Of a stretch of 64,000 nucleotides of DNA, positions 1 through 64,000 are shown piece by piece. The stretch lies in the NCBI GenBank assembly GCA_913057785.1, contig CAJXPD010000004.1, positions 25,835 to 89,834 of the forward strand. The letters run 5' to 3'. Origin of the DNA: an uncultured Lewinella sp. GTDB taxonomy: Bacteria > Bacteroidota > Bacteroidia > Chitinophagales > Saprospiraceae. The notes under the pieces are model-generated. The model did not search any database. It had not been told where the DNA came from and worked only from the letters and a program-made list of their open reading frames with translations. Both the position numbers and the translations under genes were made by a program. Numbering within the stretch: position 1 is the stretch's first letter; every line of letters begins with the position of its first letter.

Positions 1-82
1 CCACCTGCCGATTGGAGTGTATTTTTTGCGTTATGAGGTAAAAGGACAAATATTAAGTAAAGTAGTCTTGATTCAACGCTAG
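1..82 (+). CDS. 3' end of a T9SS-exported protein (partial)
   Basis: The first 82 bases hold an open frame that enters from the left edge and ends in TAG at 80-82. It reads HLPIGVYFLRYEVKG and then ILSKVVLIQR. This matches the end of a type A Por-secretion (T9SS) sorting domain, where 'LPxGvYfl' followed by a short strand and a basic last residue is usual. Such tails direct cargo through the T9SS outer-membrane translocon. It is too short for the ORF track, and nothing can be said about the rest of the protein. It converges on the next gene with only four bases between stop codons. Confidence 0.7.
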   Translation, partial: HLPIGVYFLRYEVKGQILSKVVLIQR

Positions 83-86
83 AGGA

Positions 87-1559
87 TTACTTTCTCTCCC
101 GATATTTTCGATTTTGATGGTAGGGCCAATTCCAGGAATAGATGCTTCTACCACTGCAAGCTCTCCTCATTTTTCGGTCTATTCGAGTTTTTAAGTTATT
201 GAATTGAATGGGGAACTGTTGTTGTAAGTGTTGTGCTTTTCGATCTAACAGGTAGGCATTCTGACTGGGTAAGTCATTAATGAGATACTGGATATCTAGG
301 TTTTTGGTATAGTTTGGATTCAGGTTTATTCTGGTGATCAATAGATTCCAGTTGATTAAACCAGCAGTAAGTAAGACTAGATACACGGCCCAGCTATTTC
401 TATGCCAGAGAAAATAGTGACTTTTTCTATCTCTAATCTTGAGCAATAAAGTCACCAGGCCTATCAATACAATCAATAGAAAGATGAATACCCCAATTCT
501 CTTATAGGTTAAACCGAAGTTATGCGTGTATTGGAAATTGCGAATGGCGACGGACAAAACCATAAACATATTTTGGCCCAGCCAGATGTACGCTAATTTC
601 TTAAGTCCTTCATTATCAGGAAAGAAGTTGAGATTTTTGCGAAAAATTACTAAGAGTATTATGGCAGCTAGTAAGATTGCGAAAATGAGTAGATTGGTAC
701 CCTCATGGACATATAAACTCAACTCTGAAGCACTTAGGGCCCTTCTGCTAAACCATACATATACTAAGTCGGTCAGGTTTACAAGACAAATCAATGCATT
801 TAGCAAAGTCAAGGTGATAATGCTTAGCTTAAATCTGCTTTTCAAAATAAGCGGACTAAAGAAGGAAAGGAATCTCTTCTTTCGATTTCTGATTAGGTCA
901 GTATGTAGCTGATCTTGCCGTTTTGATAGGGAATTACTAAATGGATGTTTGAAGAACATAGCACCTACTAATAAGAAACCAATTAAGAATAAAGCAACTT
1001 GTTCAAAGGCAATACTTTGGTTATTTGGAGTGAAAATGAAATCGAAAACTGTATCTACCATTCCTGCAAACTTGTCATTGGCTAAGTAGTAGATCAATAA
1101 GAAAAGAGTGAACAAGCCCAAGGGGATCGACCAGCCCACCGCTTTTTTGATGGTGTAATGTGGACTATTTGTCCAATGTATAGCCCCGGTATATTCTCGC
1201 ACCATTCTCAAGGGAACAAATATTAGACTAGCCAGGCTAGCGGTGAATGCTAAAGGGAGAAATCGAATACTGGCATGTTTAATGAACCCGATAAAAAGAA
1301 GAATCGATACCCAATACATGCTTTTAGCTAAAACCGTATCATTCCCGACCACGGCTAGGGCAGACAAGAAAGCGCCCACTGCAGTAATGGCCACTTCCTT
1401 TTGGTAAGGACCCGTTTGATAGGTCGTAGCAAATGCTAGGAGTAGAATAGGAACAACAAAGAAGAGAGCGTTTAATCCCATATCTTCCTGATAAAATATG
1501 AAAGTACACCAGGCTCCACCGGCCACTACCAGTATAAGTTTAATTATTGCTGATCGCAT
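87..1559 (-). CDS. DUF4173/DUF4153-type polytopic membrane protein
   Basis: A 490-residue protein with about a dozen hydrophobic segments along most of its length and a basic, tyrosine-rich C-terminus. The middle and C-terminal parts (about residues 250-400, with LSASELSLYVHEG and 'WLGQNMFMVLS') look like the DUF4153/DUF4173 family of inner-membrane proteins, whose function is unknown. The ATG lies inside the last codons of the DUF1361 gene (16-bp overlap), so the two are almost certainly co-transcribed and translationally coupled. The last 25 residues are low-complexity and basic. An alternative frame is open there, but I see no clear sign of a frameshift. Confidence 0.7.
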   Translation of the reverse strand: MRSAIIKLILVVAGGAWCTFIFYQEDMGLNALFFVVPILLLAFATTYQTGPYQKEVAITAVGAFLSALAVVGNDTVLAKSMYWVSILLFIGFIKHASIRFLPLAFTASLASLIFVPLRMVREYTGAIHWTNSPHYTIKKAVGWSIPLGLFTLFLLIYYLANDKFAGMVDTVFDFIFTPNNQSIAFEQVALFLIGFLLVGAMFFKHPFSNSLSKRQDQLHTDLIRNRKKRFLSFFSPLILKSRFKLSIITLTLLNALICLVNLTDLVYVWFSRRALSASELSLYVHEGTNLLIFAILLAAIILLVIFRKNLNFFPDNEGLKKLAYIWLGQNMFMVLSVAIRNFQYTHNFGLTYKRIGVFIFLLIVLIGLVTLLLKIRDRKSHYFLWHRNSWAVYLVLLTAGLINWNLLITRINLNPNYTKNLDIQYLINDLPSQNAYLLDRKAQHLQQQFPIQFNNLKTRIDRKMRRACSGRSIYSWNWPYHQNRKYRERK

Positions 1560-2242
1560 AAGACTTGATTTTTAGAAGAAAGGAAAACGATCGATAGAAA
1601 AGCTGAAAATAACATGGCCATGCCCCAGATGTTTTTGTAGGTCACTGGGTTAACTAGTAATGAATAGATGTCATCAATAATCATAAATGGCTGCGCCAGT
1701 AGATCCCAACTATTCCAGCGCAGAAACCGACCGGCCGCAATTCCAAAACTGCAAAGCAGAATAACAGAGAGAATGATTAGTAAACTCCATCTACTCCCCC
1801 ACTTTTCTTCTAAAACAGCAGCGATCAATTGAAGTGAGCCAATAGCAAAAAGCAAGCCGCTCCAGGCAAAAGCAAAAAAAGTAAAGGTATCATACCATAA
1901 AGGCATAAAAGCTCTTGGACGGATATGTATCAAATCAGTGATTAGGTAGGGCGCATTGGGGAGGAAGGCTAACCAAACTAAGATGCTAGGCCAAAGTAAC
2001 CACTTTGCCTGTGGTCGATCTCTGTAGTGATAAATACCTAGTGCCAGGACAAAGGGAACTAAAGCTAGAAATAGATTCCAGATCAAGAACAAAAAGGTGT
2101 CGCTCCTATACATAATGATATTGTCCAAACTAGCCAGCGGTTCCCAACTTGTTCCTACAAATAAATTTCTAAATATGATGAGGCATCCGTCGAAAAAAAG
2201 CAGAAGAGAGAGAAAACGTAGATGCTTGATAGAGATATGCAT
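1544..2242 (-). CDS. DUF1361 membrane protein
   Basis: A 232-residue integral membrane protein with about seven hydrophobic segments. The signature 'FLPNAPYLITDLIHI', followed by WYDTFTFF and later RFLRWNSWDL, is characteristic of DUF1361, a family of predicted inner-membrane proteins with no assigned activity. It is the upstream member of a two-gene unit with the DUF4173 protein (16-bp overlap). The gap to the Coq4-like gene upstream is only 16 bp, so all three may share a transcript started at the element at 2798-2820. Confidence 0.78.
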   Translation of the reverse strand: MHISIKHLRFLSLLLFFDGCLIIFRNLFVGTSWEPLASLDNIIMYRSDTFLFLIWNLFLALVPFVLALGIYHYRDRPQAKWLLWPSILVWLAFLPNAPYLITDLIHIRPRAFMPLWYDTFTFFAFAWSGLLFAIGSLQLIAAVLEEKWGSRWSLLIILSVILLCSFGIAAGRFLRWNSWDLLAQPFMIIDDIYSLLVNPVTYKNIWGMAMLFSAFLSIVFLSSKNQVLCDQQ

Positions 2243-2258
2243 TTCTTGGGTGATTTTT

Positions 2259-2795
2259 CTAAAATATTGATTTATAATATGTTGAGGGTTCCTTTGCTAT
2301 AAATGACTTCATCTCTCCCAAAGGTTCATCTAGAAGATATTCAAAGTACCAGCGGTGAACAGGACGAAGGTTTTTTCCTCTCTGGTAAGCTTCTCTAAAG
2401 CTGGTCCAGAACTCGGGAAATGCTAATAGGGCTATGGTAGCTGTACCAAAGGCATATGGACTTTTTTTTCCATTTCCCAGGAGACAGAATTGCATTTGAG
2501 CTTCAGCTATCACATGTGGCTCGTAGTCTAGCAATACATGGAATACATCATGATTTTCTAATTTAGGAATCAGCTTCAGATCATTTGCCAATAAAAATTC
2601 ACCGAGACATCTGCCAAGACTGCCTTCAGGATATTGTAGCAATAACTCTCGCCTAGTTTGCCAAGCCGGCCGACCCCTTTTGAACCCCTTGAGATAAAGT
2701 GGATAGGACCATTTTACTAAATGTATCATAATCTTTTCTCGGAGCCTGAATAAGGGCCAGCCGGTGGACACGGGAGTGCGCGTTAAGTATTTCAT
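2259..2795 (-). CDS. Coq4-family zinc-site protein
   Basis: A 178-residue soluble protein. At residues 82-98 it has HDVFH, an eleven-residue spacer and then E, which is the HDxxH-x11-E metal-ligand motif of the COQ4 family. The following 'FCLLGNGKKSPYAFG' also fits bacterial Coq4-like proteins. Eukaryotic Coq4 acts in ubiquinone synthesis, and bacteria of this phylum normally make menaquinone, so a ubiquinone role should not be assumed. A start at the internal ATG (2729, MIHLVKW) is a real alternative. The annotated ATG lies only two bases from the operator-like element at 2798-2820, and the first 22 residues look unlike the family core. Confidence 0.75.
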   Translation of the reverse strand: MKYLTRTPVSTGWPLFRLREKIMIHLVKWSYPLYLKGFKRGRPAWQTRRELLLQYPEGSLGRCLGEFLLANDLKLIPKLENHDVFHVLLDYEPHVIAEAQMQFCLLGNGKKSPYAFGTATIALLAFPEFWTSFREAYQRGKNLRPVHRWYFEYLLDEPLGEMKSFIAKEPSTYYKSIF

Positions 2796-2797
2796 TT

Positions 2798-2820
2798 AAA
2801 AGTACTTTGAAATTCAAAGT
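2798..2820 (-). promoter_or_regulatory. Operator-like element, copy 1 (upstream of coq4-like gene)
   Basis: Read on the minus strand it is ACTTTG, five bases, CAAAGT, then ACTTTT, so three alternating half-sites that include the perfect palindrome AAAGTACTTT. An almost identical 23-mer (one difference) lies at 3835-3857. Sharing between two promoters, one of which serves a winged-helix regulator, suggests a regulator binding site. This is inference; no binding data are visible. Confidence 0.6.
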
Positions 2821-2836
2821 TAAAAGACAAAAAAAT

Positions 2837-3139
2837 TTACGAACGCATATTTAGGAGTTGTTCTAGGGCATTCAGGTGTTCATTGAAAGATTGCCTTCCT
2901 AAGGCTGTGACGCGGTAGGAAGTATTGGGCTTTCGACCAACAAACTGTTTTCTGACTTCTATATATGCTTTAGATTCCAGGGCCTTTAGATGGGAAGCCA
3001 AGTTCCCATCCGTTACCTCTAGTGTTTGCTTTAATGTCTTAAAATCTACCCAATCATTAACCAACAAGATCGACATGATGCCAAGTCGAATTCGGTGGTC
3101 GAAGGTCTTATTGAGATTGGTGATAATATTCTTCATCAA
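2837..3139 (-). CDS. Winged-helix transcriptional regulator (HTH_34 type)
   Basis: A 100-residue single-domain winged-helix protein. Residues 15-55 carry the recognition region (DFKTLKQTLEVTDGNLASHL), and residues 60-80 form the wing with KQFVGRKPNTSYRVTALG. This is the compact 'DNA-binding domain only' ArsR/MarR-like type (HTH_34) common in Bacteroidota. It follows the membrane-protein gene by four bases, so the two form an operon. The gene lies between two near-identical palindromic elements (2798-2820 and 3835-3857), which makes autoregulation plus control of the Coq4-like gene plausible. Two start codons are adjacent (MMKN). Confidence 0.82.
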   Translation of the reverse strand: MMKNIITNLNKTFDHRIRLGIMSILLVNDWVDFKTLKQTLEVTDGNLASHLKALESKAYIEVRKQFVGRKPNTSYRVTALGRQSFNEHLNALEQLLNMRS

Positions 3140-3143
3140 GTAA

Positions 3144-3821
3144 TTATTGCCTGGCTAATTTTGTGGTAACACGATCAGGTTTCTCATATTTCCAATACAT
3201 CATCATTCCGTAGAGGATATGCAGAATACCGAAACCAATGGCCCAAAACTCTAGACCATATCCCAAATTGAAGACTGCAATTACCCCTAAGCTAATTTCT
3301 AGAATGCCAAGATAGTAAATATCATGTAAGGTAAATTTACTGGCATTAACTAGTGCTAACCCATAAAAAATTAAGGTAGCTGGAGCTATCAAGCCTGCTA
3401 AGCCGTGTTGGAAAAGGGCGACGCAAAATAAGCCCCCAGCTATTAGGGGGATAGCCAAATTAATTAGGAGTCTTTTGCTGAGAGCATCCCATATCGGTTG
3501 GCCCTTTCGTTTGGCTTTGCGGGTCGTGAAGTAGATTCCAGAACAGATAGCACCCAAGAGAACGAGCGAACCCGTTGCTAAAAAGAAGCTTACATAATCT
3601 ATGCCCCATTTATCTGCCGATGCTGCAATCTCATAGTAAGTCTTCTTGTTTTCGAATGGAGTTACTCCCAGATAAACATAGACTGCCGTAGCTCCAGCTA
3701 GCGCAAATAAACCAGCTGCCACTCCGGAAAGACCGCTCAAAGAAATGAAACGAGAAGAACGTTCCATGAGGGAACGAATCTCACTGAGCGTTTTCAAATG
3801 GTTCTCTTGTGTCTTAGTCAT
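3144..3821 (-). CDS. Hypothetical four- to six-helix membrane protein paired with HTH regulator
   Basis: The track ORF begins at 3854, but that start lies inside the repeated operator element. The ATG at 3821 (MTKTQENHLKTLSEIR) is preferred, giving 225 residues. A soluble N-terminal helix with SEIRSLMERSSRF is followed by about six hydrophobic segments and a short basic tail. I recognise the general type, small Bacteroidota membrane proteins encoded just upstream of a winged-helix regulator, but cannot name a family. Because it is co-transcribed with the regulator, it may act as its membrane partner or signal input. That is inference from position. Confidence 0.65.
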   Translation of the reverse strand: MTKTQENHLKTLSEIRSLMERSSRFISLSGLSGVAAGLFALAGATAVYVYLGVTPFENKKTYYEIAASADKWGIDYVSFFLATGSLVLLGAICSGIYFTTRKAKRKGQPIWDALSKRLLINLAIPLIAGGLFCVALFQHGLAGLIAPATLIFYGLALVNASKFTLHDIYYLGILEISLGVIAVFNLGYGLEFWAIGFGILHILYGMMMYWKYEKPDRVTTKLARQ

Positions 3822-3834
3822 GAGCGAAGATTGT

Positions 3835-3857
3835 AAAAGTACTTTGAAATACAAAGT
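3835..3857 (-). promoter_or_regulatory. Operator-like element, copy 2 (upstream of membrane protein/HTH operon)
   Basis: It matches the element at 2798-2820 at 22 of 23 positions, with the same order and spacing of ACTTTG, CAAAGT and ACTTTT half-sites on the minus strand. It ends 13 bases before the preferred ATG at 3821, so a protein bound here would cover the promoter or leader of the regulator's own operon. Confidence 0.6.
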
Positions 3858-3903
3858 AAGTTTATTTTGATAAGAGATGCAAGTTTTTCAATGGCTCAAA
3901 GAA

Positions 3904-3938
3904 AAAAGCGATTCCGTATTTGACACGGAATCGCTTTT
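3904..3938 (-). terminator. Rho-independent terminator after the M28 peptidase gene
   Basis: A perfect 14-bp stem (AAAAGCGATTCCGT with ACGGAATCGCTTTT) around a seven-base loop. On the minus strand it is followed by a run of Ts. It sits 47 bases beyond the stop of the peptidase gene and before the next minus-strand operon. Confidence 0.88.
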
Positions 3939-3984
3939 CTCTCAGCTAATGTTGATGCATTAGCCATGCAAATTCTTGCTTATT

Positions 3985-5583
3985 CTATCTCCTGCGCTCT
4001 CCTGCATTTTCAACTTTCTCTTCAGCCATTTTCAATGACTTTCTCGGGAGCATCTCATCTCTTTGAGCCGTATGGAATACAAAGGAAGCAACGATAGTAG
4101 CTGCCTGAGCTAAATCTTCTTCGATTAGGTGATCGAAGTTATCCATGTTAGAGTGGTGGGTACGATTAAAATAGGCAACCCCATCTTGGATGAATTGGAA
4201 GCCTGGAATACCAACGGCATCAAAAGCTAAGTGATCCGTACCACCCGTATTGGACATAGTAAGGGTTGTAGCTTCAAGATCTTTGAATGGATCTAACCAT
4301 CTTCGGAAGATGGGGGCTACCCCTGAATTACCTTGCATATATACTCCACGGATTTTACCCGTTCCATTATCAAGATTATAGTAAGCGGATATTTTTGATT
4401 GATCTGGCTTCAGGCTCTGAGGAGTGTAGCTGTTGGGCGGGAATTCAGCAAAGTGGTCTTTGACATAAGCTCGAGAACCAAGAAGTCCTTGCTCCTCCCC
4501 TGTCCATAACGCCAAACGAAGGGTTCTTCGAGGTTTAATGCCACTTTCTTTGATGGTCTGCAGGAGGATTCGTGCAGCTTCCATCATTACAGTAGAACCA
4601 GCTCCATTATCGGTAGCTCCAGTACCAGCATGCCAAGAATCAAAGTGCGCCCCAAACATTACTACCTCATCCTTTAGATCTGTTCCTGGAATTTCAGCAA
4701 TGATGTTGTGTTCCATTTCATCAGGGTTGGTATATTGAGCTTTAAGTTCCATACTCAATTCTACTTTAATCCCTTTCTGATGTAGTCTAAGTAGTCTATT
4801 GTAATGCTCCACGGACAATGTCGCCTGAGGAACTACTTTCGCATCTTTATCCTGTGCACGGCCCTCAGCTGCCCAAGCACGAGAAACGAAGACGGTTCCT
4901 AAGTCACCTTTGTAACTTCTATCTAAAACTGCTAAAGGTTTTTCTTCATATAAGAATTTACGCAAGGCTTGATTGAAGGAGAACCCGCCTAGGTTTCGGA
5001 AATTCCTTCGAGGTCTTGGCGTAGGCTCTGGTGCATTCGCTAACTTTAAGAGGCTTTCAGAATCATGTCTTTTTGCTAGTGGGTCAAACCATTCTTTGGT
5101 ATTACGAATAGTATCCAGTAGCACAAACTTGCCTTTAAGTTTGCCTTTGTAGGCATCAAGGTCTTCAATTCTATCCGCCTGTAGATAGATCACCTCACCT
5201 GTAACTTCGCCTTTGGTAGATGGAGACCAGGCTTTAGGATAGGCGATGATTGGCCAATAACTCGGGGTTTTGGCATGCATCTCGAAATGTTGCATTTCCC
5301 AGCCACGGCCAAAAGGGCCCCACTGCTCCAAATGAACATTTTCCATACCCCATTCTTTGAGGGTCTTTTGTGCCCAGTCGGTAGCTTTGTCTAACATGGG
5401 AGATCCAGTCAATCTTGGACCATAGACATCTGTCATCCAGCCTGCGATTTCCATCGCTTGGCTTTCATCCAAACCGTGTTTACGGATGATTTCATTAATT
5501 TCTTCATTGACGGGCTCTTGTGCCATTAGGCCTGTACTCAGGACTAGGCAAATGAAAAGAAAGTAAGTTGTTCTGATATTCAT
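3985..5583 (-). CDS. Secreted M28-family zinc metallopeptidase (carboxypeptidase Q-like)
   Basis: A 532-residue exported peptidase. Residues 1-21 are a signal peptide (MNIRTTYFLFICLVLSTGLMAQ). A protease-associated-like region (about 120-260) precedes the M28 catalytic part. Visible metal and catalytic residues are His in 'FGAHFDSWHAG' (about 312), Asp in ATDNGAGST (about 324), the Glu pair in WTGEEQGLLGS (about 362), Asp in GGTDHLAFDA (about 448) and His in NRTHHSNMDN (about 477). All two-zinc ligands therefore look intact. The likely role is periplasmic or extracellular aminopeptidase or dipeptidase activity on peptides. It is transcribed alone, with hairpin terminators on both sides. Confidence 0.9.
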   Translation of the reverse strand: MNIRTTYFLFICLVLSTGLMAQEPVNEEINEIIRKHGLDESQAMEIAGWMTDVYGPRLTGSPMLDKATDWAQKTLKEWGMENVHLEQWGPFGRGWEMQHFEMHAKTPSYWPIIAYPKAWSPSTKGEVTGEVIYLQADRIEDLDAYKGKLKGKFVLLDTIRNTKEWFDPLAKRHDSESLLKLANAPEPTPRPRRNFRNLGGFSFNQALRKFLYEEKPLAVLDRSYKGDLGTVFVSRAWAAEGRAQDKDAKVVPQATLSVEHYNRLLRLHQKGIKVELSMELKAQYTNPDEMEHNIIAEIPGTDLKDEVVMFGAHFDSWHAGTGATDNGAGSTVMMEAARILLQTIKESGIKPRRTLRLALWTGEEQGLLGSRAYVKDHFAEFPPNSYTPQSLKPDQSKISAYYNLDNGTGKIRGVYMQGNSGVAPIFRRWLDPFKDLEATTLTMSNTGGTDHLAFDAVGIPGFQFIQDGVAYFNRTHHSNMDNFDHLIEEDLAQAATIVASFVFHTAQRDEMLPRKSLKMAEEKVENAGERRR

Positions 5584-5707
5584 ACTATTAATAATTTGGC
5601 TAAACTAAATTTCAGAGAGAGGTTTTGAGGGGAGTAAGAACGCGGCGTTTTAGACTAGAAATCATACTTTTGGAAGCAGCCGAGCGTTCCTCTTGTTTTC
5701 TAAAACA

Positions 5708-5750
5708 AAAATAACCCAGACTTTAAAATTACTAAAGTCTGGGTTATTTT
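5708..5750 (-). terminator. Terminator after the small lipoprotein gene
   Basis: A perfect 18-bp stem (AAAATAACCCAGACTTTA and its complement) with a seven-base loop. T-rich sequence follows on the minus strand. It lies about 110 bases past the stop of the lipoprotein gene at 5862. Confidence 0.88.
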
Positions 5751-5861
5751 ATGGAGCTAGCTTCCCCCCAATAGAAAAAAAGCAGCTTTTGACATTACAA
5801 TTCAAACCCATCGGTCAAGGGAATGGATTGATATCATTTACTATATCTGTAAACAGAAAAC

Positions 5862-6254
5862 TTAGAATCCAACTTCTATGACCACTCTCTTTTTCTCTTC
5901 TACATTAACCTTAGCATTGTGATCACCGTAATTGCAACTAACTTTCAAGTTGTATATATGAGCTGGAATATCTTTAAAAACGGTAAAGCCTCCTGCTGTT
6001 GTAAGTGCCTCGTAAGTCACTTCGCCTTCTGCAGTCATTGCTTGGATCGTAACCACAGCGTTGGCAATTGGAGCTTTAGTATTGCAGGCACCATTGCAGT
6101 CATTATGTTCCTCTTCATTGACAGAAACATTGACTAACAATTGAGTAACTTGTTCAACAGCTCCTATTTCATCAATTGGCTGTATGCTCTCCTGATTCTT
6201 AGAGCAAGCCATTACAAAAAGGGATAGAAAGAGAAAGTAGAGTAATTTTTTCAT
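5862..6254 (-). CDS. Small lipoprotein with Ig-like/CarboxypepD-type fold
   Basis: A 130-residue protein with a lipoprotein signal (MKKLLYFLFLSLFVMAC, cleavage before Cys17). The mature part has a short cysteine-containing acidic stretch (HNDCNGACNTKAP) and then a beta-rich region. 'IANAVVTIQAMT...GGFTVFKDIPAHIYNLKVS' has the look of a carboxypeptidase-regulatory-like beta sandwich. No family name can be given with confidence. It is monocistronic, followed by a strong terminator, and diverges from the injection-system cluster. Whether the two are functionally linked is unknown. Confidence 0.7.
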   Translation of the reverse strand: MKKLLYFLFLSLFVMACSKNQESIQPIDEIGAVEQVTQLLVNVSVNEEEHNDCNGACNTKAPIANAVVTIQAMTAEGEVTYEALTTAGGFTVFKDIPAHIYNLKVSCNYGDHNAKVNVEEKKRVVIEVGF

Positions 6255-6660
6255 AACGAAGAGTTTTAGGTGTCGGGAAAATCAGGAAATGGTACTGTGA
6301 TTTTACCTTATCTCCTTTAAATATAAGGAATTAGCAGCGCAAGTTAGAGGGGAAGAATGAGGCTTTTTTGAAATGTCGCCAGGTTTACACTTCTAAAGCT
6401 AAAGAAGGTCTGGTTGAATTATAGTTTGTGCCAAAATGAGAAAATATCTTAATCCAAATTGCTTTTTCTTCCATATGTTCTTAAATTTAGAGGCGTCAGA
6501 TTAAATGTAGGTTATGAATTGCTCATTGTATCCTCCTTCATTATGAGTAGTTGAGCTTACGCACTTCCTCATATCATTCTTCTAGTTAAGTCTCCAAAAA
6601 ATAAGGTTATTGCCATGCTTGGCGCTGTAATTATATGTTCTTTTCAAAGAAATTAAATCT
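6255..6660. other. Intergenic region between the lipoprotein and the injection-system cluster
   Basis: About 400 bases with no convincing ORF. It must hold the divergent promoters of the lipoprotein gene (minus) and of the 410-aa gene heading the contractile cluster (plus). I could not find a clean TTTG/TAnnTTTG promoter pair, tRNA or strong hairpin here. Confidence 0.5.
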
Positions 6661-7893
6661 ATGAATAAGAAATATCATTTGCTGTGTAAGGTCATTATCC
6701 AGCACAGCTATTTTTTGGAAGGTCATGCCCATGTAAGCCTGGAGCCAACTATAGAGTCTTCCAGGTTGATGCAACAATATGATTTGCGGATTAGAAGAGT
6801 TACGGGAGGAATAGAGCTCTACTATGGAGAGGCTGTAGGGAAGTCTTTTTTACAACTAATGGACAAAGTGTTTGTCTTGAATTTCATATTGAGGACATCT
6901 GATCCATATTGGAGCAATTATACGAACCTCCCTCTTTTGGGAAACAGTAACAGAATGCTCTTCTTTTCTAATACCAAAACGGCAATCTCTTCCAAAGGCA
7001 ATACTTTATTGCATCAAAATGAATGGGTGTCATCAGTCGATTACAAGCCGTTTCTATCCAATATTTACGTAAGAGCACTGTCCTCTACTTCGAATGAACC
7101 TGAGTTTAAGTTAATGGACTCTCAGCGAAGTATCTACTCCGAGAAACAGGTGTCAGGTTGGAGGGTTTCACCTAAAGAAGAGGACCGACCAGCACTACTA
7201 GAATTGAAACTAGATACTTTTGCAATAGGAGAATATTCCTTTGAAATAGATGGTGTAGTTCAAAAATTTGTACATATGCCGCAATCAGAGGCACTGAGAA
7301 GCCTTGGTATCGTTGAACTTGCGGTGGGGGAAGTACAAGTAGACGGAGAAAACCTTCATCTACTGCAAAAGGACGAGCAAGTGGTTCCTGCTACTTATGA
7401 AATCCTATTTGAGGCTCGAGAAACGGTTTGGCGCTATTATCTAGTTAACCATAAGGAGATAGATACGGAAACCATTATGATAAAAGAGGGAGTGACGGGC
7501 CAAGCTAATGGAAAAGAAGTAGGAGTAATCCGTCCAATACAATTAGAGGGGAAAGAATTGAGTAATGGAGAAAAAGCAACTCTAGTCGAATTGCAGAAGG
7601 CTAGAGCCTTAAGTGAAAGCCCTACAGGTTTTCTACACCTGACGGCAAGTGTTTTGAATTCAAATACTGGCGAAGAAGAGGTATTGAGCCTTAACCTACC
7701 GCTGGCTAACGGGACACAGATTATTCCCAAAATTCAGGAAAGCCAAGTAAATAATACTGTAGAAGAGGACGATCATTTGTTACAAAGAGAACAAGGAAAA
7801 GATCTAGAAATTGTTGAGGACTTAAATGCCGTTTTTCCAAAACAGCTCAAAATAGTCCAGCGTGTATACTCCGACATATACGTGTATTTATAA
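6661..7893 (+). CDS. Unknown 410-aa protein, first gene of the contractile injection cluster
   Basis: No signal peptide or membrane segment is seen, and the predicted structure is beta-rich. The N-terminal 120 residues contain a recurring-looking pattern: 'LLCKVIIQHSYFLEGHA', then 'FVLNFILRTSDPYWSNYTNL' and MLFFSNT. A second beta part around residue 255 has ETVWRYYLV, and the last 40 residues are acidic and charged. The sheath gene starts 19 bases downstream, so this protein is very probably produced with the contractile structure. It is not a recognisable DUF4255 terminator, baseplate wedge, LysM or ATPase protein. A structural accessory or a baseplate, fibre or adaptor role is possible. I do not recognise the family. 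Confidence 0.6.
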   Translation: MNKKYHLLCKVIIQHSYFLEGHAHVSLEPTIESSRLMQQYDLRIRRVTGGIELYYGEAVGKSFLQLMDKVFVLNFILRTSDPYWSNYTNLPLLGNSNRMLFFSNTKTAISSKGNTLLHQNEWVSSVDYKPFLSNIYVRALSSTSNEPEFKLMDSQRSIYSEKQVSGWRVSPKEEDRPALLELKLDTFAIGEYSFEIDGVVQKFVHMPQSEALRSLGIVELAVGEVQVDGENLHLLQKDEQVVPATYEILFEARETVWRYYLVNHKEIDTETIMIKEGVTGQANGKEVGVIRPIQLEGKELSNGEKATLVELQKARALSESPTGFLHLTASVLNSNTGEEEVLSLNLPLANGTQIIPKIQESQVNNTVEEDDHLLQREQGKDLEIVEDLNAVFPKQLKIVQRVYSDIYVYL

Positions 7894-7912
7894 ACTTTAA
7901 AACCTAATCCGC

Positions 7913-9784
7913 ATGGCGAAGGTTTATGCAACCCCGGGCGTGTATATCGAAGAAAAAAGTGCCTTTCCCAACTCAGCTGTACCCGTAGCTACTGCAGTAC
8001 CGGCCTTTATCGGTTATACAGAAAAGGCCATCAGAGATAAAAAAAGCACTAAGAATATACCGATCAGAATCTCCTCCTTTGGTGAGTATCTATTGTACTT
8101 CGGAGGTGGACCTAAAATAACTTATCAAATAACGGATATTAAGAAAAAGGATCCCAGCCAAGTTTATCAATTAGATGTAAACAAAAGTACTCAGTACTTC
8201 TTATTTAATTGTATGAAATCTTTCTTTGCCAACGGCGGGTCAGATTGCTACATTGTTTCTGTTGGGAGTTACAAGGATTCGATTAAGATAGAGGATTTCT
8301 TTGGAGAGGTTCCTGATGGTGATGAGATGAAACTATTGGGGATTACTTCATTAAAGAAGTACCCAGAACCTACCATGTTGGTTATTCCAGATGCGGTTCT
8401 ATTAAGTAGAGAAGATTGCGGAACCCTTCAACAGCAAATGTTACGTCATTGTGGGCAAGATATGCGTAGCCGGATAGCCATATTAGATATACATGATGGT
8501 TATCAAAAGCGGACAAATGCCCATGATTCCTCCGATGTAATCTTTGATTTTAGAGAAAAAATCGGCTCTAATTTCCTGGATTTTGGTGCAGCCTACTACC
8601 CATGGCTTCATACCACCATTACAAGTGCAGAGGAGCTTGATTTTACCAACATAGATGAGCAGGCGGAATCTGAATTTATTGCCATCTTAAAACAAGATAT
8701 AGATGCATCAGTTTCTGCAGGACTGTTAACTAGTGAGCGAGCAAGCGAGATTAAGAATGAGATAGGATCGATGGAGATAGCTAGGAAACAGCAGGCGGAG
8801 TCAGCCTATTTTGAAGCGATAATGCTACTGCTGAAAGATTTGCAAGGAATAGACGATCGAAGTGTTGAGGATTTAAAAACCAAAATAAAGGAAGAAGGTG
8901 CAGATATAAAAGCTCTACTACAGCATGCAAACTTGACGGATTTCATAAGCAAGACAAATGAACTTCCTGTGCCCAGCATAACTAAAGCGAGTGGTGATGC
9001 AGTACCGACATTTACTACAGTGCATTTTCAACTTCGAATAGATACAGCTGTAAATACAGCCGAAGATCTTGATACAATTCTTAAGGTCAAGAAAGAAGGA
9101 GAGGAGATTCAGCATAAAAGAATCAAAATAAAAACCTTGCACCAGTCTCTTTTGGCTATAGCCCCATTGTATAAATCCATCATGGACAGTGTTAGGCAGA
9201 AGATTAATTTGCTACCACCTAGTGGGATTATGGCAGGTATCTACTCAATGGTGGATAATAATGTTGGCGTTTTTCAATCCCCCGCTAACGTTAGTGTAGG
9301 ATCAGTAGTGGAACCTGCTGTGAACTTGAGTAATGAAGAGCAAGAGGATTTAAATGTTCCCCTAAATGGAAAAGCAGTCAATGCTATTCGGACATTTCCA
9401 GGAAAAGGTGTGCTAGTGTGGGGCGCGAGAACGCTAGATGGGAATAGCCAGGACTGGCGCTACATCAGTGTGAGACGGACAGTTATTTTTATCGAACAAT
9501 CGATCAAATATGCGGCCGAACCTTATGCCTTCGAACCTAATACTGATGCTACCTGGACAAATCTGAAGGCATTGATCACTAACTTCTTGACCAATGTTTG
9601 GCAACAAGGTGCATTGGCGGGTGCTACTGCCGAGGATGCTTTTAGTGTGGATATTGGACTAGGGGTTACCATGACACCAGTAGATATTTTGGATGGAATA
9701 ATGAAAGTGATCATTAAAGTGGCTGTTACTCGCCCGGCGGAATTTATCGTCATTACTTTTCAACAGAACATGCAACAGCCCTAA
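7913..9784 (+). CDS. Contractile tail sheath protein (phage/eCIS sheath family)
   Basis: A 623-residue sheath. The N-terminus 'KVYATPGVYIEEKSAFPNS...TAVPAFIGYTEKA' and the C-terminal half (GKGVLVWGARTLDGNSQDWRY, RRTVIFIEQSIKYA, and the end AEFIVITFQQ) are typical of phage tail sheath and extracellular contractile injection system sheaths. Sheath subunits polymerise around the tube and contract to drive it into a target. Between AAYYPWL (about residue 226) and LPPSGIMAGIY (about 431) sits a long helical, charged insertion of roughly 180 residues, which explains the length above the usual 450-520. Neighbours are the unknown 410-aa gene upstream and the tube gene 64 bases downstream. Confidence 0.95.
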   Translation: MAKVYATPGVYIEEKSAFPNSAVPVATAVPAFIGYTEKAIRDKKSTKNIPIRISSFGEYLLYFGGGPKITYQITDIKKKDPSQVYQLDVNKSTQYFLFNCMKSFFANGGSDCYIVSVGSYKDSIKIEDFFGEVPDGDEMKLLGITSLKKYPEPTMLVIPDAVLLSREDCGTLQQQMLRHCGQDMRSRIAILDIHDGYQKRTNAHDSSDVIFDFREKIGSNFLDFGAAYYPWLHTTITSAEELDFTNIDEQAESEFIAILKQDIDASVSAGLLTSERASEIKNEIGSMEIARKQQAESAYFEAIMLLLKDLQGIDDRSVEDLKTKIKEEGADIKALLQHANLTDFISKTNELPVPSITKASGDAVPTFTTVHFQLRIDTAVNTAEDLDTILKVKKEGEEIQHKRIKIKTLHQSLLAIAPLYKSIMDSVRQKINLLPPSGIMAGIYSMVDNNVGVFQSPANVSVGSVVEPAVNLSNEEQEDLNVPLNGKAVNAIRTFPGKGVLVWGARTLDGNSQDWRYISVRRTVIFIEQSIKYAAEPYAFEPNTDATWTNLKALITNFLTNVWQQGALAGATAEDAFSVDIGLGVTMTPVDILDGIMKVIIKVAVTRPAEFIVITFQQNMQQP

Positions 9785-9848
9785 TCATTTTTACATACAC
9801 AAATTTTAACTGTAAGCGCAAATGCAGTTTCCAAAAATTAAATAAAAG

Positions 9849-10301
9849 ATGGCAGGTGAAAAGCAGGAGGCCCCTTGGCCCGTACCTAAATTCCATTTCA
9901 AAGTAACCATTGGAGACAAGGGCGAAATCGCATTTCAGGAGGTATCTGGATTAGATACAGAGCCCGATATTGTTGAATATCGGGCAGGAAATGGTGTCGA
10001 CTTTCCCACTATAAAAATGCCTGGGATAAAAAAGGCTAGTGATGTTACATTAAAGAAAGGTATGTTCAAAGTTGATACTGCTTTGTTTCATTACTTCATG
10101 GAAGTAAAGATGAACACCATCAAACGAGAAACGGTGACCATTCAACTATTGGATGAAGAACACAAACCCATGTTTACTTGGACTTTAAAGAATGCCTTCC
10201 CCATGAAGGTAACCAGTACAGATATGAATGCCCAAAATAGTGAGGTTGCTATTGAGGAAATGACACTGGCACATGAAGGATTAACTTTCGAAAACGCCTA
10301 A
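9849..10301 (+). CDS. Contractile injection system tube protein (T4 gp19-like)
   Basis: A 150-residue tube subunit. 'WPVPKFHFKVTI...IAFQEVSGLDTEPDIVEYRAG' and the C-terminal 'NAFPMKVTSTDMNAQNSEVAIEEM' are hallmarks of the T4-like virus tail tube family found in eCIS and tailocins. Hexameric rings stack into the inner tube. Typical eCIS loci encode two or three tube paralogues, but only one is visible here. It follows the sheath and precedes the spike, the expected order for co-assembled parts. A starts-with-A-rich leader (ATTAAATAAAAG) precedes the ATG, as usual in this phylum. Confidence 0.95.
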   Translation: MAGEKQEAPWPVPKFHFKVTIGDKGEIAFQEVSGLDTEPDIVEYRAGNGVDFPTIKMPGIKKASDVTLKKGMFKVDTALFHYFMEVKMNTIKRETVTIQLLDEEHKPMFTWTLKNAFPMKVTSTDMNAQNSEVAIEEMTLAHEGLTFENA

Positions 10302-10341
10302 TCATATCATTATTCCCACGCTCAAAAAATAAATTTAAAGC

Positions 10342-11898
10342 ATGGCTATCTCACCTATGTCCGGAGCAATTGACCTTGTCACAGTAAATGTGAAACTTAG
10401 AGGGAAAGCGATAGATGATACTGTCTCTATCCTCTCCATTACAATATCTAAATCCATTAATCAGGTAGCGACTGCTGAACTTCAGTTGTTTATTCCCCAT
10501 GATAGTGATGTGGTAACGCCTTTTTCTTTGGCAAGAGATGAGGATTATGCGCCAGGGGAAGCAATAGAAATCTTGTTGGGTTATGACACAAAGGAGGAAA
10601 GTGTCTTCGAAGGAATAATTGTTGCCCAACAATTTCGTGGTGATGCAACAGGTAATACACTGAGTTTGAGATGTAACCATAAGGCGATCCAGCTTACTAA
10701 AGAGCTGAGCACAGTCACTTGGAGTGACAAAAAAGATACGGATGCAATTTTGGAGGTCATTTCTAAGTCAGGCTTATCGGGAGATGTAGAATTAGTAGGT
10801 GAAAAAGAGGATTTAATCGTACAATTTCAAAGTACAGCTTGGGATTTTATTCAACAGAAAGCCAGTGACCATGGCTTGATAACGTACACAGAAGAAGATA
10901 AGATCTTTGTGAAGAAACCGCTGCAGAGTGGAGTAGCTGACTTAGTGCTTACTTATGGAAAGGATGTAATCTCTTATGAATTAATGCAGGGGGAGTCAAC
11001 CACGAAAAAGGGCTCACTGACTTTTGTGGGAAATGCCACGCCTAAATTGAATACTAAAATTCAGTTAGCCGGCTTTGGAAAATCATACAGTGGTGATGTG
11101 CTCATTACAACTGTGCAGCATGAGGTGAGAGAAGGTAATTGGCAGACAAGCGTAGGATTTGGCTTGGACAATGATATTGGTACTAGTGACTCAGATGCTG
11201 ATTCAGCGAATTTGGGCTTGCCGGAGGTTAACGGTTTACAGCCTGGGGTAGTAGAGAAGGTTGAGGATGATCCAGATAAAGAACTTCGAGTCCTGGTGCA
11301 TGTTCCGGGCATTGGTGGCAAACTTTGGGCGCGATGGTCTACTATCTATGCTACTAAGAATAAAGGTATCTTTTTTGTGCCGGAGGTTGGAGATGAGGTA
11401 GCTATTGGATTCGTAAATGGTGACCCAAGAGATGCCATCGTACTAGGGATGCTGTACAGTAGTAAAAATCCACCACCCTATACAGCAGATGCTGATAACA
11501 CAATCAAAGCGATCGTCACGAAAAATGATCTCAAGATAGCGTTTAACGATAAGGATAAAATTCTGACACTTGAGACACCAGCGGGTAACAAATTCATTCT
11601 TTCTGATAAAGATAAATCCATCTCAACCCAGGACCAGCATGGAAATAAGATGGTAATGGATAGTGCTGGAATAAGCCTTAACAGTGCCAAGGATATAACC
11701 ATCAAGGCTGCGGGTAAGATTGATTTTAGTGCTAACCAAGCGATCACCGCTAAGTCATCTGGAGGGGACGTTGCCGTCCAGGGGGTAAATGTGAATCTAA
11801 AAGCGCAGGTAGCCTTATCTGCTCAAGGATCAGCCTCCGCTGAACTGAAAGCTAGTGGACAAACCACTGTCAAAGGTGCCATGGTAATGATTAATTAA
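10342..11898 (+). CDS. VgrG/gp5-like spike protein
   Basis: A 518-residue spike. Residues 1-260 are the gp27-like hub part. About residues 290-375 form the OB-fold with 'GKLWARWSTIYATKNKGIFFVPEVGDEV' and NGDPRDAIVLGMLYS. From about 385 to the end is a repetitive beta-helix needle rich in K/D/S/A (for example DITIKAAGKIDFSANQAITA). No extra C-terminal enzymatic effector domain is present; the protein ends in the needle. It would trimerise, cap the tube and carry the PAAR tip, whose gene starts 21 bases downstream. Confidence 0.94.
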   Translation: MAISPMSGAIDLVTVNVKLRGKAIDDTVSILSITISKSINQVATAELQLFIPHDSDVVTPFSLARDEDYAPGEAIEILLGYDTKEESVFEGIIVAQQFRGDATGNTLSLRCNHKAIQLTKELSTVTWSDKKDTDAILEVISKSGLSGDVELVGEKEDLIVQFQSTAWDFIQQKASDHGLITYTEEDKIFVKKPLQSGVADLVLTYGKDVISYELMQGESTTKKGSLTFVGNATPKLNTKIQLAGFGKSYSGDVLITTVQHEVREGNWQTSVGFGLDNDIGTSDSDADSANLGLPEVNGLQPGVVEKVEDDPDKELRVLVHVPGIGGKLWARWSTIYATKNKGIFFVPEVGDEVAIGFVNGDPRDAIVLGMLYSSKNPPPYTADADNTIKAIVTKNDLKIAFNDKDKILTLETPAGNKFILSDKDKSISTQDQHGNKMVMDSAGISLNSAKDITIKAAGKIDFSANQAITAKSSGGDVAVQGVNVNLKAQVALSAQGSASAELKASGQTTVKGAMVMIN

Positions 11899-11919
11899 TC
11901 TAATGAACAAACTATAAAT

Positions 11920-12219
11920 ATGCCACCAGCTGCAAGAATAACGGACATGCATACTTGTCCGATGCAAACACCAGGTGTAACGCCCATACCGCATGTGGGC
12001 GGGCCAATAGTCGGTCCTGGCGTTCCTACTGTTTTGATTGCAAGCCTGCCTGCTGCGGTAGTGGGAGACATGTGTACTTGTGTTGGGCCTCCCGATTCGA
12101 TTGTAAAGGGATCGGCTACGGTGATGATTGGCGGTAAACCAGCTGCTCGCATGGGAGATACTACTGCTCATGGAGGAAGTATTGTGCTTGGAGCGCCTAC
12201 AGTAATGATCGGAGGGTGA
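11920..12219 (+). CDS. PAAR-domain spike tip protein
   Basis: A 99-residue stand-alone PAAR protein. PPAARITDMHTCP at the start, central 'GDMCTCVGPPDSIVKGSATVMIGG', and PAARMGDTTAHGG near the end give the classical PAAR repeats with His/Cys metal ligands. It sharpens the tip of the VgrG-like spike. No toxin domain is fused. It follows the spike gene directly, with a putative tape-measure gene after it. Confidence 0.95.
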   Translation: MPPAARITDMHTCPMQTPGVTPIPHVGGPIVGPGVPTVLIASLPAAVVGDMCTCVGPPDSIVKGSATVMIGGKPAARMGDTTAHGGSIVLGAPTVMIGG

Positions 12220-12303
12220 TCACAAACGCAAGTTATTTAGCTTAGGTTGAACTTTGAATACGGAGTTTTGACGGTAGCTTATATCACAAAAAAGAGGCTT
12301 AAC

Positions 12304-12828
12304 ATGGAATCCTTAGAAGACCATCTGTTCATTTCTAATGCAGGCTTAGTTATTTTAGCTGCTTTTCTACCTAGGTACTTCGACACCCTGGGTATGTTGG
12401 AAGACAAGCAATTTAAGAATGATGAGATGGCAGCCAGAGGAGTACTACTCCTACAATATCTAGCCACAGGCCAATCGGAAATTCCGGAATATCATCTAGT
12501 GTTTAATAAAATACTCTGTGGGTTAAATATTGACTTCTCGGTGCCTCAAAGCATTGAGCTGAGTGACGAAGAGGAAAAAATGTCTTCTTTACTTCACACC
12601 TCAGTACTTCAAAATTGGGAAATGATGAAGAACTCTTCCATCGAGAACTTCCGCGGGGCTTTTCTTTTGAGAGAAGGAAGTTTAGGTGAAGAAGAAACGA
12701 CTTGGGTGTTACAAGTAGAGCATAAGCCCTATGACATAGTACTCAGTAGTCTCCCCTGGACTATATCAATGGTGAATTTACCATGGATGAAAAAAAGAGT
12801 GAAGGTGGAATGGCGAACCCAGCCCTAG
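12304..12828 (+). CDS. Short contractile-injection-system tape-measure-domain protein
   Basis: The track ORF begins with TTG at 12247. The ATG at 12304 (MESLEDHLFISNAGLVILA) is the more natural start and gives 174 residues. Nearly the whole protein matches what I know as the C-terminal domain of CIS tape-measure (CIS_TMP) proteins: 'NAGLVILAAFLPRYFDTLGML', then 'EMAARGVLLLQYLATGQ', 'YHLVFNKILCGLNID', 'FLLREGSLGEE' and 'LSSLPWTISMVNLPWMKKR'. Full-length members are usually much longer, with a variable N-terminal part. Only 84 bases separate this ATG from the PAAR stop, so the long part is truly absent here. The name is from memory of the family. Confidence 0.75.
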   Translation: MESLEDHLFISNAGLVILAAFLPRYFDTLGMLEDKQFKNDEMAARGVLLLQYLATGQSEIPEYHLVFNKILCGLNIDFSVPQSIELSDEEEKMSSLLHTSVLQNWEMMKNSSIENFRGAFLLREGSLGEEETTWVLQVEHKPYDIVLSSLPWTISMVNLPWMKKRVKVEWRTQP

Positions 12829-12952
12829 TACTAAGGAAATATTCTGCCTTTAAGACCTCCACTTTGGATCAATAGCTTTCCACATTATAATGCGGTTCTG
12901 AACGAGCGTTTTTCTTGATAGCTTTGTAGCGAAGGCAATCTCACTCATTTCA

Positions 12953-12960
12953 TATCTTTG
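12953..12960 (+). promoter_or_regulatory. Candidate -7 promoter box before the DUF2071 gene
   Basis: TATCTTTG matches the Bacteroidota -7 consensus TAnnTTTG exactly. It ends four bases before the ATG at 12965, so transcription would start about at the start codon and the message would be leaderless or nearly so. No convincing -33 TTTG was found at the usual 19-21 base spacing. Confidence 0.4.
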
Positions 12961-12964
12961 TACT

Positions 12965-13681
12965 ATGCCAAAATCAGTATTCTTAAGAGCAGAGTGGCGC
13001 AAGCTTGTCATGGCTAATTATGAGGTAGATCCTGATATCCTAAGCGCTTACATACCGAATGGTACGGAGTTAGATGTTTGGGAGAATCGATGTTATGTGA
13101 GTCTAGTAGGCTTCATGTTCTTAAACACCAAGGTTTTGGGTATCCCAATACCCTTTCATCGTAATTTTGAGGAGTTTAATCTCCGTTTTTATGTGAGATA
13201 CAAAGAGGCGGGTGAGTGGAAACGAGGTGTAGTGTTTATTAAAGAGTTGGTTCCAAAAGCGGCAATTACTTTTGTGGCGAATACCTTATACCAAGAACAT
13301 TATCAGACCTTGCCCATGCGCCACGATTGGGGGAGTGCGGGAGAAACACAACAAGTTCGCTATGAATGGAAGTTGAATGGGAAATGGGATGGAATTTGGG
13401 TAGAGGCGGAGCAGGAGGGAAAACCTTTGGTGGAAGGTAGCGAAGCTCAGTTCATTACGGAACACTATTGGGGGTATACCAAGATTAGTAATAATACGAC
13501 CTATGAATATCAAGTCGAGCATCCTTCCTGGGAGATCTATCCTGTCTTGAATTATGAAATAAATATAGATGTGGCGGCTTTGTACGGAGCAGATTTTGTA
13601 GAACCGCTATCAAAAGAGCCCTTGTCCGTATTTCTGGCTGAAGGTTCAGAAATTATTGTCAGAGGAAAGCGGAAACTCTAA
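12965..13681 (+). CDS. DUF2071 (YqjF-like) protein
   Basis: A 238-residue soluble protein. The start 'FLRAEWRKLVMANYEVDPDIL' and the following 'PNGTELDVWENRCYVSLVGFMF' are the classic DUF2071/YqjF opening, and 'FNLRFYVRY' and GVVFIKELVP follow. The family has an acetoacetate-decarboxylase-like fold, but its biochemical role is not established. The gene appears to have its own promoter and so is probably not part of the contractile cluster. It shares its stop region with the convergent barrel-protein gene (four-base overlap). Confidence 0.85.
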   Translation: MPKSVFLRAEWRKLVMANYEVDPDILSAYIPNGTELDVWENRCYVSLVGFMFLNTKVLGIPIPFHRNFEEFNLRFYVRYKEAGEWKRGVVFIKELVPKAAITFVANTLYQEHYQTLPMRHDWGSAGETQQVRYEWKLNGKWDGIWVEAEQEGKPLVEGSEAQFITEHYWGYTKISNNTTYEYQVEHPSWEIYPVLNYEINIDVAALYGADFVEPLSKEPLSVFLAEGSEIIVRGKRKL

Positions 13682-14808
13682 AAGGCTTCGCGGATATTGA
13701 AATAGAAACCGGGCGTTTGTGTACCAAAACCAAAATCAAGTCGGAAGTTGATTTGCTCTTCCGGAAGAATCATTATTCGAATACCGAACCCTAATGAGTA
13801 CTTCCATTGGCCACTAAAGAGATCAGCATAAGAGGTACCGACATTACCCATTCCGAAGAAACCGATTAAGCCCCATCTTTGCCAAAATCTGAGTTTTTCC
13901 TCTCCTGCTAACCAGGTTTTTCTTCCTAGTGGTAATCGATATTCACCTTGCACCGCTCCCAGGACCTTGTCTCTAAATCTCCCAAGGTAATGACCCCGCA
14001 TGATGGTTCTCCCACCAAGAAGTGCTAGTTGCTCAAATGGTGGATTTCCCCAATTATGCTCTGTTAAGGCTTGAAAGGCTAGGATGTGTCCGCCGTTAAC
14101 TTTGAAATAGTGTCGACCATCTACCAAAAGCTTGGTATAATCAAAATCGCCACCAAAATCCTGGCGATTGTATATGATGCTGGCTTCCAGAAAAGGACCA
14201 GTTGATGCATTGAGGTAATTATCTCTTCTATCATATCTAAAACCTACTCCTAATCCGGCAGATTTCCCGCCATTATTCCCCAAAGCTGGCCCATCGTCAG
14301 CCAGTAAACCTTCTGGATCTTTTTCCGTGATCAAGCTTTTACTCCAATTCAAAATACCACCTGCATATAAGTAGTTTTTTAATAAGCAGTAGTAGGTGAT
14401 GTTGACATTGCCGGTTTCTGTAGTGAATAATTCCTCTACTTCGTTCAGGGTATTAGAGCCAATTCCCCAGTAAGAAAGTGGGAAGCGAAACCATTCAAAT
14501 TCTCCAGTGAAAATATGTTTGTTGTCGTCTAAGAAGATATCATAGGAGAGCGATAGACTTATTTGTTGATTTATGGTAAAGGTAATCGGGGTACGGAGGG
14601 AAGAGAGTTGAGTATCTAGATTCTTATTATTGGCCCGGAATAGATAGATACCAACTAGACCAAACCTGAGGGAAGTTTCAGGAGAGTAGCTAATGATAGG
14701 AATCCCATATTTCTTACTTTTCCGAATGGAGTCGAGGGCTGTTTCTTGTGCTTGGGCAAAGCTTGATATAGTGAGTAGGCTTACAATTATGTAAAATGGG
14801 ATTTTCAT
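13678..14808 (-). CDS. Outer-membrane beta-barrel protein (BamA/Omp85 C-terminal barrel-like)
   Basis: A 376-residue exported protein with a signal peptide (MKIPFYIIVSLLTISSFAQA). The mature part has alternating aromatic/hydrophobic strands and ends in the Omp85-like terminal strands 'YSLGFGIRIMI' and FYFNIREAF, with a C-terminal Phe. The 'LALLGGRTIMRGHYLGRFRDK' segment resembles the conserved GG..vRGy...r.r.k motif of the BamA/TamA 'surface antigen' barrel. There are no POTRA domains, so it is a stand-alone barrel. A role in lipid or protein handling at the outer membrane is possible but not shown. Confidence 0.75.
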   Translation of the reverse strand: MKIPFYIIVSLLTISSFAQAQETALDSIRKSKKYGIPIISYSPETSLRFGLVGIYLFRANNKNLDTQLSSLRTPITFTINQQISLSLSYDIFLDDNKHIFTGEFEWFRFPLSYWGIGSNTLNEVEELFTTETGNVNITYYCLLKNYLYAGGILNWSKSLITEKDPEGLLADDGPALGNNGGKSAGLGVGFRYDRRDNYLNASTGPFLEASIIYNRQDFGGDFDYTKLLVDGRHYFKVNGGHILAFQALTEHNWGNPPFEQLALLGGRTIMRGHYLGRFRDKVLGAVQGEYRLPLGRKTWLAGEEKLRFWQRWGLIGFFGMGNVGTSYADLFSGQWKYSLGFGIRIMILPEEQINFRLDFGFGTQTPGFYFNIREAF

Positions 14809-15018
14809 TACACTTGGATTGTGATCTGCTCCTAACTCACTCCGTTGTAGAATTTATCAAGCACGAATTTGATCGCAGAATTATGTTGGTTTTGTTTAGT
14901 GCTCGATTCAAAGTGGCAGGATTAGCTGACTTCGTATGAATAACAAATCTAATAAAATTTTAAGGCCTGATTAGGAAGAGCATTATCCTAAGTCTTGCAC
15001 TGACTACTTCAAGACTTT

Positions 15019-16212
15019 TTAAGATGTCACTGCTCGATCAATAGCAGTTAGAATGACGTTACAAGCCCATCTAATCTGTTCTTCACTGATAATTAGAGGA
15101 GGGGCAATTCTCAACGATCGATTGTTAAAGAGAAACCAATCTGTAATTAAACCATCGTCCAAACAGTGCTGTATGATCTTTTGAAGAAAGTCAAAGTCTC
15201 GAAATTCTACGGCTAACCACAGCCCTGCACTTCGAACGGTGATTATTTCTGAATGTTTCAATAGCGATCTGAATAAAGCTTCTTTCTGTTTTACCTCAGC
15301 TATATATGGTCCGTCGAGAATAGTCTGTAGGGTAGCCAAGCCAGCAGCACAACTAACTGGATGCCCTCCAAAGGTAGTGATATGCCCGAGAATGGGATTA
15401 TGTGATAGTACCTTCATGATCTCTTGTGAAGAGACAAAAGCACCAATGGGCATTCCCCCTCCCATTCCTTTAGCTAAAAGCAAAATATCTGGAACGGCAT
15501 TTTGTTGCTCGAATGCCCAAAGGCTTCCCGTACGTCCATATCCCGCTTGAATTTCATCAAAAACCAAAAGGGCGCCTACCTCAGTACATCTTTTCCTAAG
15601 CTGATGCAAATAATCAGGTAATGGTGGATAGACTCCAGCTTCCCCTTGTACCGTTTCGACAATGACACAAGCTGTCTTCTCTGTTATATTCATCAGACAA
15701 GTCTCACAATTGAAGGAAATATGCTTGATATCCGGAAGGAGTGGATAAAAGGCCTGGGTGAAGGTAGTGGGACTCATCAAACTGGCTGCTCCTTGACTGC
15801 TCCCGTGGTAGGCGTTTTTGGCCGCAATAATTTCTGTCCTTCCAGTATATCGCTTGGCTAATTTCATTGCCCCCTCGGTTGCTTCCGTACCGGAGTTAAC
15901 AAAATATACACTATCCAGAGTATCTGGCAGGTTTTGCACCATAAGGTCAGCCAACTGTACTTGCGGACTGAGAACATATTCACCATAAACCATCGTGTGT
16001 AGATACCGATCGGTTTGTATCTTGATAGCTTCAGTCACCTTCGGATGACAATGACCAAGGCTACTTACGCCTATTCCAGCGATCAAATCAAGGTAGGATT
16101 TCCCATTTTTATCATAAAGATAGACTCCTTTTCCTCTCTCGATCTCTAGCAAGAGAGGACCAGGGCTTGTGGGAGCTAAGCGTTGTAGGAAAAGTTGACG
16201 CTGGGTAAGCAT
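15019..16212 (-). CDS. PLP-dependent class-III aminotransferase (ornithine/acetylornithine type)
   Basis: A 397-residue fold-type I class-III aminotransferase. It opens with GKGVYLYDKNGKSYLDLIAG and 'GVSSLGHCHPKV'. Other motifs are 'YFVNSGTEATEGAMKLAKRYTGR' (phosphate-binding), LLVFDEIQAGYGRTG (the Asp that contacts the PLP ring nitrogen) and 'DILLLAKGMGGGMPIGAF' with the Schiff-base Lys at about residue 250. All catalytic elements are intact. The substrate cannot be fixed from sequence; ornithine or N-acetylornithine aminotransferases are the nearest-looking members, and other omega-transaminases are possible. It has no arginine-pathway neighbours here and seems monocistronic. Confidence 0.85.
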   Translation of the reverse strand: MLTQRQLFLQRLAPTSPGPLLLEIERGKGVYLYDKNGKSYLDLIAGIGVSSLGHCHPKVTEAIKIQTDRYLHTMVYGEYVLSPQVQLADLMVQNLPDTLDSVYFVNSGTEATEGAMKLAKRYTGRTEIIAAKNAYHGSSQGAASLMSPTTFTQAFYPLLPDIKHISFNCETCLMNITEKTACVIVETVQGEAGVYPPLPDYLHQLRKRCTEVGALLVFDEIQAGYGRTGSLWAFEQQNAVPDILLLAKGMGGGMPIGAFVSSQEIMKVLSHNPILGHITTFGGHPVSCAAGLATLQTILDGPYIAEVKQKEALFRSLLKHSEIITVRSAGLWLAVEFRDFDFLQKIIQHCLDDGLITDWFLFNNRSLRIAPPLIISEEQIRWACNVILTAIDRAVTS

Positions 16213-16251
16213 AGCGGGCTATTTTTGCCCCGAAGGTAAGGAAAATAAGTG

Positions 16252-17559
16252 CTATTCCTTGAAGAAGGAGGCACTGCTGTAGGGAGCATAAAAGGTCGAA
16301 TCTTTTCCAATTATCAGTTTATCGAGGTGCATTTTGTGATATCCTTTCGGGATACTATCCAGGCTAATGTAGGTTTTGAAACCGACTTCATTTGTTTTAG
16401 GATGCCGATGATAGAACCATTGATTTTCTGTGATCGGCATACTATCGATCTTTATAGCGATATATTGGGAGATTGAAGCTGAAAATTTTTGATCGTTGGC
16501 AAATACCTCTTCACGAGTCCTAAATCCTCCTCTTTGAAATTCGTATTCTTTCATGATTTCCTTCAATGTAAAATCCATTGACTTATTGTAAACAATAAAG
16601 GCCCAGGCCGTTTGATCGGCAATAATATCATTGCTTAAACACCAACTTCCGATTTTTTGGTCCCGCTTTAATAGGTTATTGTAGCGAGTATTTTGAACGA
16701 CATTAAAGGTTGGAATATCTAAGAACTCTCTACTCTCATAAAGATTTAACGTAAAGTCCTCAAAGTCTCCGATGTGCTTATCTACATCATCTGCTGCCAA
16801 GAAGAATGCGACAACAAAGAAGAAAATAAATAACGGATAGATTATCCATCGCTTGCCATTGGAGATCAGTACTAACCATTCTCTTTTGAAAAGAAAGGAT
16901 AAACTCACCCAATTGTAAAAACGATGTATAGGATAATACCACTTACTAACCTTTTCTGACTTTTTGAATAGCCTAAAAAATAGAAAATCCAGTAGACCCA
17001 AAGAAAATAGTAGAAATAGAGCCATTATTATGACTCCGAACTGCTGAGAATCATACAACTGATAGGAAATGTATCTTAGCAAGGAGAAAAATACAGACAG
17101 GAGCAAGAAAATCCCAAATGCCATTACGGTCAACATCACAGTCATGGAATAGGCAAGACTGCTCAAATGCTCTAGTTGCATTATCCGTTTAACGGAATCT
17201 GGTTTTCTCTCCATCTTCCTTTTGAAGTATTCCGAATACTTCAGTTGCGTATAATTGATATCATTAGGGTATACAAAATTGATTCCTAGATAAGCAAGCC
17301 AGAGCGCTCTCAAAGAGAGGTTAATCACGAACCCCATTAGCAATACTTTAGAAAAATATAAGGCTCCAATAACTAGAATTACGCTTTCCGCTCCTACATC
17401 TGTAGCTTGTTCATAATCAGCAAACCAGTCACCTAAGTACTGAGGAATATTTGTCAAGAAAAATATAAGGCCACTAGCAATCAGAATTTCGATTTGCCAG
17501 CTTTGGTGCTGTTGTTCTTGCACCCAATTTGGGAGAGGAGTGAGTGGCTTATTATCCAT
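16252..17559 (-). CDS. Hypothetical multi-pass membrane protein
   Basis: The track start at 17589 is followed ten codons later by MDNKPLTPLPNW at 17559. That second ATG is preferred because the first residues look untranslated, giving 435 residues. Six or so hydrophobic helices lie in the first 280 residues, with a basic cytosolic loop (YFKRKMERKPDSVKR). The last ~160 residues form a soluble domain after the final helix, ending 'IIGKDSTFYAPYSSASFFKE'. I do not recognise a family. It diverges from the GH25 gene. Confidence 0.6.
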   Translation of the reverse strand: MDNKPLTPLPNWVQEQQHQSWQIEILIASGLIFFLTNIPQYLGDWFADYEQATDVGAESVILVIGALYFSKVLLMGFVINLSLRALWLAYLGINFVYPNDINYTQLKYSEYFKRKMERKPDSVKRIMQLEHLSSLAYSMTVMLTVMAFGIFLLLSVFFSLLRYISYQLYDSQQFGVIIMALFLLFSLGLLDFLFFRLFKKSEKVSKWYYPIHRFYNWVSLSFLFKREWLVLISNGKRWIIYPLFIFFFVVAFFLAADDVDKHIGDFEDFTLNLYESREFLDIPTFNVVQNTRYNNLLKRDQKIGSWCLSNDIIADQTAWAFIVYNKSMDFTLKEIMKEYEFQRGGFRTREEVFANDQKFSASISQYIAIKIDSMPITENQWFYHRHPKTNEVGFKTYISLDSIPKGYHKMHLDKLIIGKDSTFYAPYSSASFFKE

Positions 17560-17787
17560 TCGGTACAATATTCTGAAAAAGGTAAGCAATGGGACATTTT
17601 ATTCCAAATTTGACGCAAGCTAAATGTTATAAAAACATTAAACTGCAAATTTCCCATAGGATAGAACATCTTTTTTAACAAATTTATCGTTAAAATACAT
17701 ATAGGAAGCTTGTCTATTTGCAAGCTCTTCTATAAGGACAGAAAAACAGCGTTTACTTCAGCCCAGGCTGAGCAGGTTCAAATTGCC

Positions 17788-18492
17788 ATGCGTTACTTCA
17801 TATCCATACTCGCCCTTATGGTTTTGGTACCCTCCTGTCAGTATGAAACAGTACAGATGGATGAATTCGAGGTGCATGGCATCGATGTTTCTCATTATCA
17901 AGCACAAATTAATTGGGATACTATAGCTGATCAACATGTCGCTTTCGGTTTTGTGAAAGCGACAGAAGGAGCTACACACGTCGATACACTTTTCTGTCGA
18001 AATTGGAGCGAAATGGAAAGGGTCGGGATTAAGCGTGGTGCTTATCATTTCTTTCGACCGCAGACCTCTCCAGTTTCACAAGCGCAAAATTTCATCCAAC
18101 AGGTACAAATGAAAGATGGTGATCTTCCGCCTGTCTTAGATGTTGAGGTCAAAGGAGATGTTTCTAAAAGACGATTGGTTGATGCGGTACGTACATGGAT
18201 GATTATAGTAGAGAGTCGATACGATATCAAGCCCATATTATATACCAATGTCAAGTTCTACAATCGTTATCTAGCTGGACATTTTGATGATTATCCGGTA
18301 TGGATTGCCAGGTATAATACCCGAGAACCTCGCCTAGCTGGTGGTAGGCAATGGGATTTCTGGCAGTACGGAAACAAGGGACTGATCAATGGCATCGATG
18401 GGTATGTCGACTTCAATGTGTTCCAAGGCAATCTACTTGAACTGGAAGATTTCTGCAAACCTCCAGCTCAAGTATACTCCTATGCTGATTAA
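17788..18492 (+). CDS. GH25-family lysozyme lipoprotein
   Basis: The track begins at a TTG, but the ATG at 17788 gives a clean lipoprotein signal (MRYFISILALMVLVPSC). The mature protein is a single glycoside hydrolase family 25 domain: 'VHGIDVSHYQAQINW' with the first catalytic Asp, 'FGFVKATEGATHVD', GAYHFFRP, 'LPPVLDVEVKG' with the Asp/Glu pair near residue 117, 'ILYTNVKFYNRY', and the closing 'WDFWQYGNKGLINGIDGYVDFNVFQG'. GH25 enzymes cleave the glycan of peptidoglycan (N-acetylmuramidase). Being a lipoprotein, it probably acts in the periplasm or at the cell surface. It converges on the DUF1501 gene with five bases between. Confidence 0.92.
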   Translation: MRYFISILALMVLVPSCQYETVQMDEFEVHGIDVSHYQAQINWDTIADQHVAFGFVKATEGATHVDTLFCRNWSEMERVGIKRGAYHFFRPQTSPVSQAQNFIQQVQMKDGDLPPVLDVEVKGDVSKRRLVDAVRTWMIIVESRYDIKPILYTNVKFYNRYLAGHFDDYPVWIARYNTREPRLAGGRQWDFWQYGNKGLINGIDGYVDFNVFQGNLLELEDFCKPPAQVYSYAD

Positions 18493-18497
18493 GTCAA

Positions 18498-19691
18498 CTA
18501 TACTAGGTTGAGCCCTTGGAATGACTTATTTAAGACCTGCTTAGAATTTCCTTCCAGCCATTTATCTAAAATCGTCGCATAAATATCACGGAAATCTACT
18601 TTGTAGATTAAATCTCCTTTGTCCAATGTACTTAAGTTTGGCCCTTCGTTAAAGAAACCAGGACGCTTCAGTTTTCCTCCAATTAGGAAAAGGTTGTTGG
18701 CCGTACCGTGGTCCGTTCCGCGACTAGCATTTTGCTTTACTCTTCTTCCAAATTCAGAGAAGGTCATAATCAAAGTATCATCTAGCAGCTTGTTTTGCTT
18801 GAGATCTTTTACAAAGGCACTCATCCCTTCAGCGTATTGTTTCAAGAGCCGTTCTTGCTGATTTTTTTGATTTACATGTGTATCAAAACCAGATAAACTC
18901 ACATAATAAATCCTTGTATCGGTATCGGCACTGATTAACTCCGCTACCTGCTTTAATCGCTTTCCGAATGCGGAAGCGGGATAGGTCATTTTGGAGCTAT
19001 GCGTTTTGGCTTTTTCAGAGAGATAGTCAGCCGAACTGTAAGTGTCCGCCATGATTTTATATAGGTATGCTACATTCTCTTCATGTTCATGATGATCCTG
19101 TCCGGCCAAGTGTTTGAGTAAGGGATTGTTGGTCTGTCTCTTCAGTTGTTGCGGATTGCTCATGGCAAACCCCTTCTTCTGTTGTCCTTTTAGTGCTAGA
19201 CTAAGTTCATCATCAACTTCTAAGGCATGATGAGCTGCTTCACATCCTTGGCAACTACTGTCAAGGTAACGGCCAAGCCATCCCGTACTCAAATATTCAT
19301 TGCTTTCACTGGCCGTCTGCCAGATATCCATGGATCGGAAATGCGAACGATCAGGATTTGGGTATCCAACATTGTTGACAATGCTTAATAGACCATTATC
19401 ATAGAGGGACTGAAGAGGACTTAGAACTGGGTTTAAACCCAACTGGTCCGAAACTTGTAAAACTTCATTTTTTTGTACAGCAAGAGTCGGTCGTTGTTGG
19501 TAGTAGATGTCATTTCTATAAGGAATGACCGTATTGAGTCCGTCATTTCCACCAGACAACTGTACAATGACCAAGATTTTACCAGATCTACTATTCAATA
19601 AGTTTGCTGGTTGGTAGGCTTTAAGGAATGCGGGGACTAGTATGGAGGTCGAGGCCATGGCAGATTTCTGCAAAAAGCTTCTTCTTTTCAT
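18498..19691 (-). CDS. DUF1501 protein with Tat signal
   Basis: A 397-residue exported protein. The N-terminus KRRSFLQKSAMASTSILV carries a twin-arginine motif (RRSFLQK), so export of a folded protein through Tat is likely. The mature part shows the DUF1501 marks: 'ILVIVQLSGGNDGLNTVIPY', 'DRSHFRSMDIWQTA', YYVSLSGFDTHVNQ, 'MTFSEFGRRVKQNASRGTDHGTAN'. DUF1501 has an alkaline-phosphatase/sulfatase-like fold, and its substrate is unknown. It lies 35 bases downstream of a DUF1800 gene. This pair is conserved in Bacteroidota and Planctomycetota and is usually taken as a functional unit. Confidence 0.9.
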   Translation of the reverse strand: MKRRSFLQKSAMASTSILVPAFLKAYQPANLLNSRSGKILVIVQLSGGNDGLNTVIPYRNDIYYQQRPTLAVQKNEVLQVSDQLGLNPVLSPLQSLYDNGLLSIVNNVGYPNPDRSHFRSMDIWQTASESNEYLSTGWLGRYLDSSCQGCEAAHHALEVDDELSLALKGQQKKGFAMSNPQQLKRQTNNPLLKHLAGQDHHEHEENVAYLYKIMADTYSSADYLSEKAKTHSSKMTYPASAFGKRLKQVAELISADTDTRIYYVSLSGFDTHVNQKNQQERLLKQYAEGMSAFVKDLKQNKLLDDTLIMTFSEFGRRVKQNASRGTDHGTANNLFLIGGKLKRPGFFNEGPNLSTLDKGDLIYKVDFRDIYATILDKWLEGNSKQVLNKSFQGLNLV

Positions 19692-19726
19692 TTTTCTTTT
19701 GTTTTAAGGATTCAAAAGGACATCAG

Positions 19727-21100
19727 TTAGCACATCTGGTATTCAGGCATTGACATAAGACCTAGCAAGACGAGCCTGGTCGTATCTTCTTCGCTCTTAC
19801 CTCTAGTGATGCGCTTAAATAGGGGCATTGGTATTTTACCACTATTGGGAAGGAGGTAGGTTGAGAGGTAATCCACTTGCTCTTCGATATCTTTTCCTAT
19901 GACTTGTGTGAAAATGGGATTGAGGTCCACCTTAGCTGTTAAGCGCCGAGTAATTTTGTTTTGTCGCTTGGCCTCAAATTCTTCCTTTAGTTTAAAGTTG
20001 ACCTCTTTACTATTGAATAAATAAGCCGGAAGGTTAAGACGAATCATAAGCGTAGAATTATCTACCCAACTCCTATTACCTGGCCAACCTGCCACATTGG
20101 GCGGGTTAAATAAGCTTTGGCCAAGGCTGCGTTGTAGGAAGACCAGCGCTAGTTCATTTTCAAATTCGATATGAAGATTCTTCATCATTCCTGCTACTAG
20201 ATCGACTGGAGATTTAATCTTAGATCCGCGATTCTTTGTTTCATAAAACCAGTCACTTAGGAAGATGCTTTGCATTAATTTTGCGATATCATAATCAGAA
20301 GCGTAGAAGCTATTCGAGAGTTGCTGGACATGTTTTTCATTAATGTCTTCATTAACGAAATAGCGATAGATCTTACGCACTATAAATTGAGCAGTTTCCT
20401 TTTTCTCTAGAATCATATCGATGATATCCGTACCGTCAAAACGTCCACTTTTACCAAAGAAGGTCTTCTGGCCGTAGTCGTGGACCCTTGCCCTAAAAAT
20501 GAACTCTCCTTTAGCGGTACTACTCCAACCCGTGAAGGCTCTAGCAGCCTCTTTAATGTCTTTTTCAGTATAGTTCCCTCGACCAATGGTAAACAACTCC
20601 ATCAGTTCTCTGGCGAAGTTCTCATTGGGCTTCTGTTTCCGATTCTGTTGATTGTTTAGAAAACGAATCATACTAGGATCCTTAGCAATAGCTAGAACTA
20701 ATTCCCGAAAGTTTCCTAGGGCATGCTTACGAATAGTGTTTAGTTGATTGCCAGCCATGGCAGATGTTTTGCTTTGACAAGCAAAATGGCCGTGCCAGAA
20801 CAGCGTCATTCTTTCCAATAAGGGACTCTCCTTCTCATCACTCATCCGCTTAATCCAAGCTGCACTTTGTAGGACCACCAGTCTTCGTTCTTTCTTTCTG
20901 CTTTCTGCTTTGTCCTTTTCACTCATTTGGAGGAAGCCTTCTACATCTGGATCATTAGGGGGAGACAAGGGGGGCGTGGCAAGTGCTTTAGTGAAGAGCT
21001 CATTGACCGCTTGAGAGACAGACAGCTTTCGCTTTTGTTCCCATTCCCCAATGCTTAGTCCAAAACCGGCGCGCCCATATAGGTGCTTTATCTTTTCCAT
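19727..21100 (-). CDS. DUF1800 protein
   Basis: A 457-residue DUF1800 protein. KIKHLYGRAGFGLSIGEW at the start, 'ERMTLFWHGHFACQ', 'NFARELMELFTIGRGNYTEKDI', 'AARAFTGWS', 'VRKIYRYFVNED' and NPPNVAGWPGNRSWVDNST are all family marks. No signal peptide is visible at the chosen start, although family members often work outside the cytoplasm with DUF1501 proteins. It is the first gene of the DUF1800-DUF1501 unit and diverges from the thioredoxin-like genes. Enzymatic activity is unknown. Confidence 0.9.
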   Translation of the reverse strand: MEKIKHLYGRAGFGLSIGEWEQKRKLSVSQAVNELFTKALATPPLSPPNDPDVEGFLQMSEKDKAESRKKERRLVVLQSAAWIKRMSDEKESPLLERMTLFWHGHFACQSKTSAMAGNQLNTIRKHALGNFRELVLAIAKDPSMIRFLNNQQNRKQKPNENFARELMELFTIGRGNYTEKDIKEAARAFTGWSSTAKGEFIFRARVHDYGQKTFFGKSGRFDGTDIIDMILEKKETAQFIVRKIYRYFVNEDINEKHVQQLSNSFYASDYDIAKLMQSIFLSDWFYETKNRGSKIKSPVDLVAGMMKNLHIEFENELALVFLQRSLGQSLFNPPNVAGWPGNRSWVDNSTLMIRLNLPAYLFNSKEVNFKLKEEFEAKRQNKITRRLTAKVDLNPIFTQVIGKDIEEQVDYLSTYLLPNSGKIPMPLFKRITRGKSEEDTTRLVLLGLMSMPEYQMC

Positions 21101-21231
21101 GTCGTAGCGTATTTTTGTTCTTTGGACTGTAAAAGCCCAAATCGGTTTAATGGCGACGATTTAAGGAAACGTTAAACCAGCGAGGGAAAGTGATTTATAC
21201 GTATATTTAAGCGAATTAAAATCCCATAGGA

Positions 21232-22401
21232 ATGAGAAGAATATTGACCCTAATCAGTTTGTTTGCGATAACTAGCATTTCACTTCACGCGCAGGGCATT
21301 TCCTTTTTCAAAGGAAATTGGGAAGAAGCTTTGGCTGAGGCGAAAAAGCAAGATAAAATCATTTTCGTAGATGCATATGCAGTCTGGTGTGGACCTTGCA
21401 AGCGTATGTCTAAGAATGTTTTCCCACACGATAAAGTGGGACAATTCTATAATAAGAACTTTATCAACTTGAAGCTGGATATGGAAAGAGGAGAAGGGCT
21501 GAAGTTTAGAAAGCAATATCCTGTCTCTGCTTTTCCCACGCTTTTTTACATTGATTATACCGGGGAACTGGTCATGAAGGTAAAAGGCGCGCAGGATGTT
21601 GAAGGTTTCATCAAATTGGGGGAGAGTGCACTTAAGAAAATTGACCGAAGCGGCTTGTACGCAGAGGCATACGATAAAGGAGACCGGGATCCCGAATTGG
21701 TTTACAATTATGTTAAGGCATTAAATAAAGCAGGAAAACCAAGCTTGAAGATTGCCAATGAATACATTCGATCTCAGAAGAATCTGAACACACCAGAAAA
21801 TCTAAAATTCTTGTTGGAGGCAGCTTCGCAGGCCGATTCCCGCTTATTTAACTTAATGATCGAGCATCGCAAACAGATTGAGGCTGTAACATCTCAGGAA
21901 GCGGTTCAAACTAGAATTCTAGATGCCAGTCGTGCCACTGCAGACAAAGCGATAGAGTTCAAGAGTAAAGATTTACTTACCGAGGCACATGATGTGATGA
22001 AGAAGCACTACCCTGAGATGGCAAAATCCTTTATTTATCAAACTGAAATGGGATATTGCTTGAGCCAAGGAGAGGTCGAGGACTATCTAGATGCATGTAA
22101 GAGTTATGCTAAGAAGGTACTCAAGAATGATCCGGATGAACTGTCCACTTTAGCCATCCAGATTTCGAGCAACTTTAAAGGAGAAGATCGAGCTAAAAAA
22201 CAGGCAGAGAGTTTTGCTGGATTAGCTGCAAAGAAGAGTATGAATTATCGGCATTGGTTGAATTATGCTTCCATCTTAAATCGAAATGGAAAACAAGCGG
22301 AAGCAGTTGAGGCAGCGAAGACGTCTTTGGAGTTGGTGAAGGGTGGAGATCCAAAGCAAGTTCAGATGGTGGAGAGTTTCCTACGTCGGATAGATAGTTA
22401 A
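21232..22401 (+). CDS. Secreted thioredoxin-fold protein with helical C-terminal repeat region (copy 1)
   Basis: A 389-residue protein. The signal peptide is MRRILTLISLFAITSISLHAQ. Residues ~30-135 form a thioredoxin domain with 'FVDAYAVWCGPCKRMSKNVF' (CxxC near residue 53) and the cis-Pro region 'YPVSAFPTLFYID'. The remaining ~240 residues are helical and TPR-like ('LNRNGKQAEAVEAAKTSLEL'). The probable role is periplasmic disulfide reduction or redox work with a helical protein-binding region. The next gene is a clear paralogue with the same layout, so the two arose by tandem duplication. Confidence 0.85.
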   Translation: MRRILTLISLFAITSISLHAQGISFFKGNWEEALAEAKKQDKIIFVDAYAVWCGPCKRMSKNVFPHDKVGQFYNKNFINLKLDMERGEGLKFRKQYPVSAFPTLFYIDYTGELVMKVKGAQDVEGFIKLGESALKKIDRSGLYAEAYDKGDRDPELVYNYVKALNKAGKPSLKIANEYIRSQKNLNTPENLKFLLEAASQADSRLFNLMIEHRKQIEAVTSQEAVQTRILDASRATADKAIEFKSKDLLTEAHDVMKKHYPEMAKSFIYQTEMGYCLSQGEVEDYLDACKSYAKKVLKNDPDELSTLAIQISSNFKGEDRAKKQAESFAGLAAKKSMNYRHWLNYASILNRNGKQAEAVEAAKTSLELVKGGDPKQVQMVESFLRRIDS

Positions 22402-22425
22402 GTCGAAAGACGATCGTAAAATAAC

Positions 22426-22489
22426 AAAAGGCCAAAGTGCTAGAAGATGTCCTTGTTCAGGGCAATATCGGAAAGCATTTTGGCCTTTT
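22426..22489 (+). terminator. Long-loop terminator or structured spacer between the thioredoxin paralogues
   Basis: A 16-bp stem with one G-T type mismatch (AAAAGGCCAAAGTGCT against AGCATTTTGGCCTTTT) around a 32-base loop, followed by a short T tract. It lies 25 bases after the first paralogue's stop and ends 38 bases before the preferred start of the second. It may terminate or attenuate between the paralogues. The large loop is unusual for a plain terminator. Confidence 0.6.
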
Positions 22490-22526
22490 TGTGTATAAGC
22501 GGATAGAACATAGTAAATGTATTCCT

Positions 22527-23702
22527 ATGTACAAGATTTTGATCATAATGAGTGTCTTTCTGTATACTCACACTAATCTCAATGGGCAACCTACAAAAGA
22601 CCACATCACTTTTGATGATTCTCCCTGGACGATCTTATTACAGAAGGCAAAGACTCAGAATAAAGTAATATTTGTAGATGCCTATACCACTTGGTGTGGG
22701 CCATGTAAGACCATGGCCAAGGAGGTTTTTACTGATTCTACCGTGGCAAAGTTGTACAATGATCATTTTATCAATACACAAATTGATGCTGAACGGGGAG
22801 AAGGCACAACTTTTGCAAGGAAGTATCGAATTCGAGCCTATCCCAGCTTACTTTTTATCGATGGAGATGGAGAGGTAGTACACCGAGCCACCGGTTTTCA
22901 TGGTGTGGATGATTTTAAGGTATTAGGAGAAACAGCCTTAAGCCCCTCGGGAGGCTTACGGGAATGGAATCGGCGTTACCAAAAGGGAGAACGTTCACCT
23001 GAGTTTTTGCAGCAGCTGATTGTTGCTAAATACAATGCCATGGAAGACGACTATATGGCGGTGGCCGAATCCTATATGCGATCCCAGAAGGATTGGAGTA
23101 CATTACCCAATATGCAGTTGATCTTTACCTTAACTGAAGATCCAGAGTCGAGCTGGTTTGATTATATGGTGGATCATCGAGAAGATTTCGATCTGTTGTT
23201 TGGGAGGGAGACGGTTGCTTCAAAATTACAAAGCTTATTTTTGAAAAAGCCATTAGGCAAAACGGAGGATGCCTTGAAGGAGGTGGATCGCTTCTACGCC
23301 AAAGTTTATCCTGATCTAGCTCCAAAGCTTTCAGCTCACTTTAAGATGAATTACTTTCGAACCGTTGGTGACATGAACTCCTTTGCTAAGGCTGCTGACC
23401 AATACCTCAGCACTTACGGTTCATCAGATGCAAATGAGTTAAATAACATCGCCTGGAACTTCTTTGAATATGTCGAGGATCGTGCTCTTCTCGAAAAAGC
23501 CGTAAAGTGGGCGGAGAAATCAGTGGATTTAGAAACCGGTTATCATAACTTGGATACTTTAGCTCATCTGTTTTACAAGTTAAAGAAGAAAGCTAAAGCT
23601 AAGAAGGCGGCTAAGCAAGCAATAGCCCTAGCATCGGCTGAGGGAGTAAGTCTTACCACTACAGAGATGCTATTGAACCAGCTTAATGGTCGAGGAGAAT
23701 GA
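22527..23702 (+). CDS. Secreted thioredoxin-fold protein with helical C-terminal region (copy 2)
   Basis: The track ORF starts at 22437 inside the terminator-like hairpin. The ATG at 22527 (MYKILIIMSVFLYTHTNLNGQ) gives a signal peptide and 391 residues. The thioredoxin part has 'FVDAYTTWCGPCKTMAKEVF' (CxxC about residue 57) and 'YRIRAYPSLLFIDGDGEV'. The C-terminal half is helical, with TPR-like 'ALLEKAVKWAEKSVDLETG' and a lysine-rich segment (KLKKKAKAKKAAKQA). It matches the preceding gene in length and layout. Different C-terminal surfaces suggest different partners. It has its own terminator shared with the OmpA gene. Confidence 0.85.
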   Translation: MYKILIIMSVFLYTHTNLNGQPTKDHITFDDSPWTILLQKAKTQNKVIFVDAYTTWCGPCKTMAKEVFTDSTVAKLYNDHFINTQIDAERGEGTTFARKYRIRAYPSLLFIDGDGEVVHRATGFHGVDDFKVLGETALSPSGGLREWNRRYQKGERSPEFLQQLIVAKYNAMEDDYMAVAESYMRSQKDWSTLPNMQLIFTLTEDPESSWFDYMVDHREDFDLLFGRETVASKLQSLFLKKPLGKTEDALKEVDRFYAKVYPDLAPKLSAHFKMNYFRTVGDMNSFAKAADQYLSTYGSSDANELNNIAWNFFEYVEDRALLEKAVKWAEKSVDLETGYHNLDTLAHLFYKLKKKAKAKKAAKQAIALASAEGVSLTTTEMLLNQLNGRGE

Positions 23703-23772
23703 GACTACATATTGTTATATCGACTACATTATACATTCCGAAAAGAATGTATAGTGCTTGCTGACAATAAAA

Positions 23773-23799
23773 AAACCTCTTCCAATCCGGAAGAGGTTT
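23773..23799. terminator. Bidirectional terminator between thioredoxin copy 2 and the OmpA-family gene
   Basis: A perfect 11-bp stem AAACCTCTTCC/GGAAGAGGTTT with a five-base loop and an A tract before it and T-rich sequence after it. It serves the convergent genes on both sides. A second smaller hairpin (TATACATTC/GAATGTATA, 23730-23753) lies just upstream. Confidence 0.88.
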
Positions 23800-23846
23800 A
23801 TATGTTTCTTGAGTGTAAAGCGTAGTTCTCAAAAGTATATTTACTC

Positions 23847-24590
23847 CTATCGTATTCTTAAATTCAATGGAATATCTAGAATTTGAGAGGTGAGTACTAA
23901 ATTCCTAACATCATCTTCTTTAGTGGAAACAATGATCTCCACCCGGCGATTAAACCTTCTACCTTCGGGGAGATCTCTACCTCTTCGATCTTGGTTAAGG
24001 GCTACAGGGTTTTTCTCTCCATATCCTTTGGTAATAATCCTATTAGGGCTGATCCCTCGCTGAATCAAGTAGTTCTTTGCCTGCTTAGCCCTAGATTTTG
24101 ATAGCATATCATTATAAGGGTGAGTTCCCTTCGCATCTGTATGACCATTTAACTGGACTTCCATTTCTGGGTTTTCTACTAAAATCGTACTCACATCTTT
24201 CAATATTCGTTCAGATCTATCCTTTATCTTAGATTTATTGAAATCAAAGTATATGGTTTCGATAGCCGGAGATGTTGGCGCACAAACTTTTTTGCATAAA
24301 GCCCTAATGGCTTCAATATCTACTACCTTGGCATGTTTGAATCCCTTGTCAGCGACTTCATTTTTCTTTACTTCTGCTGACCCTTCGTCACTATATCCTT
24401 TTATATAGTACCTATATATATCCATAGCATCAATATGCATGGCGACATCACTTACACCCGCATCTTTAAAGTAATCATCTCCAATGTTATGGTCATATAC
24501 GGCCACTTGTATCCAATATTCAGCAGCATTTAGGAGCGTGTTTGATAGTAGTCCCAGCACTAAAGTTAAGAGGAGCAGAAATTTTTTCAT
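23847..24590 (-). CDS. OmpA-family protein with N-terminal SPOR-like part
   Basis: A 247-residue exported protein with a signal peptide ending near residue 22 (LLNAAEYW). Residues 24-95 look like a SPOR-type peptidoglycan-binding fold ('YWIQVAVYDHNIGDDYF', 'DIYRYYIKGYSDEGSAEV', GFKHAKVVDI). Residues 105-235 are an OmpA C-terminal domain: 'IYFDFNKSKIKDRSERIL', 'VQLNGHTDAKGTHPYNDMLS', 'SRAKQAKNYLIQRGI', 'NRRVEIIV'. There is no barrel, so it is a periplasmic peptidoglycan-binding protein rather than a porin. It is transcribed alone. Confidence 0.88.
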   Translation of the reverse strand: MKKFLLLLTLVLGLLSNTLLNAAEYWIQVAVYDHNIGDDYFKDAGVSDVAMHIDAMDIYRYYIKGYSDEGSAEVKKNEVADKGFKHAKVVDIEAIRALCKKVCAPTSPAIETIYFDFNKSKIKDRSERILKDVSTILVENPEMEVQLNGHTDAKGTHPYNDMLSKSRAKQAKNYLIQRGISPNRIITKGYGEKNPVALNQDRRGRDLPEGRRFNRRVEIIVSTKEDDVRNLVLTSQILDIPLNLRIR

Positions 24591-25288
24591 GAGAATGCCA
24601 GTTTTGAATTTTAAAGTTTTGCAAAAAAGCGTTAAGCCTAAGGATGAACAAATATCTCCTTAGGTTTTACATACTGATCGACTTGTAAATAGATCTGAGT
24701 TACTTCACTCAACCCTATATGATTGAAGTCTAACTCATGGGGGAAAATGGAATTGGTAGTAAATCTTTCGCCTTGATGCCGCCCCATTAAAGGGGAGGAT
24801 CATAGGGATGAATATTTACATCCTAAATGGAATGTAAATGAAATGACATTATGATACTCTCCAGGAAATTAAAAGTAGATAGCTGTTTGGTATGGACCTC
24901 AAAGGCACAACTGAAATAGGGAGAAAAAGTGGGAGGTTAGTGTTCTTAGTGGAGGGGCGTGATAGTCAAATATCACATTGGTAAATATAATAACAATTTT
25001 AATATTCAAGTAGAAAAAGAGACTTTGTTTTCTAAATTCCTCATTTTACCCAAGTTGTGATGAGTTGACACTGGATTCAGTTGAATAATTCCTTATGGAT
25101 TCAGCCTGACCTATAAATTCTTATCCACGCTATTTTCATTTTGCTTTTGAAGGATAACCATTTGGGACTAAGAAGTGTTTCTTAATTTCCGATAGCTAGG
25201 TACATATATATCAGGGCTAAAAAGATAAATTTGCGGAATGAACTGAGCCTAGCGGGATAAAGGAGATCTTTTAATTAAAAATTTAAGC
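24591..25288. other. 700-bp non-coding stretch between the OmpA gene and thiL
   Basis: No ORF of useful size on either strand and no tRNA seen. It contains an inverted repeat ATTTACAT-N10-ATGTAAAT at 24814-24839, a small CCCC/GGGG hairpin at 24782-24795, and a TAAATTTG box at 25226-25233. The box fits the TAnnTTTG -7 consensus about 55 bases before the thiL start. The rest is A/T-rich without recognised features. An undescribed small RNA cannot be excluded. Confidence 0.45.
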
Positions 25289-26332
25289 ATGGCGAATGCG
25301 TCGGAAGGTTCAAAAAGAACTGATGTAAACACCTTAGGTGAGTTTGGATTGATTGACCATCTTACCTCAAGATTTCAACTCACGCAATCCTCCAGTGTCA
25401 AAGGAGTGGGGGATGACGGAGCTGTGATTGACAATGGTAATATGATGACCGTAGTGTCGACAGATATGTTGGTGGAAGGTATTCATTTTGATTTAATGTA
25501 CAGCCCCCTAAAGCATTTGGGTTATAAATCTATTGTCGTCAATCTCTCCGATATATATGCAATGAATGCTATCCCTAAACAGGTGACGGTTTCCATTGCA
25601 CTTTCCAATCGTTTTTCAGTTGAAGCCCTAGAAGAGTTATATGATGGCATCAAGCGTGCTTGCGAATATTATCAGGTAGACCTTGTAGGAGGTGATACTA
25701 CTTCCTCTCCGAAGGGACTATATATTAGTGTCACGGCGATTGGACAAGTAGAGAAGAATCGAGTGGTATACCGCAACACTGCGAAAGTGGGCGATCTGAT
25801 TTGTATCACAGGAAACGTTGGAGCGGCCTATCTTGGTCTGCAGCTACTTGAACGAGAAAAACAACTCTATTTGTCAAACCCGAAGATCAAACCCGATCTG
25901 GAAGAGCAGGACTTTTTGGTAGGTCGTCAGTTAAAACCTGAAGCTAGAAGAGACATGATCGAAGTTTTTAAGAAGAGTGGACTTCAACCTACCTCTATGA
26001 TCGATGTGTCAGACGGCGTAGCTTCAGAGATATTTCATATTTGTAAGCAATCGAAAGTAGGTGCTTTCGTAGAAGAAAGTGGAGTACCCATCCACCCCGA
26101 TGCGCAAATGATGGCTTTGAAGTTTCAGTTGGATCCCATTACTTGTGCACTCAATGGAGGAGAAGACTATGAACTTATATTTACGGTAGACCCATCAGAT
26201 TTAGATAAGGTTAAATACTTACCGGATATCTACATCATGGGAGAGATTGTACCAGAGGAAGATGGTATTAAGTTACATACTAAGGGAGGGAATATACATG
26301 ATCTCTCGGCCCAAGGATGGAAACATTTTTGA
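25289..26332 (+). CDS. thiL: Thiamine-monophosphate kinase
   Basis: A 347-residue cytosolic ATP-dependent kinase that phosphorylates thiamine monophosphate to thiamine diphosphate, the last step of cofactor synthesis. It shows the PurM/ThiL pattern: 'GEFGLIDHLTSRF' at the start, 'VGDDGAVIDNG', 'VSTDMLVEGIHFDLMYSPLKHLGYKSIVVNLSDIYAMNA', 'VDLVGGDTTSSP', 'MIDVSDGVASEIFHI' and 'NGGEDYELIFTV'. The Asp-rich metal and phosphate sites are intact. No TPP riboswitch or other thi gene is adjacent. The only other thiamine-related name in the window is the YjbQ protein 17 kb away. Confidence 0.95.
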   Translation: MANASEGSKRTDVNTLGEFGLIDHLTSRFQLTQSSSVKGVGDDGAVIDNGNMMTVVSTDMLVEGIHFDLMYSPLKHLGYKSIVVNLSDIYAMNAIPKQVTVSIALSNRFSVEALEELYDGIKRACEYYQVDLVGGDTTSSPKGLYISVTAIGQVEKNRVVYRNTAKVGDLICITGNVGAAYLGLQLLEREKQLYLSNPKIKPDLEEQDFLVGRQLKPEARRDMIEVFKKSGLQPTSMIDVSDGVASEIFHICKQSKVGAFVEESGVPIHPDAQMMALKFQLDPITCALNGGEDYELIFTVDPSDLDKVKYLPDIYIMGEIVPEEDGIKLHTKGGNIHDLSAQGWKHF

Positions 26333-26492
26333 GTTCAAAACTATTATAAATGATTCTCAGACAATGCTCGTGTTTCAAGACATTCAATAATGAAATTCTA
26401 CGCTTTTCTGACAATGATAGTCAGCTAAGCTTATTAATCTCATTTTTTGATTGTCCACGAAATTTGTCCAGGAAGGTAATAAACTAGTGGAC

Positions 26493-27542
26493 ATGCAATC
26501 CAATAAAATTCTCTCTCTGTACTTCCTCTTTGGCTTGGTACTATTGATAGGGTGTAATTCAGAAGGCAGCACCTCAACATCAACGAGCAGTAGTACGGCT
26601 ACAACACCTCCACCAGCCAATGAGCCAGCTAGAGTCAGCTTCAATAGAGATTCTGCCTATGCTTATGTGGCCAAACAGGTTGCATTTGGGCCTCGAGTAA
26701 TAGGTTCAGAAGGTCATAAGGCTTGTAAGGAATGGTTCGTTCAACAGTTTGAGCAATTTGGTGCCACAGTTATCGAACAGGACTTTGACGCGAAAGTATA
26801 CACCGGGAAAGTATATCCTGCCACCAATATCATAGCCCAATACAATCCTGGAAATACCGACAGAATTGTATTAGCTGCGCATTGGGATACTCGCCATATT
26901 GCAGATTCGCCATTAAGTACTGAGCGGAAGAACGAGCCCATCCTAGGGGCGGATGATGGTGGAAGTGGCGTTGGTGTTCTTCTAGAACTAGCGAGACAGT
27001 TGGAGAGCATGGACCTGCAATTGGGAGTAGATATCGTGTTGTTTGATGCAGAGGACTATGGAGAAAGCCGGGATGATATCGAGGATGAAGCAGAAGGAAC
27101 CAAAAACAGAAATACTTGGGCTTTGGGTTCTCAGTATTGGTCTAATAATTTGCACCGCACTAACTACAAGCCTAGGTATGGAATCCTATTGGATATGGTT
27201 GGCGCCAGAAATGCTCGTTTCCCCAGAGAACAATATTCCACCTATTTTGCCGCGCCAGTAGTGAATAAGGTATGGGATTTGGCTGGTAAGTTGGGGTATA
27301 GCAATTACTTCCATAATGCAGAAGGAGGTGGGATTACGGACGACCATTATTTTGTGAATACCATTGCTAAAATCCCCATGATCGATATTATCAATTTGCC
27401 GATTGATTCTGACAATAAAGGATTTGGTAGTCATTGGCATACCCAAAACGATGACATGGAAGTGATCAATAAACGCACCTTAAAGGCAGTGGGGCAGGTT
27501 TTGTTGGAGCTCCTGATAAAAGAAGATGCGGGTCAGTTATAG
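26493..27542 (+). CDS. M28-family lipoprotein resembling glutaminyl-peptide cyclotransferase
   Basis: The ATG at 26493 is preferred over the track start because MQSNKILSLYFLFGLVLLIGC is a lipoprotein signal. A Ser/Thr-rich linker (GSTSTSTSSSTATT) follows. The catalytic domain has 'AAHWDTRHIADSP', GADDGGSGVGVLLELAR, 'VLFDAEDYGE' and 'FGSHWHTQNDDM', the metal-site set of the M28 branch that includes glutaminyl cyclases. Such enzymes form N-terminal pyroglutamate on exported proteins or act as aminopeptidases; sequence alone does not decide. N-terminal pyroglutamate formation would suit a cell with much secreted cargo. It ends in a strong terminator. Confidence 0.85.
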   Translation: MQSNKILSLYFLFGLVLLIGCNSEGSTSTSTSSSTATTPPPANEPARVSFNRDSAYAYVAKQVAFGPRVIGSEGHKACKEWFVQQFEQFGATVIEQDFDAKVYTGKVYPATNIIAQYNPGNTDRIVLAAHWDTRHIADSPLSTERKNEPILGADDGGSGVGVLLELARQLESMDLQLGVDIVLFDAEDYGESRDDIEDEAEGTKNRNTWALGSQYWSNNLHRTNYKPRYGILLDMVGARNARFPREQYSTYFAAPVVNKVWDLAGKLGYSNYFHNAEGGGITDDHYFVNTIAKIPMIDIINLPIDSDNKGFGSHWHTQNDDMEVINKRTLKAVGQVLLELLIKEDAGQL

Positions 27543-27571
27543 TTTTTGACTGCCAGATTGCCAAACCCAGT

Positions 27572-27617
27572 AAACGGGCTAGTAGTTAAGGGGACAAATC
27601 CTACTACTAGCCCGTTT
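27572..27617 (+). terminator. Terminator after the glutaminyl-cyclase-like gene
   Basis: A perfect 14-bp stem AAACGGGCTAGTAG/CTACTAGCCCGTTT with an 18-base loop, followed by TTTTTTT. It separates the peptidase gene from the tandem T9SS-tail genes. Confidence 0.9.
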
Positions 27618-27657
27618 TTTTATGGATAATAGTAATCAATTACTTAAAACGCAGCTC

Positions 27658-28652
27658 ATGAAAGTACACTCTCTATACCTATCCATCCCTACGCCTTGCC
27701 ATGAAGACTGGGACAAAATGACACCAACAGAAAAGGGGCGTCATTGCCAAAGTTGTGAAAAGGAGGTGGTCGATTTCTCCTTGCTTTCTGATCAACAGAT
27801 CCTAGATCTATTGCTAAAACCCAAAAGGGCCTGTGTGGAAGGTTTCGATCAGATCAACTAGGTAGACAGATGTTTCTGAAACCTGTTGGTAAGAGCTCTC
27901 CTTGGGCCAAAGCAGGACTACTAGCGGCTAGCTTGTTGCTAGCAGTTCCTACTATGGGACAACAACTTGAAAAGGCTAAGATTGAGCAAGTAGAGAAGCA
28001 AATCACAAATACGGAACCGGGAAAACAAGTAACAGGACGAGTACTGGATACAAAAGGAGAACCCTTAATCGGTGCTAGCATTTTGGTTAAAAGTACAGCT
28101 AATGGTACGGCGACAGATATTGATGGATTCTTTAAAATCAACTTGAAAACAGGAAGAGATACAATAGTCGTATCCTACACTGGTTTCGAAACCAAAGAGG
28201 TGTTAATTGATAATTCTCTTTCCGAAAGTCTTGAAATACAACTAGAGGAGGGAATTCTTCTAGATGAGGTAGTAGTTTTAGGCTACTCGACAGGAGTTGT
28301 GAAAGGAGGCTGGGTCGGTGCCGTGTCTAGAATTGAAGTGGTACCGAGGAAACCACGTAGACGTACACCTCGGTTTTCTATTCCCCTTAAACCTGAGATT
28401 AAAGTTTATCCAAATCCGTTCGTATCTCAAATTCAAATTGAGTTGGAAAGGATACAAGAAGGAGATTATAGTGTGAGACTAGTTGCTAACACTGGTCAAG
28501 TAGTTCACCAAGTCCATTTATTCCTTAGCTCTTATCAGCGTCTAGAGTTTGACATAGCTCCACTCAATCTTCCCACTGGTACCTATTGGCTTCAGATTAG
28601 TGATGGCAAGGGGCAAGACTTTAAGCAGCAAGTCATAAAGATCAACCGATAG
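27658..28652 (+). pseudogene. Frameshifted Cys-motif/TM/CarboxypepD/T9SS-tail protein (paralogue 1)
   Basis: Two track ORFs (27622-27861 and 27870-28652) are the halves of one gene. The next gene encodes the intact version. The first half reads 'MKVHSLYLSIPTPCHEDW' to 'LLLKPKRACVEG' and stops. Read in the other frame, the same bases give GLCGRF and then RQMFLKPVGKSSPWAKAG, matching the paralogue's GLCGRF and RQMFPRPI. One base is missing in or near AAAAGGG at 27823-27829. The second half has a TM segment, a CarboxypepD-regulatory domain ('GRVLDTKGEPLIGASILVK') and a T9SS tail ('YPNPFVSQIQIELE'). No clear -1 slippery heptamer in frame. A true mutation, an assembly error or slippage are the options. 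Confidence 0.85.
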
Positions 28653-28703
28653 AATTTACCAACAGCCCAATTCTACTATTCATCAATACTTAAAGACGCG
28701 ATT

Positions 28704-29705
28704 ATGAAAGTGCAATCATTACATCTAGCTATTCCTACACCCTGCCATGAAGACTGGGGTAAGATGACACCCACCAAGAAAGGCCGCCATTGTCAAGCTT
28801 GCCAAAAAGAGATTATTGATTTCTCTGTGCTGACTGATCAACAAGTATTAGATCTGTTCACTAAAAATAAGCACGGCTTGTGCGGGAGATTTAGTGCCAA
28901 TCAATTGGATAGACAGATGTTTCCGAGACCAATTAGTCAAATCTCGCCCTGGGCTAAGGCTGGTCTATTAGCTGCTAGTCTTTTGCTAGCAATTCCGGCC
29001 ATAGGGCAGAAAGACCTAGCTGAATCAGATCCAATTGAGCTTTCTGTTCAACCTGAATATTGGGATTTAAAAGGTAAGGTTATTGATGAGATAGGAGAAC
29101 CTTTGGTTGGCGCCTCTATTTTACTGCATGGCAGATCCACGGGGACCGTATCTGATTTAGATGGAGAATTTGTAGCTTCTTTGCATCGCTCTGACAAACG
29201 GATGTGGGTGTCTTACACTGGTTATCGTACTAAAGAAGTCATACTTAAAGATAAATTTCTTCGAAATATTACTGTGGTATTAGAAAAGGGCATCAAACTT
29301 CAGGAGGTAGTGGTCTCTGCACCTAAAGTAGATGTGGCGGCATCAACTACCGCTGGTTGCCTGGTGGAAACAATGGGAGAACTTGTATTGATCAAAACAT
29401 CGAGCCAGAAAAAAAGACGAGAAAAAAAGCGAATGCTGGCAAACGAAGCTAGTGTCCAAGTATTTCCAAATCCATTTATCTCTAATATCCAGATCGAAAT
29501 AGGGGAGGTGAAGGAGGCCGCATTTCAATTGAGCTTGATCTCAAGTACAGGACAGCAAGTCCATGATGCCAAACTTTTGCTTCACTCATTTCAACGGGTG
29601 GAAATCGATCTGACTTCCTTACCGCTTCCTGCTGGCGTCTATTGGTTAAAACTAAGCGATGGAAAGCGTCAGCACTTCCAGCAAAAGTTGATAAAGGCAA
29701 AATAA
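28704..29705 (+). CDS. Cys-motif/TM/CarboxypepD/T9SS-tail protein (paralogue 2, intact)
   Basis: 333 residues. Residues 1-62 are a compact Cys-motif domain ('IPTPCHEDWGKMTPTKKGRH' then CQACQKEIIDFS and GLCGRF) seen at the N-terminus of many Bacteroidota envelope proteins. Residues ~80-100 form one membrane helix (WAKAGLLAASLLLAIPAIG). Residues ~118-195 form a CarboxypepD-regulatory-like sandwich ('GKVIDEIGEPLVGASILLHG' with 'YTGYRTKEVIL'). A basic stretch (KKRREKKR) comes before the last ~80 residues, a T9SS-type tail (VFPNPFISNIQIEIG to 'GVYWLKLSDGK'). The mix of a seemingly cytosolic Cys domain and an export tail is odd. Tandem duplicate of the frameshifted gene upstream, sharing even leader sequence (TACTTAAA before ATGAAAGT). 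Confidence 0.8.
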   Translation: MKVQSLHLAIPTPCHEDWGKMTPTKKGRHCQACQKEIIDFSVLTDQQVLDLFTKNKHGLCGRFSANQLDRQMFPRPISQISPWAKAGLLAASLLLAIPAIGQKDLAESDPIELSVQPEYWDLKGKVIDEIGEPLVGASILLHGRSTGTVSDLDGEFVASLHRSDKRMWVSYTGYRTKEVILKDKFLRNITVVLEKGIKLQEVVVSAPKVDVAASTTAGCLVETMGELVLIKTSSQKKRREKKRMLANEASVQVFPNPFISNIQIEIGEVKEAAFQLSLISSTGQQVHDAKLLLHSFQRVEIDLTSLPLPAGVYWLKLSDGKRQHFQQKLIKAK

Positions 29706-29778
29706 CGAAGTCAGGATATAGGGCGGAAAGTGTGACCAATGAACCTCTTCTCGCTTTAGTGGTTATGTTTACAATGAT

Positions 29779-32076
29779 GTGAATAGCATACCATTTATGA
29801 GAGATATTCGAGTAGTTATTATAGCAGTTTTCGCGCTCTTGGCTATTGCTAGCGCCTTTTTTCTGACGCGCCTTCGCTTTACTTTTGACTTTGAGCAGTT
29901 CTTCCCAAGAGGGGATAAGGACTTGGAGATATTCCGAGAGTTTATTGCCTCTTTTGAAACGGATGATAACTTCTTATTAGTGGCAGTGAGGCGAGATGAA
30001 GGAGCTTTTGATCAAACGTTTCTGGAACAGTTCCATGACTTCAGTTTGAAAGCCCGGCAATTGCCTAACGTCTTGGAAAGTCAGTCATTGACGCAGATCG
30101 GATATCCTCTTAAAACACCCTTTGGATTTACGACTATTCCCGCGATTCATATCGATGATCCTTCCCGGTATGCAGGTGAGAGAGAGCGGATTCTCAGAGA
30201 TGATCGATTTGTCAACAACTTGATTTCAGAAGACGGAAAAACACTGGTCGTTTTACTTAAGACGATCAATAGCATAGACTTGGATCAAGCCAGAGTCTTA
30301 ATGGAGGGCTTAGACGCACTCATTACCAGGTACAATTTTGAAGAATACCATTATCTCGGCCGCGCCTACTTTCAAACGGAATTGGTGGCTATGCAAAAAC
30401 GGGAAATCGTCGTTTCTGCTGGAGTAGCTGGAGTGCTAGTAAGCTTAATTATGTTCTGGATCTTCCGGAGGGCTCGGGGCATAGCCATTGCCTTGGTTTC
30501 TATCGGGCTAGGGATGCTACTTTTTATGGGGCTGTTAGGAGCTACGGGGAGGCCCTTGAACGCCATGGCGGCCCTCTACCCCGTTCTGATGATTATCGTT
30601 GGTACCTCTGATGTGATTCATATTATGTCGAAATACATTGATGAATTGCGTAAAGGGAAAGGGCAACAAGAAGCTATTCAAGTCACAATAAAAGAGATTG
30701 GATTAGCAACCTTATTAACATCCATTACCACAGCGATAGGATTTGCTACACTGCTAACTAGTCGGGTGGATCCCATTAGAGATTTTGGGTTAAACGCAGC
30801 AGCAGGAGTGATTGTGGCCTACATCACGGTGATCTTCTTCACTACTTCTCTCTTATCCTATTTTAAGGCAGATCAATTGATGAAAATCGGGAAGAGTATT
30901 GCTTTCTGGGAGAATTCTATGCTCAGAAGTTACCGCTTTACGCTATCAAAGGGGAATGCTATTAAATGGGGGGCCTTATTCATGTTGGTCGTATGCGGAA
31001 TCGGAATTAGTAGGATCACAACCAATTATGGTATCATTGATAACTTGCCCAGAGGAGAAAAGATTACGGAAGATTTCACTTTTTTCGAAAAAGAGCTAAC
31101 CGGTTTTCGGCCAATGGAACTGGCGGTATATACGCAAGGAGATTATCAGGTAAATGATTATGCTGTAATTCGTGAAATGGACAAGATTGAAGGCTACCTG
31201 CGACAGTTTCCAAGTCTCCAGGCGATCGGGTCCATTACCACCTTATATAAGTCCATTAATCAGGCATTCAATAATAACCGGGAGGACGCCTTTGTCGTGA
31301 CGGACGATGAAGGCCAGTTCAATAGATACCGCCGCTTGAGTAGTCAACTCCCAAAGTTTGATCCTAATATCTTGGTAAGTAATGATGGTAAAAAGGCTAG
31401 GATTACTTCTAGGATTAAGGATGTAGGGGCCGATACCATCAAGGCTATGGGGTTACAAATTGATACTTGGATTAACAACAACATAGATAGCGATGTGATC
31501 AAGGTGAATCGTACAGGGACAGGGGTGATTATTGACAAAAATGCGGAGTATATACGACGTAGTCTACTTCAAGGTTTAGGTATTGCTGTGTTGATCGTAA
31601 GTGTATTGATGGCGTTCTTATTCCAGAATTGGCGAATTTTAATCATCGCATTGGTGCCCAATATTTTTCCACTCTTATTGGCTGGAGCCTTGATAGGATA
31701 CTTGGGGATTGAGCTGGAAGCCGGAGTATCGATCGTTTTTGCGGTGATCTTTGGAATTGCGGTAGACGATACGATTCACTTCCTAAGTAAGTACAAATTG
31801 GCTTTGAATAAGGGACTGGAGCGAGAGGAAGCAATTAAAATCACCTTTGTAGAGACCGGTAAAGCTATTGTCTTGACTTCAATTATTCTCTTCTTTGGCT
31901 TCCTGGTCATGTTATTCTCGATTCATCCGCCTAGCGTTGTAGTGGGCCTATTGATAAGCCTGACGTTATTAAGTGCCTTAATAAGTGATTTATTGCTAAT
32001 TCCCGTAATGATTAGATGGATGCAGCCAGCCCAGCAGGAAGCAATTCAGAAGGGAGAAAAGATGGTTACCGGATAA
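29779..32076 (+). CDS. RND/MMPL-family exporter
   Basis: 765 residues with two repeats of helix, periplasmic loop and five-helix bundle. 'RLRFTFDFEQFFPRGDKDLEIF' follows helix 1, and the sterol-sensing-like blocks contain 'MIIVGTSDVIHIMSKYIDELRKG' and, in the second half, 'FGIAVDDTIHFLSKYKLALNKG'. The intramembrane Asp pairs (GTSDVIH, AVDDTIH) are those that carry the proton relay in this family. It probably exports lipids or hydrophobic small molecules across the inner membrane. The track start is GTG; the ATG at 29797 (MRDIRVVII) is an alternative. There is no adjacent adaptor or TolC gene, which fits the HpnN/MMPL type. Confidence 0.88.
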   Translation: MNSIPFMRDIRVVIIAVFALLAIASAFFLTRLRFTFDFEQFFPRGDKDLEIFREFIASFETDDNFLLVAVRRDEGAFDQTFLEQFHDFSLKARQLPNVLESQSLTQIGYPLKTPFGFTTIPAIHIDDPSRYAGERERILRDDRFVNNLISEDGKTLVVLLKTINSIDLDQARVLMEGLDALITRYNFEEYHYLGRAYFQTELVAMQKREIVVSAGVAGVLVSLIMFWIFRRARGIAIALVSIGLGMLLFMGLLGATGRPLNAMAALYPVLMIIVGTSDVIHIMSKYIDELRKGKGQQEAIQVTIKEIGLATLLTSITTAIGFATLLTSRVDPIRDFGLNAAAGVIVAYITVIFFTTSLLSYFKADQLMKIGKSIAFWENSMLRSYRFTLSKGNAIKWGALFMLVVCGIGISRITTNYGIIDNLPRGEKITEDFTFFEKELTGFRPMELAVYTQGDYQVNDYAVIREMDKIEGYLRQFPSLQAIGSITTLYKSINQAFNNNREDAFVVTDDEGQFNRYRRLSSQLPKFDPNILVSNDGKKARITSRIKDVGADTIKAMGLQIDTWINNNIDSDVIKVNRTGTGVIIDKNAEYIRRSLLQGLGIAVLIVSVLMAFLFQNWRILIIALVPNIFPLLLAGALIGYLGIELEAGVSIVFAVIFGIAVDDTIHFLSKYKLALNKGLEREEAIKITFVETGKAIVLTSIILFFGFLVMLFSIHPPSVVVGLLISLTLLSALISDLLLIPVMIRWMQPAQQEAIQKGEKMVTG

Positions 32077-32103
32077 GGAGAAATAGGATAACTAGTGTGT
32101 GGA

Positions 32104-32262
32104 CTAGATACTTCTAAACGCCAATACCAAGTAAGTCAAGAAAAACGGAAGTGGTACCCAGCACCATTCTGGAATAAACATCAAGCAAGCAACGATCGCT
32201 AGCAAAGAGATGACAGTATAAATCCAGTATAGTCTAGTTGAGTCTTGGCTTTCTGTACTCAT
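32104..32262 (-). CDS. 52-aa two-helix membrane protein (not on ORF track)
   Basis: A short frame from ATG (32260-32262) to TAG (32104-32106). The product begins MSTESQDSTRLYWIYTVISL, continues through LAIVACLMFIPEWCWVPLPF and ends YLVLAFRSI. It has a polar N-terminus and two hydrophobic segments with a short turn (IPEWCWVP) between. It lies between the exporter gene and the FG-GAP gene in space that would otherwise be empty. Coding is inferred from the clean membrane-protein-like composition; no homologue can be claimed. Confidence 0.55.
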   Translation of the reverse strand: MSTESQDSTRLYWIYTVISLLAIVACLMFIPEWCWVPLPFFLTYLVLAFRSI

Positions 32263-32361
32263 GATTATCAATTTTGCGGCAAAGCTAATAAATTCAGAGT
32301 TTAACCATTAGATTCTAATGTAATTTTTGTGTCTTTATCTAGGACCTCTCCTGAGCTTTGC

Positions 32362-33852
32362 TTAATCTTCCAACAGATGTAACTGCTGATCTGTTTTCTG
32401 ATTGCGGAGAATAGTCTTTTTGCCACTAGGCCAAAGGACCTCGATTTTCTTTATCCGCCTTTGAGACCCTAGACCAAAATGAGCAATCAAACTGTTTTGT
32501 CCGCAATAACCACTTTGGGTGGTGATATGTCGCATCTGCCATTTGCCTCTTTTGGTAAGCACGCGAATAGTAGCACCGACCGCTGACCGATTTGAAACGG
32601 TACCCTCCAATTTGACCTTCAACCAGTGATTGGCATTGCCATTATTGATGTACAGATCATTGGCAGGTTGAGCTTGATTTTTTCCATTTTGACAATTAGC
32701 GATAGCCAGATCTAGGAAACCATCGTTGTTGATGTCGCCCCAAGCCAAACCAAAGGAGCAAGAGCTTGACATCTCAGGTAAGGCGGTGGGTAGGCGGGTG
32801 AAATTCCCTTTTCCATCATTCTCATATAGCCAATTCTCCAGCTTGGATTTACAGAAACCATTGGCAACCACCAAATCTAAATCGCCATCATTGTCGAAAT
32901 CGGCAAAGGCAGAACCATAGGAACAACCACCGTCATCACTTAGGGCACTACCTGACTTTCGAACGAAGTTGCCTTCCCCATCATTCAGTAGTAACTGATT
33001 ATTTACTTCTTGATAATATCCCGCGTTGGCAAGAAAGAGGTCTAGGTCGCCATCATTGTCGACGTCCCCCCAACTGGCACTCATACTGCCTGCTGGCAGT
33101 TCACTCCAAATCTCTTTTTGATCTGAACGGAAAAAAGGAGCCTTACCTGAATTCAGGTAAAGCTCGTTAGGTGATTTCCCTTCGTTAGTAATAAATAAAT
33201 CACTCTTTCCATCTTTATTCACATCGATCCAATTGACCGATCGAGATAGTGTATTAGTTTGGTTGGCAGGTGTATCTTTCGCTTTGAAGCTTTTACCGGC
33301 CTGATTTAGGAACAATTGGTTCTGCTTGCTTTTCCCTTCGCTGTTGGTTAAGAATAGATCCAACCAACCGTCATTGTCGACATCCCCCCAACTGGCCGTC
33401 TCGGAGTAGGTTCCCTCGGTCGTTAACACCGGGTCCTTATCCAGCAGAAAGGAACCATTACCTGTGTTCCGATAGAAGTAATTGTGCTGCCCATACCAAG
33501 TGACCACGTATGCATCCAGGTCTCCATCATTGTCTATATCCGCAAAAGTGGCACCATCCGACTTAGCACCATCCTGTACTATAGGATCATCAGGGAGTGA
33601 TGTAAAGCTTCCATCGCCCTGATTAATGTATAAGAAATTGTGCTGTCCACTGCTAGGACCATTTGAGATAAAGAGGTCTTCCCAGCCGTCATTATTCACA
33701 TCAACGAAGTTTACACTTCTGCTGTCGGAAGCTTGTTCGACAACAGGTCCTATCTTGACTTTGGTAAAATGAGGTTGTGACCAACTGGACGTTCCTATAA
33801 ATGAGAGAAAAAAGGGCAGACTTAACTTACACAGATGATGAATTGATTTCAT
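32362..33852 (-). CDS. FG-GAP/VCBS repeat protein with ASPIC/UnbV C-terminal domain
   Basis: 496 residues with a signal peptide (LPFFLSFIGTSSWSQ). Seven-fold repeated calcium-binding motifs of the DxDxDGxxD type, for example 'DVNNDGWEDLFISN', 'DIDNDGDLDAYVV', DVDNDGWLDLFLTN and 'DINNDGFLDLAIANC', form an integrin-like beta-propeller. The last ~95 residues match ASPIC/UnbV ('RSAVGATIRVLTKRG', 'SQRRIKKIEVLWPSGKKT'), the CRTAC1-like arrangement. It is secreted or surface-located, and ligand binding is probable. No T9SS tail is seen, so export is presumably Sec only. Confidence 0.9.
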   Translation of the reverse strand: MKSIHHLCKLSLPFFLSFIGTSSWSQPHFTKVKIGPVVEQASDSRSVNFVDVNNDGWEDLFISNGPSSGQHNFLYINQGDGSFTSLPDDPIVQDGAKSDGATFADIDNDGDLDAYVVTWYGQHNYFYRNTGNGSFLLDKDPVLTTEGTYSETASWGDVDNDGWLDLFLTNSEGKSKQNQLFLNQAGKSFKAKDTPANQTNTLSRSVNWIDVNKDGKSDLFITNEGKSPNELYLNSGKAPFFRSDQKEIWSELPAGSMSASWGDVDNDGDLDLFLANAGYYQEVNNQLLLNDGEGNFVRKSGSALSDDGGCSYGSAFADFDNDGDLDLVVANGFCKSKLENWLYENDGKGNFTRLPTALPEMSSSCSFGLAWGDINNDGFLDLAIANCQNGKNQAQPANDLYINNGNANHWLKVKLEGTVSNRSAVGATIRVLTKRGKWQMRHITTQSGYCGQNSLIAHFGLGSQRRIKKIEVLWPSGKKTILRNQKTDQQLHLLED

Positions 33853-34021
33853 GAGGGCAAGATAGAATGTATTAGGAAGCGATTTTATTAAAATGTAGGA
33901 AGGTGAATCAAAGAGGTTCTAACGGTCTGCTATTACCTATTAACGGATCATACGAGCATTGGGAAGGAGGAATCAGTCGTTCGTGCACTCCAATCTCTCC
34001 TTTCTATATCCCACTAACTAC

Positions 34022-35152
34022 ATGGAGTTGTTTTTGCGATATTTGAAGTCTGACCAAGAATGTATGACCAAACGTTTACTGCTACATATCGGATTCTGGC
34101 TTTTGTACTGGCTGTTGAACGGCTATGTGGAAGTCTTTTTGTCCAATTCCAGTTTTGTGGATCTACCTTTTTGGCAAAGGTTGTGGAAAGGGTTTGGTAC
34201 GCGCTTGACCATCCTACCTTTAGAGATGGGTTTCGCTTATTATAGCATGTATGTGATACTTCCTAGGTACTTTCAAGGAAGGAGTTACTGGAAATTGATG
34301 GTAGAGTTTGGGATTGTATTCACGGTGGTATTCGCTTTGTATCGATTGTTGATACCTCATATCATTTACCCCTATATCTATTTGTTGCCGTATCCTGCCA
34401 ATACCTTTGATGTTTGGCTACCAAGGTATATTTATACCGCGATTCGTTTTGTTTCCGTAGCGGGAATGGCCTTAACGATTAAATTGTTGCGCATCCGTTT
34501 TCAGCAACTGGAAAAGGAGAAGCTTTTGACTGAGGAGAAGTTGCAGAATGAACTCCGATTTCTTAGATCGCAGACCAATCCTCATTTTTTATTCAATACG
34601 TTGAATAATGTCTACGCCTTAGCTAGAAAAAAGTCTGATCAGACGGCTCCCGTAATTATGAAACTATCCAAGTTACTTCGTTTTATGCTGTATGAATGTA
34701 ATCAAGAGCGAATTACAGTGGAGCAAGAGATTCAGGTTATTGAGGATTACCTGGAGTTGGAGAAACTGCGCTATAATAATCGCTTGGAGATCTCTTTTGA
34801 AAGGGATGTTGACGATCCATCTACGCTGATAGCTCCATTATTGATCCTTCCTTTGATCGAGAATGCATTCAAACATGGTACCAGCGAAACGCGATTTGAA
34901 ACCTTCGTTCGGATCAAGTTGCAAATAGCTGATCGGCAATTGCGACTGAAAGTAGAAAATAGTAAGGATGAAGAACAAAATGATGCCGTAGAAGGTATAG
35001 GCTTGCCAAGTGTCAATCGACAGTTAGCACTTCTGTACCCCAATGGCTATCAATTGGACATCCAGCGTGATAAAGAAATTTTTGCTGTAGATTTATCTAT
35101 TAATCTCAACAGTTATGCCGGAACGCATCAGATGCTTGATCGTGGAAGATGA
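34022..35152 (+). CDS. LytS-type membrane sensor histidine kinase
   Basis: The track start is TTG at 33959. ATG at 34022 (MELFLRYLKSDQ) or 34064 (MTKRLLLHIGF) is more likely. Four hydrophobic helices lead to a short coiled stretch ('LRIRFQQLEKEKLLTEEKLQ'). The His_kinase region follows, with 'LRSQTNPHFLFNTLNNVYALA' (phospho-accepting His near residue 187 from 34022) and the ATPase part 'LLILPLIENAFKHG' and 'GIGLPSVNRQLALLYPNG'. It overlaps the LytTR regulator gene by 38 bases, so they form a coupled two-component pair. The signal is unknown. Confidence 0.9.
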   Translation: MELFLRYLKSDQECMTKRLLLHIGFWLLYWLLNGYVEVFLSNSSFVDLPFWQRLWKGFGTRLTILPLEMGFAYYSMYVILPRYFQGRSYWKLMVEFGIVFTVVFALYRLLIPHIIYPYIYLLPYPANTFDVWLPRYIYTAIRFVSVAGMALTIKLLRIRFQQLEKEKLLTEEKLQNELRFLRSQTNPHFLFNTLNNVYALARKKSDQTAPVIMKLSKLLRFMLYECNQERITVEQEIQVIEDYLELEKLRYNNRLEISFERDVDDPSTLIAPLLILPLIENAFKHGTSETRFETFVRIKLQIADRQLRLKVENSKDEEQNDAVEGIGLPSVNRQLALLYPNGYQLDIQRDKEIFAVDLSINLNSYAGTHQMLDRGR

Positions 35153-35840
35153 GCCTTTAGCCGCCGAGGTATTGGCTGATTATATCAGGGAGGTTCCACA
35201 CCTTGAACTAGTGGGTACCTGTGAGGATGCTATCTATGCTAGTAGTTTTTTGAAACAAAATGCGATCGATTTACTATTCCTAGATATTCATCTACCAAAA
35301 CTCAAAGGTTTGGATTTTTTGAAGATGTTGACACACCCTCCACAAGTTATTTTAACTACAGCATACCACCAATATGCCTTGGAAGCATTTGAACACGATG
35401 TGGTAGACTATTTACTAAAGCCGATTGAGTTTGAACGCTTTTTGCAAGCGATCCATAAAGTGAAGGTGCAGAAAGAAATTGAAGTTACACAGCGAGCAGA
35501 AGTCGCTTCAGAAGAGTCTTTTCGTTTTTTTAGGGTTAATAAGAAAAATGTAAAAATATTGTTGAAAGACATAGTCTACATAGAAAGCCTAAAAGAGTAC
35601 GTACGAATTTTTACAGAACAGAATGCGATTGTGACTAAGTTTCAAATTGGCGAATTACAAACTGCCTTGGCCACTCCAAATCTTCTGCGCATCCATCGTT
35701 CCTATGTAGTAGCCAAGGATAAAATCTCAGCTTATTCTGCCACTGAGGTAGAGGTTCAAGGAAAATCCTTGCCGATTGGTCGCACCTATCGAGAAGAAGT
35801 ACATGCTGTGCTTTCTCAATTTTTGGAAACAGGGAAGTGA
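35115..35840 (+). CDS. LytTR-family response regulator
   Basis: 241 residues. The receiver is residues 4-120: acidic pocket 'CLIVEDEPLAAEVLADYI', phospho-Asp in 'LLFLDIHLPKLKGLDFL' (about residue 56), Thr in ILTTAYH, and Lys in DYLLKPIEFERF. The C-terminal LytTR DNA-binding domain is residues ~140-238: 'FFRVNKKNVKILLKDIVYIESLKEYVRIF', 'RIHRSYVVAKDKI', 'LPIGRTYREEV'. It is encoded with, and overlaps, its likely cognate LytS kinase. Targets are unknown; LytTR proteins bind paired direct repeats. Confidence 0.93.
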   Translation: MPERIRCLIVEDEPLAAEVLADYIREVPHLELVGTCEDAIYASSFLKQNAIDLLFLDIHLPKLKGLDFLKMLTHPPQVILTTAYHQYALEAFEHDVVDYLLKPIEFERFLQAIHKVKVQKEIEVTQRAEVASEESFRFFRVNKKNVKILLKDIVYIESLKEYVRIFTEQNAIVTKFQIGELQTALATPNLLRIHRSYVVAKDKISAYSATEVEVQGKSLPIGRTYREEVHAVLSQFLETGK

Positions 35841-35856
35841 GGTTACTTTCAAGAGT

Positions 35857-35892
35857 AAAGCCGGACTAGCAGGGAATGTCCAGTCCGGCTTT
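35857..35892. terminator. Bidirectional terminator between the LytTR regulator and the PhoPQ-related gene
   Basis: Perfect 11-bp stem AAAGCCGGACT/AGTCCGGCTTT with a 14-base loop, in the 59 bases between convergent genes. Confidence 0.88.
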
Positions 35893-35899
35893 GTGTGAT

Positions 35900-37366
35900 T
35901 TAGTCCGTTTTGGGCGTGCCTTGAGGCTCTTCGGCAGCAAATGGTTCGTTGGGGTAGGTATCTGGGGTGACCACTACTCCGGTGGTCAGCTTAAGAGGAA
36001 TACCTGCAGCTCCCGGGTAGCTTAACTCAGCAAAGAAAGCACTATAGCCATCTGCTGGTTCGTCAATCTTCAATTGATAAATACCTTCGGCAGTGATCGG
36101 TACGTCTTGAGCCTCCCAAGCTTTCCCAATGGTTTCCAATCTGAAATCTCTAGCATCAGGATTATTGGCTTTCCATAGTTTTATGCTAGCGGGCTTTTGA
36201 CCTTCAGCTGTTTCAATATGGATCGTCCCATTCTCGACACGCCAGGCAAATTCTGGGCGCGGAGCCTCCAAGACTACGGATTGATAAAAGGAAATAAGCG
36301 TTTCGATAACATCTGATTCACGCATGGAGTGGTCCGTATTAGGGACGTATCGAACATTCTTTTCCCCTTTTAGATCATCCCAATAAAACTTCCAGGAATC
36401 GGGAATAAAAAATTGGTCACCAGTGGCATTCAACAATAGCTTAGGCATATCCAGTTTATCCAAATAGGAGTAGGGTTCTGTAATACTGATTAGTCGATCA
36501 TATTCTTTAGAACCTTGCCAATCCATAATTCCTTCCTCCACATAATTGCCTACAGCAGGAGCCCAAAAGCCATAAACTCTCCAGTGATGCTCGAAAGAGG
36601 GCACCACATTCAGCAGGTCGATAACAATCGGTGCAATGGCCACAACTCTATCATCTACTGCCGCAGTTGTCCAGGTAGTCCATCCTCTTTTCGATCCACC
36701 TGCTACCACAAACTGATCTACTTTATGACCAATTGAATGACTGAATTCTGAAATCACATCCATAGCACGTACGGCAGCCTTAGTCATCGGTAGTCTAGCC
36801 AACCAAATGGCATCTTCATCCTTTGCACCACCTTCCAAAAATTTACGCCAACCATAGGCAATCAATTCATCCTCTACCCTTGGGCCATAATCATCCCCTA
36901 TAAACTCCATGGGTTGATTCGGAACATTGTGAAGGTTAGCAGTTATGGATTTGGAGAGAACGGCCGTTTGGATTTGCATCTCATCTGCCTTATCTGGGCT
37001 GTCAGAGCGGCGAGACCCTCCACCAATAAATAACATACCTTTATTGGTGATGACTTCGTCTGGCACTACGATGGTTAACCAATGCCACCAAGTGGGATCT
37101 TTTACTTCCGCAGTGGTAAGCCATCGCTGGGAAACCATGCGAATGACAAAGGCTGTATACCCCTGTCCTTTGATGCTGTCCTTAAGCTCATAGGTAAAAG
37201 CGTCATCTGGCACGGACATATAAGCTTCTAAAGGAGTTTGGGCGGGAGTGGGTGCAGCTGATTCTGGGGCCTGGGAGGCGCTAGGTTCAGCAGGTGCACA
37301 ACTGTTAAGTAAGAGTAATGTGGCAACTAAGAGCGTTGCACATTGTTGGGGAAAAGAGGACTTCAT
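35900..37366 (-). CDS. PhoPQ-activated pathogenicity-related (PqaA-type) lipoprotein
   Basis: 488 residues with a lipoprotein signal (LLVATLLLLNSC) and an Ala/Pro/Ser-rich linker. The alpha/beta-hydrolase-like domain shows the PhoPQ_related family marks: 'WWHWLTIVVPDEV', 'GMLFIGGGSRR', 'LARLPMTKAAVRAMD', the nucleophile elbow 'FVVAGGSKRGWTTW' (Ser near residue 224), 'YGFWAPAVGNYVEEGIM' and PKLLLNATGDQFFIPDS before the C-terminal His in 'PNTDHSMRES'. Ser-Asp-His all look present. The substrate is unknown; the name comes from the Salmonella homologue and does not imply virulence here. Monocistronic, diverging from the MFS gene. Confidence 0.92.
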   Translation of the reverse strand: MKSSFPQQCATLLVATLLLLNSCAPAEPSASQAPESAAPTPAQTPLEAYMSVPDDAFTYELKDSIKGQGYTAFVIRMVSQRWLTTAEVKDPTWWHWLTIVVPDEVITNKGMLFIGGGSRRSDSPDKADEMQIQTAVLSKSITANLHNVPNQPMEFIGDDYGPRVEDELIAYGWRKFLEGGAKDEDAIWLARLPMTKAAVRAMDVISEFSHSIGHKVDQFVVAGGSKRGWTTWTTAAVDDRVVAIAPIVIDLLNVVPSFEHHWRVYGFWAPAVGNYVEEGIMDWQGSKEYDRLISITEPYSYLDKLDMPKLLLNATGDQFFIPDSWKFYWDDLKGEKNVRYVPNTDHSMRESDVIETLISFYQSVVLEAPRPEFAWRVENGTIHIETAEGQKPASIKLWKANNPDARDFRLETIGKAWEAQDVPITAEGIYQLKIDEPADGYSAFFAELSYPGAAGIPLKLTTGVVVTPDTYPNEPFAAEEPQGTPKTD

Positions 37367-37427
37367 GTTTTACAATTTTGTTTTGAATTGTCTTTAAGAT
37401 ATATTCAATTAACTATAAATAAAAGCC

Positions 37428-38738
37428 ATGTCCGTTACTTCTGCCAAAATCTCATTGTACCCGGTCTTACTCGTCAACTTCATTGGAATGTTGGGGTATA
37501 GTGTAATCTTACCTTTCCTGGTTTTTTTAGTAGAAGATTTTGGTGGAAACGGGTTTATTTATGGCTTACTTGGGGCGATTTATCCTGCGTTTCAATTGAT
37601 CGGAGCACCCTTGTTGGGTAGGTGGTCGGACCAAATTGGTCGGAGACGTGTATTGTTGATCAGCCAAGCCGGTACCTTTTTAGCTTGGGTCCTATTTATA
37701 GTGGCTATAAGTTCGCCAGTAAAGACACTATTAGGTGTTGATTCAAGTGTGCTAGGAACCTTCACCTTGAGTTTGCCCTTGATTCTCCTGTTTATAGCTC
37801 GTGCTTTAGATGGGTTAACGGGGGGCAATGTTTCCGTGGCTAATGCTTATCTATCGGACATATCCAACGATACTAACCGCAAGGCTAATTTTGGTAAGAT
37901 GGCCACTTCCACAAGTCTGGGATTTATTGTTGGTCCAGTACTGGCTGGTTTTCTGGGAGCCACTTCCTATGAAGAGCTTTTGCCTGTGCTGGCGGCAGCT
38001 TTAATTTCTTTGACGGCAATTTTTGTTATACAGCGATTCTTGCCGGAATCTAGACCAGAATTGGTAGAATCTAGTTTGCGTGCCTTTAGCGTGAAAAAGC
38101 TATTTCAAATTGAACACAAGGAGTGTTATCAGATGGAAAACTGTCCAGATACTGGACTCAAAGCGGTTTTAAAGATGCCCCATATTCCGGTTTTGTTTGG
38201 GGTTTATTTTCTGAATTTTCTGGGCTTCAGTTTCTTCTATGCCTGTTTTCCCATTTTTGCCTCCCAAGTCATGGAATGGACCTCAGTCCAATTAGGACTC
38301 TTTTTTACTTTGAATAGTGGAATTATGGTCCTTGCTCAAGGCCCCATACTTTCCTACCTGTCCGCTAAAGTTCCTGATGCCAGTCTAGTGATAGTAGGAA
38401 GTATTCTGATCAGTGCTAATTTTTTCCTATTGACATTCCAAACAGATACAAGCGTTTATCTGGCGAATGTGTTGATGGCGCTAGGTAATGGTATTATGTG
38501 GCCTTCCTTTCTTTCCATCCTCGCTAAATCAGGAAGTACCAAGGTGCAAGGTACTATCCAAGGGTATGCCAGTAGTACGGGGAGTTTGGCTAGCATTTTT
38601 GGCCTCGTGCTTGGCGGGGTCCTGTTCAACTATGTAGGTGCTTCTATTTTTGTAGTTTCCGGTACCATCCTATTCCTGATCTTTCTAGTCTCATTTCAAT
38701 TGTTACGAGTTGAAAAGGAACTGAAAACCGCTTCATAA
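37428..38738 (+). CDS. MFS transporter
   Basis: 436 residues with 12 hydrophobic segments. The cytoplasmic loop-2 motif 'GAPLLGRWSDQIGRRRVLLIS' (G-x-x-x-D/R-x-G-R-R) is intact, and 'ARALDGLTGGNVSVANAYLSD' matches the motif-C region typical of TetA-like drug or metabolite antiporters. An extra cytosolic loop (~residues 205-235, IEHKECYQMENCPDTG) carries two cysteines. The substrate cannot be told. A 26-bp direct repeat begins six bases after its stop. Confidence 0.88.
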   Translation: MSVTSAKISLYPVLLVNFIGMLGYSVILPFLVFLVEDFGGNGFIYGLLGAIYPAFQLIGAPLLGRWSDQIGRRRVLLISQAGTFLAWVLFIVAISSPVKTLLGVDSSVLGTFTLSLPLILLFIARALDGLTGGNVSVANAYLSDISNDTNRKANFGKMATSTSLGFIVGPVLAGFLGATSYEELLPVLAAALISLTAIFVIQRFLPESRPELVESSLRAFSVKKLFQIEHKECYQMENCPDTGLKAVLKMPHIPVLFGVYFLNFLGFSFFYACFPIFASQVMEWTSVQLGLFFTLNSGIMVLAQGPILSYLSAKVPDASLVIVGSILISANFFLLTFQTDTSVYLANVLMALGNGIMWPSFLSILAKSGSTKVQGTIQGYASSTGSLASIFGLVLGGVLFNYVGASIFVVSGTILFLIFLVSFQLLRVEKELKTAS

Positions 38739-38744
38739 AGGGCA

Positions 38745-38770
38745 GGTATTTTTACAAATGGGTAAGAAAT
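38745..38770 (+). repeat. 26-bp direct repeat, copy 1, upstream of PadR operon
   Basis: Starts GGTATTTTTACAAATGGG and ends TAAGAAAT. An identical copy lies at 38804-38829. Each copy contains the dyad TTAC-N6-GTAA. Lies between the MFS stop and the PadR start, so an operator for PadR is the simplest reading. Confidence 0.8.
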
Positions 38771-38803
38771 GTTGCTGATTTCTTGCAGGTCATTCTTTAT
38801 GTT

Positions 38804-38829
38804 GGTATTTTTACAAATGGGTAAGAAAT
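38804..38829 (+). repeat. 26-bp direct repeat, copy 2, upstream of PadR operon
   Basis: Identical to 38745-38770, start-to-start distance 59 bases, which is between five and six helical turns. The second copy ends 47 bases before the PadR GTG start. Confidence 0.8.
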
Positions 38830-38876
38830 ACTAAGGTAAAGATTTCTCCTCTATTGTATGATTTAATCTCCAACCA

Positions 38877-39209
38877 GTGAAAGGTTATCACTTAGGCGAA
38901 TTCGAGGAAATTGTCCTCCTGTATGTCACCATTCTACACGAAGAAGCGTATGGTTTAGCGATTACCAAAGGCATTGAAAAAGATCTAAATCGATCTGTAA
39001 CCTTAAGTAGTGTGCATACCGCCTTATATAGAATGCAAGACAAAGGCCTTGTAGAATCTAGGCTAGCCGGATCCTCTACAGAACGAGGAGGGCGACGAAA
39101 GCGCTTGTATTCTATTACTAATGCGGGTAAAGAGGCGCTGTGGAATGCCCGACAGGCACGAAATAAGCTATGGTCTCTTATTCCCAAAACAACTTTTGAA
39201 GGATGGTAG
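38877..39209 (+). CDS. PadR-family transcriptional regulator
   Basis: 110 residues, starting with GTG because no in-frame ATG lies upstream. 'EFEEIVLLYVTILHEEAYGLAITKGIEK' then 'VTLSSVHTALYRMQDKGLVESRL' and the wing 'GRRKRLYSITNAGKEAL' are the PadR winged-helix layout. The C-terminal dimerisation helix is short. It overlaps the permease gene by seven bases. PadR proteins usually repress the transporter gene beside them. The identical 26-bp repeats upstream are the obvious candidate binding sites. Confidence 0.92.
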   Translation: MKGYHLGEFEEIVLLYVTILHEEAYGLAITKGIEKDLNRSVTLSSVHTALYRMQDKGLVESRLAGSSTERGGRRKRLYSITNAGKEALWNARQARNKLWSLIPKTTFEGW

Positions 39210-41821
39210 AGCATCAACCAAACCCGCCACGCTGGGCTGACCGATTCCTGGAATGGTATTGTAATCCAGCATTACTGGAGGAAATCCAAGGGGACCTTTA
39301 TGAGCGATTTCTAGAATATACCCAAGAGAAAGGACTTAAAAAGGCGCGGAGATGGTATGCTATCCATGTTTTTTTATTCATGAATCGGTATACCCTTCGG
39401 CGTCATCAATCTACATATTCCCGACTTAATTCACTCGACATGTTTAAAAACTATTTAAAAATTGGCTGGCGCAATGTGCGCAAGCACAAGTGGCCTTCTT
39501 TGATCAATGTCCTGGGTCTAGCCTTGGCTATTGGCTGTTGTATGGTGGTTTATACCTTTATCTTCTGGACCTTCAATACAGATGACTTTCATGAGAATAG
39601 GGATAATATCTATATCATGGAAAAGGTCTTGCAAGGAGACAATGAACTACAATTGCGAGGGGATTCACCGGAGCCACTTGGCCCGGCAATGGCAAAAGAT
39701 TTGCCACAAGTAAAAGCAATGACTCGCTTTACTTTCTCTAGAGGGATTTTTCAGTATGAAGACCAAGTCTTTAGTGAAAGTATCAACTTCGTCGATCCTG
39801 ACTTTGTACAGCTTTTTTCTTTTCCACTGAAATGGGGAAAAATTGAAGACTTCGGCGGGACGGATGGCATCTTTTTAACGGAGCTTGTGTCAACCAAGTT
39901 CTTTGGCGCGGAGAATCCTTTAGGAAAACAAGTCACTATCAAGTTCAACAGTGGAGAGGAAGAAATTGAAAGCAGCTTTCAAGTAAAAGGAGTATTTGAA
40001 AAGTTACCCCCGACACGTACTTTTAGTTTTAATATACTCGTACCGTATCAGCACCAACTGACCTTAGGAAGAGATGACTTCCTGGATTGGCATCAAGCAG
40101 CAGATGCTACCTTTGTACAGCTGGATCCTGCTGCTGATCCCATAAAAGTTCAGCAAGCACTATCACCATATTTAGCTCAGTATAATGAGGACAACAAAGG
40201 GTGGACATTAGATCAATTGAATTTACAGCCCCTTGCGGATATTAGCCGGCATGCCTATCAGTGGGGAAATTCATTTTTTCACCAGTCTCACGTAGTGGCT
40301 ATTATTATGTTGGTGGTAATCGCTATAGCTCTCTTGTTGTTGGTGTGTTTCAACTACGTCAATACAGCTATCGCAACGGCGTCTAGCCGATTAAGGGAAA
40401 TAAGTGTTAGAAAGGTAATGGGCAGCCAAAGAAGACAAATCATTTCCCAGTTCTTAGTAGAGAATTTGTTGATTTGTCTGGTAGGGTTGGTTGCTGGAAT
40501 ACTGTTGGCTGAATTTCTTTTCTTGCCTTGGTTTAAGCGGTTTGCTGGAGGATTAGAATTTCGCTTGCATTACTTGCAAGATTATAGGCACGCACTTTTC
40601 TTCCTTACTTTATTGGTTATACTGGTGCTTGGTGGAGGTGGATATCCCGCTTACTACATTTCCCGTTTTCCACCGGTAGAGATTTTGAAAGATAAGTTGC
40701 GAATTGGCAATAAAAACCGCTTTAGAAAAATCCTGTTAGGGGCACAGTTATCCCTTACCTTCATCGCTATCTTTTCAGCGGTTGCATTTATTAAGCATAC
40801 CCAAAAGCTGAAAGCAGTCGATTGGGGCTATGATCCGGAAGCTAAGATTGTGATTCGTCTAGATGATGGGATATCTTATGACCGCCTGGAAAATGAACTA
40901 GCTGGCTTGGATGAGATACAGGATATCTCAGGTTCTATCCAGCAACTGGGAAGAGGCTCAAATGGAATTACCATAGAGGTAGATGGAGAAGATACGCCTG
41001 TAGAAGAAATGGTGGTAGGGCCTGATTACCTAGAAAAAATGGGCTTGACCATTTTGGACGGAAGATTTTCCAATCCAGATTTAGATACAGATGTCTCCCA
41101 ATCCGTGATGGTGAATGCAGCTTTTCGCCGGCACTTCGGCTGGGATATGGCTGTAGGTAAGGTCATTCAAGTGGAGGATCAATCTTACTCGGTGATCGGG
41201 GAGCTGGAAGATTTCCGTTATGAAGATTTTTTCCGGCCTGTCCAACCCATGCTCATTCGCGTTGGGCCAAAATCTGACTATCGCTACCTCACTGCCACCT
41301 TGGCTTCCACAGCCCAAACTCAAGCATCAGCGAAAGCTATGGAGGGGATCTGGAAAGAAATCTACCCTGATCGTCCATTTAACTTCTTCTATCAAACGGA
41401 TGTAATGGATGGGTATTTTCAAGGTTTTGAGCAAGTGATTAAAATACTATCTGCGGTTGCTTTTCTAACCATATTTATATCTACTATAGGGTTGTTTGGG
41501 TTAGCCATGCTGATCCTTGCTCGAAAGATGAAGGAGATTAGCATTCGCAAGGTTCTAGGCGCGAATATTTGGAATGTGAGTCGGCTGGTTAATAAGGAGT
41601 TTTTCTGGTCAGTGGTTTTGGCCTGTTTGATTGGCGGGCCATTAGGTTTTCTCGCGATTAAAGCTATCTTAACCCAGATCTCTCCGGAGATGCCCAATCC
41701 TGGCTTCTTACCCATGTTAGTAGCTGTAGTTGGTTTACTTACCATAGCTCTGGTAGCCGTTGCTGGGCATATTTACAATGCTTTCGTGAAAAACCCAATT
41801 GTGTATTTGCGAGATGAGTAA
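39203..41821 (+). CDS. FtsX/MacB-type ABC transporter permease with N-terminal prefix domain
   Basis: 872 residues. Residues 1-75 are the small soluble 'permease prefix' domain ('PPRWADRFLEWYCNPALLEEIQGDLYERF'), typical of Bacteroidota permeases encoded after PadR genes. Then come helix 1 ('WPSLINVLGLALAIGCCMVVY'), a MacB periplasmic-core domain, an FtsX block ('SSRLREISVRKVMGSQRRQI'), a second core domain, and a final FtsX block ('LILARKMKEISIRKVLGANI'). No ABC ATPase gene is adjacent, so an ATPase from elsewhere must power it. It probably exports a peptide or lipid, or transmits an envelope-stress signal. Confidence 0.9.
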   Translation: MVEHQPNPPRWADRFLEWYCNPALLEEIQGDLYERFLEYTQEKGLKKARRWYAIHVFLFMNRYTLRRHQSTYSRLNSLDMFKNYLKIGWRNVRKHKWPSLINVLGLALAIGCCMVVYTFIFWTFNTDDFHENRDNIYIMEKVLQGDNELQLRGDSPEPLGPAMAKDLPQVKAMTRFTFSRGIFQYEDQVFSESINFVDPDFVQLFSFPLKWGKIEDFGGTDGIFLTELVSTKFFGAENPLGKQVTIKFNSGEEEIESSFQVKGVFEKLPPTRTFSFNILVPYQHQLTLGRDDFLDWHQAADATFVQLDPAADPIKVQQALSPYLAQYNEDNKGWTLDQLNLQPLADISRHAYQWGNSFFHQSHVVAIIMLVVIAIALLLLVCFNYVNTAIATASSRLREISVRKVMGSQRRQIISQFLVENLLICLVGLVAGILLAEFLFLPWFKRFAGGLEFRLHYLQDYRHALFFLTLLVILVLGGGGYPAYYISRFPPVEILKDKLRIGNKNRFRKILLGAQLSLTFIAIFSAVAFIKHTQKLKAVDWGYDPEAKIVIRLDDGISYDRLENELAGLDEIQDISGSIQQLGRGSNGITIEVDGEDTPVEEMVVGPDYLEKMGLTILDGRFSNPDLDTDVSQSVMVNAAFRRHFGWDMAVGKVIQVEDQSYSVIGELEDFRYEDFFRPVQPMLIRVGPKSDYRYLTATLASTAQTQASAKAMEGIWKEIYPDRPFNFFYQTDVMDGYFQGFEQVIKILSAVAFLTIFISTIGLFGLAMLILARKMKEISIRKVLGANIWNVSRLVNKEFFWSVVLACLIGGPLGFLAIKAILTQISPEMPNPGFLPMLVAVVGLLTIALVAVAGHIYNAFVKNPIVYLRDE

Positions 41822-41834
41822 ATAGTGGAAGAAC

Positions 41835-41883
41835 AGATATCCGAAGTTTAGCCCGAGAAGAGTGGCGAAAACTTCGGATATCT
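41835..41883. terminator. Bidirectional terminator between the permease and lysE-like genes
   Basis: Perfect 15-bp stem AGATATCCGAAGTTT/AAACTTCGGATATCT with a 19-base loop, filling the space between the convergent genes. Confidence 0.85.
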
Positions 41884-41888
41884 AGCCT

Positions 41889-42512
41889 TTACAGCATACT
41901 CCGAATCATTAAAACCACTCCAAAGGCAACCAATGCCCCCCCAGAAACACGACGAATCCAGAGAATGTGTTTTCCCGTCAGCCATTTCCGGATGTATTTA
42001 GCTAAAGCGACTTTCGAAAAGTCTGTAATGATTATCGTAGAAAGAATAGCCCCGAAAAAAAGGAATGCCTCTTGCTTATTATATCCTTGATCTCCTACCG
42101 AGGTACTCATCATCGTGATCCAGAAGACAAAAGTGAAGGGATTGACCGTGTTGACCAGAAAACCCTTTAACCAAAGAGAGAAATAGGAGGCTTTAGAGGA
42201 GATGATAGAGCCTGCTTCCCAACCCGGAGGCTTTGTCAGTAAGGTAGCTACCCCAACCACGATCAATACCAGACCCCCAACCAAGCCAACGTAGAAGATG
42301 AAGTCCTCGCTTTCTTTAAGGGGGGTGATATAGTTTAAGCCAGCATAGGTTACAGCAATAAACAAGATATCGCTTATCCAAATGCCAAGTCCTACCATAG
42401 TCCCGGCGCGCAAGCCTCTTTCCACTCCTGTTTGAATTAAAGCGAAGAAGATCGGCCCGAGCAAGATCGCGAGTAGTAGCCCTACTTGTATTCCACTTAA
42501 TATAATCTGCAT
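41889..42512 (-). CDS. LysE/RhtB-family amino-acid exporter
   Basis: 207 residues and six hydrophobic segments. 'IQVGLLLAILLGPIFFALIQTGVERGLRAG' is the family opening (GPxxxxxxxxGxxxG), followed by 'GIWISDILFIAVTYAG' and 'LKGFLVNTVNPFTFVFWITMM' (the NP motif of the fifth helix). The likely role is proton-driven efflux of an amino acid or related compound. It follows the YjbQ gene with a two-base gap, so the two are in one operon. Confidence 0.9.
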   Translation of the reverse strand: MQIILSGIQVGLLLAILLGPIFFALIQTGVERGLRAGTMVGLGIWISDILFIAVTYAGLNYITPLKESEDFIFYVGLVGGLVLIVVGVATLLTKPPGWEAGSIISSKASYFSLWLKGFLVNTVNPFTFVFWITMMSTSVGDQGYNKQEAFLFFGAILSTIIITDFSKVALAKYIRKWLTGKHILWIRRVSGGALVAFGVVLMIRSML

Positions 42513-42514
42513 CC

Positions 42515-42925
42515 TTAGCTATATATGGTAGCTATTACCTTTCTGGATCCACCATAATTTCGAAATTCGCAGAGATAAATACCCTGCCAGGTTCCAAGGT
42601 TTAGACGGTGATTCGTAATGGGAATGCTGATGGAGGATCCGATCATAGCGGCTTTGATATGAGCAGGCATATCATCGGGCCCTTCAATGGTATGGGTGAG
42701 AAAAGGCATGTTTTCAGGGACGATCTTATTGAATATTTGTTCAAAATCTACTCGTACCGAAGGATCGGCATTCTCATTAATAGTGATGGCAGCAGAGGTG
42801 TGCTTGATATAAAGATTGAAAATTCCCTTTTCCGGTAAGGGACCAATGGCATTAACTACCTCCTGGGTAATGAGATGATACCCACGTTCTTGCGCTCGTA
42901 GTGAAAATTCTTTCTGTTCGATCAT
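42515..42925 (-). CDS. yjbQ: YjbQ/UPF0047 family protein (secondary thiamine-phosphate synthase)
   Basis: 136 residues covering the whole UPF0047 fold. 'IFNLYIKHTSAAITINENADPSVRVDFE' and 'HTIEGPDDMPAHIKAAMIGSSISIPI', ending 'LGTWQGIYLCEFRNYGGSRKV', contain the conserved His, Asp, Glu and Arg residues of the family. YjbQ members show weak thiamine-phosphate synthase activity in E. coli complementation, but the true role is uncertain. It is the first gene of a two-gene unit with the LysE-like exporter. Confidence 0.92.
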   Translation of the reverse strand: MIEQKEFSLRAQERGYHLITQEVVNAIGPLPEKGIFNLYIKHTSAAITINENADPSVRVDFEQIFNKIVPENMPFLTHTIEGPDDMPAHIKAAMIGSSISIPITNHRLNLGTWQGIYLCEFRNYGGSRKVIATIYS

Positions 42926-43161
42926 AAGATTTCTATGTTGCTGCAGCCAAGTTTATGTAGCCTGGCTTGCGCTATAGCCTTCCTGAGAATATCGTTTTGC
43001 TCATTAGGTGTACAATAGACCCGAGGGGGCAGTTGACGTCTAAACCGCCGAGGGTGCCCAATCGTACAAAAGCAAAAGTAAGCGATTTTCTGGTCTAAGA
43101 ATGTCCTACACTCAGATATGCTGTATATTAGTAGCACTAAAAGCAAAAACCGACAAACACC

Positions 43162-44211
43162 ATGAAGTCCTTCCTAACCATTGGTTATACTCTATTGTTG
43201 TCCTTGAACTTTTGTTCCGATCCTCGAAAATCGGCTACTTCTGAACCCACGCAAACTCAAAGTAAAGAAGCGGTTGTTGTAGCGGCCAATGCCTTCCTTG
43301 CTAGTTTATCACCATTGGAGAGAAAGAGCTGTCAGCTCAGTTTTGAGGATCAAGAAAGAGAAAACTGGCATTTTGTGCCAATCAAGCGACGAGGCCTAGC
43401 TCTGCAACTAATGAGCGATGAGCAAAAGGAACTGGTTGCGAAATTGTTGAAGACTTGCCTTACGCAAGAAGGTTTTCGGAAAATCGAGGATATTCGGCAG
43501 TTGGAAGCTGTATTAACGATTTTGGAAAAACGTGCACCAGATAACAACTATCGAAACCCAGATCTATATTTTGTATCCATCTTTGGCGAGCCGGCAGATT
43601 CTAGCATTTGGGGCTGGCGCTTTGAAGGGCACCATCTTTCGCTAAACTATACCTATGCCGATGAGGCATTGACGGTTACGCCCCAATTTATGGGTGCAAA
43701 CCCAGCAGAAGTCCCTATTGGTGATTCAAAGGGGAAAAGAGTCTTAGCTCAAGAAGAGGATCAAGCCAGAGCTTTGGTGCAAAGCCTGAATGATGCTCAG
43801 TTGGGTATAGCCCTAATTGCCAAACGAGCTTATCCTGAGATCATTACCGGAAATGATCGAAGGGTTGGATTAGAAGATTACGAAGGACTCCCCTACAGCC
43901 AGCTGACAGAATCACAGCAAATGGCACTGATTGACCTCATTCAATTATACCTAAATAACAATACAGAGAAAGTTGCCCAGGCTCATTGGAAGGTGATACA
44001 AGAAGCAGGGGTAGAAAAATTGTTTTTTGCTTGGGCTGGTGGCGTTGAGAAAGGTGAAAAGCATTATTATAGAATACACGGGCCCCGCTTGCTCATCGAA
44101 TATGACAATACACAGAACGGAGGTAATCACGTACATTCCGTTTGCAGAGATCCAAGTAATGATTTTGGTGAAGATGCACTACGTCGCCATTACGAAACCC
44201 ACCAGCATTGA
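43162..44211 (+). CDS. DUF3500 protein
   Basis: 349 residues with a lipoprotein-like signal (FLTIGYTLLLSLNFC). 'AANAFLASLSPLERKSCQLSFEDQERENWHFVP' opens the DUF3500 domain. 'YRNPDLYFVSIFGEPADSSIWGWRFEGHHLSLNYTY' and the C-terminal 'YYRIHGPRLLIEYDNTQNGGNHVHSVCRD' are the strongest family marks. DUF3500 proteins are exported and widespread in Bacteroidota and Planctomycetota, with no proven activity; the conserved His/Glu/Asp residues would suit a metal site. The steroid-reductase-like gene starts 17 bases downstream and is likely co-transcribed. Confidence 0.88.
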   Translation: MKSFLTIGYTLLLSLNFCSDPRKSATSEPTQTQSKEAVVVAANAFLASLSPLERKSCQLSFEDQERENWHFVPIKRRGLALQLMSDEQKELVAKLLKTCLTQEGFRKIEDIRQLEAVLTILEKRAPDNNYRNPDLYFVSIFGEPADSSIWGWRFEGHHLSLNYTYADEALTVTPQFMGANPAEVPIGDSKGKRVLAQEEDQARALVQSLNDAQLGIALIAKRAYPEIITGNDRRVGLEDYEGLPYSQLTESQQMALIDLIQLYLNNNTEKVAQAHWKVIQEAGVEKLFFAWAGGVEKGEKHYYRIHGPRLLIEYDNTQNGGNHVHSVCRDPSNDFGEDALRRHYETHQH

Positions 44212-44228
44212 TCAGAAGAAACAAATAG

Positions 44229-44987
44229 ATGGAATTAGCACAATGGTATACCTTATTGTTAAGGGCTGAATTCATTCTGGCTATCTTAACCTTTGTTTCT
44301 TTGTTCTTTATTTCCGCACCTTATGGCCGGTTTGAACGCAAGGGATGGGGGATTACGCTTCCTGCGAAATATGCTTGGATGATTATGGAGTCGCCAGCTA
44401 TGCTAATTCCTCTATATTTCTTCTTCGCTTTTGCCGATAAACAACAGCTTGTGCTCATTCTTTTCTTGCTGATCTGGCAATTCCATTATGCGCACCGGAC
44501 TCTTATTTATCCCTTTCAAAAATCTGGTGGTAATAGACCTTTTCCATTGGCTTTGGTTGGAATGGCGATAGCCTTTAATTGCATGAATGGGGTGGTCATC
44601 AGTTATTCAGTTTTCGTGAAGAATACTTACGCCACCGACTGGCTTTTTCAATGGCCTTTTGTTTTGGGCTTATCGATCTTCCTCTTAGGATATTGGATCA
44701 ATAAACGATCAGATTCTATTCTCAAGAACTTAAGAGCACCGACAGAGACTACCTATAAGATACCATATGGAGGCTTATTCAAGTGGGTCTCTAATCCGCA
44801 CTATCTGGGAGAGATTCTCGGATGGTGTGGCTGGGCTATTCTGACTTGGTCAGTGGCTGGCTGGGCTTTTGTGGCTTACACTTTTGCTAATTTAGCACCT
44901 AGAGCATTGGCGCATCACCAATGGTATAAAGCCAATTTTGAGGACTACCCCTCCAACCGGAAGGCATTGATACCCTTCATTTGGTAG
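44229..44987 (+). CDS. 3-oxo-5-alpha-steroid 4-dehydrogenase-like membrane protein
   Basis: 252 residues with six to seven hydrophobic helices. 'APYGRFERKGWGITLPAKYAWMIMESPA', 'QFHYAHRTLIYPF' and the C-terminal 'IPYGGLFKWVSNPHYLGEILGWCGWA' with 'HHQWYKANFEDYP' are the signature of the steroid 5-alpha reductase family (NADPH-binding C-terminal block). Bacterial members reduce double bonds of polyprenoid or sterol-like lipids; the substrate here is unknown. Follows the DUF3500 gene closely. Confidence 0.92.
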   Translation: MELAQWYTLLLRAEFILAILTFVSLFFISAPYGRFERKGWGITLPAKYAWMIMESPAMLIPLYFFFAFADKQQLVLILFLLIWQFHYAHRTLIYPFQKSGGNRPFPLALVGMAIAFNCMNGVVISYSVFVKNTYATDWLFQWPFVLGLSIFLLGYWINKRSDSILKNLRAPTETTYKIPYGGLFKWVSNPHYLGEILGWCGWAILTWSVAGWAFVAYTFANLAPRALAHHQWYKANFEDYPSNRKALIPFIW

Positions 44988-45146
44988 GCCAAATAGTACA
45001 GACTTCTGATTTAATACTTCCTTGGTACTAATACAAGCTCTCTTGGTCGAAAGCCTAGGAATCTCAGCTCAAAAAAGTCATAACTTTCTTTTATCACAGC
45101 ATTGGCTGCTGCAGCAATATTCCTTAAACCTGTCAGTATCCGAATT

Positions 45147-45995
45147 ATGGGTAAAAGCGATTTTTCTTTTTACAATACACGGAAGTACAAGCTAGTTCTT
45201 TGTCTGAGCGTAACTTTTTTCTTCTACTTCTTTCTTATTTATTTTCTACCCTTTGGAGTAGATAATTACAATCCCAATCATCAATATACCCGTACGTTCT
45301 TGTTCGAAATTTTCAAGTTCGCACTGGCAATTTTTGCTTTTTTGACAATCAACGAATTTGTTCTTCGGCCTTTCTTCATGAAAAGAACGGTACCTAAACA
45401 CATTGTGTATTGGAGTATTTGGACCTTGCTTCTATTAAGTACGGTGATATTCTTTCTTTATAATTACTTAGGCAACTGGCATGACTATCGTTTAAGAAGT
45501 TATCTCGGTTTTCTAGTGGATTGCTCCGCCGTCTTGATCTTTCCCTTAATGGGTACATTTTTCTTTTTCAAGCACCAGAATCTACAAAGCCAAATAGGCC
45601 ATTTTTTAACTACAAAAGTGGCTTTGTCAGAAGCAGATGTTCTCGTCAACTTCAAAGGACAAGGCAACAATGACCAGATTACATTGGCATTATCTAGTTT
45701 TCTTTTTGGCAAGGCGCAGAACAACTATGTGGAGTTGTTCTATTTGGAAGAGGGACAGCTTAAGAAATTCCTACTGCGCTCCTCTCTTCGAAACCTGGTA
45801 GATTCCGTTCAGGTTCCCGCGATAAGTAGATGCCATCGATCGTATATGGTGAATTTACTAACGGTAAAGGCCATCAAGCGGGGAAGTCAGGAGATGAATC
45901 TATGTCTGGACCCCTTTGATACCAGTGTGCCCGTCTCCAAATCTTACAGACAAAGGGTTATAGAGAACCTTCAAGACTTAAATGCTTTTGCCTAA
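45147..45995 (+). CDS. Membrane-bound LytTR-domain regulator
   Basis: The track start is a TTG at 45102. ATG 45147 (MGKSDFSFYNTRKYK) is preferred, giving 282 residues. Four hydrophobic helices fill residues ~15-155. A C-terminal LytTR DNA-binding domain follows ('ALSSFLFGKAQNNYVELFYLEEG', 'LVDSVQVPAISRCHRSYMVNL', 'FDTSVPVSKSYRQRVIENL'). There is no receiver, so it is a one-component regulator anchored in the membrane. Targets are unknown. The following cupin gene has its own 140-base leader. Confidence 0.85.
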   Translation: MGKSDFSFYNTRKYKLVLCLSVTFFFYFFLIYFLPFGVDNYNPNHQYTRTFLFEIFKFALAIFAFLTINEFVLRPFFMKRTVPKHIVYWSIWTLLLLSTVIFFLYNYLGNWHDYRLRSYLGFLVDCSAVLIFPLMGTFFFFKHQNLQSQIGHFLTTKVALSEADVLVNFKGQGNNDQITLALSSFLFGKAQNNYVELFYLEEGQLKKFLLRSSLRNLVDSVQVPAISRCHRSYMVNLLTVKAIKRGSQEMNLCLDPFDTSVPVSKSYRQRVIENLQDLNAFA

Positions 45996-46139
45996 AAGGA
46001 AAGCTTTTTCTTTTACAAGCTATCATTCACAACAAATGGACAACATTCACCACAATTAGCGCTGTAAACGTGATTCTTTGAATGCTTGCGGACTTTATTT
46101 GTACCAATCAAATTTTTGAAAAAGTCTAAAAGTAAAATC

Positions 46140-47075
46140 ATGATCACAACCAAATCAATAGCTTCTACAAGGCTTAGTTTTGTAACGTTACTTTGTCTTT
46201 TGATTCCAATTGCAGCTACGCTTCATGCGCAAGAAAGTACACAAGAAATATTGCAGCATTTCGTCGATAGTTATAAGACCGATCATATGGCTCATACGGT
46301 TTCATTTGGCATTAGGGTTGGAGAAGATTGGTGGTCAGTCCAATCGACCCGGAAACAATCAGCTTATGCGGTGGGTAAGAAAAAACAATACGCCTTTCAT
46401 AATTTTGGGCCTCATGAGGTGAGCTTAGTAACTGGACAGCCAAGCACTCCTACTTGGTATTTCCATTTTGCGAATAGGAAAGTCCTAGATAACATCTACC
46501 AGAAGAAATGGACTGCCTCTACAGCTTCTGCCAAGTCCTTTGGAACTGATATTGTAGGTTTGAATGTGAGAGATATGGAGGGGTTCAAGAGTGGTATTAA
46601 GGAGGATGCCATTGCCTATGAGGTGATGGAACACTTTTGGAAAAGAGATCCTGTAGAAATCACGTATTTTACTAGGGATGCTTCTTTGCCTACTCATGGC
46701 GTAGATCACGTTGGTTTGTATACCATGAAGGATAAAAGGATTGGATGGTTCAGCATTGGGCCTGAGGAAGCGGCGAATGCCGAGAGGGGTTTGGATAAAG
46801 GACAGGTTCCTAATTTGTTCATCATAACCAAAGGGAAAGGAAGAGCGGAATTAGGTAATCAAGAAGTTGAATTAAAGCCGGGTATGAGTGTTTTTATTGG
46901 GCCATATGTGAAGCATGTACTTTACAACCCATATGATGAGCCATTGGAGGGGATTATCGTTCTGTTTGGAGATAATGGTGATTACATTCATGGTAAATCC
47001 TACCTCGATCTACTAGAGCAGCAACATGCCTTCTATGAGCGTTATGACTTGAGCAGAACGAAGGATCAAAAATAG
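46140..47075 (+). CDS. Secreted protein with C-terminal cupin domain
   Basis: The track start is a TTG at 46086. The ATG at 46140 gives a signal peptide (LSFVTLLCLLIPIAATLHAQ) and 311 residues. The N-terminal ~185 residues form a domain I do not recognise, with the motifs 'FGIRVGEDWWSVQS', 'WYFHFANRKVLDNIYQKKW' and 'ITYFTRDASLPTHGVDHVGLYT'. The C-terminal ~95 residues are a cupin ('LFIITKGKGRAELGNQEVELKPGMSVFIGPYVKHVLYN'). Only one clear metal-type His is seen (PYVKHV), so a binding rather than a catalytic role is possible. Confidence 0.7.
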   Translation: MITTKSIASTRLSFVTLLCLLIPIAATLHAQESTQEILQHFVDSYKTDHMAHTVSFGIRVGEDWWSVQSTRKQSAYAVGKKKQYAFHNFGPHEVSLVTGQPSTPTWYFHFANRKVLDNIYQKKWTASTASAKSFGTDIVGLNVRDMEGFKSGIKEDAIAYEVMEHFWKRDPVEITYFTRDASLPTHGVDHVGLYTMKDKRIGWFSIGPEEAANAERGLDKGQVPNLFIITKGKGRAELGNQEVELKPGMSVFIGPYVKHVLYNPYDEPLEGIIVLFGDNGDYIHGKSYLDLLEQQHAFYERYDLSRTKDQK

Positions 47076-47115
47076 TCCTTTATGCAATTAACCGACGGTA
47101 GGTAAAGAGACCTCT

Positions 47116-47610
47116 TTACAACTCCATGCTTAACTCCAGGGTATCCCCAACATTAAGTTCACGCCATTGTTTTACCAGCATTCTGAGTTGTTCGCGCATA
47201 ATAGATAGTTTATCTGCAGTTAGACTGGTAGGAATATTTAACCCGCGGGCTGACATAGCTTGTTCTAATAAGGTTAGAAATTCCTCTTGTTCCCCAGAGT
47301 TGAATAATTCTACTTGTAATTGGTTAACGATAAATTCGGTTTGAAGTGATTCTTTCGGGAGATTTTCTGGAATGAGCGCAATTGGACGTTGATCACGTGG
47401 TTTTTCAAAATCTAGAACCGTGTAGCCTTGATTAATTAAGCCGTAGAAGGCCTCTTTGAACTCTAAGACTGTTTCTACGACATAATGTGCTAAGTCGTGT
47501 ACTTCTAATCCCGGCCGAATTTTGGTAAAGGTGGAGCTACCGTCGGTTCGATGAAGGGTCAATACTGCGGATTGATCCTTCTGTTTTTTGAACTGTAGTC
47601 TAAGCGGCAT
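47116..47610 (-). CDS. Hypothetical protein with HDLAHY motif
   Basis: 164 residues, soluble, no signal. 'SSTFTKIRPGLEVHDLAHYVVETVLEFKEAFYGLINQGY' contains HDLAHY and looks like a small conserved Bacteroidota family with no known function. The C-terminal half is helical. A GTAAAGAG/CTCTTTAC near-palindrome overlaps its stop codon (47102-47119) and may help terminate transcription against the converging cupin gene. Divergent from the DsbA-like gene. Confidence 0.65.
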   Translation of the reverse strand: MPLRLQFKKQKDQSAVLTLHRTDGSSTFTKIRPGLEVHDLAHYVVETVLEFKEAFYGLINQGYTVLDFEKPRDQRPIALIPENLPKESLQTEFIVNQLQVELFNSGEQEEFLTLLEQAMSARGLNIPTSLTADKLSIMREQLRMLVKQWRELNVGDTLELSMEL

Positions 47611-47673
47611 CTAATCAATATTTATATCCTCAAAACTAACAGACTGCTGGATATTACTACTATATTCAGCCTT

Positions 47674-48339
47674 ATGGATCAACTACAAGGAAATAACAAT
47701 AGTTCCCGAGGAAAAATCATCTATTTGGCAGACCCAATGTGTTCCTGGTGTTACGGATTTCGCGGCGAGATTACGAAACTGAAGGATGCCTATGCAGATC
47801 AGATGGATTTTAGTTTAATTATGGGAGGCCTCCGCCCTGGTGGAGGAGATCCTTGGAATCAGAAAATGAAAGATTTTTTGCGGCATCATTGGGAAAAGGT
47901 AGCTGAGGTTAGTGGTCAGGCATTTCAGTATGATTTGTTGGAGTGGGATGAGTTTCTGTATGATACCGAGCCTTCTTGCCGATCCGTTTGTGTCGTAAAG
48001 CAATTGTCTCCAGAAAAGGCGTTTGACTTTTTCAAGGAGGTACAGTACCGCTTTTATTTTGAGAACCAAGACCCTAAAGATGTATCATTCTATGAGCCAA
48101 TTTGCCAATCTGTAGGTGTCGATTTTAATGATTTCCGAGATGCCTTTTCTTCGGAGGAATACAAAGCGCTGACCCGTCAAGATTTTGAACAGTCTCATGA
48201 ATGGGGAATTCGCGGATTTCCAAGTGTGGTGATCAGCTGGAATAATCGCCTTGGCTTACTTAGTAATGGGTACGCATCATATGCTGAAATGGAAAATCGG
48301 ATGGAAAAATTACTCGCTAAACTAAGTACTGCCGCATGA
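47674..48339 (+). CDS. DsbA-family (FrnE-like) thiol oxidoreductase
   Basis: 221 residues, no signal peptide, so cytosolic. The active site is 'IYLADPMCSWCYGFRGEI' (Cys23, Cys26), and 'WGIRGFPSVVISW' supplies the cis-Pro. The helical insertion is the usual DsbA one ('GGLRPGG', 'DTEPSCRSVCVVKQL'). A cytosolic DsbA/FrnE-like protein is more likely an oxidative-stress oxidoreductase than an export-linked disulfide former. The stop overlaps the start of the DoxX-like gene by four bases, so the two are translationally coupled. Confidence 0.9.
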   Translation: MDQLQGNNNSSRGKIIYLADPMCSWCYGFRGEITKLKDAYADQMDFSLIMGGLRPGGGDPWNQKMKDFLRHHWEKVAEVSGQAFQYDLLEWDEFLYDTEPSCRSVCVVKQLSPEKAFDFFKEVQYRFYFENQDPKDVSFYEPICQSVGVDFNDFRDAFSSEEYKALTRQDFEQSHEWGIRGFPSVVISWNNRLGLLSNGYASYAEMENRMEKLLAKLSTAA

Positions 48340-48689
48340 TATTACAATGGATTAGTGTGATTCTAATGGGTGCCTTCTATATGTTTGCTGGATATAGCCA
48401 TTTTCGCAACCCTAAGTTCTTTTTGAAGATCACGCCCAAGTGGGTGCCAGCTCCTGAGCAGGTGAATGTCTTCGTTGGTGCGGTGGATATCCTTCTAGGT
48501 TTACTCATCATAATTCCTCAAACAAGATCTTTGGCTGCTTGGGGGGTGATTGCTTTGCTAATTGCAGTTTTTCCGGCCAATGTGTATCATTTTCAAAAAT
48601 CTTTGAAGAAAGGGAAATTTGTCTGGCCGACCCTCATACGATTACCTATTCAGTTCTTGCTCATTTACTGGGCTTACAGTATGACCTAA
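48336..48689 (+). CDS. DoxX/MauE-like small membrane protein
   Basis: 117 residues, four hydrophobic helices. 'ILMGAFYMFAGYSHFRNPKFFLKITPKWVP', then 'FVGAVDILLGLLIIIP' and 'ANVYHFQKSL', match the DoxX-like family of quinone- or thiol-linked membrane proteins. Coupling to a DsbA-family gene supports a redox role. Confidence 0.85.
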   Translation: MILQWISVILMGAFYMFAGYSHFRNPKFFLKITPKWVPAPEQVNVFVGAVDILLGLLIIIPQTRSLAAWGVIALLIAVFPANVYHFQKSLKKGKFVWPTLIRLPIQFLLIYWAYSMT

Positions 48690-48726
48690 AGGAAAATACA
48701 AAGACTTAGTGCCATAATTCTGTCTC

Positions 48727-48773
48727 AGAGGCCGAGATATAGAACCCTCATTCTATCTTTTTGACAGGCCTCT
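48727..48773 (+). terminator. Probable terminator of the DsbA-DoxX operon
   Basis: AGAGGCC at 48727 pairs with GGCCTCT at 48767, and inside it AGATATAGAA can partly pair with TTCTATCT. It is an imperfect stem with a moderate T run inside, 38 bases after the DoxX stop. The two-layer structure makes it less certain than the others. Confidence 0.5.
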
Positions 48774-48829
48774 AATCTCAAAAAATAGATCAGCTTGGGG
48801 TGAATTAATTCTGTTCTAACAGATCTCCT

Positions 48830-48866
48830 TACGAATTCTCGAAACTTCCCTACGAATTCTCAAACT
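48830..48866 (+). repeat. 21-bp-spaced direct repeat upstream of the VIT/VWA gene
   Basis: TACGAATTCTCGAAACT and TACGAATTCTCAAACT start at 48830 and 48851, 21 bases apart (two helical turns), and each contains the palindrome GAATTC. They lie 74-110 bases before the ATG of the VIT/VWA gene. The spacing and position suit paired binding of a regulator such as a LytTR or ECF-type factor. That is inference. Confidence 0.55.
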
Positions 48867-48939
48867 GCTTGGCTTTTGGGGGCTTTCTGCCTGTACTTTT
48901 GAATCGATACAAGCATTTATTAATTCCAAAAGCACAGAC

Positions 48940-51168
48940 ATGAAAACATCCTGGATAGCAATGCTAATGGTATTGCTAATTAATCCCATCCTAGCACAAG
49001 ACACACAAGAAGAAGATAAGACCCTTTCACCTTACTTCATGGTTATAGGTGACCAAAAAGGCGTCGATCAATTGCCCCTATTGTCAACCTCTGCGGACGT
49101 GAATATTGCTGGCGTGATTGCAGATGTTACGATTACCCAAGTGTATAAAAATAATGGACAGAAGCCCATTGAGGCCATTTACGTATTCCCTGCTTCCACC
49201 CGCGCTGCTGTTTACGATATGGTTATGACCATTGGGAATCGAACGATACAAGCAGAAATCAAGGAAAAGAATCAAGCCAAGGCAGAATACGAACAAGCCA
49301 AAGCGGAAGGGAAACGAGCTTCTTTGCTGGAGCAAGAACGGCCTAATGTTTTCCAAATGAATGTCGCTAATCTAATGCCTGGTGATCGCATAGAAGTGGT
49401 ACTTAAGTACACGGAAATGTTGGTGCCTGAGAATGGTGTCTATGAGTTTGTATACCCTACCGTTGTCGGCCCGCGATACAATGAATCATCGGGAGTTGAA
49501 AACCAGTTTGTTGCGAATCCTTATCAGCAATCAGGAGAATCCCCCTCATATAACTTTGATATCGATGTTTATTTATCAGCAGGCCTTCCGATTCAAAATA
49601 TTAGCTCAACTACTCATAAGGTAACTATCGACTATGAGGGACGAAAAGCAGCTGAAATAGCCTTGGACCCATCAGAAAAGAGTGGCGGGAATCGAGATTA
49701 TATTCTCCAATACCAATTGAGCGGCGGAGAGATTGAATCAGGTATGCTGCTGTATGAACACAAAGGCGAGAACTACTTTCTCACCATGGTTCAACCCCCA
49801 AAACGAGTTACGCCAAAGAATATCCCAGCCAGAGAGTACGTCTTTATTGTTGATGTTTCCGGTTCAATGAGAGGGTTTCCATTGAATATATCCAAAAAGC
49901 TCTTGAGAGACTTGATTGTTGGTCTACGCCCCACTGACCGCTTCAATGTCCTCTTGTTTTCCGGAAACTCTGGTTGGTTGGCTGAGGAATCGATCGAGGC
50001 TACAGAAGTAAATGTCGAAAAGGCAATCAACGTGATTGATAAACAGTACGGAGGAGGGGGAACACGTCTACTCCCAGCCATGCAAAAGGCTCTAGCTATG
50101 CCACGTTGTGATGATAAATTATCTCGTTCAATGGTAGTAGTGACGGACGGCTATATCAGCGTGGAGCAAGAGACTTTCGACCTCATTCGCAATCGACTGA
50201 ACGAATCTAATCTTTTTACTTTTGGAATTGGAGCAGGGGTAAATAGACATTTATTGGAGGGCATGGCTCATGTAGGTATGGGAGAACCATTGATCATTAC
50301 AGCTCCTGAAGGGGCACATGAGAAAGCGGAAGATTTTAGACAGTACATCAGTCAGCCGGTCTTGTCACAAGTAAATGTGGAATTCGAAGGCTTTGAAGCT
50401 TATGATATCCAACCCTCTTCGGTACCTGATGTTTTGGCAGATCGCCCCATCTTGATATTCGGTAAATACAAAGGGAAACCCGAAGGAAAGATTCGTATCA
50501 AAGGATATACTGGCGCTGGTCCTTTTGAAAAAGTATTTGATGTTGGACAATACCAAACTTCCCGAAAAAATGCTGCGCTTCGGTACCTCTGGGCAAGAGA
50601 GAAGATTCGCTTACTCGATGATTACAATCAAGTTTCCCATTCCGATGAGCGCATTGCTGAAGTTACTGAACTCGGTCTAAAATACAATCTGATAACCGCC
50701 TACACTTCTTTTATCGCCGTAGACAATGAAATAGTAAGAGATGAAAATGGCGACATCGTCAGTGTTAAGCAAGCATTACCACTTCCATCAGGAGTAGAAA
50801 ATACGGCTATAGGCTTTGATGGAGCTATCGAAGGAATAGTAAGAAAACACAAAACCCCTAAGGCGCGCCCTCTGAAATTAACCGTTGAACAAGCTAAAAG
50901 TGGACTAGGACAATCTACGAATGAGCTACTACAGAAAGAATTACAGACCTTCCTGGATCAATTGTCACTATGTCCAGTTGATACCAAAGCGGATACCTTT
51001 GAAATGGCGATTACGCTTGATGTACTTGGTAGGATTTTGAGTGTGGAAGTTGCCAAGGTAGATGAGGAATTATCGAAGTGCTTGCAAGCCTCTTTAGAAA
51101 AACATTACCTCTTCAGTTGCTTCCATACTCAACAGATTACGCTTGAATTTGAGTTGACAGCGAAGTAA
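48940..51168 (+). CDS. VIT and VWA domain protein
   Basis: 742 residues with a signal peptide (MLMVLLINPILAQ). VIT domain, residues ~30-165 ('VNIAGVIADVTITQVYKNNGQKPIEAIYVFPAS', 'KAEYEQAKAEGKRASLLEQERPNVFQMNVANLMPGD'). VWA domain from ~285 with an intact MIDAS start 'EYVFIVDVSGSMRGFPL' and 'MVVVTDGY'. This is the inter-alpha-trypsin-inhibitor-like layout. Unlike the proteobacterial sortase-target relatives there is no LPxTG tail or final helix. The last ~90 residues ('LCPVDTKADTFEMAITLDVLGRILSVEV') resemble an AgmX-type or TonB-C-like domain with two cysteines. Probably periplasmic or surface, with calcium/magnesium-dependent binding. Confidence 0.88.
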   Translation: MKTSWIAMLMVLLINPILAQDTQEEDKTLSPYFMVIGDQKGVDQLPLLSTSADVNIAGVIADVTITQVYKNNGQKPIEAIYVFPASTRAAVYDMVMTIGNRTIQAEIKEKNQAKAEYEQAKAEGKRASLLEQERPNVFQMNVANLMPGDRIEVVLKYTEMLVPENGVYEFVYPTVVGPRYNESSGVENQFVANPYQQSGESPSYNFDIDVYLSAGLPIQNISSTTHKVTIDYEGRKAAEIALDPSEKSGGNRDYILQYQLSGGEIESGMLLYEHKGENYFLTMVQPPKRVTPKNIPAREYVFIVDVSGSMRGFPLNISKKLLRDLIVGLRPTDRFNVLLFSGNSGWLAEESIEATEVNVEKAINVIDKQYGGGGTRLLPAMQKALAMPRCDDKLSRSMVVVTDGYISVEQETFDLIRNRLNESNLFTFGIGAGVNRHLLEGMAHVGMGEPLIITAPEGAHEKAEDFRQYISQPVLSQVNVEFEGFEAYDIQPSSVPDVLADRPILIFGKYKGKPEGKIRIKGYTGAGPFEKVFDVGQYQTSRKNAALRYLWAREKIRLLDDYNQVSHSDERIAEVTELGLKYNLITAYTSFIAVDNEIVRDENGDIVSVKQALPLPSGVENTAIGFDGAIEGIVRKHKTPKARPLKLTVEQAKSGLGQSTNELLQKELQTFLDQLSLCPVDTKADTFEMAITLDVLGRILSVEVAKVDEELSKCLQASLEKHYLFSCFHTQQITLEFELTAK

Positions 51169-51200
51169 ACATTGTTGTCTAATTTATTCTCTAACAAAGT

Positions 51201-52307
51201 ATGCACAGTCCTATGAAAAGGTCATTTCAAATCTTTAGCCTATTGTTGGGGAGCTTGCTCCTCTTCTTGACCTGGTCTTTCCAGCCTGCAATAGCGCAGT
51301 TGGGGAGTGAAAACCAAATGAAAAATGAACTATCCGCATTGCCTATTCCCTATACTGCAAGACAGGATATCACTTTCCTTTTAGGAAAGGACAAGGACTA
51401 TAATAATCCTTACTTCAAGCAGGCAAGCCGCTATTACCGGCAACACCCTGAGGACCAAACGGAGTTTGTAATAGATACGTGCCAATCTTTGTTGGCCGTG
51501 AGAAATTACCTGAATGAACATACTCCTAACAATGGTCGCCCGTGGGGAAAGATCAACTTGGTTTTCCATAGTAATGAATGGACGGGGATGGGGGTGCCAA
51601 CCCTGCCCGGAGGTAAGCGAACGACGGAGGCATCCCTGGCAAATGCTATTGGTCAGGGAGTGTTTCCTCCACTAGATAAAGATGTAGTAGATGCGTGTAC
51701 AGAAATGGTCTTTCATGGCTGTGCATTTGGTCGGAACGAAGGGCTTTTGACGGCCCTTCGCGCCGCTTTTATTCCGCGTGAAGTAGAAACTACTATAAGC
51801 GCTTCTCCTTACTTCGTAATTTTTGATGAGCAACGGAATGGATACCCCAAACGCTATCTGGCTGACTATTGGTATACATTTTACCGTACAGGAAACCGGC
51901 CGGTGGATAGCCAATTAGTGAGTCAACTTAAGCGAAAATATCCGGATGTAGTAGTGGATTGGGCCGCTGCATTGCAACAGCAACAGGCCACCTATGGAGA
52001 AGATGCCTTCCACTATACTTTTAAAGTTCCCATCGTGTGGACGGTCACCTATCCCAATGCTGCTGATCGTCCATCCATTAAGACCTGGAAGGAGCAGCGT
52101 CGATGGTTGGATCAACAAAATGAAATGCAAGCGATTTTTGAAAAATACCAAATTCCGGAACATCAATTCAGTTGGTACCTGAGATATGTAGATCATGAAT
52201 TCGAGGATGGCTCCAAAGAACCAGCGATCAAGGCAGTAGGTTTTTGTACGGTGCTTTGCGTTTTGCAGGAGGTGAAAAATCCTGTGGCAAGCTTAGTAGT
52301 CAAGTAG
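51201..52307 (+). CDS. Secreted hypothetical with caspase-fold-like His and Cys motifs
   Basis: 368 residues. The second ATG (MKRSFQIFSLLLGSLLLFL, at 51213) gives the better signal peptide, cut after AIAQ. I do not recognise a named family. 'WGKINLVFHSNEWTGMGVPTL', then ~45 residues later 'CTEMVFHGCAFGRNEGLLTALRAAF', puts a His after a hydrophobic strand and a Gly-Cys after another. This is like clan CD (caspase-fold) domains such as DUF4347 and CHAT. 'FVIDTCQSLLAVRNYLNEH' precedes. The C-terminal ~130 residues are of unknown fold. A peptidase or binding role is inference only. Starts 32 bases after the VIT/VWA stop, so it may be co-transcribed. Confidence 0.6.
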   Translation: MHSPMKRSFQIFSLLLGSLLLFLTWSFQPAIAQLGSENQMKNELSALPIPYTARQDITFLLGKDKDYNNPYFKQASRYYRQHPEDQTEFVIDTCQSLLAVRNYLNEHTPNNGRPWGKINLVFHSNEWTGMGVPTLPGGKRTTEASLANAIGQGVFPPLDKDVVDACTEMVFHGCAFGRNEGLLTALRAAFIPREVETTISASPYFVIFDEQRNGYPKRYLADYWYTFYRTGNRPVDSQLVSQLKRKYPDVVVDWAAALQQQQATYGEDAFHYTFKVPIVWTVTYPNAADRPSIKTWKEQRRWLDQQNEMQAIFEKYQIPEHQFSWYLRYVDHEFEDGSKEPAIKAVGFCTVLCVLQEVKNPVASLVVK

Positions 52308-52513
52308 TTTGGTCAATTGATTTCAGAAGTTTCTGTCTTAGGTGAGGACAAATGTATTAAGAAAAACGTTTATGTATTGTATTTTGGATTAGGTGTTGAT
52401 TTTTCCGAATACATCAAGAAGCTGACAAAAAATCAGAAAAAAAATGCTTCTGATACATAACCGTAAAATTTAATAAGATTTACCCACGTTAAAGAATCAA
52501 AAAAGATAGAAAT

Positions 52514-53242
52514 ATGTCAAGAAAAGAATTGTCCTTATTCCTGTTCTTATGCCTAAGCGCGCTAACCATACATGCACAGCAAACACAAGTCATCGAAAAA
52601 TATATGTCCAAATTTGAAGAAGGGTTTGAATTCGAGCCTGGTCTCTATACTTCTTTAGATGATTGGAAGAATAATGAACCATCCATCCCGATCTATTGGA
52701 TCATCGGTTACGAACCAGATGGTAGTGATCCCAAGACTTTCTTGAGCCAAGAAATGAAAAAGAAAAGTATTGATTGTATCGACCCAGAAGGTCGTACCTT
52801 CAAAATCAAGCCTAAAAAACTGTGGGGCTATAGCGATGGCGAAAATGTATATAAGGACACATATCAATTGACAAAAGTAGGTTCTATCTGTTACTTTATT
52901 GAGGGCAATGGTAAAGGAGGCGGAGTAGACATGTCCGCAATGACGGCAAAAGGAGATGAAGCAGAATATACCCCTCCGCCAAAAGGAGCCAAGGAATATC
53001 TCTTCGATTTCAATACAGGTAAAATGATGAAATATAGCGCAAAGAGCTTTGAAAAGATCATTGCCAAGGATGGTATCTTGTTAACTGAATTTACCAAAAG
53101 AGACAAGCGTGAAAAGGAGGAAATTTTCCCCTTTATTGCCAAGTTTAACCAGCGCCATCCGATTCACTTCAAGGTTGAAAAACCATTGGAGGAAGAAGAA
53201 GAGGGTTTAGAAGAGGCAAAACCTGAAGGTGTAAACAACTAG
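52514..53242 (+). CDS. Secreted hypothetical protein with acidic tail
   Basis: 242 residues with a signal peptide (SLFLFLCLSALTIHAQ). The mature protein has 'FEPGLYTSLDDWKNNEPSIP', 'LWGYSDGENVYKDTYQLTKVGSICYFIEGNGKGGG' and a C-terminal run of acidic residues (EEEEEGLEEAKPEG). The 'glYts.ddfk.n.P' and 'wgysdg..vy' pattern is common in Bacteroidota lipid-associated or cell-envelope hypotheticals, with no known role. Monocistronic, with its own terminator. Confidence 0.6.
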   Translation: MSRKELSLFLFLCLSALTIHAQQTQVIEKYMSKFEEGFEFEPGLYTSLDDWKNNEPSIPIYWIIGYEPDGSDPKTFLSQEMKKKSIDCIDPEGRTFKIKPKKLWGYSDGENVYKDTYQLTKVGSICYFIEGNGKGGGVDMSAMTAKGDEAEYTPPPKGAKEYLFDFNTGKMMKYSAKSFEKIIAKDGILLTEFTKRDKREKEEIFPFIAKFNQRHPIHFKVEKPLEEEEEGLEEAKPEGVNN

Positions 53243-53275
53243 AGCGACATAAGATATTATAATACAATATTATTG

Positions 53276-53310
53276 AAGGCATCGAAGGAATATAGCTCCT
53301 TCGATGCCTT
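53276..53310. terminator. Bidirectional terminator between the acidic-tail gene and the peroxidase gene
   Basis: Perfect 14-bp stem AAGGCATCGAAGGA/TCCTTCGATGCCTT with a seven-base loop, followed by a T-rich stretch. Confidence 0.88.
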
Positions 53311-53316
53311 TCTATT

Positions 53317-54672
53317 TTATTTACAGCCCAAATCCTGGGCGGATTGTTGGTCATTGTTCGGGAAGCAATTACCAGAAAGAATGTGTGGCGGCTGGTATCT
53401 ACCCAAATCTGGATCTCTTAACGAAACCTCCAAAAAGGTTGTTAGCTGATCAATTTCTTCTTCTGTTAGGTTAAGCGGGCGAAAGTCTTTAGGCAGCTGA
53501 CTACTTAATACATTCGGGTTTTCTGCTGCCGCTACATTTTTGTAGTTGACCACCTCTCTGACTGAGGTAAAACTACTGCCATGCCCATAAAAAGGAGAAT
53601 CTGCCAAGTTATATAATTGAGGGACTTTAAACTTATAGAAATCCCAGGGGCGATTCGTGAAGCTTGCCCGGCCTAAATTTGCTTTATCCTCTAGCGATGT
53701 ACCCATGGTTGGGAGGGCAGTAGTGGCCAAGTCGTTCATGCCCAGAGCATAAAAATTCATGGAATTTAGTGCTGGGCCAGTATGACAACTGAAGCACTGT
53801 GCTTTCCCAAAGAACAAGATGGCACCTAACTTTTCATCTCTACTCATGGCATTTTCTTTACCATTTAACCATTCTTGAAAGGGGGCTTGATTAGCTAGTA
53901 CAGTACGTTCATAGGCGGCGATGGCCAGACCAGCCATTTCCCGAGAGTATCTATTGCTAATAGGAACATCTGAGAAGACTAGATCGAAAGCCTGTTTGTA
54001 CCCCAAGGATTCCACTATCTCTTCAGTTATCTCCAATCGGTGGACTTTTAAGCCCGCAATAGCTTGGGTTTCTAATCCTTCATATCCCAGGTGATTGACT
54101 TCTTTAGGCGTCCCTTCCGTCCAAGCATATTCAGTATCTCGATTCATGCCGGTCGCCCCAAACTGTCCATTCCAAAGTGTGATTCTTTGATAGGCACCAT
54201 TCATAGCTGATGGTGTGCGTATGGGTTGTACATCAAGTTCCTCCTCTGCGTAATGGTGAGCCACCACTCTACCTTCCCCATTTTTACCAAAACCTATGCC
54301 TCCTTCACCTATACCTTGGTGCCTTCCAGCTTGAAAACCCGCGCTGGCAAAATGACAGGAAGCGCATGAATAGGTACCCGTTCCGCTCTCTAACATAGCC
54401 GCTTGAGCAATGCCAGTTTCATGAAAAAGCATTTGGCCAAGATCTACCTTATTAGTAGTTATTGGATTTTTTGGGTCCTGTGGAATACTGCTGTAATCAT
54501 TGCTTTCAGGTAGTTTAAAGAAGGAAGTACTTCCGTTGGGTGCCGCTTCTTCCAATAGTTGATTGAGGTCAAAGTCAACTCCCCCTTCCTTAATTCCTTC
54601 TTTTTGGCATGCAACAGAAAACAGTAGCAATGAAATTGCTAGGAGTTTAGAAATGATTGTAAAGTTCTTCAT
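53317..54672 (-). CDS. Di-haem cytochrome c peroxidase / MauG-like lipoprotein
   Basis: The track start is at 54762. The ATG at 54672 gives a lipoprotein signal (ISKLLAISLLLFSVAC) and 451 residues. Two c-type haem motifs, CASCH (about residue 107) and CFSCH (about 292), and the surrounding blocks 'TPSAMNGAYQRITLWNG', 'YERTVLANQAPFQEWLNG', 'LGAILFFGKAQCFSCHTGPALNS' and 'YKFKVPQLYNLADSPFYGHGSSF' are typical of the CcpA/MauG family. Such proteins reduce peroxide or oxidise partner proteins in the periplasm. Monocistronic; diverges from the Nramp-like gene. Confidence 0.92.
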   Translation of the reverse strand: MKNFTIISKLLAISLLLFSVACQKEGIKEGGVDFDLNQLLEEAAPNGSTSFFKLPESNDYSSIPQDPKNPITTNKVDLGQMLFHETGIAQAAMLESGTGTYSCASCHFASAGFQAGRHQGIGEGGIGFGKNGEGRVVAHHYAEEELDVQPIRTPSAMNGAYQRITLWNGQFGATGMNRDTEYAWTEGTPKEVNHLGYEGLETQAIAGLKVHRLEITEEIVESLGYKQAFDLVFSDVPISNRYSREMAGLAIAAYERTVLANQAPFQEWLNGKENAMSRDEKLGAILFFGKAQCFSCHTGPALNSMNFYALGMNDLATTALPTMGTSLEDKANLGRASFTNRPWDFYKFKVPQLYNLADSPFYGHGSSFTSVREVVNYKNVAAAENPNVLSSQLPKDFRPLNLTEEEIDQLTTFLEVSLRDPDLGRYQPPHILSGNCFPNNDQQSAQDLGCK

Positions 54673-55020
54673 GTAAACAAACGATTTAGACAAAAAATGA
54701 AATCTGTCCTTAGTGTGTCCAAACGTTTGTATATTCTGAATAAAAGAGGGGATGGCTGCCAATGTAGGGCAGGTCTTAAGACGATTGTTTACTGGATGTG
54801 AGTTTGCTTAGATTGACTAGAATAGCAGAAAAATGGGGGGAGTTTCGTATTCAACTACAAGTTACATTATTATTAATGTATATTCAAGATGCCCTAACAT
54901 TAATTTCCACTTTGACGCATACTTTACTGTTGCCGCAAGGAACGGATAAAATCAAAAAAGAACAGGATTAGTTTAATTCCGGCTGGAAATTAGTATTATC
55001 GTTGGCATAAGCCAACTTTT
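54673..55020. other. Divergent promoter region between the peroxidase and Nramp-like genes
   Basis: About 350 bases without an ORF once the peroxidase start is corrected. It contains an A/T-rich dyad ACATT-N6-AATGT at 54864-54879 and, immediately before the Nramp ATG, the hairpin listed separately. No clear TAnnTTTG box. Confidence 0.45.
55001..55016 (+). promoter_or_regulatory. Hairpin/dyad just upstream of the Nramp-like start codon
   Basis: GTTGGC-ATAA-GCCAAC is a perfect six-base-pair stem with a four-base loop, ending four bases before the ATG. Its position would put it in the 5' leader at the ribosome entry site or at the transcription start. It could be a metal-regulator operator or a translational control hairpin. 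Confidence 0.5.
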
Positions 55021-56370
55021 ATGAAACAAGATCCTTATTTGCTTACCCAGGACCGGATTGCTGCGCCGCCGGTTCGTTTCCGTGATAAACTAAAGTATCT
55101 AGGCCCTGGATTCGTGTTATCTGCTTCCATTGTAGGATCTGGTGAACTTATAGCTACTACTACTTTGGGGGCCGAAGCTGGCTTTATTACCTTCTGGGTT
55201 ATAATCATTAGCTGCTTGGTAAAAGTAGCTGTGCAGCTGGAGTTTGGTAGGCATACCATCATGACGGGAGAAACAGCTATGCAAGCTTTCAACCGCCTGC
55301 CAGGGCCACGTTTTGGCAAGGCCAAATGGCCGATATGGGTGTTTTTCTTTTTGATGGTCGTGAAAATTCTACAGGTCGGTGGTATCCTGGGCGGAGTCGC
55401 CATTATTTTGCATCTAACCTTTCCCGCCTTACCCTTGTGGATTTGGGTAAGTCTCATAGCGATAGTTGTCTCTCTGATGATCTTCCGGGGATATTATAGC
55501 TTCATTGAGAAGTTTTCCTTGATCATGATTGCCGTCTTTACCATCTTCACTTTTATATCCTTGTTTTTTCTTAACGGTACGCCTTATGCCATTCAATGGG
55601 AAGATGTACAGGCAGGTTTAGGTTTTAATCTACCCAAGGAGGCGGTGGCAGTAGCTTTTGGAGCCTTTGGGATTACTGGCGTGGGAGGGGACGAAATCAT
55701 AGCTTATACCTATTGGTGTTTGGAAAAGGGCTATGCCGCTAAAACGGGGCCAAGTGAAGACGGAGTAGATTATCAGAATCGGGCTAAAGGCTGGATGAAT
55801 GTTATGTATCTGGATGCTATTCTAGCAATGGTTGTATACACCCTCGTGACTGCGGCATTCTACTTGCTAGGGGCGGCAGTACTCCACGCTCAGGGGGAGG
55901 TACCGGAAGGTTATCAGATGGTGGAAACATTGTCAAGTTTGTATACGGAAACACTAGGTGCTGGGGCCAAGACTGCTTTTATGCTAGGGTCCTTTATTGT
56001 CCTCTTTTCTACTCTTTTTGCTGCTTTGGCCGGCTGGACCCGGCAGTTCTCGGATATCTTTGGCCAAATAGGTTGGATTGACTTTTTTGATCTAAAGCAA
56101 AGGCAAAGATCTATTGCTGTTTTGGCCTGGGTATTTCCGGTACTTTGGGGTGCATTTTTCCTCTTTATAGAAATGCCAGTTTTTATGGTGCTCACTGGAG
56201 GAATAGTAGGTTCGCTGATACTCTTTTTAGTTGTCTTTGCCGCCTTGCACTTTCGGTATCGAGAGACGCCTGCTTATTTTCAACCCAGCCGGATGTACGA
56301 TATTTTCTTTTGGTTAAGTATCGTATCAATCGTGTCAGTTGGGATATATGGCATTGCAAAATTACTATAG
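55021..56370 (+). CDS. Nramp-family transporter with non-canonical metal-site residues
   Basis: 449 residues, 11 hydrophobic helices. 'LKYLGPGFVLSASIVGSGELIATTTLGAEAGF' aligns with Nramp helix 1, but the metal-binding DPGN is replaced by VGSG. The helix-6 region is 'VAFGAFGITGVGGDEIIAYTYW' rather than the canonical MPH motif. This fits the Nramp-related branch (such as Mg2+ or aluminium transporters and others of unknown substrate) rather than a true Mn/Fe carrier. Helix 4-5 and other blocks are well kept. Controlled from the divergent region shared with a peroxidase gene. Confidence 0.8.
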   Translation: MKQDPYLLTQDRIAAPPVRFRDKLKYLGPGFVLSASIVGSGELIATTTLGAEAGFITFWVIIISCLVKVAVQLEFGRHTIMTGETAMQAFNRLPGPRFGKAKWPIWVFFFLMVVKILQVGGILGGVAIILHLTFPALPLWIWVSLIAIVVSLMIFRGYYSFIEKFSLIMIAVFTIFTFISLFFLNGTPYAIQWEDVQAGLGFNLPKEAVAVAFGAFGITGVGGDEIIAYTYWCLEKGYAAKTGPSEDGVDYQNRAKGWMNVMYLDAILAMVVYTLVTAAFYLLGAAVLHAQGEVPEGYQMVETLSSLYTETLGAGAKTAFMLGSFIVLFSTLFAALAGWTRQFSDIFGQIGWIDFFDLKQRQRSIAVLAWVFPVLWGAFFLFIEMPVFMVLTGGIVGSLILFLVVFAALHFRYRETPAYFQPSRMYDIFFWLSIVSIVSVGIYGIAKLL

Positions 56371-56425
56371 TGAATAATACGCTTGCAGCTGCAACTTCTA
56401 TACTATCTTGACCGTCTTTTAAGGG

Positions 56426-57559
56426 ATGATGGAAACCTTTCAAGCAGAATTAGACTGGTTGTCTACCCTGATTCTTTGCGGGATACTGCAATGTTTAGGC
56501 TTGCTATATGTTTTATGGTCCAAGCCAAGATGGGCTGGTCAGCTGGCCTTATTGGGGTTATTCTCAGCACTTTTGTTACTACAATTAGAAGCTTTCCTCA
56601 TTCATACTGGATATCTATTCTATACCCCACATCTACTAAATATTTCCGCCCCATTTCTGCTTACCCTGGGTCCTTTTACCTGGTGGTATTTTCTAAGCTC
56701 TACCCGTCAAGAATTGACGCCTAGTCTATGGCTTCACTTTTTGCCAGCCTTGCTGTACTTCTTTTATTCCTTTTTCTTTTACTTACAACCTGCCCAGTAT
56801 AAGATCTATGCTTTGATCGCACAATTTCACGGGCATGTAGAGATGGAGAGAGTTTTTCCCATCTGGCGGACTGATCCATGGGGGATCCAGGGTTGGGTAA
56901 TTGTTGAGGGAGCTAGCCTACATTTGCTGAGCTATGGCATATTAACGTGGCTTTTAATTGGCAAAAGAACAGCAGGGAAAAAACAGACACGCTTGCTTTT
57001 TTTGAGCGGCATATTAGCTTGCGCCGGCATGATCATGCTGCTCTCGGAAGGCGGTGTGATCAATGGTGTCAATATTTATTCAACCTTGCTGCCCGATTAC
57101 TTTCCCAAGTTGTTCAGTTCTGTTCTAGTGTATACGCTCTCTATTCTGATGCTGAAAAATGGAGATTTCTTTGGTAAACCTAAGGCGAGATATCGGAAAT
57201 CTGGACTCCAGGACAGCCTGCGCCAACGGAAGATTCAACAGCTATTGGCATTATTCGAAAAGGAAAAACCATTTCTTCAACAATCCTACAGCCTCGCTCA
57301 ATTAGCGGACCACCTGAGTTTATCTCCTCACTTGACATCTCAATTAATCAATGAGGGTCTGCAAAAGAAGTTCTTTGAATTGATCCACGATTATCGCATA
57401 AAAGAAGCTAAGATTCAGTTGGTGCAAAAAACTGAGCCACCCAAGATGGAATATTTGGCCTATGCATTAGGATATGGCTCGAAATCTGCCTTTTATTCGG
57501 CCTTTAAAAAAGTGACGGGTTTAACCCCCCTTCAATACCGCAAGCAAAATCAGTTCTAG
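56426..57559 (+). CDS. AraC-family regulator with N-terminal membrane domain
   Basis: 377 residues. Residues 1-250 contain seven hydrophobic helices ('WLSTLILCGILQCLGLLYVLW' onwards). Residues 270-377 are the AraC/XylS helix-turn-helix pair: 'QSYSLAQLADHLSLSPHLTSQLINEGLQKKFFELIHDYRIKEAKIQL' and 'YLAYALGYGSKSAFYSAFKKVTGLTPLQYRKQ'. It is a one-component membrane regulator, a common Bacteroidota type. Its S41 neighbour starts 84 bases downstream and is a possible target. Confidence 0.92.
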   Translation: MMETFQAELDWLSTLILCGILQCLGLLYVLWSKPRWAGQLALLGLFSALLLLQLEAFLIHTGYLFYTPHLLNISAPFLLTLGPFTWWYFLSSTRQELTPSLWLHFLPALLYFFYSFFFYLQPAQYKIYALIAQFHGHVEMERVFPIWRTDPWGIQGWVIVEGASLHLLSYGILTWLLIGKRTAGKKQTRLLFLSGILACAGMIMLLSEGGVINGVNIYSTLLPDYFPKLFSSVLVYTLSILMLKNGDFFGKPKARYRKSGLQDSLRQRKIQQLLALFEKEKPFLQQSYSLAQLADHLSLSPHLTSQLINEGLQKKFFELIHDYRIKEAKIQLVQKTEPPKMEYLAYALGYGSKSAFYSAFKKVTGLTPLQYRKQNQF

Positions 57560-57642
57560 TACTTCCCGGTCCGTCAGTACTCATTACTTTGGTTCTTTGT
57601 TGATCTGAATGCAGACTTTCCTGAATATTCAGACAAAAAGAC

Positions 57643-58893
57643 ATGATCATTCGACTGAAGAACTTATCATTACTAAGCATTTGCTTATTGATCAACTTCT
57701 GCCTTTATGCACAGATTCAGGACTTGACTCCAGAGCAGTGGCTGGAGGATTTACAATACTTAGAAAACAAGTTGAACAAGCAATTCAAAAATCCTAATCC
57801 GGATCTTCCCGTAGTTCTTTTCGACGGTTTGCAAAGACTAAAGGGGCAAGTAGGACACTTATCCAACGAGAAGATGGCCATTGAATTGGGCAAAACCTTG
57901 GCTACTCAACAAGATGGTCATACAGAATTAGACCTCATGCAGACAGCTGTAGGGTTTAATCGATTTCCACTCAATTTTTACTTTTTCGGTAAAGATCTAT
58001 TCATCGTGAATGCGAATACTGACCATCAAAACTTGTTGGGCCAACAAGTGCTCGCATTTGAAGGGGTGGACATTGATGAGCTATACCAACGTCTTATACC
58101 CATCATGCCGGCGGATAATAAAATGGAAACCATACATATGGCTCCGGTCTACATGATAGCTCCCCGCCTCCTATTTGAATTGGGCCTAATTTCTAATCCA
58201 AATTCGGTAATACTACAATTGGCTGATGGTACCGAGGCTAAGATTGTTGGGTTGACTATAGAGGAATATCAGAAGCAGGAATGGAAGAATGTTAAGGATC
58301 AAAAAGATTTGACCTATCCGCTATATCTGCGTCACAGAAACAAATCCTATTGGCATCAATACCTCGATGAGAACAACATTTTCTACTTTAAGTACAATCG
58401 GGTAAAGAATCAAAAAGGAGAAAAGAGCATAGCGGGGTTCACGAAGGAGATGTTTGCCGAAATAGATCGTATTCGTCCCGATAAGCTGGTTATTGACATG
58501 CGGAACAATCGAGGGGGGAATTACAACTTAAGTAAGCCACTCATCAAAGGTATTTTGAAGCGTCCTTGGCTAAATCAAAGTGGTAAAATCTTCATTTTTA
58601 CTAACCGCACTACCTTTTCAGCGGCAAGTGCCACTACCCTTTTCCTTAAGCGAGATGCTAAAGTTACTATTGTTGGTGAGTGCTCCAGAAGCAAACCTAA
58701 CGGCTCACAGAATAGTGAGGTTATGGAGTTGCCAAACTCCCACTTGAGAATATCTTATACCAACCGATTGATAGTGCATTGGCCGGAAAAGGGGAAAGAG
58801 AAGCTTCCTCCTTTAGATGTTCCTATAGCCTTGCGTTTTCAGGACTATGCTACAGCAAAAGATCCTTTGTTGGATTGGGTGTTGGCACAATAA
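57643..58893 (+). CDS. S41-family-like serine peptidase (secreted)
   Basis: 416 residues with a signal peptide (LSICLLINFCLYAQ). The C-terminal half is a tail-specific-protease/S41 fold: 'KLVIDMRNNRGGNYNLSKPLI' then 'IFIFTNRTTFSAASATTLFLKRD' with the nucleophile-type Ser in TFSAAS, and 'IVGECSRSKPNGSQNSEV'. The N-terminal ~120 residues are helical ('QWLEDLQYLENKLNKQFKN'). No PDZ domain is obvious, and the usual catalytic Lys is not obvious after the Ser, so activity is uncertain. It ends in a terminator facing the giant gene. Confidence 0.82.
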   Translation: MIIRLKNLSLLSICLLINFCLYAQIQDLTPEQWLEDLQYLENKLNKQFKNPNPDLPVVLFDGLQRLKGQVGHLSNEKMAIELGKTLATQQDGHTELDLMQTAVGFNRFPLNFYFFGKDLFIVNANTDHQNLLGQQVLAFEGVDIDELYQRLIPIMPADNKMETIHMAPVYMIAPRLLFELGLISNPNSVILQLADGTEAKIVGLTIEEYQKQEWKNVKDQKDLTYPLYLRHRNKSYWHQYLDENNIFYFKYNRVKNQKGEKSIAGFTKEMFAEIDRIRPDKLVIDMRNNRGGNYNLSKPLIKGILKRPWLNQSGKIFIFTNRTTFSAASATTLFLKRDAKVTIVGECSRSKPNGSQNSEVMELPNSHLRISYTNRLIVHWPEKGKEKLPPLDVPIALRFQDYATAKDPLLDWVLAQ

Positions 58894-58897
58894 AAAA

Positions 58898-58926
58898 GGC
58901 GCGGAGAAAAATCGCTTCTCCACGCC
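58898..58926. terminator. Terminator between the S41 gene and the giant T9SS gene
   Basis: 11-bp stem GGCGCGGAGAA/TTCTCCACGCC with one C-A mismatch and a seven-base loop, preceded by an A run and in the 87-base gap between convergent genes. Confidence 0.8.
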
Positions 58927-58980
58927 GATACACACATTTGAAACACTATTATTACACGCTTTTATTCTTTAGCTATTCAT

Positions 58981-61900
58981 CTATTTCTTGAGGATCATCT
59001 TTTGGGTGAGGCTGAGGTCATCAGATTCCAATCGATAGTAAATTAATCCTTCGACCTGCAGTTGACTAGCATCCACGGCTACTTCGTGATATCCATGGTC
59101 ATACATGCCATTTATCCGATGGATTAATCTACCATTCAAGTCGAAGAAGCTTAAAGTGGCTGCTCCTGCCTTCGGCAAGTAGAAAGGAATAATGGTCTCC
59201 TGACTGAATGGATTGGGACGGTTTTGCATTAATTGCATCGTCTCAATTCCTTCGGTTGATCCAGGGGTGAGGAAGGATAGCTTCAGGACTCCTTCTTGGC
59301 CACCTTTTAAATAAACCTCCACAGGTGTTATGCGATTACTCACATCTAGCCAATCTTTGAGTTGACCATCCTTTTGTGCTCGGAAGCGAAAGGAACCAAC
59401 GATCTCATCGGATACATCATCTTCAATATTCCACGAAAATGGGATTAATCCGAAGTCGACTTCTCTCAGGTTCATATGTTCTTCCTTCAATACCCCAGGC
59501 TCCAAGCCTTCCCATAGTAAAGCGTCAGGATCGAATTGGAGGGTTCCTTGGAACCCTAGGATCTTCTGCAACTGCTTGGATCTAAGTTGGACAGTTACTA
59601 CCTCTCCTCTTCTGATTTCTTGGTTCTCAAGTTCGAAGGGGAAGGAAACATCGCTCTGTCGAGGCTCCAGACCTTCTAGGCGATTAGGAACGGCATTGCC
59701 ATTGATATCACCGACCTTCACAGCGATGAAATCCAGGTGTTCTTGATCTCCCTGCGGGGCATCAACCTTGATGCTTTCCGGGAAAGTTTCACTCCAAGGG
59801 TTTTCCGGCCTTGGGAACTGATAGTCTGCATCTACAAAACGCCAACTGGTATTCCCGCCAAAATTGTCTCTGATTCCCAAGATGAGTTGTCTTAGCAACA
59901 CCACATCCAAAGTGGTTACAGTGTTGGAGTGGTTGACGTCAGCTGCAATGATCTTGTAAGGACTGCCGAGCTGGTGATCACCCAAAATATGCCTGGAGAT
60001 GATCACCAAATCAATGGTTGAAACTCCATTGTTGAAATCGTAATTTAGTTCTGGCCGAATCACGTATTGATCAGTAGCATCCAGGTTTTCTAGCAGGTAA
60101 TTACCTTGTAAGTTTGTAGGGCCATACATGGGCATCTCTTCGCCAATTTCCAGCATGACACCTTGTACAGGTTCTAGTTCATCAGTCATTACTTCTCCCG
60201 AGAAACTCACCAAGGGGTTCGGGTTGCAGATTGCTTCCGAGTTAATTACAGAAATGGTGGTCGTACAAAAGCTATAATTCGGTCCGCCAGTAGTTCCGTC
60301 AGGCTGTATCTGTATGGGATTATCGGCGCTGTCCCAAGCATAGACTTGTACCTCAACCATTTCATCTACATCATCACACGTGAGGACTATGGCTTCTTCA
60401 TTTGGATCAGGTATAACTTGGCCATTATCTATATCTATGGATTTATGGATCGAGAATCTTACTGGGCCAGAACAATCATCGATATTGGCGGCCAAGATGG
60501 ATGTGGCTAGGATGGATAGTGCTGCCAAATCTAGATCCCCGTCTCCATCAGCATCGATAATTGGATCCTGAGGCAATAATTCTACAGAGAAAGGTATCCT
60601 ACAGCTCGGTATATTAACTTGGCAATCTACTACCTCAAAAGGGGCTTCAATCGAGAAGGGATTGTCACAACCATCTGTAACTTGTATTAGGAAGGAATGC
60701 TCGCCCATCGGAAAATCACCCGTAATTCTATAGGTGGGGAAAATCCCCAGGATGTCTTCTGCTGGGATTTCTCCATCTAGGTTGCCATCTTCATCCATAT
60801 CAATCCAGGCGCGTATATTCGTTCCTTCCGGGGAACAAGCCTCTGTAACCGTAAATTGTAAGTCTACAAATCCACTACAATTATCAAGATTATTGGTACA
60901 GAATAGGGTGTCTGGTTCCAGTTCCACTGAGGGAGCTACGAGGTCGAAAATGACAATCTCCTGAGTGTATTCCCAATATCCGGTAGAGGCAGCGGTACGC
61001 CAGTGACCTTCTGGATTTACACCTCCGCAGGAATCCCCGACTTGATCTTGACTGGGGATCGCATTATATGGGTCACCATCCCGGTCTACGAAGGCGGTAT
61101 CATTTGAAATAATTACCCATACAGCTTCTTCACCTTCTTCTTCATCACAATCTTCGTTTCTACTGATGATCACAGGATCCGAAGAATCCGTATGGATACA
61201 TTGATCTTCGACTCTATACGTTCGGAATATCTTTTTACAAGCTTCCGAGGTTTGGAAAACTTCATCTTTTACACTGATGATCAGTGATTCGCATCCTTGT
61301 TGAATGATTTCCAAGGTGTCGACGACAGGATCAGAGCACTCCTGGAATACATCTTTGGGAAACTTAATGCTGTAACCTGGTGCAGCAGCGATGGATACCG
61401 TCTGTTTACACTCATCCTCGGAGCTGTTGCCAAAGTCGTCCGTTAAAACAAAGAATCGTTCAATTGTACCCGCTCCGCAAGCATCCAAGTTGACAATAGG
61501 GGCTAATTCACTAGTTGTGAAAGAACCACAGTTATCTGAACCTGTTGGGTATCCAAACAGGGCCGCCAGTTGGGTGGTATCTGTCGGATCAAAGTCTTGA
61601 GCTAGGAAGCTGCAGGTGACAGCAATATCATCGGGTGGCGTACAATCAGGATCGGCTTTGTCAGTCACAGAAACAAATGTCATGCATCTATTGTCGTTAC
61701 CAAAAATATCCGTTATCGTCAGTTCAACCATCACCATTTGCCCTGCGTCACAACAGTTAAATGGAATTTCTTCTCCTCTTTCCGTCCAATAAGCTTCTAT
61801 TGAATCACAGGTTTCTGGATCTCTTTCATACATACGGCGGATGAGCAAATCTTGGATATTGCAATTGTCTTCGCTTCCCTCATTGACATCCTCTGCATCC

Positions 61901-64000
61901 AGAAAGGCCAGGCCGCTTCCTCCCAGCGAAACGATCAGGTTGTCATCACACACAGCGGTGGGTTCTTGATCATCATTGGTGCATAGGGGAAAATCAGCGA
62001 TGCTTTGATTTCCGCATTCATCTGTTACGCGATAACGAACGAGGTGACAACCTAGGGGAAGTATTACTGTGCGGTTAGAGTCGGCGGGGATGGTGATCAG
62101 GACTTCTTCTGAACCATCATCCAACAGTATTTGGGTTTCTACCACCCAATCAGAACAGTTGTCACTTACATCCGGCAAAGGAATAGTAAGTTCAGCTTCG
62201 CAATGCAAGGCGCTGGTCTCAAAATCGAGGTCAGAAAGATCCGCATCCACTTTGGGAGCTGCATTGTCCTCTAGGAAAATCACCTGATCGTAAAAAACTG
62301 GATTACCTGGATCACATTCGTCATAAAAGAACCAACGTCGATTGAAGACTCGAGATCCGCCACAGCTGGTCATGGCCATTTGATCATCATAGGTTGCAGT
62401 TAGGTTGCAGATGGACGGGCTAAGGGCAAAGGCACCCGAAAAAGTTCGTATCATTGGAAATCCGGTGAAATCTGGTGTTGGATTTCCTTCGTCATTTACG
62501 GGAAAGTCTTCATCACAATAAACAGTGATGAACTTACTAGGCGGAATAATATCACTTTGTTGCAAGGTGTTTAAAGTGATGGTTTGATCACAAGTAGTTT
62601 CATTGCCATTCTCATCCATTACGGTAAACTCACGATGAATGACTTTTGGGAAACAGTCCCCATTTTCAATTAATTCATCAATAAAAAAGAAGTCAACTTC
62701 TGAGCAATTGTCGCTTGCTTCTGGTTCCCCGGTATAGAGCAACGTTTCTTCTCTTTGTAGAAAAGAGGTATCATCAGTACAATATAATGGATGTACTAAT
62801 TCTTCTTCAGTGGTTAGTAAGGAGTCGATTCGACCGGCTCCTGTTCCATAAATGGCCCAGGAGTAATCACCTTCTGTCAGTGGGTTTGCGGAACTAGTCA
62901 AGACAGTATAGAGTTTCCCCGCTTCGAGAAAAGCTGAGAAGCCAATTACATTCGGTTCGCCAACAAAGAAACCTTTACCATTATCGTGCTTTCTTCCCAA
63001 TGCGGCATATCCTTGACAGGGGCCATTGAAAGCATTGAACTCACCTGGAAATAATATGGCTAGGCCCTTTCCAAAGTCTGCCATGAATTCAAAGGTGAAA
63101 AGGTCGCTCGTAGTCGGGCGGATGGTATCCAAATCGAAATAATGAAATCCCCCGATGGTATCAATTTGGTCAAGTAGGCATGAAAAGTTAGCGGGTATAA
63201 AACTGGCATCACTATCAGCCAAGTCTCCTTCCAAAAATTGGATCGACTGTTCAACCGTAACGGAGGTGATTGCTTCAGGGCACTCGGATTCTGGATTGGT
63301 ATTGTCCACTACTTCTATTCTACCCATAGTGGAAAGCCCTCCAGCAACCGAACTCACTAGTACCATCAAGGTTTCACCGGCATACTCTCCAGTAACTGTG
63401 TTGCCAATCGGTACTCCATCGGGATCCAAGATATTTACGAGATAGTCCGTATCGATACAAGGATAAGTCCCTTCCAATATCATGTCGGGTACAATCACCG
63501 AGGCACAATCTGGCCCTAGCGGAACCTGAACTTTGAAGTTAGCTGCAAGAGAAGGAACACCTAATACTTCAACCTTGCGAACAAGGGTATAGATACAGCC
63601 AGGATCAGCTAAGTCATCCGAGGTAGCTTCCCCTGCATCAAAAGTATAAGTCACCTCATGTGTACCTGCACCTAATTCAAAAGGACTAAAAGTATTGGCT
63701 AGATCTCCATTAATTCTGAATTCACCAGTGCCAACAGCCCCATCCAGATCAACTTCCAACAAGGTCGGCAAGCTCGTAATGCAGTATTCATCTAGCAGGT
63801 TGACAAACTGAGGATCTGGGTAAGTGCAGTTAGCTTCTGCTTTCAACTCACTATCAATCCCATTCGCCACCACAACGGAGAAGCCTTCACCTTCCACATG
63901 ACGGACTGGTAATTGATAGAGCCCATCGCTCACTTCAGGTATAACTACTCCGTCAGTTATAGCAGTAGGAACTTCAGGAGGTGCGGCACTATCATCTGTG
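58981..64000 (-). CDS. Giant T9SS-exported protein with repeat domains, CarboxypepD, dockerin-like and cohesin-like parts (5' end off window)
   Basis: The frame stays open to the right edge. The track start is only an internal GTG, so the N-terminus is missing; at least 1,670 residues are visible. Most are beta-rich repeats with regular cysteines and the 'DNCS/DECGN' HYR-like pattern ('VSDNCSDWVVETQI', 'YRVTDECGNQSIADFP'). From about residue 1240: a CarboxypepD-regulatory part ('GVMLEIGEEMPMYGPTNLQGNYLLENL'). Then a dockerin-like pair ('STIDLVIISRHILG', 'DVNHSNTVTTLDVVLLRQLILG'). Then a cohesin-like sandwich ('EVVTVQLRSKQLQKILGFQGTLQFDPDALLWEG'). The final 80 residues are a T9SS type A sorting tail ('NRPNPFSQETIIPFYLPKAG' to 'LTQKMILKK'). 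Probably a cell-surface adhesin or matrix protein. Confidence 0.85.
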   Translation of the reverse strand, partial: TDDSAAPPEVPTAITDGVVIPEVSDGLYQLPVRHVEGEGFSVVVANGIDSELKAEANCTYPDPQFVNLLDEYCITSLPTLLEVDLDGAVGTGEFRINGDLANTFSPFELGAGTHEVTYTFDAGEATSDDLADPGCIYTLVRKVEVLGVPSLAANFKVQVPLGPDCASVIVPDMILEGTYPCIDTDYLVNILDPDGVPIGNTVTGEYAGETLMVLVSSVAGGLSTMGRIEVVDNTNPESECPEAITSVTVEQSIQFLEGDLADSDASFIPANFSCLLDQIDTIGGFHYFDLDTIRPTTSDLFTFEFMADFGKGLAILFPGEFNAFNGPCQGYAALGRKHDNGKGFFVGEPNVIGFSAFLEAGKLYTVLTSSANPLTEGDYSWAIYGTGAGRIDSLLTTEEELVHPLYCTDDTSFLQREETLLYTGEPEASDNCSEVDFFFIDELIENGDCFPKVIHREFTVMDENGNETTCDQTITLNTLQQSDIIPPSKFITVYCDEDFPVNDEGNPTPDFTGFPMIRTFSGAFALSPSICNLTATYDDQMAMTSCGGSRVFNRRWFFYDECDPGNPVFYDQVIFLEDNAAPKVDADLSDLDFETSALHCEAELTIPLPDVSDNCSDWVVETQILLDDGSEEVLITIPADSNRTVILPLGCHLVRYRVTDECGNQSIADFPLCTNDDQEPTAVCDDNLIVSLGGSGLAFLDAEDVNEGSEDNCNIQDLLIRRMYERDPETCDSIEAYWTERGEEIPFNCCDAGQMVMVELTITDIFGNDNRCMTFVSVTDKADPDCTPPDDIAVTCSFLAQDFDPTDTTQLAALFGYPTGSDNCGSFTTSELAPIVNLDACGAGTIERFFVLTDDFGNSSEDECKQTVSIAAAPGYSIKFPKDVFQECSDPVVDTLEIIQQGCESLIISVKDEVFQTSEACKKIFRTYRVEDQCIHTDSSDPVIISRNEDCDEEEGEEAVWVIISNDTAFVDRDGDPYNAIPSQDQVGDSCGGVNPEGHWRTAASTGYWEYTQEIVIFDLVAPSVELEPDTLFCTNNLDNCSGFVDLQFTVTEACSPEGTNIRAWIDMDEDGNLDGEIPAEDILGIFPTYRITGDFPMGEHSFLIQVTDGCDNPFSIEAPFEVVDCQVNIPSCRIPFSVELLPQDPIIDADGDGDLDLAALSILATSILAANIDDCSGPVRFSIHKSIDIDNGQVIPDPNEEAIVLTCDDVDEMVEVQVYAWDSADNPIQIQPDGTTGGPNYSFCTTTISVINSEAICNPNPLVSFSGEVMTDELEPVQGVMLEIGEEMPMYGPTNLQGNYLLENLDATDQYVIRPELNYDFNNGVSTIDLVIISRHILGDHQLGSPYKIIAADVNHSNTVTTLDVVLLRQLILGIRDNFGGNTSWRFVDADYQFPRPENPWSETFPESIKVDAPQGDQEHLDFIAVKVGDINGNAVPNRLEGLEPRQSDVSFPFELENQEIRRGEVVTVQLRSKQLQKILGFQGTLQFDPDALLWEGLEPGVLKEEHMNLREVDFGLIPFSWNIEDDVSDEIVGSFRFRAQKDGQLKDWLDVSNRITPVEVYLKGGQEGVLKLSFLTPGSTEGIETMQLMQNRPNPFSQETIIPFYLPKAGAATLSFFDLNGRLIHRINGMYDHGYHEVAVDASQLQVEGLIYYRLESDDLSLTQKMILKK

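Follow-up and report, generated by a model that had tools for sequence, protein, structure and literature searches.

The closest described systems are Listeria LstR and LltR (PMC6624303) and the HAAS-PadR dyad (PMC11237479), in which a small winged-helix repressor of the PadR type and transmembrane (TM) proteins are encoded in one operon. These PadR-type systems mainly control their own operon and are thought to answer envelope stress (PMC6624303; PMC11237479). The HAAS-PadR dyad is defined by a membrane partner with a HAAS-type domain, that is, DUF1700, DUF1129, or DUF1048 (PMC11237479). As for the HTH_34 family, its solved protein PH1061 (PDB 1UB9) is annotated as a hypothetical protein, and neither an operator or regulon for the family nor a description of the one reported here was found in the open literature searched, and a prior description elsewhere is possible. 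The few papers found there that name these families seem to concern other matters than such a regulon, and, judging from their titles, those containing the motif are all unrelated.

The locus analyzed here lies in a 64 kb stretch of DNA (the window, taken at its full length) and is transcribed from the minus strand in the order operator A, the membrane protein gene (MEM), the HTH_34 regulator gene, operator B, and the Coq4-like, DUF1361, and DUF4153 genes (table 1). This gene map agrees with an earlier, sequence-only reading, according to which two elements flank the membrane protein/HTH operon and one of them precedes the Coq4-like gene. With LstR, LltR, and HAAS-PadR the locus shares a small winged-helix regulator co-encoded with a membrane protein. 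It differs in its regulator, which matches HTH_34 (PF13601) over the full length (1-80) with 107.4 bits against a curated cut-off of 27, whereas its 20.9 bits against PadR (PF03551) fall below the curated cut-off of 27; in its partner, which lacks a match to HAAS, DUF1700, DUF1129, or DUF1048; and in its proposed regulon, which would also take in another operon and an unlinked gene. The regulator aligns with PH1061 along residues 14-96 (E 3e-8), and both are stand-alone winged-helix domains of ~100 aa.

The predicted structure of MEM (pLDDT 83.5) has one helix at the N-terminus and then six long ones predicted to be TM, and the protein is conserved across 32 aligned orthologs. A fold search of the model against the PDB returned no solved structural relative below E 0.5. 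DUF1700, DUF1129, and DUF1048 are absent from all 32 orthologs at E 0.01, and a weak DUF308 match is present in eight. MEM was rejected as a HAAS member for this reason, and the resemblance to HAAS-PadR is a working likeness, not membership. An upstream TTG start of MEM at 3854, indicated by an ORF finder, is unlikely because it falls inside operator A and 5′ of the predicted transcription start.

In the downstream unit, the Coq4-like protein scores 17.2 bits against Coq4 (PF05019), below the curated cut-off of 22.9; Coq4-like targets in other genomes reach E 8.8e-11, and the metal-site motif is present in the window's protein and in 13 of 13 such targets. Bacteroidota use menaquinone, and the classical ubiquinone role is therefore unlikely for this protein. 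The three genes are likely one operon, since a gap of 16 bases is followed by the overlap of the DUF1361 and DUF4153 genes. The last of them had earlier been taken for DUF4173; its Pfam match is DUF4153. A few kb away, at 7913-9784 on the plus strand, there is a gene for a phage-type tail sheath protein (PHROG tail sheath, E 2.9e-46), perhaps belonging to a contractile injection system or a prophage remnant.

Table 1. Coordinates of genes, operators, and predicted promoter parts at the locus
Feature	Position	Strand	Sequence or match	Remarks
TTG of predicted -33 box, promoter A	3880..3882	-	TTG	Begins 25 bases 5′ of operator
Predicted -7 box, promoter A	3852..3859	-	TTACTTTG	7/8 to TAnnTTTG; overlaps first half-site; predicted start ~3847
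Operator A (putative)	3836..3857	-	ACTTTGTATTTCAAAGTACTTT	Upstream of 6-TM/HTH operon; counterpart at almost every ortholog locus
MEM (6-TM membrane protein), 225 aa	3144..3821	-		ATG at 3821; predicted TM helices; 32 aligned orthologs
HTH_34 winged-helix regulator, ~100 aa	2837..3139	-	PF13601	Proposed owner of operator; motif co-occurrence
T-tract (7 T)	2828..2834	-		5′ of operator B
Predicted -7 box, promoter B	2815..2822	-	TAACTTTG	Perfect TAnnTTTG; predicted start ~2810
Operator B (putative)	2799..2820	-	ACTTTGAATTTCAAAGTACTTT	3 bases separate its end from ATG at 2795
Coq4-like protein, 178 aa	2259..2795	-		Metal-site motif HDxxHx11E retained
DUF1361 membrane protein	1544..2242	-	PF07099, E 6.8e-39	16 bases 3′ of Coq4-like stop
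DUF4153 membrane protein	87..1559	-	PF13687, E 1.4e-35	Overlaps DUF1361 gene

Direct reading of 2798-2820 (AAAAGTACTTTGAAATTCAAAGT) and 3835-3857 (AAAAGTACTTTGAAATACAAAGT) confirmed two 23-bp elements identical at 22 of 23 positions, with a single differing base, and the announced half-site order ACTTTG, CAAAGT, ACTTTT holds on the minus strand. Both copies read ACTTTG-N5-CAAAGT-ACTTTT on this (gene) strand, and the shorter common pattern is ACTTTG-N5-CAAAGT-ACTTT. The end of operator A is separated from the ATG of MEM by 14 bases. With up to three mismatches, the pattern ACTTTGN5CAAAGTACTTT has three matches in the 64 kb window against 0.27 expected from shuffling, the third being an opposite-strand overlap with the 3835 copy.

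Genome-wide (11.36 Mb) there are exactly three perfect copies, that is, the window's two and one at C155:19190-19211, and each sits just upstream of a gene. The third copy lies 33 bases 5′ of the ATG of an unlinked gene for a 98-aa membrane protein. The regulon foreseen in the sequence-only reading thus retains the window's two promoters, but is not confined to them, as the C155 promoter makes three. The scan of the own genome with mismatches gave 58 matches in total versus 46 in the reversed control, and extra targets at one to three mismatches were rejected, the matches with two or three mismatches being near the control level. The best looser match (C88:35016, two mismatches) was also rejected as a target since it appears to lie inside a coding sequence.

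The motif tracks the regulator across the class. The sample comprised 149 genomes, own genome included, and the HTH protein was searched in the other 148. The exact element occurs in 36 of the 149 (~65 exact matches), and the reversed-control pattern had zero matches in the same 149 genomes. HTH scores are bimodal, with orthologs at 96 bits or more and distant paralogs at 73 bits or less; by this division the ortholog is present in 48 of the 148 genomes. It was found in all 35 motif-positive genomes, and the motif in none of the 100 ortholog-negative ones (Fisher 1.7e-23, with kinship ignored). Several genomes lack both motif and ortholog while their genus-mates have both (e.g., G064, G126, and G123). 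At the 48 ortholog loci, half-sites 1 and 2 (up to one mismatch, HTH strand) are found at least twice in 39, once in eight, and not at all in one (L271). The typical layout is one site 5′ of MEM and one right 3′ of the HTH gene, and no motif lies within ~1.5 kb of the distant paralogs that were read. The scans of the genome and its relatives show that the motif is not widespread at unrelated promoters, and the comparative evidence supports the earlier idea of a mini-regulon in which the HTH protein also controls its own operon.

The putative recognition helix reads TDGNLASH in most orthologs. At its H position, 46 of 48 motif-linked orthologs carry H and two carry N, while Q is found in 11 of 12 paralogs. 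The L292 ortholog aligns as GNLASHL. In the six readable HTH_34 proteins that stand beside the motif on contigs labelled as other phyla or Ignavibacteria, H is retained in every case (6/6). The ortholog of L274 has N in place of H, and both of its sites share a C12-to-A change. This possible protein-DNA co-variation is only suggestive, because the other N-bearing ortholog (L275) retains the standard site.

The Flavobacterium start map gives the -7 consensus TAnnTTTG at -12 to -5 (PMC9723704). In 93 A-type sites, T is at -1 in 99% and TTG is at -24 to -22 in 69 of 93. The arrangement TTG-N(about 20)-TAnnTTTG is that of the Bacteroidota sigma-A promoter, and the first half-site supplies part of the -7 box. 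Owing to this coincidence, the transcription start is predicted near motif position 11, inside the element, with predicted leaders of ~26 bases from A and 15 from B. The element noticed earlier is real, but it is not free-standing, as it overlaps predicted promoters. In the case of the 84 B-type sites, T6 or longer is found in 76, at ~-15 to -8 and just after the HTH stop codon. A clear -33 box (TTG) is missing there and T at -1 is often missing, so that a promoter at these sites is less certain. The T-tract before site B was rejected as a terminator, no hairpin being present (mean dG -3.2 kcal/mol, z 0.2).

The HTH_34 protein encoded between the two copies very probably recognizes the element as its operator and acts over the promoter as a dimeric autorepressor. 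An HTH_34 dimer would occupy the palindrome ACTTTG-N5-CAAAGT and make an additional contact at the third, weaker half-site (ACTTT). Since the -7 box includes the first half-site and the predicted start lies within the element, a dimer sitting there would bar access to the promoter or escape from it. Repression would extend to its own operon (6-TM protein and HTH), to the Coq4-like/DUF1361/DUF4153 operon, and to the distant gene of the 98-aa membrane protein. By analogy with the PadR-type and HAAS-PadR systems, release may follow a membrane or envelope signal, possibly through the co-encoded 6-TM protein. At the regulator's own promoter (site A, with the -33/-7 layout seen in 93 sites), the operator overlaps the predicted promoter and start, which is the arrangement of an autoregulated repressor.

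The same overlap bears on the sign of regulation. The position over the -7 box, with the start inside the element, favors a dimeric autorepressor covering the promoter; it fits repression and leaves room for activation by another route. Activation by the bound HTH protein, either throughout or at one promoter with repression at the other, is in our view unlikely. The B-type sites, with a T-tract instead of a -33 box, would agree with such a division, and sites A and B may differ in behavior. However, an activator usually sits 5′ of the -33 box, whereas the element extends over the -7 box and the predicted start, and in the Aminicenantes (L158) and Epsilonproteobacteria (L212) loci a promoter of the TTGACA/TATA type abuts or overlaps the first half-site.

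The element usually lies 1-50 bases 5′ of a start codon and is nearly always oriented towards the gene, and its distance from the ATG is not constant across sites. An alternative sigma factor might also be expected to leave its promoter signature in this place and orientation, with the HTH protein as a bystander in a conserved operon. This reading is very unlikely: dimeric regulators typically bind such two-fold palindromes, the A sites have a normal -33/-7 promoter, motif and HTH ortholog occur together, and other phyla combine the same element with a different promoter type. The proximity to the start codon in most cases would also suit an element acting as RNA, either a leader hairpin or a translation signal. 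Such a role is very improbable: the first arm would lie 5′ of a transcript that starts, as predicted, at position 11, the arm sequences are fixed, the L274 change in one arm is unmatched in the other, and the distance to the ATG varies.

The third half-site fits the proposed HTH_34 dimer less well. When sites were taken by half-sites 1 and 2 alone, and the third was thus tallied free of selection bias, positions 18-22 were A in 79%, C in 92%, T in 94%, T in 97%, and T in 95%, and the final G of a full half-site is lost. On this tally, the third half-site appears real but weaker. The triple half-site element of the sequence-only reading therefore stands in the number of its parts, but these are not equal and are better read as one dimer palindrome, lying over the -7 box, to which a third and weaker half-site is added. 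The centers of half-sites 1 and 2 are 11 bp apart (~one helical turn), and those of 2 and 3 are 6 bp apart; with this closer spacing, the same dimer could not contact the third as it does the other two. Another face of the DNA might be taken by a second protomer or dimer. The third half-site was rejected as a second -7 box, since it is kept in the other-phylum contigs with promoters of the TTGACA/TATA type.

The 108 first genes 3′ of B-type and unlinked sites mostly encode membrane or envelope proteins. CreD is found in 21 of them, DUF4153 in 14, Coq4 in 13, and DUF1361 in six; MpaB-like proteins, C92 peptidases, and others are fewer, and many have no Pfam match. CreD, the commonest second-site target in the relatives, stands directly under an HTH_34-linked site in many Bacteroidia; a search of the window's own genome found no CreD. 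Elsewhere CreD is controlled by CreBC (PMC4689548), with which the present system shares the target and from which it differs in that CreD is here under the HTH_34-linked site.

A wider scan across GTDB genomes yielded at least 80 readable loci, mostly from Bacteroidota. Among the matches listed, 12 loci are non-Bacteroidota or doubtfully placed, several of the other-phylum loci being metagenome bins for each of which a misplaced contig is possible. In seven of the 12 the site is accompanied by an HTH_34 gene, namely, in those from Ignavibacteria (L139), Thermotogota (L144), Planctomycetota (L155), Aminicenantes (L158), Anaerolineales (L186), Microbacterium (L201), and Epsilonproteobacteria (L212). 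L155 echoes the two-site layout, with a two-mismatch site before the membrane gene/HTH pair and another after it. The membrane proteins of L158 and L212 match each other at E 0.07, where homology is not demonstrable, and the Planctomycetota membrane protein gives a weak match to the MEM profile.

Two further Planctomycetota loci (L180:1825-1846 and L181:2968-2989) carry an exact copy of the element next to a membrane protein, and no HTH_34 gene was found at either locus; these copies are possible unlinked regulon members. The L180 membrane protein is weakly similar to a Bacteroidia second-site target.

We tentatively suggest, as a possibility that falls somewhat short of an even chance, that the HTH_34 regulator and its near-invariant operator of three half-sites are an ancient pair present in several phyla, which together with the 6-TM partner would form a kinase-free membrane stress switch over CreD, Coq4-like, and DUF4153 proteins.

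With the autorepressor reading, an uncharacterized regulator family would gain a specific operator, and with it a small regulon found repeatedly in Bacteroidia and beyond. The regulon would offer a route to the roles of DUF4153, DUF1361, the 6-TM protein, and the 98-aa protein, to Coq4-like proteins outside their classical setting, and to CreD in bacteria whose control of CreD is not described in the literature searched. If the 6-TM protein is a sensor, the pair would add one more to the two-gene systems that do the work of kinases in membrane signalling.
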